Assembly (NCBI GenBank): GCA_022822625.1
Contig: JAJEAV010000084.1
Coordinates: forward strand, 1-34,042
Length of the DNA stretch: 34,042 nucleotides
Direction: 5' to 3'
Source of the DNA: Gammaproteobacteria bacterium
Lineage (GTDB): Bacteria > Pseudomonadota > Gammaproteobacteria > Arenicellales > Poriferihabitantaceae
The translations under genes were made by a program, and so were the position numbers. Shown here in pieces: positions 1 through 34,042 of the stretch (its first letter is position 1; every line of letters starts with the position of its first letter). Under the pieces are notes generated by a model. That model was not told where the DNA came from and did no database searches. It saw nothing but the letters and a program-made list of their open reading frames with translations.

Positions 1-26
1 GTCGGCGTGTTCCGGTGAGTTCATGC

Positions 27-58
27 CCCCGGTCCGGAATCACCGTTCCGGGCCGGGG
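27..58. repeat. GC-rich inverted repeat
   Basis: Two 13-base arms (27-39 and 46-58) pair with a single T-G wobble around a 6-base loop. No T-run follows on either side, so it does not look like an ordinary terminator. It sits in a GC-rich stretch that abuts a broken permease gene, so it may be part of a mobile-element scar. The start of that element lies outside the window. Confidence 0.5.
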
Positions 59-94
59 CGTATTCCCTCGGGGTGCACCGGTTCTCCCGGCCGT

Positions 95-300
95 CCTCTC
101 CATCGGCCATCTCGAAAGAAGTAAATCGTTGCAGTCAACACACCGCTACTGCCCTGTAACCTGTTGGCTGCCAATGCAGCTGCTGGAGGCGTTCCGGCAA
201 ACAGCATGGCCGGAATAGTGATGAATCCACCGCCGCCAGCTACTGTATCTACACAGCCTGCAAGAAATGCTGATGCGGCCAGGCAATGATCGCGTCTGGT
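95..300 (-). pseudogene. TSUP (TauE/SafE-type) permease fragment
   Basis: Reading leftward on the minus strand from about 290, one frame gives the N-terminal signature of the TSUP sulfite/sulfonate exporter family: a small-residue helix, then V-D-T-V-A-G-G-G-G, I-P-A-M-L, A-N-R-L-Q-G, and an aromatic-aromatic-R-D-G turn near 100. Homology stops there and a stop codon follows near 48 in GC-rich DNA. No in-frame ATG precedes the recognisable part, so both ends are damaged. Only about 65 of the usual 250 residues remain. I infer truncation by a recombination or insertion event. A frameshift that resumes outside the window cannot be excluded. Confidence 0.6.
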
Positions 301-328
301 GTACTTTCTGTCTGCTTGTGGTATCGTA

Positions 329-1729
329 TTATCCGTTGTTTTTCAGTGCTGCCTGACGAAGCTGCCTTAGGATACGGTTGGCGGTCAGTCTATGAAATCG
401 GACCGCGAGCAGTATGCCGGTCGTGAAGAGTCCCAAGGCAAGCCCCCACATCAGCCCAATGCCCTGCATGTTGGCCACAAAAGCAAGAAGTACACCGCTA
501 CCGATGCCTATAATCCAGTAACTGAAACCAGCAATCCACAGTGGAATCAGTCCGTCTTTCAGCCCTCGCAAGGCTCTCGCCGAAATTGCCTGCAGTCCGT
601 CAAACACCTGAAACAATGCGGCGATCAACAGGAAATTCGTAGCCAGAGCAGAAACCGTTGTGAATCCGGGGTCCTCGTCAGAAATGAATATCGAAATGAT
701 CGTATCGGTCAGGCCAACCGGAAAAACGATCATCGCGGTCAAGAGCAGGACTCCGCATGCCATCCCGAACATGCCGGATTTTTTTGCTCTTTGATAGTCT
801 CCCTGACCGATACCTTGTGCTACGCGGACCATGGTTGCCTCCGCTATGCCTATGGCGACCACGAAAGGTATGCCGAACCAGGCGACCGTAATCTGATAGG
901 CCGCCAGGGTTTCGGCGTTGATGATCCCGGCAAGAACCGAAACGACAGTGAACAGGCTTGCCTCGAAAATCAAGAGTCCGGCCACTGGAATTCCGAGAAC
1001 CGTGATTTCCCGGCAGATTGCCAAGTCGATTTTCCACCGGCTCGCAAAGATGCCGTATCCCCTTAAATCGTCAGTGATGTAGACATGAATTAGCAACAGG
1101 ATGAACATTGCCCATGAGACGATGGTCATCGCGAGTCCGGCTCCTGCAAGGCCCAGTGCAGGAATCTTCCAGCCTCCGTTGACCAGCAACAGCGCCAGCA
1201 GATAGTTTGTTGGCACGGCGGCTACCGTGATGTACATCACGGCCTTGGGACGTGACAGGGCGGCCACGAAACTCCGCAAGACCGAGAAATACAGCATCGC
1301 CAGAACGGATGGGGTGATGAAGTGCAGAAAGGGTCTTGCCAATTCGATTACCCGGGGGTCCTGACTAGTCCAGACCAGTATGATGTCTAGGTTCCAGACT
1401 AGCGCCATGGCTGGTATGCTGACTACCGTGGAGATGATGAATCCCTGCCTGACTGCCAGCCCTGCCTGCTTTTTTTCGCCGGAACCTTCGGCCTGAGCAC
1501 ACAGTACCCCGACAATCGAGAGAATCCCAATCAGGATTACTATAATCTCGAAAGTCATGTTGCCGGAAATCCCGACAGCAGCCAGTTCAAGGTATCCGAG
1601 TTGGCCGACTACCACCTTGGTTGTGATGAACATCAGGTATTCTGACAGGAATGCTGCGATCAGCGGCAATGCGATCTTCGAGAGATGGAACAGTTCCTGT
1701 TTCGTATGGTCGGGAAATCGGGCGAACAT
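329..1729 (-). CDS. MATE family multidrug/toxin efflux transporter
   Basis: A polytopic membrane protein of about 466 residues with the roughly 12 hydrophobic segments of MATE transporters, which export cationic drugs or metabolites against a Na+ or H+ gradient. The opening helix (A-L-P-L-I-A-A-F-L-S-E-Y-L) is followed by V-V-G-Q-L-G and a loop with A-Q-A-x-G-S-G. The repeat in the second half (I-P-V-A-G-L-L-I-F-E, then A-Y-Q-I-T, then A-x-M-V-R-V-A-Q-G-I-G) fits the two six-helix bundles. The frame opens upstream at a TTG (1825), but ATG 1729 places the usual short cytoplasmic lead before helix 1 and is preferred. It is divergent from rpsU. Substrate is unknown. Confidence 0.9.
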   Translation of the reverse strand: MFARFPDHTKQELFHLSKIALPLIAAFLSEYLMFITTKVVVGQLGYLELAAVGISGNMTFEIIVILIGILSIVGVLCAQAEGSGEKKQAGLAVRQGFIISTVVSIPAMALVWNLDIILVWTSQDPRVIELARPFLHFITPSVLAMLYFSVLRSFVAALSRPKAVMYITVAAVPTNYLLALLLVNGGWKIPALGLAGAGLAMTIVSWAMFILLLIHVYITDDLRGYGIFASRWKIDLAICREITVLGIPVAGLLIFEASLFTVVSVLAGIINAETLAAYQITVAWFGIPFVVAIGIAEATMVRVAQGIGQGDYQRAKKSGMFGMACGVLLLTAMIVFPVGLTDTIISIFISDEDPGFTTVSALATNFLLIAALFQVFDGLQAISARALRGLKDGLIPLWIAGFSYWIIGIGSGVLLAFVANMQGIGLMWGLALGLFTTGILLAVRFHRLTANRILRQLRQAALKNNG

Positions 1730-1986
1730 CAGACGATGGCGGTGCAATTGAAAAACCGCTTCAAGTGTAAAGGGGTTTTCCTGAAACCGTTGCGTTTCCG
1801 TTTTGACAGAACCTATCCGCAACAATACTGGAGCGATGATTCGAAAAGACTATCATGTCCAGGAATTTCTGTCTGGATACTCGGTGAATGGGTTGGCTTG
1901 ATGAAACTTCTTTGCCAACACGATAAAGGGTGGGACGGATATGAATTTCCTGCAAAAAAGGTATAACCCGGCAATGCCGGATAGTA

Positions 1987-1992
1987 TATAAT
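1987..1992 (+). promoter_or_regulatory. Candidate -10 box for rpsU
   Basis: A perfect TATAAT lies about 34 bases before the rpsU ATG. No good -35 is visible 17 bases upstream. A small palindrome (CCGGCA-A-TGCCGG, 1968-1980) sits in the spacer region. Confidence 0.45.
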
Positions 1993-2025
1993 ACGCCCCC
2001 TTCAATTGTAATTGGACAAAACCAT

Positions 2026-2241
2026 ATGCCAACTGTTCAAGTTCGACAAAACGAATCTTTCGACATTATTTTGCGACGATTTCGAAGAGCCTGCGAGCGT
2101 GCGGGAGTGTTCTCCGAGTCACGTCGACGTCAATCATATGAAAAACCCACCGCTGTTCGAAAGCGGGATAACGATGCTGCAGTACGACGCGAGATGAAAC
2201 GCGTCTCCCGTCAGCGCACTCGCAACAGACGGCTTTACTGA
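2026..2241 (+). CDS. rpsU: 30S ribosomal protein S21
   Basis: A 71-residue, strongly basic protein that matches bS21 along its whole length: start M-P-T-V-Q-V-R, central F-D-x-x-L-R-R-F-R-R-x-C-E-x-A-G, R-R-R-Q-S-Y-E-K-P, and a K-R/R-R-rich tail. S21 joins the small subunit late and helps mRNA selection at initiation. There is no strong Shine-Dalgarno before the ATG. The next gene, yqeY, starts 9 bases after the stop, so the two are probably co-transcribed. In many gammaproteobacteria this pair continues into dnaG and rpoD, which are absent here. Confidence 0.97.
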   Translation: MPTVQVRQNESFDIILRRFRRACERAGVFSESRRRQSYEKPTAVRKRDNDAAVRREMKRVSRQRTRNRRLY

Positions 2242-2250
2242 TCTTTTCCA

Positions 2251-2694
2251 ATGACGCTAAAGGAGCGTATCGCTGAAGACATGAAAATGGCGATGCGCGC
2301 CAGGGATACGGTGCGTCTTGATGTAATTCGCTTCCTCAAGGCAGCGGTCCAACGCAAGGAAGTGGATGAAAGATGCGATCTGGATGAACAGGGGGTCGAA
2401 CAGGTCATCCAAAAACTGCTCAAGCAGTCCCAGGAAGCAGCCGAACAATTTACCAAAGGAGGGCGTCAGGATCTTGCCGACAAGGAACACCAGTCGATAG
2501 ATATTTTGCAAGCCTATCTACCTGAACAACTTTCCGAATCAGAAGTTGCACAAGCGGTATCAGAAGCGATAACCGAGAGTGATGCCAAAAGTATGAAGGA
2601 TATGGGGCGTGTCATGGCTTTGGTAAAGGCGCGGACACAAGGCCGGGCGGATATGAAACTGGTCAGCGAAAAAGTCAGGGCACTTCTTGGATAA
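2251..2694 (+). CDS. yqeY: GatB/YqeY domain protein
   Basis: 147 residues, the normal size for YqeY, a free-standing relative of the GatB tail domain that can bind tRNA in the amidotransferase. Visible family features are the opening L-K-E-R-I-x-E-D-M-K-x-A-M-R, the R-L-D-V-I-R-F-L-K-A-A segment, the L-x-A-Y-L-P-E-Q-L-S-E-S-E hinge, and the D-M-G-R-V-M-A-L-V-K-A tail. Its cellular job in bacteria is poorly defined. It lies 9 bases after rpsU in the order commonly seen in gammaproteobacteria. A hairpin just behind the stop may end the transcript. Confidence 0.93.
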   Translation: MTLKERIAEDMKMAMRARDTVRLDVIRFLKAAVQRKEVDERCDLDEQGVEQVIQKLLKQSQEAAEQFTKGGRQDLADKEHQSIDILQAYLPEQLSESEVAQAVSEAITESDAKSMKDMGRVMALVKARTQGRADMKLVSEKVRALLG

Positions 2695-2706
2695 TTTCGA
2701 ATTTCT

Positions 2707-2730
2707 CCAAGTCCCGATTGACTTGGTTGT
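2707..2730 (+). terminator. Possible terminator after yqeY
   Basis: A perfect 7-base stem (2707-2713 with 2720-2726) and 6-base loop stand 13 bases after the yqeY stop. Only a broken T-run (TTGT) follows, so termination may be weak. Confidence 0.4.
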
Positions 2731-2889
2731 ATGTAGAGTCAGTTTCAGTGATTGACGATTGTGTCTGGTCTCAAGGACAAGGGTCTACATGTGCCGAATG
2801 TTCAGAATGCGATGCACCTTGTAGAAGCTGCATTTTCCAGTTTGATGGTTGAATAGGGCTGAAGGCATTGACGGCAAAAGCCGACCCGC

Positions 2890-4263
2890 TTAGGGCGAAG
2901 TGTGTTTGCCGCCGTGAACAGATGGTTCGCTGGACCATTGCCGACGGAGGGTTTCCAGAGGTTCCAGCATGCTTTCCGGTAGTTCCAGCAAGTCAATGAG
3001 AACAGCAGTATCCAGTGCCTTGCGTACTTCATCACGATACGCTTCATTGGCAGGCAGAAAGGGTCTGGTCTCGAACTGAGTAAAAATTTTCCTGGCCAGT
3101 GTCAACTTGCTTTCCGGAAATCTGCGTGGATCAAGAACCATAAGTTCAGACAACTTGCTGATTGTCAGTATTGCTCGACCCTCCTGTTGTCGCGACCCAT
3201 ACCACCAGAAAGTCATCAGGCCAAGCGAGCAATTGGTCCAGAGGGCGATAAATTCTTCCCACTTGTCTTCATGTGGGCGAAAATTCGGCCATGCTCGGCC
3301 ACCGAGGACAGGGTCTGGCGTCAGACATGCCGATAGACTTTGCGAGTTCAGTCGAAAGTCGAGAGTAAAGTGTAGCCTTGATGCAGTTTGCCAGGCATCC
3401 AGAGCGCGTTTCTCGCAACCGGGACGCATCACTCCCATGCTGTCTGGTTCTACACGCAGGTATCGTTCGCGGTCCGCATCATGTCTCCAGAGGACAGGAT
3501 AGCTGGGAACGCCTTCCATGGCATGTATCCGGAAAGGTCCTCGAAAGGGTGGTTCGTCATCTTTTCCATTGCCGATGTCTCTGTGCAACAGGCCTCTATC
3601 GCCCAATTGTCCGAGAGGAGCGACAGGGATGGCATGACGGGAAGGATGTTGCGGCATTCGCAGTTCACCCTGGAGCAATGCAATCATCATATCGGCCAGT
3701 GCCGACTCGCGTAGACTTGTGCAGCCGCCTTCACCAAGCGGTGCCCGGATATAACTTCCGGATGTTTGCCCGCCGGCCCTGATATATCCCGCATTTGGCG
3801 AGGCAGGCAATCGCTTGATGATCCTGGCCGTTTCGGCAGCTTCCAGCATGCTGGACGGACGGCGGTGTAAATTGACAAAGAGTGCTTCGGAATCAGGAGT
3901 CTTGCTAGTTCTCTTCGTGGCTACAATCAACGTCTCGGCCATGCCGGTATCAGCAGAAAAGGCACGTTCATGGTTACCAATATTGGCTATTGTAACGACA
4001 GTAATGTTCTCGTATGCACCGGCAAGCAACTTCCGTGCAGGTTCCCATGAGGCCCCCTGTATCGCCGTTATGGGAAGAACAAGAGCGATAGTACCGCCAG
4101 GCTTGACCTTGGCGTGAGCAAGATCAACAAAATTGGAAGCAAGGCCGGCATTGCCATGGCCTGCGGGATGTTTTATGCCCTTACGGATATCCGCCAGACG
4201 ATCGGACATCAGGCGTTGCTCGTCTCTGGTTGTCCGAAAGCCGGCAAAGGAAGGGACCGGCAC
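2890..4263 (-). pseudogene. N6-adenine DNA methylase, C-terminal part (frameshifted)
   Basis: This is the second half of the methylase whose first half is 4209-5780. It carries the segment that follows the catalytic N-P-P-F motif: P-V-P-S-F-A-G-F, then D-R-L-A-D-I-R-K-G, then the F-V-D-L-A-H-A-K-V-K-P-G-G-T-I-A-L-V-L-P strand typical of N6 methylases. After residue 200 comes a long region with E-F-I-A-L-W-T-N-C-S-L-G-L, likely target recognition. The first codon here is an arbitrary GTG inside the original gene. There is no ribosome site and no gap, so it is unlikely to be made alone. The rest of the frame is clean, which argues for a recent mutation, a sequencing error, or programmed shifting. 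Confidence 0.8.
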
Positions 4264-5780
4264 TCGGCAGCTTCATGGTTGGTCGGTCGTGTGAATGGCG
4301 GGTTCATGATGACCAGATCAACCGACTCATGAGGGACTTCAATGTCTCCAACCTTGATATCGCCCTGCGCCCCGCTGGCTTGGACCTCACCGGTTGCGAA
4401 CAGCGATCGGCTCTTCACGGTCTCAATCAAGTCCAGCGAGCCTATGGAAACATCATGATACTTCTCATCCACATTCCCTGTTCCATAGGGCATCGTGTAG
4501 ACACGGGTATTGTCGAATACGATGGTCGGATGTACGCTGGAAAGCTGCGAAGCGCAAAGGTGCGCTGCCGCAGGCATAATATCTGCGGCAATAACAGAGT
4601 GCTCGATCATGTGCCTGTGGAGCTCGCTGTCGTCCCCGCCTGCATGTCGATATCGGGCAAGTATGGCCTGATAGCCAGCTGACAGAAGGGTGCCCGTGCC
4701 GCACGAAAAATCCGCAATCGTGAGATCGGGATAACTTTCCAGATTGTTCCAGTCTGCATCCAGACGGCTTACCGCCATTTCTGCCAGCAGTGCCGCGCTC
4801 GTTGGCAAGGTGTAGAACGTAGCCAGGAATTTCCGGTCGGCGATCAGGTTCTGGAACATTCTGCCCGAAAGATCATGCCGCGTAGTAACACCAAGCTCTG
4901 CAAGGCGTTCAGATGCTGAGGCTAGGATGTACAGGATACGATTGGCCGTTGCCGCCCGTATTGGCGCAAGAAGATCGGACGCAACCTTGAAAATCGGCCA
5001 GTAGTTGATGTCGTCCAATATCTTCCTCCATGTATCCAGAATCGCCATTCGGAAAGACCCGGCCGTGTCGTTCTGAAGCTGGGTGACCGAAGGAATGTCA
5101 TGGAAACCGGCAATGGTCGAATGGAAAGTCAGGGCATTGGCAATGATGGTCATTGCCATACGGTTTGTCTGTTCCCCTCCATGCTGGTTGAGAACGCGTC
5201 CCATCTCTCGTTCGGTATCCACAAAACCGAGATCAACAGTGTCCTGAACTGCTCTTGCTGCCACCCGGACGCCATCTTCCAGTATCAGGATGCCTTCATC
5301 GACCAGGCGCTGTGAAACCATCGCATGCTCTATGCACCGGACAATATCGTTGATGCCGCCATTGAGCCATCCTTTCCCGGGCCAGCGTTGTGGTGCTGAT
5401 GGGTCACCGGAAAAAATACAGTAGTCGAAATCTGCCTCCGAGATGCGTTCGACAAGATGAGACTGGTCGTGACGGAGAGAATCCGGAATTCGAACGGCAA
5501 TCGTCTGTTCTATGAGGTTTTCGGAGCCGAGAGGAACAAGACCGAGTCTGGCCTTTGCGTCATTCTCAACCGTAGAACCCGGCACATACTCGGTTTCCAC
5601 GACTACAGGCTGGGCGTTTGGCGGCAGAACAAGGATGTCCGGTCGCAAGCGTGGATGGTCACGGAAAACTCCGGTCTGCTCTACACCCAGACAATTTCTC
5701 CAGAGCGGGTGTTTGGTCCGAAGAATTTCCGCCAAATGTCCGTTGAACACGATTTCGCTGGTATTTGACATGCCAATCAT
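4209..5780 (-). pseudogene. N6-adenine DNA methylase, N-terminal part (frameshifted)
   Basis: About 500 residues ending just after the catalytic motif. The SAM-binding motif D-F-S-C-G-T-G-T-L is near residue 355 and the adenine-methylase motif N-P-P-F near residue 492. After that the frame runs into unrelated sequence. The next frame resumes the protein if one base is restored beside 4263-4264. The rebuilt protein would be about 970 residues, much longer than HsdM. Near the N terminus P47-D48-I-L-V and V-V-V-E62-T-E64 resemble the spacing of a PD-(D/E)xK nuclease, although the usual lysine is a glutamate. It could therefore be a degenerate single-chain restriction-modification enzyme, or a lone methylase. 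No specificity or restriction gene lies next to it. Confidence 0.8.
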
Positions 5781-6047
5781 TTCAGGGATGAGTTCTCATG
5801 GTACAACTTGTCTGGAAACGCATTCAGGATTCAGAATCATCCCCGAAATACGTGCCTGGCCTGACTGTCTTTCGGGCCCGGCATTCGCAAAATGACAAAA
5901 TCAAGCTGCATTCGCATATCTCGTCAGCCATTCAGATCCTGGATCCCCCGGACTTTGGTCAGTCTAGTCAGTATACAGTACGCATATTGCAGAAATTCCT
6001 GATCCACCAGCAAGACATGCTATGCAGGTTACGCTCCAGGCAAAAGG

Positions 6048-8222
6048 TCAGTCTTTGCCCAATGCCATCAGGAATATGGTCGTGATGGTCTTGGCATCCA
6101 TAATTTCTCCTCGCCGGATCATGCTTTCAATTTTCTCGATTTCGAGCCAGTGAAGCTCCAGAATTTCATGTGCTTCGAGCGATTGTTTTCCAGCATGCAA
6201 ATGGCTTGCCTTATAGGCGTGCATGTATTCATCAGAATATCCGGGCGAAGTATAAAACGAACCAAGCCTCTCCCATTGATCAGCGCTATATCCAGTCTCC
6301 TCCCGGAGTTCCCGTCGGGCAGTCTCATCAGGTGTTTCAGGAAAATCAATGCCACCGGCCGGTAATTCCCAAATCCAGTCAAGTGTAGCCGGGCGATATT
6401 GCCGGAGCAGACAGACCCTGTTTTGCTCGTCAACGGCCGCAATTACGGCACTGCCGGGATGTCGAATAATCTCCATGGTTACCCATTCGGTATCTTCCTC
6501 ACCGGGCTTAAATGACTCCAGACCGAGACTCGCCACTCTGCCGCTATACAGGGTGCGCCGGAGCGGTTCTCTGGGAAAGTGGATCAGCGATGCCTCATAG
6601 TCGTGAGGTGCCTTGAAGCCCAGCAGGTTGAACAGAGTTGCTGCCACATTGGCCAGACCGCCTTCAAGCCCGCTTTGTAGGACATAAGCATGGTCATTGT
6701 TCCAATCAGCGATCACGAACGGCACAGGATTGAGGGAGTGGGAAGTCTTGGGTATGCGCTTGCCTTCACGTTCAGTGAACATCTCTTCGGCATTTCCATG
6801 ATCCGCAGTAAATACCAGAACTCCCTTGAGGGCTTCGACAGCTTCAAGCAAGCGCCCGAGACAGGCATCAACAGATTCCAGAGACTGAACCGTTGCCTCG
6901 ATATTGCCAGTATGTCCAACCATATCTCCATTGGCAAAGTTGATACGGCCAAAACGGAATTTCCCCGATTCCAATAGTTCGATGGTAGCGTCCGTGATTT
7001 CCCTGGACTTCATGTCGGGGGCCTGGTCAAATGGAAGATTGTCAGACGGGATTTCGACATACGTCTCAAGCGTCTCGTCGATATGGCCGGATCGATTACC
7101 GTTCCAGAAATAGGTAACATGCCCGAATTTCTGGGTTTCGCTAATCGCAAAACTGGAAATCTTTCTGGCGCACAGATATTCCCCCATGGTGTGCTCAATG
7201 ACTGGAGGTTGAACCAGATAATTTTGCGGTATCTTCAGGTCACCATCGTATTCGAGCATGCCGCAGAAGTAGATATCGGGAAAGTTTCCTCGGCAAAAGT
7301 GCTCGAATTCTGCGTCGCCAAGCGCAGACGAAATTTCAATTGCCCGGTCCCCCCGAAAATTGAACAGCACCACTGCATCGCCATTCTGCATCTTGCCAAC
7401 AGGCTGCCCGTTTTCCGTTACTACAAATGGGGTAAGATACTGGTCGGTAATCTCGGAGTCAGCCGCGTACTGCCTTTCTACTTCATTGACTGCATCGGTA
7501 ACCAGACGGCCGGTTTCGTCTACGCATCCATGGACATGTGCATTGAAGCCGCGCTGGACCATGTTCCAGTCGGCCTGGTAGCGATCCATGGTGATCTGCA
7601 TGCGCCCGCCGCCGCTTGCGATCCGATAGTTGGTATTGGGAGCCTGATTTATTCGCTGAAGTTTTGATTGAAGGATTTTGAGATACCGGGGTGATGAGCG
7701 AGGGTCTACATCACGTCCATCCAGCAGGGCATGAACGCATACTGACTGGATGCCTGCATCATGGCTTTTATCCAGAAGTTGAAGCAGATGACTGATGTTG
7801 GAGTGTACGTTGCCGTCAGAGACGAGTCCGATAAAATGTACAGTCCCACCGGCCAATCCCCGTTCTCGAATAGCTTTCCACACATCCGATTCAAACAGGG
7901 ATCCGGAATCAAGAGCAGAGTCTACAAGCTTTGCACCCTGATCAAAAATGCGTCCACCTCCTAAGGTGTTGTGTCCCACTTCGCTGTTGCCCATGTCCGA
8001 ATTCGAAGGCAAGCCCACCCACTCACCATGTGCATTGAGTCTGGTGCTTATCGAACTTGCAAGCAGTCGATCGATATTGGGTGTATAGGCCAGTGACAGG
8101 GCATTCGCGGCGCCGGGTTCTGCCAACCCGACACCATCGGCAATAACCAGTAGAACCGGACCGGGTCGCCCCTGGAAACTGATTAGTCGTTCAAGAATCA
8201 TGGTCATGCTCAGGTGTTCCAT
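6048..8222 (-). CDS. gpmI: Phosphoglycerate mutase (cofactor-independent)-Nudix hydrolase fusion
   Basis: One 724-residue frame with two complete enzymes. Residues 1 to about 545 are iPGM, which interconverts 3- and 2-phosphoglycerate in glycolysis. It has metal Asp29 in A-D-G, nucleophile Ser80 in M-G-N-S-E-V-G-H, L-L-D-G-R-D-V-D-P, N-F-R-G-D-R-A, D-M-V-G-H-T-G and T-A-D-H-G-N-A-E. Residues from about 552 form an ADP-ribose-pyrophosphatase-like Nudix domain with a perfect box (G-x5-E-x7-R-E-L-x-E-E-x-G-Y) after L-P-A-G-G. The linker is short and no stop or shift lies between them. iPGM alone is about 510 residues. The start overlaps rdgB by 13 bases; a second ATG lies five codons in. Linking these two activities in one chain is unusual, and its purpose is unknown. 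Confidence 0.93.
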   Translation of the reverse strand: MEHLSMTMILERLISFQGRPGPVLLVIADGVGLAEPGAANALSLAYTPNIDRLLASSISTRLNAHGEWVGLPSNSDMGNSEVGHNTLGGGRIFDQGAKLVDSALDSGSLFESDVWKAIRERGLAGGTVHFIGLVSDGNVHSNISHLLQLLDKSHDAGIQSVCVHALLDGRDVDPRSSPRYLKILQSKLQRINQAPNTNYRIASGGGRMQITMDRYQADWNMVQRGFNAHVHGCVDETGRLVTDAVNEVERQYAADSEITDQYLTPFVVTENGQPVGKMQNGDAVVLFNFRGDRAIEISSALGDAEFEHFCRGNFPDIYFCGMLEYDGDLKIPQNYLVQPPVIEHTMGEYLCARKISSFAISETQKFGHVTYFWNGNRSGHIDETLETYVEIPSDNLPFDQAPDMKSREITDATIELLESGKFRFGRINFANGDMVGHTGNIEATVQSLESVDACLGRLLEAVEALKGVLVFTADHGNAEEMFTEREGKRIPKTSHSLNPVPFVIADWNNDHAYVLQSGLEGGLANVAATLFNLLGFKAPHDYEASLIHFPREPLRRTLYSGRVASLGLESFKPGEEDTEWVTMEIIRHPGSAVIAAVDEQNRVCLLRQYRPATLDWIWELPAGGIDFPETPDETARRELREETGYSADQWERLGSFYTSPGYSDEYMHAYKASHLHAGKQSLEAHEILELHWLEIEKIESMIRRGEIMDAKTITTIFLMALGKD

Positions 8223-8848
8223 CCCGGAGAAGCAGTAAGGATATCGGTATGGTGGAGTGTTGCCTTGAATTGTTCAAGGGCCTTGGCACGGTGACTGATC
8301 CTGTTCTTGATTTCCGGCTTAAGCTGGGCAGCTGTGCACCGGTATTCGGGTAGATAAAACACCGGGTCATATCCAAATCCGTTTTCTCCTGAAGGATCTG
8401 CGGCAATTTCTCCTTCCCATGAATCTGAAAATATCAGCGGTTGATCGTCTTCAAAGTGCCGCACCACTGCAATCACGCAATGGAATCTTGCACCTCGGGA
8501 AGATCGGTCAATTCCATTCAGCTCATGGAGAAGTTTTCGAACATTCTGATGGTCGGTAGCATGAATGCCGGCATATCGGGCAGAATATACGCCGGGTGCT
8601 CCATCGAGATAATCAACCGACAACCCTGAATCATCCGCAATAGCCGGCAGGTTTGCATGTCGACTGGCAGCGAGGGCCTTGAGCAATGCGTTTTCTTCAA
8701 AAGTGGACCCCGTTTCTTCGGGTTCCGGAATGCCGAGTTCAGACATCGGTCGGATGAGGAATGGTGTGCATCCCAGGATTTGGGCGAATTCGCGAATTTT
8801 TCCTCGATTGCCGGAAGCAACAACAATTTCCATTGAGGATTGATTCAT
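8210..8848 (-). CDS. rdgB: dITP/XTP pyrophosphatase (RdgB/HAM1)
   Basis: 212 residues. Removes non-canonical purine triphosphates (dITP, XTP) from the nucleotide pool by hydrolysis to the monophosphate and PPi. Family marks are V-A-S-G-N-x-G-K near the N terminus, T-F-E-E-N-A-x-x-K-A, A-D-D-S-G-L with the catalytic Asp, P-G-V-Y-S-A-R-Y-A-G, G-F-G-Y-D-P-V-F and I-S-H-R-A-K-A-L. The last residues after H-R-A-K-A-L are longer than usual and overlap the next gene. It starts 9 bases after rph, matching the common proteobacterial rph-rdgB order, so the genes are probably one operon. Confidence 0.96.
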   Translation of the reverse strand: MNQSSMEIVVASGNRGKIREFAQILGCTPFLIRPMSELGIPEPEETGSTFEENALLKALAASRHANLPAIADDSGLSVDYLDGAPGVYSARYAGIHATDHQNVRKLLHELNGIDRSSRGARFHCVIAVVRHFEDDQPLIFSDSWEGEIAADPSGENGFGYDPVFYLPEYRCTAAQLKPEIKNRISHRAKALEQFKATLHHTDILTASPGWNT

Positions 8849-8857
8849 GGTCTGTTG

Positions 8858-9589
8858 TCAGATACTGTATGGTTGTTCAAGTACCTGTCGTTGATATTCA
8901 AGCAGTTTTTGACAAGCCGAGCTTGCCTGATCCAGCATGGTATCGACTTGCTCCTTGCTAAATGGGACCTTTTCAGCCGTACCCTGGATCTCGATAAAGT
9001 TCCCGCTGTTATCCATGACGATGTTCATGTCGGTATCGGCCTGGCTGTCTTCAGCATAATCCAGATCGGTGATGACAGCTCCCTTGTAGATGCCGACCGA
9101 GACCGAGGCGATCGCACAAAGCACCGGGTTTTCAGTAATCACCTCATCTTTCAGCATCCGGTTGACTGCGTCGACAACGGCAACATAGCCGCCGGTAATA
9201 GCCGCAGTTCGAGTTCCTCCATCTGCCTGTATCACGTCACAATCGACGGTAATTGTCCTTTCACCAAGCATCCTCATATTGACAGCGGCACGCAATGACC
9301 TACCGATCAGGCGTTGAATTTCAAGAGTGCGTCCGGTTTGCTTGCCGCGGGATGCCTCACGCATGGTCCGTTCACTGGTAGAGCGGGGGAGCAGGCCATA
9401 CTCGGCTGTCACCCATCCTCGCTTTGAGTTTCTGAGAAACGGCGGGACCCGGTTCTCAATCGTTGCATTACACAAGATACGCGTATCCCCAAATTCGATT
9501 AATACCGAACCTTCCGCATACCGGGTGTATCCTCGAGTAATGTTGATGGATCGTAGTTCATCGGGTTGACGGTTGCTGGGTCGGTTCAT
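8858..9589 (-). CDS. rph: Ribonuclease PH
   Basis: 243 residues, close to the usual 238. A phosphorolytic 3'-5' exonuclease that trims tRNA 3' ends. The sequence opens with R-P[14 protein letters not shown] and has [50 protein letters not shown] and D-L-D-Y-x-E-D-x-x-A-D-T-D-M-N, the last holding the metal-binding aspartates. Nothing looks damaged. It heads rdgB and the gpmI fusion and lies 66 bases downstream of the GNAT gene. Confidence 0.97.
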
Positions 9590-9655
9590 GGTCTGGGTTC
9601 TATGGAGTGTGTGGGGGAGGGGGTTGTTATTATATGGGAGTCGGAGTCGCTTGCC

Positions 9656-10180
9656 CTAGTGATTTTTCGTTATCTTCATCTCGTACACTGCAATACTGTG
9701 ATAGGCATTGAATTTCCAGCCAGCCTCGTCGAGTAACCCGCATTTCGTAAACCCCAGTTTTTCGTGCAGGCGAATTGATGCCGGATTGGGCAAGGTAATG
9801 ATTGCAAAGGCACGATGCAGGTCAGTGAGTCGTATCCGGTTGAATAGTTCACGGTAGAGTATTTCACCGATTCCGCGACGAAGCATGCCCTGTTTGATAT
9901 AGACCGTAGTTTCCGTGGATCGGCCATAGGCATTTTTTGGACGGAAAAACGTGTTATAGGTGAAGCCCGCAATCTCTCCTTCGATTTCAGCAATCAGTAG
10001 GTGATAGGGGCAATTTCCCTGATTGAAGTTGCCAGCCCATTGAATGCGCTTGTCTAGGCTCCACGGCTGGATATCAAAGTTGATCGAAGTGTGTTCGATA
10101 TACCAGTTGGCGATATCATTGATGGTCGGCACATGATCAATGGTTGCCGGCCTGATCAATGGTTCACGAGTGTCTTTCAA
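9656..10180 (-). CDS. GNAT N-acetyltransferase, phosphinothricin-acetyltransferase-like
   Basis: 174 residues with the GNAT fold. The N-terminal R-P-A-T-I-x-D-V-P-x-I-N-D-I and Y-I-E-H-T-S-I-N-F-D stretches and the tail L-P-N-P-A-S-I-R-L-H-E-K-L-G-F fit the Pat/YncA branch, which acetylates small amines such as methionine sulfoximine or phosphinothricin. The acetyl-CoA-binding loop reads R-R-G-I-G. Known relatives act on amino-acid analogues, but the substrate here cannot be read from sequence. Its start overlaps the stop of the agmatinase-family gene by 4 bases, so the two are translationally coupled. That makes a guanidino or amine substrate possible. Confidence 0.85.
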   Translation of the reverse strand: MKDTREPLIRPATIDHVPTINDIANWYIEHTSINFDIQPWSLDKRIQWAGNFNQGNCPYHLLIAEIEGEIAGFTYNTFFRPKNAYGRSTETTVYIKQGMLRRGIGEILYRELFNRIRLTDLHRAFAIITLPNPASIRLHEKLGFTKCGLLDEAGWKFNAYHSIAVYEMKITKNH

Positions 10181-11139
10181 GACGGGCGGCAGGCGATCAG
10201 GTTGATCATCTCGAAAACGATCGTGGCAGCAGCCAGTGAGGTCAATTCGGCATGATCGTAACTGGGACTGACTTCGACTACATCTCCCCCCACCAGGTTG
10301 ACGCCTGCGAGCCCTCTCAGGATATTCACGAGTTCCCGGGTCGTAAGTCCGGCAATTTCCGGGGTGCCCGTACCCGGCGCATGGGCAGGGTCAAGAACAT
10401 CAATGTCAATCGACAGGTAAAGCGGGCAATCACCGATTCGTTTGCGAATCCGGTCCGCTACATGATCCGGCCCGAACTTTTCCAATTCATCGCAATGGAT
10501 AACCTTGAATCCAAGCTCTTCATCATTCTTCAGATCTTCCGAACTGTAGAGGGGGCCACGGATACCGACATGCATGGATGAGTCATCCATGAACAATCCC
10601 TCTTCAGCAGCACGCCGAAAGGGTGTGCCGTGGGTATATGGTGCGCCAAAATAGGTATCCCATGTATCCAGATGCGCATCAAAGTGCACCAGGGCGACGG
10701 GACCGTTCAGACGTTGATTAATGGCCCGCAACAGTGGAAATGCAATCGTATGATCACCGCCCATGCAAATCAGGGATTCACATTGCCGGTGAACTTCCGT
10801 TGCCGCCTTTTCGATCTGATGGATCGCTTCGTTAATGTTGTAGGGATTGCAGGCCACGTCACCGGCATCTGCTACTTGCAGGGATTTGAACGGTTCGGTC
10901 TGGTAATTCGGATGAAAGTTGTAGCGAAGGTGGCGCGAAGCCTGGCGGATTGCGCCGGGGCCAAAACGTGCGCCAGGTCGATAGCTGGTACCGGAATCAA
11001 ACGGCACGCCCAGAATGGCAATATCGCAGGTCTCGACATCCCTGAGTTCGGGAAGTCTGCAAAATGTAGATGGGCCAGCATATCGTGGGACAACCGTTCC
11101 GCTTACCGGCTCTATGGGTTCTGGTTTATGATCGGTCAT
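10177..11139 (-). CDS. speB: Agmatinase/ureohydrolase family protein
   Basis: 320 residues. Binuclear-manganese ureohydrolase, releasing urea from a guanidino compound. All metal-site motifs are present: M-G-G-D-H-T, D-A-H-L-D-T-W-D and S-I-D-I-D-V-L-D-P, followed by P-G-T-G-T-P-E. The N-terminal G-V-P-F-D-S-G-T-S-Y-R-P-G-A-R-F-G-P motif is characteristic. Agmatinase (agmatine to putrescine) is the default call, but guanidinobutyrase, guanidinopropionase and guanidine hydrolase share these motifs. No arginine decarboxylase lies nearby to favour agmatine. It is first in the minus-strand operon and divergent from the formate dehydrogenase locus. Confidence 0.88.
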   Translation of the reverse strand: MTDHKPEPIEPVSGTVVPRYAGPSTFCRLPELRDVETCDIAILGVPFDSGTSYRPGARFGPGAIRQASRHLRYNFHPNYQTEPFKSLQVADAGDVACNPYNINEAIHQIEKAATEVHRQCESLICMGGDHTIAFPLLRAINQRLNGPVALVHFDAHLDTWDTYFGAPYTHGTPFRRAAEEGLFMDDSSMHVGIRGPLYSSEDLKNDEELGFKVIHCDELEKFGPDHVADRIRKRIGDCPLYLSIDIDVLDPAHAPGTGTPEIAGLTTRELVNILRGLAGVNLVGGDVVEVSPSYDHAELTSLAAATIVFEMINLIACRPS

Positions 11140-11483
11140 GTCTTGTTAGATTTAGTGTTGGGAATATCCAAATATCCATCAGTCCATCATGGAATAGGTT
11201 ATATTGGATCATGTCTATTATATGAGTTCTCTGATCTCGGCAGAATACCGAATTTCATGGTCGGAAAGGTAACCGAGACTATTTTTCCTGATACTTCTGA
11301 ATCCTGTATCGACAGCTTGCCATTATTCCGGAAGACTGGGTCATTCCCGGGTTCAGGTGGTCTCCAGGTCAGTGAATCCGGGCAAGACAATTATATCCAG
11401 TCATTGATTGCAGGTTTGAGGCTGGGTTAGAATAGCTGGATAGGATGGATGATTAAACTGGAAAGTACAGTGGTTTTTCTGGC
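11140..11483. promoter_or_regulatory. Divergent control region between speB and the fdh locus
   Basis: 344 bases without a gene. A nearly perfect 10-base inverted repeat (arms 11346-11355 and 11373-11382, one mismatch, 17-base loop) sits in the middle. On the plus strand, TTGATT (11404-11409) and TAGAAT (11428-11433) are 18 bases apart and would start transcription about 45 bases before the fdh cluster's first ATG. On the minus strand, TATAAT occurs at 11218-11223 and 11390-11395, without convincing -35 boxes. Promoter calls are by eye. Confidence 0.35.
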
Positions 11484-13250
11484 ATGGGCAGACAGGAAAA
11501 TCGATTTGTCCCCGATCTGGTTTCCAGACTATTTTGTGAACGCCAACAATGTGATGCATATTGTCCTTGTGATCCAACGATGAGCAGTTATCTCGAAGCA
11601 ACTGGACTGGATTTCCATACTTCAGGCCAGTTTCAGGCACGCCACGGTCTGCTTGAGTCCGCACCCTGGACTCCAGCACCTACCTCAGCCGTATCGTATA
11701 CGGCGGGCAACAAACTCCTGATTATTGGCGGGATGGAACAGGCTGCACAGGCCATGGGGCTGCTCGGTGATCGGATCAACGCATATATCGCAATTCCCGC
11801 CGATAGATCGGGTCTCGCAAGTGCTGCAAATGCCCACCATGCAGCAGGACTCACTGTAAGGGGGTTTCTTGGTCGATTTGAAGTCCTGATTGATCAGCAT
11901 TTGGAGCGGCAGGATTCGGGCGAGAAAAACCTGGCTAGGCTGTTTGACATTGAAAGTGGTTTTTTCGATCAGGTCTGGGATTGCCGGAAAGAGTCGTGTT
12001 TTACTTCGGAACTCAAGCCGCCCGGCTACTACAACGAACTGGACAGTACCGACATTGATAGTCAGGCCGATAGACTCGAAACCGTGCCGGATATGGTCGG
12101 TGAGTTCGAAAAACCCAGGTATTTTGATTATGACCCCGATATCTGTGCGCATGGACGCAGCGGTATCCAGGGATGCACAAACTGTCTGGATGCATGTCCA
12201 GCTGACGCCATAATTTCCATTGGTGACAATATTGAGGTTAATCCACACTTATGTCAGGGTGGAGGTGTGTGTGCGACCAGTTGTCCAACCGGCGCCATTA
12301 CCTATGCATATCCCCGTGCCGAACAGCATCTTGAACTGCTCCGGGTTTTGGTCAAGGGGATGCTCAAGGCCTATCCGAATACTGCCCCCGAGGTTGTTTT
12401 TGTCGATAGCGAGCACGGTGTTGACCTGTTTAATGAACGGTTTCAGGAAATGGTGCATACCGTTCTCCCGTTCGTGGTTGAGGAAATTGGCTCAATTGGC
12501 CCCGAAATGATGGCTTCTGCACTGGCTTACGGGGCAGGCAGAGTGTTTGTCTACACGGCGGAAGGAACACCCACCAAGGTCATCGAGGCCCTGAAGAAGA
12601 CAGTGAGTCAGATCAATACAGTGCTTGAAGAGACATCCTGCAATGATCGTATACTGAGCATGAGTGATACCCTGGAAGGTGTTGGTGTCGAGGTCCTGAG
12701 TGATGTTGCCGAATCTGCAACCTATGCCCCTATCGGCGACAAGCGGACCATTACCCGCAAGGCATATTCGTATTTCAATGAGATCGCCAGGCCACCTCGC
12801 GAGTCTTTTGCCATGCCGGAAGACAGCATGTTTGGTCGAATTCGAGTAGATGTCGAGACATGTACGCTGTGCATGGGCTGTGTTTCACAGTGTCCGGGCA
12901 ATGCCCTGCAGGCAGGAGGAGATACGCCCGCGCTTCGCTTTATAGAAGCCAATTGCGTGCAGTGTGGAATCTGCCAGAAGAGCTGCCCAGAGTCTTCGAT
13001 TACTCTGGATCCCCGGCTTCATTTTGACATGAATATCATCAACAAGCCGATATCCCTCAAGGAGGAAAGTCCGTTTCACTGCATTGCCTGTGGCAAGCCG
13101 TTTGCCACTCAGGCGATGATTGCCCGCATGACGGATAAACTCAAGGGACACTGGATGTTTGACGATGCTGGATCGCTGAACCGCTTGAGAATGTGTGGTG
13201 ATTGCCGGGTTATCGATATGCTTGAGGAAGAAAATCGCAGGCAGACATAG
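11484..13250 (+). CDS. Multi-[4Fe-4S] protein of the formate dehydrogenase locus
   Basis: 588 residues. Ferredoxin-type motifs form two pairs: C-T-N-C-L-D-A-C-P and C-Q-G-G-G-V-C-A-T-S-C-P in the first half, and C-T-L-C-M-G-C-V-S-Q-C-P and C-V-Q-C-G-I-C-Q-K-S-C-P near residue 490-510. A final C-I-A-C-G-K-P-F and C-G-D-C-R look like a zinc-ribbon tail. The middle third (E-V-V-F-V-D, A-L-A-Y-G-A-G-R-V-F-V-Y) resembles a Rossmann-like segment. There is no signal peptide, so it is cytoplasmic. Proteins of this type are commonly encoded with Tat-exported formate dehydrogenases and probably act in assembly or electron delivery; the exact role is unknown. ATG 11484 fits the candidate promoter. ATG 11580 is an alternative. 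Confidence 0.85.
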   Translation: MGRQENRFVPDLVSRLFCERQQCDAYCPCDPTMSSYLEATGLDFHTSGQFQARHGLLESAPWTPAPTSAVSYTAGNKLLIIGGMEQAAQAMGLLGDRINAYIAIPADRSGLASAANAHHAAGLTVRGFLGRFEVLIDQHLERQDSGEKNLARLFDIESGFFDQVWDCRKESCFTSELKPPGYYNELDSTDIDSQADRLETVPDMVGEFEKPRYFDYDPDICAHGRSGIQGCTNCLDACPADAIISIGDNIEVNPHLCQGGGVCATSCPTGAITYAYPRAEQHLELLRVLVKGMLKAYPNTAPEVVFVDSEHGVDLFNERFQEMVHTVLPFVVEEIGSIGPEMMASALAYGAGRVFVYTAEGTPTKVIEALKKTVSQINTVLEETSCNDRILSMSDTLEGVGVEVLSDVAESATYAPIGDKRTITRKAYSYFNEIARPPRESFAMPEDSMFGRIRVDVETCTLCMGCVSQCPGNALQAGGDTPALRFIEANCVQCGICQKSCPESSITLDPRLHFDMNIINKPISLKEESPFHCIACGKPFATQAMIARMTDKLKGHWMFDDAGSLNRLRMCGDCRVIDMLEEENRRQT

Positions 13251-13628
13251 AATAGTAAAGTCATTCATGGGAAGCATGTCTGAAACAGTTCAACGATAAA
13301 TAAAAGCCCGCACACTACAGCGCAGGAAGATGCCGGGCTGGTGTTCGTTCGAGTCTGAAATGCATGAATTTTTATTTGTACCATGAATGAACCATATAAA
13401 AAAATTCAATCCAGATTTGCGATTTTTAACACAATTCTGCAATTGCACTGTAATATACCCTTTACCAGGTGTAGGTTGAATGTGCCGGAGTGTCTTGGAG
13501 AGAGCATGTAATGGTCTGCTGTCAGGCGAACACTCAGGACCAGGAAGTGCAGAAAATGCTTGACCGAGAATGATATCGACCTGCAACCTGCATTTATAGA
13601 AAGGATAGGTAAATTGTCGTCACTTGAT
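13251..13628. other. Non-coding spacer in the fdh locus
   Basis: Nearly 380 bases with no convincing gene. The stretch 13370-13460 is markedly AT-rich and holds TAATAT at 13451-13456, a possible -10 for the chaperone and fdhA. A minus-strand imperfect stem (AGCCCG with CGGGCT, 13314-13338) is followed by TTTTATTT in that direction and may be a weak terminator. The TorD frame extends back to a TTG at 13560. Confidence 0.4.
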
Positions 13629-14252
13629 ATGCAAGGCTTTGTTCAGGAGCAATCGTCCGTTCAGGCACGGGCCGGTGGTTCTGAATTACGCATGAATACC
13701 TACACGATCCTGGCTTCCCTCCTTCACAACACCCCTGACCCCCTGTTATTGAACCACCTCTCCGGCATGGAAAGTGCCGATTCCGGTGAACCGGGTACCA
13801 TGGGACGGGCGTGGATGGCTCTGAAGCAGGCTGCTGCAGAAGCAGAGCCATCCCAATTGGCCGGGGAATACCAGGACTTGTTCATTGGTCTTGGCCGTGG
13901 CGAAGTCGTGCCCTTCGGCAGTTGGCACCTCACGGGATTTCTGATGGACAAGCCCTTGAGTGATCTGCGCGATGACCTCCAGGCCCTGGGAATCGTCCGT
14001 GATGACAACGAAAAGGATCCGGAGGATCACATTGCTGCACTCTGTGAGACGATGGCGTTGCTAATCCAGGCAGATGATGTAGACGAGCAAATGGAACGGC
14101 GTTTCTTTGCCTGTCACCTGCATCCATGGGCATCGAGGTTTTTCAGGGAAGTCCAGGAAGCCGATTCGGCGAAGTTTTACCGGCATGTCGGTTATCTGGG
14201 ACAGTCTTTTATGGAAGTCGAAAGTCATTACCTGAATGTAAGAACACACTAA
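13629..14252 (+). CDS. TorD/DmsD-family chaperone for formate dehydrogenase
   Basis: About 207 residues, all-helical in appearance. TorD-type chaperones bind the Tat signal of a molybdoenzyme and hold it until cofactor loading is done. Family marks are the N-terminal Y-T-I-L-A-S-L-L-x-x-x-P-D, the E-Y-Q-D-L-F-I-G-L-G-R-G-E-V-V-P-F-G-S-W-H-L-T-G-F motif, and L-H-P-W-A-S-R-F-F near the C terminus. The start is uncertain: TTG 13560, ATG 13629 and ATG 13692 are all in frame and none has a strong ribosome site. Just upstream of the Tat-bearing FdhA, which is its likely client. Confidence 0.88.
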   Translation: MQGFVQEQSSVQARAGGSELRMNTYTILASLLHNTPDPLLLNHLSGMESADSGEPGTMGRAWMALKQAAAEAEPSQLAGEYQDLFIGLGRGEVVPFGSWHLTGFLMDKPLSDLRDDLQALGIVRDDNEKDPEDHIAALCETMALLIQADDVDEQMERRFFACHLHPWASRFFREVQEADSAKFYRHVGYLGQSFMEVESHYLNVRTH

Positions 14253-14303
14253 AAGAAGAACACTACGAAATAAAATTAAACCACAACACTTGGAGATTGA
14301 CAG

Positions 14304-14510
14304 ATGAATAAGAAACCCGTTCAGACAGAAACCATACACCGCCGCAGTTTTCTAAAGGGAGCAGCGGTTGCTACAACCGCAATCGGGGCGGGTGCGGCAG
14401 TTGGTGTTGCACAGTCCGGGTCTGTGGAAGATACGCCGGTGAACGATCAGAAAAAGGGCTATCGAGAGACCGAACATATTCGCGAGTACTACCGGCTGGC
14501 ACGACTGTGA
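14304..14510 (+). CDS. Formate dehydrogenase-region Tat-signal small protein
   Basis: 68 residues. A twin-arginine signal (H-R-R-S-F-L-K-G-A-A-V-A) is followed by an alanine/glycine-rich hydrophobic stretch and a short polar tail ending Y-Y-R-L-A-R-L. It matches the known family of tiny Tat-targeted proteins found directly before formate dehydrogenase alpha subunits, whose role is unclear. The mature part would be only about 30 residues, so it may be an assembly or membrane-tether peptide. GGAG lies about 11 bases before the ATG. It is 78 bases from fdhA. Confidence 0.88.
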   Translation: MNKKPVQTETIHRRSFLKGAAVATTAIGAGAAVGVAQSGSVEDTPVNDQKKGYRETEHIREYYRLARL

Positions 14511-14588
14511 TTCAGGGTCTCTGGAGAATAAACACAAGAAATTGATCTATCCACGAGCAAAGTTAGATTACCTGAGGAGGTTAATTAG

Positions 14589-17459
14589 ATGAAATTGATA
14601 CGCAAACGAACGGTGGAGTCAACTGGCAAGTTCACCGGCATGGGCGAGGCCATTGATCGGCGAACATTTTTGGCGCGGTCCGGTATTGCCCTGGGAGCGG
14701 CGACAGCAGCGACCGTGCTGACTCCCGGACGGGTCAGAAAGGTGCATGCTGCCAGTAGCGAAGCCAGAATAGGCCCTGTAACCGTCAAGAAAAGCGTGTG
14801 TACACACTGCTCGGTCGGTTGCGGGGTTGTCGCAGAAGTACAAAATGGAGTCTGGACCGGTCAGGAACCGGATTTCGATTCCCCGTTGAATCTGGGTTCA
14901 CATTGTGCCAAGGGCGCATCGGTGAGAGAGCATGGCCATGGCGAGCGCCGTCTCAAATACCCGATGAAGCTGGTCGGTGGCAAGTGGGTTCGCATGTCGT
15001 GGGATGATGCGATCAATGAAGTGGGCGATGGCATGCTCAGGATTCGCGAAGAATCCGGCCCGGATGCGGTGTACTGGATGGGCTCTGCCAAGTTCAACAA
15101 TGAACAGGCCTACCTATTCCGCAAGTTTGCGGCCATGTGGGGTACCAATAATGTTGATCATCAGGCTCGTATCTGCCACTCCACCACGGTTGCTGGAGTT
15201 GCAAACACCTGGGGTTATGGTGCCATGACCAACTCCTACAATGACATGCACAACAGCAAGGCGATGCTGTTTATCGGCTCGAACCCTGCGGAAGCGCATC
15301 CGGTCTCCCTGCAGCATATTTTCCGGGCCAAGGAGAATGGCTCCAAAATGATCGTGATTGACCCAAGGTACACTCGTACTGCAGCTCATGCGGATCATTA
15401 TGTCCGCATTCGTCCGGGTAGCGATGTAGCGATCATGTGGGGCATGCTCTGGCACATTTTTGAAAATGGCTGGGAAGATCAGGAATATATCCGCCAGCGT
15501 GTCTACGGTCTCGACGAAGTTCGGGAGGAAGTCAGGAAATGGACCCCTGAAGAAACCGAGCGAGTCACCGGAGCACCGGAGGATGTGGTTAGAACGGCTG
15601 CCCAGATGATGGCCGAGAATTCTCCTGCTACCTTTGTCTGGTGCATGGGTGGTACCCAGCACACCATCGGTAACAACAATACCCGTGCCTACTGTGCATT
15701 TCAGTTGGCTTTGGGCAACATTGGCAAGTCCGGTGGTGGTGCCAATATCTTCCGTGGTCACGACAATGTACAGGGTGCTACCGACTTCTGTGTGCTGTCG
15801 CATTCACTGCCTGGCTACTATGGTCTGAGTGATGGGGCATGGAAGCACTGGTCAAGAGTCTGGGATCTTGAGCACGAATGGGTCAAGGGGCGTTTCCACC
15901 CGGAACAGGTGGAAGGCGACAACGGCAAGCCGACACATCCCATGAACTACCGGGGTATTCCGGTATCGCGTTGGGTTGACGGAGTGCTGGAAGAAAGCAT
16001 CGGCCAGAGCGACAACATTCGCTGCATGGTCTGGGCTGGACATGCGGTAAACAGCCAGACTCGCGGCCCCGAAATGAAGAAGGCCATGAGCAAGCTGGAT
16101 ATGATGGTGATCATTGACCCATATCCGACCCATGCGGCTGTCATGCATGACCGCACTGACGGTGTCTATCTGCTGCCTGCCTGTACCCAGTTCGAGACCT
16201 ATGGATCGGTCACTGCTTCAAACCGTTCACTGCAGTGGCGTGAAAAAGTGGTTGACCCCCTGTTCGAGTCTCTTCCCGATCACACAATCTTCTATAAATT
16301 CGCCAGGAAGTTCGGGTTTGAGAATGAGTTGTGCAAGAACATCGCGGTTGAGAACGACGAACCGAATATTGAAGACATTACCCGCGAGTTCAACCGCGGA
16401 ATGTGGACGATCGGCTACACGGGCCAGAGCCCTGAGCGACTGAAACTCCATTTGGCAAACAAGCATACCTTCAATACCACAACCCTCAAGGCCGAAGGTG
16501 GCCCCTGTGACGGTGATTACTACGGCATGCCATGGCCTTGCTGGGGCAATCCGGAAATGAATCATCCGGGAACACCGGTGTTGTATGACACCAGCAAGCC
16601 GGTTGCCGAAGGCGGCCTGTGTTTTCGGGCACGATTCGGGGTTGAGCACGAAGGCAACAATATCCTGGCAGTTGATTCCTGGCCAAAAGGTTCGGAAATT
16701 CAGGGCGGTCATCCTGAATTTACGGCGGACTTGCTCAAGCAACTAGGTTGGTGGGATGATTTGACGGCTGAAGAAAAGGCTCTCGCGGATGGCAAGAACT
16801 GGAAGACTGATCTTTCGGGTGGTATCCAGCGTGTAGCCATCAAGCATGGCTGTGCGCCGTTCGGAAACGCCAAGGCCCGGGCGATTGTCTGGACCTTCCC
16901 GGACAGGGTGCCCATTCACCGTGAGCCTCTTTATACGCCCGATCGGGAGCTGGCTGCCAAATATCCCACCTATGAGGATAGGAAACGGTTTTATCGTCTC
17001 CCGACTCGATATATGTCTATCCAGAAAGATGACTACTCCAGGGATTTCCCGATCATCTTTACCAGCGGTAGACTGGTCGAGTATGAAGGTGGCGGCGAGG
17101 AATCCCGTTCAAATCCGTGGCTAGCTGAATTGCAGCAGGAGATGTTCGCAGAAGTGAATCCGAAGGATGCCAACGATACCGGTCTGAAGGAGGGAGACAT
17201 GATCTGGATTGAGACACCTGAAGGTGCTCGCATCAAGGTGAAGGCCATGATTACCCGACGAGTGGCGCCAGGTGTCGTGTTTACACCGTTCCACTTTGGC
17301 GGATGGTATGAAGGAGAAGACTTGGTTGACAAATATCCATCAGGAGCCGAGCCATATGTCAGGGGTGAGGCGGCGAATACCGCGTTTACCTATGGCTATG
17401 ATTCCGTAACCCAGATGCAGGAGTCGAAAGTGACCCTGTGTCGAATTAAACTTGCATAA
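14589..17459 (+). CDS. fdhA: Formate dehydrogenase alpha subunit (molybdopterin, Tat-exported)
   Basis: 956 residues. Oxidises formate to CO2 at a molybdenum or tungsten bis-MGD centre. A twin-arginine signal (D-R-R-T-F-L-A-R-S) in the first 60 residues sends it to the periplasm. The N-terminal [4Fe-4S] site is C-T-H-C-S-V-G-C-G with its fourth Cys in G-S-H-C-A-K-G. The active-site residue is Cys196 in A-R-I-C-H-S (TGC), so it is not a selenoprotein. H-W-S and G-G-A-N-I-F-R-G-H-D-N-V-Q-G are molybdopterin-contact regions, and the C-terminal dinucleotide-binding domain holds V-F-T-P-F-H-F-G-G-W. A strong AGGAGG stands 9 bases before the ATG. FdhB follows after 17 bases. Confidence 0.97.
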   Translation: MKLIRKRTVESTGKFTGMGEAIDRRTFLARSGIALGAATAATVLTPGRVRKVHAASSEARIGPVTVKKSVCTHCSVGCGVVAEVQNGVWTGQEPDFDSPLNLGSHCAKGASVREHGHGERRLKYPMKLVGGKWVRMSWDDAINEVGDGMLRIREESGPDAVYWMGSAKFNNEQAYLFRKFAAMWGTNNVDHQARICHSTTVAGVANTWGYGAMTNSYNDMHNSKAMLFIGSNPAEAHPVSLQHIFRAKENGSKMIVIDPRYTRTAAHADHYVRIRPGSDVAIMWGMLWHIFENGWEDQEYIRQRVYGLDEVREEVRKWTPEETERVTGAPEDVVRTAAQMMAENSPATFVWCMGGTQHTIGNNNTRAYCAFQLALGNIGKSGGGANIFRGHDNVQGATDFCVLSHSLPGYYGLSDGAWKHWSRVWDLEHEWVKGRFHPEQVEGDNGKPTHPMNYRGIPVSRWVDGVLEESIGQSDNIRCMVWAGHAVNSQTRGPEMKKAMSKLDMMVIIDPYPTHAAVMHDRTDGVYLLPACTQFETYGSVTASNRSLQWREKVVDPLFESLPDHTIFYKFARKFGFENELCKNIAVENDEPNIEDITREFNRGMWTIGYTGQSPERLKLHLANKHTFNTTTLKAEGGPCDGDYYGMPWPCWGNPEMNHPGTPVLYDTSKPVAEGGLCFRARFGVEHEGNNILAVDSWPKGSEIQGGHPEFTADLLKQLGWWDDLTAEEKALADGKNWKTDLSGGIQRVAIKHGCAPFGNAKARAIVWTFPDRVPIHREPLYTPDRELAAKYPTYEDRKRFYRLPTRYMSIQKDDYSRDFPIIFTSGRLVEYEGGGEESRSNPWLAELQQEMFAEVNPKDANDTGLKEGDMIWIETPEGARIKVKAMITRRVAPGVVFTPFHFGGWYEGEDLVDKYPSGAEPYVRGEAANTAFTYGYDSVTQMQESKVTLCRIKLA

Positions 17460-17476
17460 GGCAGGAGGACAGAACA

Positions 17477-18070
17477 ATGGCAAAAATGAAATTTCTTTGC
17501 GATGCTGAACGTTGCATCGAATGCAATGGTTGCGTTACCGCCTGTAAAAACGAGAATGAGGTTCCATGGGGCGTAAACCGTCGCCGGGTGATTACGCTTG
17601 GCGATGGAGAAGTCGGCGAGAAGTCAATCTCGGTAGCATGTATGCATTGTACGGATGCGCCGTGCTCTGCGGTCTGTCCAGTCGATTGCTTTTATACGAC
17701 TGATGATGGGATCGTCCTGCATGACAAGGATTTGTGTATCGGATGCGGGTACTGTTTCTATGCCTGTCCTTTCGGCGCACCGCAGTACCCTGAAGAACAG
17801 GCTTTTGGGGTACGCGGCAAAATGGACAAGTGTACATTCTGTGCCGGTGGGCCGGCCGATGACAACTCTGTAGCGGAATATGACAAATACGGTGCAAACC
17901 GGGTTTCTCAGGGTAAACTTCCGCTTTGTGCAGAGATGTGCTCAACGAAGGCTCTTCTGGCAGGGGATGGAGACATGGTCGCAGATATCTACCGTGAAAG
18001 GATTCTCAAGCGCGGCGACCGGCCTCAAACCTGGGGTTGGGAAAAGGCTTACGGATCTGCGGTTTCGTGA
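17477..18070 (+). CDS. fdhB: Formate dehydrogenase beta subunit (four [4Fe-4S])
   Basis: 197 residues. The electron-transfer subunit passing electrons from FdhA to the cytochrome b subunit. Cysteine motifs in order: C-I-E-C-N-G-C-V-T-A-C, C-M-H-C-T-D-A-P-C-S-A-V-C-P, C-I-G-C-G-Y-C-F-Y-A-C-P and the split C-T-F-C ... L-C-A-E-M-C. That makes four cubane clusters as in the FDH3 type. No signal peptide is present; it is expected to ride with FdhA through the Tat system. GGAGG stands close to the ATG. The tail G-D-R-P-Q-T-W-G-W is typical of the family. Confidence 0.96.
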   Translation: MAKMKFLCDAERCIECNGCVTACKNENEVPWGVNRRRVITLGDGEVGEKSISVACMHCTDAPCSAVCPVDCFYTTDDGIVLHDKDLCIGCGYCFYACPFGAPQYPEEQAFGVRGKMDKCTFCAGGPADDNSVAEYDKYGANRVSQGKLPLCAEMCSTKALLAGDGDMVADIYRERILKRGDRPQTWGWEKAYGSAVS

Positions 18071-18080
18071 TTGGCATTAT

Positions 18081-18105
18081 GGGGGGCTACATTGCCCCCC
18101 GTTTT
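18081..18105 (+). terminator. Intra-operon hairpin with short T-run
   Basis: A perfect 7-base G/C stem (18081-18087 with 18094-18100), 6-base loop, then GTTTT. It sits 10 bases after the fdhB stop and before the lipoprotein and fdhC genes. The short U-tract suggests partial termination or a 3'-end stabiliser that would lower downstream expression. Confidence 0.55.
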
Positions 18106-18154
18106 GTCAGAGCTCACCGCTTATCCGGACAGTAATTCTACAGGAGATTTGCAA

Positions 18155-18349
18155 ATGAATGCTTTGATACGAAAACCGGTAGTCTGGGTCGGGGGCCTCT
18201 TGCTGACGGTTTTCTTGACTGGCTGTTACGAGTCCCCATCGGTCACATTGTTTGAGCCGGGAGTCTACAAGGGTGCTGCCGACCCGTTGCTCATGAATGC
18301 TGACTCCGAATCGTTGAATGAGCGTTTCGTAGGTCAAAGGGACCGCTAG
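18155..18349 (+). CDS. Small lipoprotein of the formate dehydrogenase operon
   Basis: 64 residues. The N terminus has a basic start, a hydrophobic stretch and the lipobox L-T-G-C, so it should be lipidated at that Cys and held in the periplasm. The mature part is about 40 residues with a V-T-L-F-E-P-G-V-Y-K-G-A-A-D-P-L-L motif and a polar C terminus. AGGAG (18142-18146) is 8 bases before the ATG, which fixes the start. I do not recognise a named family. Its place between fdhB and the membrane subunit gene suggests it helps assemble or anchor the complex. Confidence 0.75.
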   Translation: MNALIRKPVVWVGGLLLTVFLTGCYESPSVTLFEPGVYKGAADPLLMNADSESLNERFVGQRDR

Positions 18350-18378
18350 CGTTCAGGGCATATAAACGGAAAAATACC

Positions 18379-19461
18379 ATGTCATCAAATATAGTTAATG
18401 CCGGGAAATCCCGGCGGCGATTCAAGGCCATGGGATGGTCAATTCTATTGATTTTCGCATGCGCAATCATTCTACCTGCCACTTCCTATCTGATACCGAC
18501 AGAGACTGTACAGGCCCAGGTGGTTGATGATAAGAACCAGCGGGCCAATTTCTGGCGTGCAGTGCGAGAGGGAAGTTCTGGCTACAGTTCAGTGAAGGGG
18601 CCTGAGACAGGTGTATTTATCCAGAACGGTGGACAGAATTGGCGACAGTTGAGAAACGGCCCTATCAGCACTTATGGCGGGTGGGCCCTGATTCTTGCAT
18701 TCATCGGATGTATCGGTTTTTTTCTGGTTCGGGGAAAGATAAGGATAGATGCTGAAATATCCGGAAGAAAGGTTCAGCGATGGGAAAACTGGGAGCGATT
18801 CATGCACTGGTTCACCGCCGCAGGATTTGTCATTCTCGCCATTACCGGGCTCAGCATGCTCTTTGGAAGGCTGGTATTGATTCCGGTCCTGGGACCGGAA
18901 GGCTTCGCGCTTTGGGCGAATATGTCAATCAATGTGCACAATGTGGTTGGGCCGTTTTTCTCGATTGGCGTGCTGGCCATGTTGCTGTTCTGGGTCAAGA
19001 ACAATTTCATCAATGCCGTTGACATGAAATGGTTTGCATCTGGTGGTGGAATCATTGGCAATGCACATCCCAGTGCCGGGAAACTGAACGGCGGGGAGAA
19101 GGTCTGGTTTTGGGTAGTGATTCTGATTGGATTGATTGCTGTATGCGGCTCCGGTTTTGCCTTGATTGGGTGGCTGGCCCAACTGGGAATTGGCGATGAA
19201 ACACGAGCTACGATGCAGTTTATGCACAAGATTCACGCGATAGCGGCAATCGGCTGGATTGCGATGTTCTTTGGTCATGCCTATATTGGCACGGTCGGTA
19301 CTGAAGGAGCCTTGGAAGGCATGACCACTGGCAAGGTAAGTGAAGAGTGGGCGAAACAGCACCATGACCTGTGGTACGACGAAGTCAAGGACAAGGTTGT
19401 ACAAAGTGAGCCTGCCGCTACCAGTCCCGGGGTCTCGCAACCCAGTACCAGTACGACCTGA
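18379..19461 (+). CDS. fdhC: Formate dehydrogenase gamma subunit, cytochrome b556
   Basis: 360 residues. Membrane anchor that takes electrons from FdhB and reduces quinone. An N-terminal hydrophobic segment (residues 15-35) is followed by a periplasmic domain of about 60 residues, then four transmembrane helices. Candidate haem-b ligands are the His residues in M-H-W-F-T-A-A, V-H-N-V-V-G-P and M-H-K-I-H-A-I-A. The R-W-E-N-W-E-R-F-M-H-W start of the cytochrome domain is typical. The N-terminal extension is larger than in E. coli FdnI but usual for the FDH3 type. A strong terminator follows 20 bases after the stop, ending the core operon. Confidence 0.95.
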   Translation: MSSNIVNAGKSRRRFKAMGWSILLIFACAIILPATSYLIPTETVQAQVVDDKNQRANFWRAVREGSSGYSSVKGPETGVFIQNGGQNWRQLRNGPISTYGGWALILAFIGCIGFFLVRGKIRIDAEISGRKVQRWENWERFMHWFTAAGFVILAITGLSMLFGRLVLIPVLGPEGFALWANMSINVHNVVGPFFSIGVLAMLLFWVKNNFINAVDMKWFASGGGIIGNAHPSAGKLNGGEKVWFWVVILIGLIAVCGSGFALIGWLAQLGIGDETRATMQFMHKIHAIAAIGWIAMFFGHAYIGTVGTEGALEGMTTGKVSEEWAKQHHDLWYDEVKDKVVQSEPAATSPGVSQPSTSTT

Positions 19462-19481
19462 ATCTCGAACCAATGTAAACG

Positions 19482-19507
19482 ACCCCTGTCTTTGGCAGGG
19501 GTTTTTT
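19482..19507 (+). terminator. Rho-independent terminator after fdhC
   Basis: A 7-base stem (ACCCCTG, 19482-19488, with CAGGGGT, 19496-19502), 7-base loop and a run of six T at the 3' end. Well formed. Confidence 0.85.
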
Positions 19508-19538
19508 ACGCCTACAGGTTTGAAGATAGAGTATTGTC

Positions 19539-20081
19539 ATGGATCGTTTCCCTCAATCAATCTCGGACAGCATGAAGAAAAGCGGTGCCATGACCACTTG
19601 CTCCATGGTGCAGTTTGATCATGGTAACTGGGAGGCGGCGGTATTTTTTGAAGTGGGCGGTAAAGAGTGCAGCAAAGACCGGCGTATTCTTAAGCGTTCC
19701 CAGTCCCCTTTTGATGTTGTTATTGAAGCGGACTTGATTGAACATACGTCTGCATGTATTTACATATTGCGTTTCGAGGTCATGACAGATCCTGAAAATC
19801 CTCTGGTTGGAGAGGTGTTGCTTGCTCCGGGTCTTGGCGGCACTCATTTTGATGTACTGGACAATCTGACCAGGCAGGAGAACTTGAGGCTCTTCTTTGG
19901 TGATGGTGCCTATCGAGTCATGTTTTCTCAACAGATTGGGCTGATGGATCAAGAGCGGGCAGGGATAAATGAGTTACTGAATAGTGCTGTTAGCCATGAT
20001 GCATTAATCAGGGTGACTGGGCGTTATGATGCGTCTTGTGCCATGAGTGAAATAGTGGAGCATTATGCCTACCGAAAATAA
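19539..20081 (+). CDS. Uncharacterised protein downstream of fdhC
   Basis: 180 residues, acidic, no signal peptide or membrane helix, so probably cytoplasmic. I do not recognise a family. The pattern is alternating strands and helices: W-E-A-A-V-F-F-E-V, then F-D-V-V-I-E-A-D-L-I-E, then Y-I-L-R-F-E-V-M-T-D, then G-E-V-L-L-A-P-G-L-G-G-T-H-F-D-V-L-D-N-L. That could be a small alpha/beta domain. It starts after the fdhC terminator and overlaps the ankyrin gene by 17 bases. It therefore heads a second transcription unit of four genes behind formate dehydrogenase. Several in-frame ATG codons make the exact start uncertain. Confidence 0.75.
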   Translation: MDRFPQSISDSMKKSGAMTTCSMVQFDHGNWEAAVFFEVGGKECSKDRRILKRSQSPFDVVIEADLIEHTSACIYILRFEVMTDPENPLVGEVLLAPGLGGTHFDVLDNLTRQENLRLFFGDGAYRVMFSQQIGLMDQERAGINELLNSAVSHDALIRVTGRYDASCAMSEIVEHYAYRK

Positions 20082-20832
20082 CGTTCCGGGATTCATGCGC
20101 AAGGTTGTGCTGGCATTGTTGGTCTATTGCCTTCAGGTGGCAAACGGATATTCGTCGGACAGTTTTTCCGAGGCAGTGTACAGGAATGATGTCACCGGCA
20201 TGGAATCTTTTCTTGTTGCGTCCGCGTCAATTCCAAATATTGATGTACGAGGTGCCAACGGCAAGACCGCACTAATGATTGCGGCCAGAGCGGGTGATGT
20301 CGATCTGGTTATGGAACTCCTGAAACGGGGGGCCGATCCGAATACCGTAAATGTTAATGGAGGTACTCCGCTGATGTTTGCGGCAATCAGTGGAAATGAT
20401 GTCATCGTTGAAGAACTTCTGGTTCGAGGTGCAACAGTAAATGCGACCGGCAGCAATGGCTGGAATGCATTGATGGTTGCGAGTGCGAAAGGCTTTCCGG
20501 ATACTGTAAAGAGATTGCTTGATTCCGGTGCCGATATCAATGCGGCAGATGTCTATCTCTGGACCCCCCTGCATCGTGCTGCCTATGAAAATCGTATATT
20601 GACGGTAGAGGCTCTGCTTCGTCACGAGGGAGTCGAGGTAGACTTTCAGGATGACCATGGGGCAACTCCACTGCATCTTGCGGCGGTGAGGGGGCATCAG
20701 GAAGTCGTGCAGAAATTGCTTGAGGCAGGAGCTGATCCGTTGTTACAGGATTCGCATGGACGAGTTGCGGAAGACTATGCCAGAGGTGGTGGGCATGAAT
20801 CATTAGCGCTCCATCTGGATGCCCGGACCTGA
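20065..20832 (+). CDS. Exported ankyrin-repeat protein
   Basis: 255 residues. After about ten residues comes M-R-K-V-V-L-A-L-L-V-Y, a Sec-type signal peptide, then five ankyrin repeats of about 33 residues. Each has the T/A-L-M-x-A-A or T-P-L-H-x-A-A turn and the L-L-x-x-G-A-D-x-N end, and a capping repeat closes the array. Ankyrin stacks are protein-binding scaffolds, so the likely partner is another periplasmic protein. GGAG five bases before ATG 20065 supports that start; ATG 20095 would begin directly at the signal peptide. Three bases separate it from the next gene. Similar small exported ankyrin proteins occur beside catalase and redox genes in other bacteria. Confidence 0.85.
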   Translation: MPTENNVPGFMRKVVLALLVYCLQVANGYSSDSFSEAVYRNDVTGMESFLVASASIPNIDVRGANGKTALMIAARAGDVDLVMELLKRGADPNTVNVNGGTPLMFAAISGNDVIVEELLVRGATVNATGSNGWNALMVASAKGFPDTVKRLLDSGADINAADVYLWTPLHRAAYENRILTVEALLRHEGVEVDFQDDHGATPLHLAAVRGHQEVVQKLLEAGADPLLQDSHGRVAEDYARGGGHESLALHLDART

Positions 20833-20835
20833 TGT

Positions 20836-21585
20836 ATGAAAGAAAATTTTCTCGAGCTTCCAAGTGCTTATGATCTTGTGGAAGTTGCCGAATCAGAGGA
20901 TATTCGTACGCTTGCTGCACTTACTGCCAGTGAAGGCGGTCGTGAAGGGACGCTTATCTGGCTCAAAAAGCAAACATCAGGTCATGAGTGGGATGGTCGT
21001 CCCTGGTATAGCGAAGAGGGAGATTTGCATTGTTCGGTGTTGCTGGAACCTGAGTTTGAGCAGCATCGTTATGGCGAGATAATTCTGGTAGCGGCCGTGA
21101 GCATGGGCCAGGCCTTGGCGCAATATCTTTCCCCAATGATTGCGCTAGGATATGACTGGCCGGATAAGCTGATGATTGCCAATCATGTTGTGGGGCGTTT
21201 GTGGGTTCAGTATGGTCGTGAATCATCGCCGTGGTTGAGCGTTTGCAGTTCGGTCAACATTCTGAATTCGCCGGAAGATTTTTCGATTCCGGCGATCAGT
21301 GTACGTGAAGCCGAAGGCACGACTGAGCTAAATGCAGAAAAGCTGCTTCAGGCATTTGCGCGTGAATTCATTACCTGGATCAATCACTGGAGTGAACAGG
21401 GCTTTCCGGATTTATTGAATAGGTGGAAAGTTCGAGGAAACCAGCCTGGTACTCCCTGTGCATTCGGTTCGCTTTCCGGAACAGTCCATGAAATTGACGG
21501 CAAGGGAAATCTGGTCATACAGGTCGGTTCAACCAGTCAGGAGAGAATTCTGCTTGAGTCCTGTGTCAAGAAATATTCGGAGTGA
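20836..21585 (+). CDS. Biotin/lipoate-protein ligase-fold protein
   Basis: 249 residues that look like the BPL/LplA/LipB fold. G-T-L-I-W, then R-P-W-Y-S-E-E-G-D-L-H-C-S-V-L-L-E-P-E recalls the biotin-ligase nucleotide loop and following strand, and Y-D-W-P-D-K-L aligns with the K-W-P-N-D-L motif of BirA. The lysine of that motif is an aspartate here, and the G-x-G-R-x-G-R loop is not preserved. Ligase activity is therefore doubtful and binding of a lipoyl- or biotin-like group is only a guess. A small C-terminal domain of about 50 residues (G-T-V-H-E-I-D-G-K-G-N-L-V-I-Q) ends the chain. Relatives are often found near formate dehydrogenase loci. Confidence 0.7.
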   Translation: MKENFLELPSAYDLVEVAESEDIRTLAALTASEGGREGTLIWLKKQTSGHEWDGRPWYSEEGDLHCSVLLEPEFEQHRYGEIILVAAVSMGQALAQYLSPMIALGYDWPDKLMIANHVVGRLWVQYGRESSPWLSVCSSVNILNSPEDFSIPAISVREAEGTTELNAEKLLQAFAREFITWINHWSEQGFPDLLNRWKVRGNQPGTPCAFGSLSGTVHEIDGKGNLVIQVGSTSQERILLESCVKKYSE

Positions 21586-22328
21586 TGGATATGAAGGGTA
21601 GACCGTTTCAGACGGGAAGACGATCTTTTTTCAAGGCATGCTTGTCGACGCTGTCCTTGGTTGGTGCGAGCCCTTATCTGCTTGCCCAGAACGAAGCGGC
21701 TTCCAGGACTTATAACCGCGTGAAGTTGAAGCTGGCGAATGGTCAGGATGTAACGTCTGAAATTTTGAGAGAAAAATCCGATTATTTCCTGTTTAATTAT
21801 CCTTATGTAACCACTCCATGTTTTTTGATTGACTTGAAAAGAGCGGTTGATTCGCCGATGCAGTCGAGTTGGCCGGGTGGTTCGGGAAAGTATCGATCGG
21901 TGGTATGTTATTCGGCAATTTGTGCCCACAAGCAGACATATCCGGCAAGAAGTTTCAGCTTTATCAACTTCAGGCCAGAGGAGGTTGCATATCGTGATCG
22001 AGATGACAGCCTGGTGAAGCGTTCGGAGATGATTTATTGTTGTTCGGAGAGGAGTGTATATGATCCCTCTCAGGGTGCTGAGGTCATGAGCGGTCCGGCA
22101 CCGGTTTCATTGACGACAATTCTTCTTGATCATGACACCGAGTCTGATCATTTCTATGCGGTTGGGACCTTGGGGGTGGAGCAGTACGAGGCATTTTTTG
22201 AGAGATTCATGTTTCGTGTTGCTCTCGAAAATGGCATGGATGGTCCAGAAGAGGCGCGCGTTCTGGCCAAGGATTCGGCTATCGTTTACACACCGCAAGA
22301 GTACAGCATGCAACGTGTTGGCTGTTGA
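21585..22328 (+). CDS. Tat-exported Rieske-like protein with altered ligand
   Basis: 247 residues. The N terminus has a twin-arginine signal (T-G-R-R-S-F-F-K-A) and hydrophobic stretch. Two motifs resemble the [2Fe-2S] boxes of a Rieske domain: A-I-C113-A-H115-K, and Y-C152-C153-S-E-R156-S-V-Y-D followed by G-P-A-P. In a standard Rieske the second box is C-x2-H; here the fourth position is arginine (AGG). The cluster may be lost, or ligated differently. A short F-L-I-D-L region between the signal and box 1 is unassigned. The start overlaps the previous stop (TGATG), so translation is coupled; GTG 21582 is an alternative start. Last gene of the four-gene unit. Confidence 0.75.
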   Translation: MDMKGRPFQTGRRSFFKACLSTLSLVGASPYLLAQNEAASRTYNRVKLKLANGQDVTSEILREKSDYFLFNYPYVTTPCFLIDLKRAVDSPMQSSWPGGSGKYRSVVCYSAICAHKQTYPARSFSFINFRPEEVAYRDRDDSLVKRSEMIYCCSERSVYDPSQGAEVMSGPAPVSLTTILLDHDTESDHFYAVGTLGVEQYEAFFERFMFRVALENGMDGPEEARVLAKDSAIVYTPQEYSMQRVGC

Positions 22329-22547
22329 ATTACGGTGGGAAGTACCTTCTGAAAGAGATGTCTGCCTGAGCAGAAGCCTTCTTCGTGTATGCCCCGAAAC
22401 ATGCGGCTGGCTGGATGTTCCTAATCCTTGAATAGGAATCGGGGCTGATGAACGGCACGCCATCAGGGACGAAAGTTTCCACCTTTATTTGCGACCAAAG
22501 GGTCCCATGGCAACCTTCTCGGAAAATTCCTCTACTGCTACGAGAGG

Positions 22548-22898
22548 CTAATCAAGAGTGACCAAAGAGGTTTTTCCAAATTTGGGTTCCTGAACAGTTA
22601 CGAAATTGGAGTGGATTATGTTTCGGAATGCCTTGTCAATCAGTGTCCAATCGACAAGGTCAACCTTGAATGGAAGATCCGACTCTTCAAATTCCTCCGA
22701 CAGTGCAGAGGTGGTATCCAGTGACAGAGGCTCATCTCCCAGAATGGCAAGGTCCAGATCGGAATACTTCTTCGCCGACCAGGCTGCGCGCGATCCAAAA
22801 GCCAGGACTGTACGGTCAGGCACGTGATTCCGGAGGATATCCCGTACGATGTCCAAATATTCGGGTTGAAGATCAAGTTGCGGAGATGTCCCGCTCAT
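22548..22898 (-). CDS. mntA: MNT-type nucleotidyltransferase antitoxin
   Basis: 116 residues, the minimal nucleotidyltransferase fold. G35-S36-R then S-D47-L-D49-L is the G-S-x10-D-x-D active site that holds Mg-ATP. In HEPN/MNT systems this enzyme adds AMP units to the HEPN toxin and blocks its RNase activity. The start overlaps the HEPN stop by 4 bases, the standard gene order. The chain is complete, with no frameshift. A small stem (CCTCT with AGAGG) just behind the stop might terminate transcription. The alternative reading, a substrate-binding nucleotidyltransferase unrelated to toxin control, is less likely given its partner. Confidence 0.85.
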   Translation of the reverse strand: MSGTSPQLDLQPEYLDIVRDILRNHVPDRTVLAFGSRAAWSAKKYSDLDLAILGDEPLSLDTTSALSEEFEESDLPFKVDLVDWTLIDKAFRNIIHSNFVTVQEPKFGKTSLVTLD

Positions 22899-23320
22899 GC
22901 CAAGCGTTCTCGCAACCTGTCACGCAGATAGGCCGCCTCTTCGAGGAAACACGGGATTTCATTGACTACTTCCAGTGCAACATCTTCGTTGCAGGTATGA
23001 CTTGTTCTTGCACGCATTTCACGATACTTGCGCCAATCCGGCCACTCACCTAGCAGCAGACCCTGCTCGTTTCCCGTGCGGATCAAGTCCTGAAAGGTCG
23101 TCTCGTCAAACTGTTCAGGATTTGCTGATACATATTCTAGGTAGCGCCTTAAAATTCTGTGTCCCTGTTCATGAGTGAACTCGAAGCGTTGGATCAGTCC
23201 ATCTCGGATCTGTGTGTCGGTCGTGTCCGATTGATACCTCACAAACCCTTCTTCAAGGCGCTGAATAGCCCGCTCGAAAGGGCTGATTCCGGGTTGCCTG
23301 TCTGACACTTGGTTCATCAT
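22895..23320 (-). CDS. hepT: HEPN-domain toxin (HI0074-like)
   Basis: 141 residues, all helical, of the nucleotidyltransferase-substrate-binding HEPN type. Key residues are R103-A-R-T-S-H108, giving the R-x4-H RNase motif. In the best-studied HepT proteins the next-but-one residue is a tyrosine (R-x4-H-x-Y) that receives AMP from the MNT partner; here it is Cys110 (TGC). This may mean a changed mode of control, or an inactive system. It is first in the two-gene unit. Candidate TATAAT boxes lie 21 to 42 bases before its ATG. Confidence 0.85.
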   Translation of the reverse strand: MMNQVSDRQPGISPFERAIQRLEEGFVRYQSDTTDTQIRDGLIQRFEFTHEQGHRILRRYLEYVSANPEQFDETTFQDLIRTGNEQGLLLGEWPDWRKYREMRARTSHTCNEDVALEVVNEIPCFLEEAAYLRDRLRERLA

Positions 23321-23337
23321 TTCAACGTTTCGTTTTG

Positions 23338-23365
23338 GGAATTATATAGTTAGGGGATTATATAC
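23338..23365 (-). promoter_or_regulatory. Candidate promoter/operator of the HEPN/MNT pair
   Basis: Two minus-strand TATAAT boxes (23341-23346 and 23357-23362) lie in a direct repeat of about 11 bases with a 16-base period. The repeat could be a binding site for an autoregulator as well as a promoter. No good -35 box is evident. Confidence 0.35.
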
Positions 23366-23723
23366 GGATTTCGAGAGTCAACCGAATTGGCGCTCGGATG
23401 TGGTCAGTGTGGAGATTTCGGAGGACGGGTAAAGTTGGACCGAAACACTGGAAAGGTCGAAAATGACGATCCGGTTTCGGCTTGTCGAACAATCACCTCC
23501 CAACAGATTGGTCTTGAAATTTACTTCCGATGGTCGATTTGATGGTCGTTATGTTGCCGAATTCAGGCAAGAGGGAGGCGAAACGATCGGTACTTTCACG
23601 GAAGAGGCAACTACGCTTGGGGTGATTCCCAAGGTGATGCGATTCCTGTTTTTCAATTCAAGAAGGTTTATCGAAGAACATGCTGCCGAGTCCAAGGCAG
23701 AGATCAGGAGACGGGCGTCCTGA
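23365..23723 (+). pseudogene. SRPBCC-family protein remnant
   Basis: One plus-strand frame, interrupted by TAA at 23430-23432, reads as the middle and end of a START/polyketide-cyclase-like protein. It has P-N-W-R-S-D-V-V-S-V-E-I, then W-T-E-T-L-E, F-R-L-V-E-Q-S-P-P-N-R-L-V, F-D-G-R-Y-V-A-E-F and a hydrophobic C-terminal helix. The N-terminal half expected in this family of about 150 residues is missing, replaced by the promoter region of the HEPN/MNT pair. From ATG 23463 an 86-residue piece could still be translated. I infer a dead gene cut by insertion of the toxin-antitoxin locus. Confidence 0.65.
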
Positions 23724-23764
23724 CTGTACCCTTGTTGCTGGATTCAGCAACGCTGAATGATTGT

Positions 23765-24137
23765 CTATCCAAGATTAGCGAGTATGAAATCAGCTTTCAT
23801 ATCTGGCAACACATTCTTGTGAAAAGTGCCTTCATTATTGCAGCGAATGTCCGCGTCAATCCCCCGAACAGCGAGATTCATTTTCGCGAGCTGCAGGTAG
23901 TGTAGTTGCTTTCTTGGCCTGATTTGCAGAAGTGGCCAACGCGCCTCCTTTGGAAACCATAAAACGTTCTTTTCAAGATAGTAATCAGAATCTTCTGTGT
24001 CAGCCAGTTCATCTTCGACAAGTTGAGCATGCCTTGCTTCAAAATCTTCTCGTACTGCACGCGGTCATTCAGTCCAGTTCTTGATCCATGTTTCAATTCG
24101 GTTCTGGGCAAAGGACTTCAGTCCCTGATTCACACGA
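23765..24137 (-). pseudogene. hsdM: hsdM (type I methylase) remnant
   Basis: The minus strand shows two separated pieces of a type I modification subunit. The first (about 24060 to 23935) reads [11 protein letters not shown], then [10 protein letters not shown], then [10 protein letters not shown]. The second (about 23915 to 23768) reads [11 protein letters not shown], then K-A-D-F-I-L-A-N, just before where N-P-P-F would come. G-Q-E-S-N-Y-T-T sits between them in another frame. About 130 residues with the SAM motif are missing, and a TGA lies upstream near 24072. Clearly non-functional. The following 3' part of the gene is absent. Confidence 0.75.
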
Positions 24138-24149
24138 TTTCATAAGGAA

Positions 24150-25991
24150 CTACAGTATTTCTGTATTCCTGACCGCTCCTTTGGATGCACTGGTAGTCAT
24201 GACTGCGTAAGCCTTGAGTGCACTGCTTACTGTACGCTCGCGCCTGGGCTTCCATCCATCTTTGCCGAGTTTATCCATTGCATCTCGACGAGCTTGAAGA
24301 GTTTCAGTGTCTACTGCCAAATGAATGCGGCGGTTTGGAATATCAATCTCAATAGAATCACCTTCCTCGACCAGTCCAATCAAACCTCCCTCTGCTGCTT
24401 CAGGGGAGATGTGACCGACAGACAAGCCCGAAGTAGCACCAGAAAAACGGCCATCAGTAATCAGCGCGCAGGCTTTTCCCAAATTCTTGGACTTGAGATA
24501 GGTGGTCGGGTATAACATTTCCTGCATTCCGGGCCCGCCCTTTGGCCCTTCATAACGAATTACTACCACATGGCCTGGCTCGACCTGATTGCCGAGGATG
24601 CCGTCAACAGCCGCTTCCTGACTCTCAAAAATTCGCGCTTTTCCGGAAAAAGTCAAAATGCTCTCATCAACTCCCGCAGTCTTGACTATACACCCTTCCT
24701 CAGCCAAATTTCCGAATAGAACAGCCAGCCCCCCGTCTTGGCTGTAGGCATTGCCGGCATTTCGAATACAACCGTTTTCACGATCTATGTCCAAGGATTT
24801 GTAGAGCTTGTCCTGACTGAAAGCAATCTGGGTGGGAACGCCTCCGGGAGCGGCACGATAAAAATCATGTAGGTCCTGATCGCCTGAGCGACAAACATCC
24901 CAGGATTCAAGAGATTCCCCCATAGTCTTGGCATGCACGGTGGATGTTTCTTGATTTATCAGGCCGGCTCGGTCCAGTTCCCCCAAAATACCCATGATTC
25001 CCCCAGCCCTGTGCACATCTTCAACGTGGTAGTTAGGAGTTGATGGCGCGACCTTGCATAGATTTGGAACTTTACGACTCAGTCGATCAATATCCTTGAT
25101 GGTAAATCCGACTTCTCCCTCTCGGGCAGCTGCCAGCAAGTGCAAAACCGTATTGGTTGAACCGCCCATGGCAATATCCAGGGACATGGCATTTTCAAAA
25201 GACTTGAAGTTTGCGATATTTCTCGGAAGAACCGACTCGTTTTCTTGCTCATACCATGCTCGGGCAAGGGCGACGATGGTATGGCCAGCTTGAACAAACA
25301 ACTTTCTTCGCTCTGCATGGGTTGCAACAATCGTACCATTTCCCGGTAAAGCCAAACCTAGGGCTTCAGTCAGACAATTCATTGAATTGGCAGTGAACAT
25401 ACCCGAGCAGGAACCACATGTCGGACAGGCAGACCGCTCCATTTCCAGACTTTCCTCATCGGTCACATCGTCTGCAGCTGCTACTGTCATGGCATCGACA
25501 AGGTTTACTGACTGTTCATGATCTCTCCAGGTAACCTTGCCAGCTTCCATGGGTCCGCCCGAGACAAAAATAGTCGGAATATTAAGGCGCATGGTAGCCA
25601 TCAACATTCCTGGCGTGATCTTGTCGCAGTTGGAAATGCATACCATGGCGTCAGCGCAGTGGGCGTTTACCATGTACTCAACGGAATCTGCGATGATTTC
25701 TCTGGAGGGAAGGGAATACAGCATACCGCCATGTCCCATCGCTATGCCATCGTCTACTGCGATCGTATTGAACTCTTTGGCGACACCTCCAGCAGCCTCG
25801 ATTTCCCGTGCAACGAGTTGCCCCAAGTCTTTCAGGTGAACATGGCCGGGTACAAATTGCGTAAACGAATTTGCAACAGCAATGATAGGCTTGTTGAAAT
25901 CTTCATCGGTCATTCCGGTTGCTCGCCACAAGGCGCGAGCACCAGCCATGGTTCGGCCACGTGTGGTTGTCCAGGATCGATAGTCAGGCAT
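24150..25991 (-). CDS. ilvD: Dihydroxy-acid dehydratase
   Basis: 613 residues, usual length. Dehydrates 2,3-dihydroxy-3-methyl acids to 2-keto acids in isoleucine and valine synthesis. The Fe-S cluster cysteines are in [10 protein letters not shown] and [16 protein letters not shown]. Substrate-site motifs include G-G-S-T-N-T-V-L-H and [10 protein letters not shown]. The start M-P-D-Y-R-S matches family members. No other ilv gene is nearby. It is transcribed alone, divergent from a 575-base region without a complete gene. Confidence 0.97.
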
Positions 25992-26395
25992 GGTTTTGCT
26001 CAGGGTTCATGGAAAAAGGGCATTTTACCAAAATCGCAAGATTTGGCGGGGATAGTTTGTCCGAGGACTTTATGTTGAAGCAGTTTCCCCGAGATGATTC
26101 CATGACAGATTTTGCGCCGATTGTTGGAATGGAATCCTTATGAATCCTGTTATTGAGCCCATAATTTTACTTTGATTCGACCAAGGGTATTTGGCTTAAG
26201 GGCTTGCTTGTCAATTACGGTAAAGGTGGAAACAGTCAAATTGCTCTACAATGCCGGGGATTGGCGTTAAATTCCAAACTTTCGCAACATCTGGGCTTAT
26301 ATATCAATCCGAAACCTTCATTAGCCTAATTCTGAAAATGTCCGATCTCCTCATAAATCTTGACGATTTGCTTCTCAAGCAACGGGTCGGAGTCA
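25992..26395. other. Intergenic region upstream of ilvD
   Basis: About 400 bases without a recognisable gene. It contains the ilvD leader on the minus strand and a 44-codon plus-strand frame starting at 26010 that I do not trust. No attenuator-like leader peptide rich in Ile, Leu or Val and no riboswitch pattern was seen. Confidence 0.4.
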
Positions 26396-26503
26396 GGTTC
26401 GTGGCTGGATGAGTTATCCATTGCGGCAATAAGGGAAACATTGGTCAATGCCCTGTATCACCGTAGTTACGACCACGATCAACCAGAATCGGTCAATGTA
26501 GAC
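26396..26503 (+). pseudogene. RecG/Schlafen-type ATPase fragment
   Basis: About 35 codons spell A-I-R-E-T-L-V-N-A-L-Y-H-R-S-Y-D, then P-E-S-V-N-V. This is the signature of the HATPase-like domain in bacterial AlbA_2/Schlafen and RecG-like ATP-binding proteins. The flanking codons do not continue the domain. Such proteins often accompany type I restriction loci, and an hsdM remnant lies 2 kb away. It is a small scrap with no start or end. Confidence 0.55.
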
Positions 26504-26566
26504 AAGCAGTGGCAGAAAACAACCTGTTTATTTGGCTGGTCCGGATGCAGTAGACTAAATCCAGAT

Positions 26567-27691
26567 TTAGTTGATCATGGATTCAAGCTCCTGATCAAGC
26601 CGGTCCAAAATCTCATCATAGGTGAATGCACCGACCTTTTTTCCGCGCCTTTTCAGGTTCACATAATTCGGCCCGCACCATAGACCGAGATCTGCATCAT
26701 CGGTCTCTCCCGGACCATTGACCCGACATCCCATGACGGCAATGGTTATTGCATGATCTTCAGCGTACCTGGTTCGATCCTTCACCTTTCGTGCAAGATC
26801 AATAAAAGCTTCATTTTCGACCCTTGAACAACTGGGACAACTGATCAGATTCAATTTGTCCCGATTAAAGTGGACAACCGTTCTGACTCGACCCTCCGAA
26901 ATATCCCTGAGAATTTGCCGACCTGCTTCGATTTCCAGATGTTTTTCTGCATGGGGCAGGGTCAGGGAGACTCGAACAGTATCCCCGATGCCCTTTCCAA
27001 TAATTTGCTCGAAGGCAATCCGTGTTTTCTCAATACCTTCAGGTGGCATGCCTGCTTCGGTAACTCCGATATGCAATGGGATTTCAGGCCGCTGTTCGGC
27101 AAATCTGAGATAGGCATTGATGGTCTTTTCCGGATCAGAATCCTTGAGTGATACGCAATACCGGGTGAATCCGATTTGATCCAGCCATTCGGTGTGTACG
27201 AGCGCACTGTCAATCATTGGTGATATCGAATCTTCCCTAGGATACTTCGCCAACTGGTCCGGGTCTACTGATCCGGCATTTACACCCACCCTCATTGCAC
27301 AGTCATGCTTTACTGCAATCTCGGCGAGGTAGCTGACCTTGTCCTGCCAGGGTTTGCTTCTTTCATGATGATAAAGATGCCCCGGGTTGTAGCGAATTTT
27401 TTCGACATGGGGTGCAATAATCTCGGCCAAACGATAGTTTTCCTGAAGATCCACGCTAAGCACAGCGTCGGTTTGCTGTCGGATTTCAATCAATGCCTGT
27501 GCATCTTTCTTGTTGTCGGCTGCAATACGAATAACATCAGCTCCGGCTTTTTCGAGAAGTCTGAGTTGCTTCAATGTCGAATCGAGATCTCTCGTCGGAG
27601 TAGCGCACATGCTTTGTACTGCAATCGGATTTCCATTGCCTATGGCAATTCGCCCAATCTTGACTTCTCGAGTCAGGTTTCGCTTGATCAT
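26567..27691 (-). CDS. ispG: 4-hydroxy-3-methylbut-2-enyl diphosphate synthase
   Basis: 374 residues. Penultimate step of the MEP isoprenoid pathway (MEcPP to HMBPP). The [4Fe-4S] ligands are in C-P-S-C-S-R and G-C-R-V-N-G-P-G-E, whose Glu is also a ligand in the E. coli enzyme. The TIM-barrel half begins [12 protein letters not shown]. The frame is open further upstream (to 27817), but ATG 27691 gives the size and N terminus of the E. coli protein (372 residues); the preceding codons are promoter DNA. Flavodoxin or ferredoxin supplies electrons. Divergent from birA. Confidence 0.96.
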
Positions 27692-27743
27692 TGCTTTATG
27701 GAATAATGAAAGAATGAAAGGCATAAATGATGCTTGATTCTGT

Positions 27744-27783
27744 ATTATACATCTTGACACAAAATAGAATATGTTTGCATAAG
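27744..27783. promoter_or_regulatory. Overlapping divergent promoters of ispG and birA
   Basis: On the plus strand TTGACA (27754-27759) is followed after 18 bases by CATAAG (27778-27783), a plausible promoter for birA-coaX-SPOR. On the minus strand a perfect TATAAT (27744-27749) lies about 53 bases before the ispG start, with no clear -35. The two would compete for polymerase. Confidence 0.45.
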
Positions 27784-27868
27784 GTATTTCGAGATGGAAT
27801 ATGGGTCTGGGCTGCATGGATCTAGCCGGGTTTCATCATCTTCCAAAAAAAGACATGGCAGTAATTCC

Positions 27869-28642
27869 ATGCAATATGACTTTCAAAAAGTAGCAACCCT
27901 TCTGCCGAAAAACGGCAAGTTTTCAGTCGATCGTCTTGTATTCTTTGATGAAGTAGATTCGACCAATATCTGGATGCTCAAACAACCCGAGATTGACGGC
28001 CTCTGTTGTATCACGAATCATCAAGTTGCCGGCAAGGGTCGGCAAGGCCGAAAATGGACAGATGGGCGAGGTGGTTCCATTTTAATGTCCATGGGCTGGG
28101 AAGTGAGTGCTGGGCACTGCCCCGGTGCTTCCCTGGTAGCTGGTCTGGCAGTAATCAAATCCCTGAAGGAACTGGGCATCCGGGGGGTTCAGCTGAAATG
28201 GCCAAATGACCTGCTATTCGGCACAAGAAAACTGGGAGGCATTCTGGTCGAAATGACCGGAACCAGGATGGTGGTTGGGTTGGGATTGAACTATCAATTG
28301 GAAAAGTCGTCAATGCTTGATGTAGAACAACCCTGGATGGATATTACTTCTATCGGTACCAAGTGTGATGCTGACGAGCTGTTGTCAGCAATATTGCGAA
28401 ACATGGGACAAATGATCACGGATTGCATAAATCGGGGATTTGCTGATTATGTGGACTATTGGAACTCACTCGATGCATTCAGGGGATGCTTGGCAGAGGT
28501 TCGAATGGGTCAAGACACAATCGTCGGGGTCGAACGAGGGGTAAACAAAACAGGAGCGCTTCTGATTGAAACCGATGAAGGGGTTCAGGCTATCCATACC
28601 GGAGATGTTTCGCTACGCCGCAGGACTTTCAAACCAGATTGA
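27869..28642 (+). CDS. birA: Biotin-[acetyl-CoA-carboxylase] ligase
   Basis: 257 residues from the preferred ATG; the frame opens at 27794 with a low-complexity Ser-rich lead that would include promoter sequence. It activates biotin as biotinyl-AMP and transfers it to a carboxylase lysine. D-E-V-D-S-T-N, the nucleotide loop G-K-G-R-Q-G-R-K-W, the L-K-W-P-N-D-L catalytic-lysine motif and K-L-G-G-I-L-V-E are all intact, with the small C-terminal SH3-like domain from about residue 215. The N-terminal DNA-binding domain of E. coli BirA is absent, so it should not repress bio genes. It overlaps or abuts coaX. Confidence 0.93.
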   Translation: MQYDFQKVATLLPKNGKFSVDRLVFFDEVDSTNIWMLKQPEIDGLCCITNHQVAGKGRQGRKWTDGRGGSILMSMGWEVSAGHCPGASLVAGLAVIKSLKELGIRGVQLKWPNDLLFGTRKLGGILVEMTGTRMVVGLGLNYQLEKSSMLDVEQPWMDITSIGTKCDADELLSAILRNMGQMITDCINRGFADYVDYWNSLDAFRGCLAEVRMGQDTIVGVERGVNKTGALLIETDEGVQAIHTGDVSLRRRTFKPD

Positions 28643-28647
28643 AAATC

Positions 28648-29445
28648 ATGGAGATACTTCTGGATATAGGAAATCGACGTATCAAATGGGCGAAGAGCGT
28701 TGACATGCCGGAATTGATGTCGGGAAAGTACACTCCAGCAAAGCAGGAGAGCCTATACCACGTGATAAACTTGGCAACTGGAGATGTAGCATCAGAACTC
28801 AATCGGCAATTTCGCACGGAGCCCAAACCAGACTCTGTTTGGGTGTCATGTACCCGGGGGGCGGTTGCCATACCAGAAATCGAGAAAGTATGCCGGGTAT
28901 GCTGGGATATCCAGCCTAAGTTCGTTGGGCCTACCGATTACAAGTCCGGAATAAAAAACGGCTATCTCGACCCTCGGCAACTTGGTGTCGACCGATGGTT
29001 GGCAATGATTGCGGCCAGATATTTTATTCCAGATCGACCTATGCTCGTGATTGATGCCGGAACGGCCATCACTATTGACTTTATTAATGCCACTGGATTA
29101 TTCGAAGGTGGAGTGATTGTTCCGGGGTTGATGACCATCATGGAATCCCTGAATCAAAGAGCAGGCTTGCCATCGGTAGATGTTGATATAACTGGCAAGG
29201 AACATGTAACACTCGAAAACCAGGATACTCATTCTGCGATTGCCAATGGTGTTTTGCATACCGCAGTATCGGCAATTGAGAGCGCAATTGCTCAATATAA
29301 AAAGAAGTTCGGCAATCATCTGAAAGTCGTGATTACTGGTGGAGATGCCACATTGATAAACCGCATCTTGAAATACCAAATTATGGAATTACCTGTCTTG
29401 CCACTGGTTGGGCTATTTCTTGTGACGAGGGACAACGATTGTTGA
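28648..29445 (+). CDS. coaX: Type III pantothenate kinase
   Basis: About 265 residues. First step of coenzyme A synthesis, phosphorylating pantothenate with ATP; this type is not inhibited by CoA. Family motifs are the phosphate loop L-D-I-G-N-R-R-I-K-W, the L-G-V-D-R-W-L-A-M-I-A-A motif, and I-D-A-G-T-A-I-T-I-D with F-E-G-G-V-I-V-P-G. The C-terminal V-V-I-T-G-G-D-A completes the fold. A TTG at 28639 overlapping the birA stop is an alternative start. birA-coaX adjacency is common in gammaproteobacteria. The end overlaps the SPOR gene. Confidence 0.94.
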   Translation: MEILLDIGNRRIKWAKSVDMPELMSGKYTPAKQESLYHVINLATGDVASELNRQFRTEPKPDSVWVSCTRGAVAIPEIEKVCRVCWDIQPKFVGPTDYKSGIKNGYLDPRQLGVDRWLAMIAARYFIPDRPMLVIDAGTAITIDFINATGLFEGGVIVPGLMTIMESLNQRAGLPSVDVDITGKEHVTLENQDTHSAIANGVLHTAVSAIESAIAQYKKKFGNHLKVVITGGDATLINRILKYQIMELPVLPLVGLFLVTRDNDC

Positions 29446-30284
29446 AATGGGTTGCAATAGGGTTGCTGATAATTAACGTCGGCATATTTTTGTCGATAGG
29501 AAGCCAGACTGATTATGCTGACGAAATAAACATCGTTCAACCCATCGGGGTCAATGAACAGGCCATGCTCCTGTTGGGCGAGGTTGAAAAATCTCCTTCT
29601 TCAATCCAGAGTCCAACCATAATGCAGCTGATATCCGATAACGATACCGACATTGTAGAAGATACATCTTCAAACGGAGTGGTGGCGCGTGGCTTGTCCA
29701 CGGAACAAGACATTTCAAGATCAGCTGAACTTTCGATTTTACCGAATGTTAATGATGAGGAAACCCAAAGCCCGGAAAGGATGTATGCAGAACAGCAGGT
29801 TGCTGAAACCTGTTTCCGGGTTGGCCCGTTTGAAGACGAATCATCAATGGAACTGGCCTCGGCCTGGATGAACGAGAATGAAATTACAGCGAAAGAGATA
29901 ACGGGTAATAGCCGGGAGATCAAGGCGATTCGTATATTTGTCGGGCCATTTTTACAGAAAGAACCACTGCAGCGCTATATTTCAGAACTCAAGATTAAAC
30001 AACTTCAGTTCCGGGAAATGAATCGGGAACTGGAATACTATGTGTATGGAGGTTCCGAAACGGGGTACTTGATATCTTTGGGATATTTCCATCAGCAGGA
30101 ATTGGCTAGTAGATACCTTAATGACTTGCAGGAGATTGGTATTCAGGCTGAACTGGAGCCAAATTATGAAACCGTAGGACCATTGTACTGGCTGGAAACT
30201 ATGGTTCCATTGGACTTTATTGATCAGTTTCAGGCTCGAAAATGGGCAGGAGAAAAAGTCAAGTCAGCAAAAATTGAATGTTGA
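29439..30284 (+). CDS. SPOR-like domain membrane protein
   Basis: 281 residues. A single N-terminal transmembrane helix (about residues 3-20) is followed by a long acidic, Ser-rich linker. Then come two repeats with the SPOR pattern: C-F-R-V-G-P-F near residue 127, and Y-L-I-S-L-G-Y-F-x-x-x-x-x-A-S-R-Y-L near 208. SPOR domains bind glycan strands stripped of stem peptides at division sites, so the protein probably faces the periplasm. It starts with TTG 29439 or 29442 inside the coaX end, so the two are coupled, as in several gammaproteobacteria. GC-richer scar DNA begins right after its stop. Confidence 0.8.
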   Translation: MLKWVAIGLLIINVGIFLSIGSQTDYADEINIVQPIGVNEQAMLLLGEVEKSPSSIQSPTIMQLISDNDTDIVEDTSSNGVVARGLSTEQDISRSAELSILPNVNDEETQSPERMYAEQQVAETCFRVGPFEDESSMELASAWMNENEITAKEITGNSREIKAIRIFVGPFLQKEPLQRYISELKIKQLQFREMNRELEYYVYGGSETGYLISLGYFHQQELASRYLNDLQEIGIQAELEPNYETVGPLYWLETMVPLDFIDQFQARKWAGEKVKSAKIEC

Positions 30285-30443
30285 AGCAATCGCCTGGTCC
30301 CGAAGATGTGGAACAATGGCTGGGGCTACCGGATGCGCGTCAATCCGGGTGCCGGTGCATTGTATCAGGGCCGTCGGGAGTTCTCGCCGAAGCCGGAAAA
30401 CCGGCGGCAGAATCGGGAACGTCTTACGGGAAAGGTGAAAAGG

Positions 30444-30470
30444 CGCCCCGCGGAAATCATCTGCGGGGCG
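30444..30470. repeat. GC-rich hairpin
   Basis: Perfect 8-base arms (30444-30451 and 30463-30470) around an 11-base loop, with no T-run on either side. Function unknown. Confidence 0.5.
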
Positions 30471-30569
30471 GCAATGTACAGGAAGCATGACAGTGCCCTG
30501 GAGTGTCAGGCCGGGACAGGTACGGATTCTAGCAGAGGGCGGGGGTGTTCTGGCCAGAACGTTCCCTCG

Positions 30570-30610
30570 AAAAAACCCCACCGGCACAGCATGGGACTGT
30601 GCCGGTGGGG
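30570..30610 (-). terminator. Strong hairpin with T-run on the minus strand
   Basis: A perfect 14-base inverted repeat (30576-30589 with 30597-30610, 7-base loop). Read on the minus strand it is followed by TTTTTT, the form of a rho-independent terminator. No minus-strand gene lies just upstream, so it may be the leftover end of a lost gene. Confidence 0.65.
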
Positions 30611-31769
30611 GTCTCCAAATCCAAAATATCAGATTGAACCTTGCGATGGCCAAGCAACTCCAGTCTACCATGAGCCTGATTGCCTGAGGTTATATTTGCA
30701 GGGGCACCGATTTGATGACGGGTTTTCCGGGCGTTCAAGGACTGACCCGGCAAGGGTGTGCATGCCCATGTATTTTGCCCGGAACCATGTCATGCGCAAG
30801 TAAAGGCAAATCGGATGTCCCCGAATCAGGGTTGCCAACAGTCCGCTCTTCCCGGTACCTGAGGACGGTCTCCCGATGCCCCTTGCGGAAGCCGCGTCAT
30901 CCTCTCCAGACCGGAACTAGTGCTCCCGGTTTCCCTGGATCAGGGTGGCCGCCGCTGTGGAGAGTGCCAGAATGGGCAGGGCCGTCAGGATGCTCTCCAT
31001 CGTCGTTCGTCTGCCATGGTTGGCCAGTGGAGGCGCACAGGCCGGATATTACGTATATTCCATAACGGGTATGCCGTCATTTGTCCCTATGGCCTCCCCG
31101 CCACTATAGCCGGAATCCGGGGGGCATTCCCGCCGGGGCAGGGGCATTTCATGGCGAATTCATGGCTCAGGCGGAGGATACTTGCCGGGTGTTCGTCCGT
31201 GAACCGGTGTCCGGGCGTCAGGCGATGCGCTGGGCCGTTGCCGAGTATCCCCCGCCGGTGAGTTCGTCTAGCCGTTTTGCGGACGCCTGGTCGTTGTGCA
31301 TCACGATGTGGGTCGTGATGACTTTTCCATGTAGCGCATGGAACCTGCGGGTCCGCCCGTGCTCACCCGTTCGATGCAGATCCAAACGATGTTCTCCATG
31401 TCGAAGTGCCGGACCAGCAGGGTCCGGCTGGCCGGCGTGTGGACGAAGATCAACGGGCGGGCGGTCGTCACGTTGTAGACCGTGATGTCCGGCTATATGG
31501 ATAATGTGTTCTACAGGTGTTCCCGCAGTCAGAACGGGATGCCCCTGATCATCGGCGATAGCGGTCATGAAGCCGAATGACGGTTGCCGGAGAGTATTAG
31601 CATGATCAGCCGGATTTTCCACGTCCCGGTGACATTCAGACGAATTCATGAATGCAAACGTCCGCGTCCTGCGCTCGGAATCATGTCCGTCATCAGGATA
31701 TTCGAACTGGTAACCGAAACGGACTCTCAATAGCGGGTGACCCATTGGATTTTGCCGACGATGCAGTCA

Positions 31770-32440
31770 TGCATGAAGTTGCAGAAGTCATTTCCGCCAT
31801 CAGTTTCCGTCCTCCCGCGGTTCTCCTATCTTTCGGTGACCGCGAACCTGATCCGGGCCTCCATTGCCGTCGGCACCGGCAGGGCTTGTTGCGGTGCTCT
31901 TGAAAGGCTGGATGCCTGGCTTGACGGTCGCACCCTGAAAGATGAAATCCTGGCCGGGTGGATCGCGGATTTGCATGACCGAGGTTTTTCTTCTTCAACC
32001 GCGTCCCTCGCGGTGGCCGCGGTAAGGTTTCATGCCCGGGTGTCAGGCATGGAAAACCCTGCCGGGCCATACCGCAAGGACCCTGGCCGGCATCCGCAGG
32101 AGTCCAACGGGGCGGGGCCAGATCGGGGGAATAACATGGGAGAGGGCGGACCAGGTGGTGGGCAGGGCCATGGGGGAAGGCACGATACGGGCACTGCGCG
32201 ACACTGCCCTGATCACGGTGAGTTCCAATGCGCTCCTCCGGGTGGGGCAGATGATGGCATCGGCGTGCGCGACATCGGATGCGACCCGGACAGTTCCACT
32301 GTGTGCCACATCCGCCGGTCCAATACCGATCAGGAAGGGCTGGGGCCACCTGTTATCTTGGGAATCGTACCGTAGCGGTGCTGGACAGATGGATGGCGAT
32401 GGCCGGAATCGGGCAGGACGGCGGAAATCCCCGGAGATTG
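31770..32440 (+). pseudogene. Tyrosine recombinase/phage integrase remnant
   Basis: The protein can be followed only by switching frames. Frame 31737 gives the N-terminal SAM-like domain (L-E-R-L-D-A-W-L-D-G, then A-V-A-A-V-R-F-H-A). Frame 32032 gives T-L-A-G-I-R-R, then R-D-T-A-L-I-T-V-S-S-N-A-L-L-R-V with the first catalytic Arg. The first frame returns with R-R-S-N-T-D-Q-E-G-L-G, and a third carries Y-L-G-N-R-T-V-A-V-L-D-R-W. The C-terminal H-x-x-R and tyrosine are missing. At least three frameshifts and a truncation make it non-functional. Confidence 0.7.
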
Positions 32441-32798
32441 CCCGGATGCCGATGACATGTCCGCCGGACCCTTGGCGGATACGACCCTGAATTCCGAAGA
32501 GGATCCAGGCCCCGAGAACGCTTTGACTCCGAGAATTCGGTTTTTTGGAAGTAAAACAAGGCGGACTCCCGGCCATCGGGCCGGATGTGGTCATCTCAGT
32601 GTCCTGTGGAATCGTGCATGAACCGCGGATTCCGGTTCGGATGCGGGGTCGACTCGAGTCGGCAGTCCGTTCCGTTTATGCGCTCGCAACAGCTCGCAAC
32701 ACGGATAAGTGTTTTCCAATTCGGAAATGAGCCTGAACGCATGAAGAAGTGGAGTTGGTTCCGGGTTGTGGGATGACGGGTTAACATGGTCCTTGATG
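32441..32798. other. Region between recombinase remnant and transposase
   Basis: About 360 bases with no intact gene. The minus strand probably holds the decayed tail of the transposase (protein-like run near 32600-32720). A short sequence near 32535-32550 resembles the outer end of the IS at 34000-34042 in inverted orientation, but only weakly. Confidence 0.3.
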
Positions 32799-33989
32799 TT
32801 AGGTTGACGAGCGGTTTGCAGTCAAGAAGAATCTGTTGCAGGTTGTGTGGAGTGGTGAGCCTGACCACATTCTCCTTAGGACTCGTGGCGTTCCGTAGGA
32901 CTGGTCCACAAATCCACGGGGCATCCTGTCCGTGTCAGGGGCGGGGGCCGGCATGCCGTCCCGTCTTTCTTCCGGGAACAGGCAGGGCCGGTGATAGTTG
33001 AGCCAGGGCGAGAGGATATCCCGGGTGAACCGGTTGACCGGTTCTGCAAGGTGCCGGGGGATATGATCGTGTCCGAGGACCTTGCGGATCACCGATCCGT
33101 TCTTGCCTTCGACCAGTGCGTTGTCGTTACTGTGCCGGGGTCGGGACTTGGTGAATTCGACATGCAGCTTGTTGAGCAGCCGTAGCACGACGTGGTTGAC
33201 GAATTCCGAGCCGTTGTCGCTGTGAAAGCCCAGCACTACAAAGGGACAGGCCTCGATCATGGCCTTGAGGATCGGCACCAGGAAGCGCTCCGAGATGGCG
33301 GGAACGGCCCCGACATGCTACCACTGGGTGACCTCGTCGACCCCGTTGATCAGGTACACCCCCTTGACCCCATCGCGGTCGCCCTGGTGCACGGTGTCGA
33401 CCCGCAGGTATCCGGGCTGGCCGCCGGGATCGGGCCGGGCCCGCACCCCGATCGCGACCGGTGTCGGTCGTGTCGGACAGTACACGTTCCTGCACCGGCG
33501 ATAGATCCAGGACTTGCGCAGGTTGTACAGGTGCCCGTTGGAGAGGTCCGATAGCCGCTCATATTTCGGATTATTGAACATCCGGTACATGCGCTGCAGT
33601 ACCTTGCGGGTGGCCGGGCCGGACATCTGGCCAAGCGACTCGTCGACCTCCGCCAGCAACCGGATGTCCTGATCCGTATAGCGTCTCGGGAACGCCCGGA
33701 CCGGACCTTGCTGATGGCGGTCAACAATCCTGCCATGTTCCATGTACTGGGCAATCAGGCGGGTCAGCTGGGACCTGGAAAAACCGCTCAGCTTGGCCAT
33801 GTATGCCCTCAGCAGACCCTTGTCCGGCCGACTGCAGTTGCGGTAGTAGAACCGCACCAGCGTGTCGAGCATGAATGCATAGGCAGATGCACGGTCCATC
33901 GCTCGACACTCGATCGGCACAATGCCCTGAACCACCTGCCTGACCTGTTCGAGCGTGGTTACCCGTTTCGTTTGTAGCATGATAATCAT
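32799..33989 (-). pseudogene. IS481-like transposase with internal stop
   Basis: One minus-strand frame of about 396 codons is interrupted by TAG near 33315-33317, directly after T-Q-W. Before it lie an HTH region (A-K-L-S-G-F-S-R-S-Q-L-T-R-L-I-A-Q-Y) and the first catalytic Asp in L-R-V-D-T-V-H-Q. After it, G-A-V-P-A-I-S-E, the second Asp in H-S-D-N-G-S-E-F and the Glu in V-E-G-K-N-G complete a DDE core, then W-L-N-Y-H-R-P-C. A CAG to TAG change would explain the stop. The C terminus loses homology after about 32950. ATG 33989 is followed upstream by 53 bases that may include the terminal repeat. Confidence 0.8.
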
Positions 33990-34042
33990 CTCCTGATGAT
34001 CCCATGTTCCGGAACCGAAATGGAAAAATCCGACCCCTACAG

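Follow-up and report, generated by a model that had tools for sequence, protein, structure and literature searches.

Whether two enzymes that are normally separate proteins, a cofactor-independent phosphoglycerate mutase (iPGM) and a Nudix hydrolase, are truly joined in one polypeptide, how such a protein could have arisen and whether the join couples two activities are the questions raised by a single gene in the window, the stretch of 34,042 nucleotides analysed here. The sequence-only reading had described a single open frame at 6048-8222; the coordinates are right and the strand, which it left unstated, is the minus one, where the ORF listing gives 724 codons with zero stops, the plus strand being closed by stops throughout. 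The first ATG of this frame overlaps rdgB. Since the alignments of the relatives begin instead at ATG 8201, the start was placed at M8 (ATG 8201-8199), just beyond the rdgB stop at 8212-8210, and this is probably the true start. The features of the locus are collected in Table 1.

Table 1. Position of the fused gene, its parts and its operon neighbours in the window.
Feature	Position	Strand	Remarks
Fused iPGM-Nudix ORF	6048..8222	-	724 aa if counted from the first ATG; 717 aa from the probable conserved start at 8201
Cofactor-independent phosphoglycerate mutase part	6579..8201	-	PF06415 + PF01676; closest among solved structures to iPGMs of the Leishmania/Trypanosoma type
Junction, short linker HFPREPLRR	6555..6581	-	Between the iPGM end and the first Nudix strand; no internal start with a ribosome-binding site is conserved
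Nudix hydrolase part	6051..6578	-	ADP-ribose-pyrophosphatase-like, perfect Nudix box
rdgB (XTP/dITP diphosphatase)	8210..8848	-	Upstream operon neighbour; its stop adjoins the fusion start
rph (ribonuclease PH)	8858..9589	-	Conserved operon neighbour
GNAT acetyltransferase	9656..10180	-	Neighbour kept within the family
Agmatinase family protein	10177..11139	-	Neighbour kept within the family

The N-terminal half is a complete iPGM with all catalytic motifs, as had been claimed from the sequence. Pfam places Metalloenzyme at residues 22-537 and iPGM_N at residues 100-326, both far over their gathering scores, and the NCBIfam iPGM equivalog pgm_bpd_ind (TIGR01307) matches at full length, its 421.9 bits exceeding the cut-off of 330.65. 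The motifs DGV, GNSEVGH, DGRD, FRGDRA, SETQKFGH, NGDMVGH, TADHGN and TSH are present, and the catalytic serine and two metal-site motifs are identical in the alignment to those of 1ejj and of the Leishmania iPGM and are kept across the fused proteins. The roles of these residues in binding metal and substrate, and that of the catalytic serine, we take to be those established for iPGM structures. One iPGM was found in the window genome, and the search for the cofactor-dependent class (dPGM, TIGR01258) gave zero matches over the cut-off in all 24 genomes of the window's family (f1). The fused protein, a predicted phosphoglycerate mutase, is the only recognisable one in the window genome.

In the C-terminal half the Pfam NUDIX model (PF00293) covers residues 588-701 with 68.1 bits, far over its gathering score. 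The Nudix box, GGIDFPETPDETARRELREETGY, is an exact fit to Gx5Ex7REUxEExGU, hence the earlier description of the box as perfect was accurate, and its glutamates are kept in 20 of the 20 fused proteins. The closest solved relatives are ADP-ribose pyrophosphatases (E 6e-27), the methanol dehydrogenase activator (8zr8) among them, and the M. tuberculosis ADPRase (1mk1) is a more distant one. An SPG motif is found 15 residues past the box, with SPG, TPG or APG in the relatives; Dunn et al. are said to have reported in 1999 that ADP-ribose pyrophosphatases are marked by a proline some 15-16 residues beyond the box. Against the curated Nudix subfamily models of NCBIfam the window domain stays below every cut-off, scoring 56.1 bits as a domain alone against the 79.55 of TIGR00052 (YffH/AdpP) and, as the Nudix part, 69.4 bits against the 169 of the NudE equivalog (NF008736). 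Since the scores fall under all these cut-offs, an ADP-ribose-like substrate is predicted only by inference; the possibility of ADP-ribose voiced by the sequence-only reading is favoured by the solved relatives and the SPG motif and not by any subfamily assignment. The TIGR00052 cut-off is passed by none of the proteins of the fused genomes, and a separate protein passing it is encoded in G012 and G018, two of the four family genomes that have no fused Nudix domain, which hints, from two genomes only, that one ADP-ribose pyrophosphatase replaced another.

The AlphaFold model of the single chain, built with 20 sequences, is of moderate quality (pLDDT 80.7, pTM 0.69), with both domain cores confident and the N-terminal arm of the Nudix domain poorly placed. 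ADP-ribose pyrophosphatases usually swap this arm within a dimer, and a single-chain model cannot show the swap. Because the model is moderate and much of the arm falls below a pLDDT of 50, neither the interdomain arrangement nor any dimer is established by it.

The junction lies where it had been located, near residue 545. The iPGM closes at ...YEASLIHF and the Nudix domain opens at ...REPLRRTLYSGRV, at about residues 545-556, leaving a linker of about 10 residues. GTG or TTG codons near this point in some genomes could be taken as signs that a separate Nudix product is also made, by an internal translation start or else by proteolysis; against this, no in-frame start accompanied by a ribosome-binding site is conserved near the junction among the 20 fused genes and the window has no ATG there, and we consider such a product very improbable.

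The relatives of the fusion were compared by sequence. The same uninterrupted gene is present in 20 of the 24 genomes of family f1, in seven genera and with 57-90% identity to the window protein, one of the 20 having its 5' part cut by a contig end. The same two-domain order, which the sequence-only reading had proposed to look for in other genomes, is thus common to about 20 species of a family of uncultured, mostly marine bacteria, and its description as a true fusion of normally separate enzymes holds. Four of the fused genes can also be found in public records, where the source is named as a gammaproteobacterial MAG and in one case as Arenicellales. In the remaining four family genomes (G012, G016 and G018 of genus g7, and G014) the iPGM ends at the junction with no Nudix behind it. 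In pairs within the window's genus, with the halves taken separately, Nei-Gojobori dN/dS was 0.08-0.12 in the mutase and 0.07-0.12 in the Nudix domain; with values of about 0.1 in each, both halves are constrained, by purifying selection of equal strength. It had been argued that relatives with two separate genes would betray an assembly or sequencing artefact, and genomes of a sister family do encode iPGM and Nudix as two genes. However, the genomes of family f1, mostly MAGs, were assembled separately and 20 of them carry the same uninterrupted junction flanked on both sides by a coding-type substitution pattern, so the chance that an error joined the two genes is negligible, and the family-wide alignment rules it out. 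From these alignments, the predicted two-domain fusion is real.

The surroundings of the gene indicate where its two parts were before the join. An rph-rdgB-[PGM]-Nudix operon recurs through the order, rph and rdgB being constant at the loci examined. The slot behind rdgB is occupied in families f2, f3 (in part) and f5 by gpmA, the cofactor-dependent PGM (367 bits, above the cut-off), which is non-homologous to iPGM, and the Nudix gene follows directly; in G035 the gpmA stop and the Nudix start overlap. In the sister family f10 the slot holds an iPGM followed by a separate, co-directional Nudix gene after spacers of 8-36 nt, and in one of its genomes, G040, the two are parted by a single in-frame TAA plus 36 nt. 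The slot is empty (rdgB-Nudix) in G042, G081 and G034, where the iPGM is located elsewhere, and rph-rdgB-PGM without an adjacent Nudix gene occurs in most of f3 (with gpmA), in genus g7, in G014 and in G054. In family f8 the iPGM is convergent with rdgB. Within genus g23 of f2, G080 has a dPGM in the operon and an iPGM elsewhere, and in G042 and G081 the dPGM is gone from the slot. G080, the pair G042/G081 and f8 (loci L210-L221, with G034) would represent stages of PGM replacement, and the order holds two or more distinct lineages of iPGM.

Both the iPGM tree and the rph+rdgB tree group the fused genomes. In the Nudix tree the fused domains form one clade (SH-aLRT 99); its backbone is poorly resolved, so the orthology of the fused Nudix domains with those of the sister family rests mainly on synteny. 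The iPGMs of f1, f10 and f12 form one clade (support 100) that stands beside Clostridia and Chloroflexota sequences and far from the ordinary gammaproteobacterial iPGM, and the second iPGM clade of the order (f8, g23) is separate. This grouping with Clostridia and Chloroflexota fits a lateral acquisition of iPGM with replacement of gpmA in place, and PGM classes are known to displace each other in bacteria (PMC2964296). Since gpmA turns up in several families across the rph+rdgB tree, whose deepest branches are weak, the gpmA state can be inferred to be ancestral. G014 nests among the fused genomes in the iPGM and rph+rdgB trees, and hence its lack of a Nudix domain is a secondary loss. The iPGM tree puts genus g7 next to the clade of fused genomes, the rph+rdgB tree nearer to f10; the genus either lost the fusion or never had one.

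Taking into account that: (i) both Nudix without PGM and PGM without Nudix are found, so that operon proximity alone could explain the join, and (ii) rdgB is an equally constant partner, we favour a bifunctional enzyme formed by fusion of operon neighbours. In this model, a non-homologous iPGM acquired laterally would have taken over the slot of gpmA in an ancestral rph-rdgB-gpmA-Nudix operon, prior to any fusion. The ancestor of most of f1 would then have lost the stop codon and the short spacer that parted the two genes, which produced one chain. Surviving relatives show most of the steps, namely the gpmA slot, the iPGM slot, neighbouring genes parted by one stop codon, the fusion and its secondary loss. 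That the gene encodes a genuine PGM with an ADP-ribose-type Nudix domain, born of a swap of gpmA for iPGM and a subsequent fusion, is in our judgement highly probable from sequence comparison.

Some further observations concern the rest of the window. In relatives L114, L115, L033 and L034 a GatB/YqeY-like gene lies within about 90-520 nt after the fusion, and for this reason about 3 kb seem to be inserted in the window, where two overlapping minus-strand ORFs of 457 and 523 aa (2890-5780) stand between the two genes. Judging from an NPPF-type motif they may encode a DNA methyltransferase, perhaps with a frameshift; Pfam gave no match on these ORFs. An ankyrin-repeat protein with a hydrophobic N-terminus is encoded at 20065-20832 (+), and a pair formed by a nucleotidyltransferase and an NTase substrate-binding protein, in an MNT/HEPN-like arrangement, at 22548-23320 (-).

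Outside the order, no match running through the Nudix domain was found in 369 class-level and 398 phylum-level genomes (about 740, the samples overlapping somewhat), in a search that would register the iPGM part alone if the Nudix domain joined to it were more distantly related. In plasmid records no match covered 80% of the query and none extended through the Nudix domain, and a scan of genome contigs returned, past f1, only relatives that are iPGM alone. Several candidates were discarded: in G071, whose open frame of 745 had suggested a fusion of independent origin, a stop codon separates the genes; the long open frames that surround iPGM at L134 and L142, elsewhere in the class, have no match to the Nudix query, and Nudix relatives outside the order mostly do not sit beside a PGM. 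In two further members of the class (L192 of G242, and contig C6 of G354) a Nudix relative and an ordinary iPGM are convergent and about 1 kb apart.

In the fused protein the two active sites would act independently, the PGM site converting 3-phosphoglycerate to 2-phosphoglycerate and the Nudix site splitting ADP-ribose, or an ADP-linked compound like it, into AMP and a sugar phosphate. The fusion would fix an equal dosage of both enzymes, and the normally monomeric iPGM may become a dimer through the N-terminal arm of the Nudix domain. Metabolic channelling is not implied by such a join. The Nudix domain might nevertheless serve the PGM step, either by clearing a nucleotide-linked metabolite that is damaged or acts as an inhibitor, or by sensing an ADP-linked signal, and would for this reason have been kept beside PGM and finally fused to it. 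The Nudix gene does stand directly behind PGM whichever class fills the slot, gpmA in f2, f3 and f5 and the unrelated iPGM in f10 and f1, and the fusion is kept over most of f1. The loci with rph-rdgB-Nudix and no PGM, and those with a PGM and no adjacent Nudix gene, speak against it and rule out a strict dependence of Nudix on PGM, and rdgB is a neighbour as constant as PGM. We regard such a service as rather unlikely, and with it a link between glycolysis and ADP-ribose or ADP-sugar turnover regardless of PGM class. The tie between glycolysis and nucleotide-sugar turnover put forward by the sequence-only reading is not demonstrated by these comparisons; the operon neighbourhood explains the origin of the fusion, and each gene occurs alone in relatives.

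The join could also be a chance read-through between neighbours, near-neutral and without coupling, after which both enzymes just kept working. This is compatible with the explanation we prefer, of which it denies only a benefit of the join, and we give it roughly even odds. The closely spaced co-directional genes of the sister family, one pair of them parted by a single in-frame stop, agree with it, as does the fact that either gene can be lost separately, G014 having shed Nudix and kept PGM. Nevertheless, the fusion has remained uninterrupted in 20 species of seven genera with only one nested loss seen, which speaks against it. The bifunctional enzyme arising from operon neighbours, which we favour, leaves a question of its own: is there a role for an ADP-ribose-type Nudix enzyme at the PGM step?

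Each half can be compared with its own family. The mutase is of the kinetoplastid/clostridial-like GpmI type (TIGR01307), with the same full-length domain above cut-off and the same metal and substrate motifs; ordinary iPGMs end where the linker starts, whereas the window protein adds a C-terminal Nudix domain. That domain matches the ADP-ribose pyrophosphatases (NudF/AdpP type, 8zr8, 1mk1) over nearly its whole length, through the N-terminal strands, the box and SPG, but differs from the NudF/AdpP type in being covalently placed behind an iPGM and in falling under the TIGR00052 and NudE cut-offs. It is the combination that seems new: no iPGM-Nudix fusion was found among open-access papers, in line with the earlier statement that no established example was known, and the fusion, which is family-wide and belongs to central carbon metabolism, appears to be an undescribed combination of two known enzyme families and a clean case for how operon neighbours turn into bifunctional enzymes. 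A survey of PGM in 702 genomes mentions one fused PGM, the dPGM-dehydrogenase of Akkermansia muciniphila (PMC2964296), likewise a fused PGM, in which the PGM class and the partner differ. The nearest published parallel is NadM-Nudix, which joins an NMN adenylyltransferase and a Nudix ADP-ribose pyrophosphatase (PMC3680494) and where the same kind of hydrolase is likewise attached to a metabolic enzyme; NadM, however, serves NAD recycling, of which ADP-ribose is a by-product, and PGM does not.
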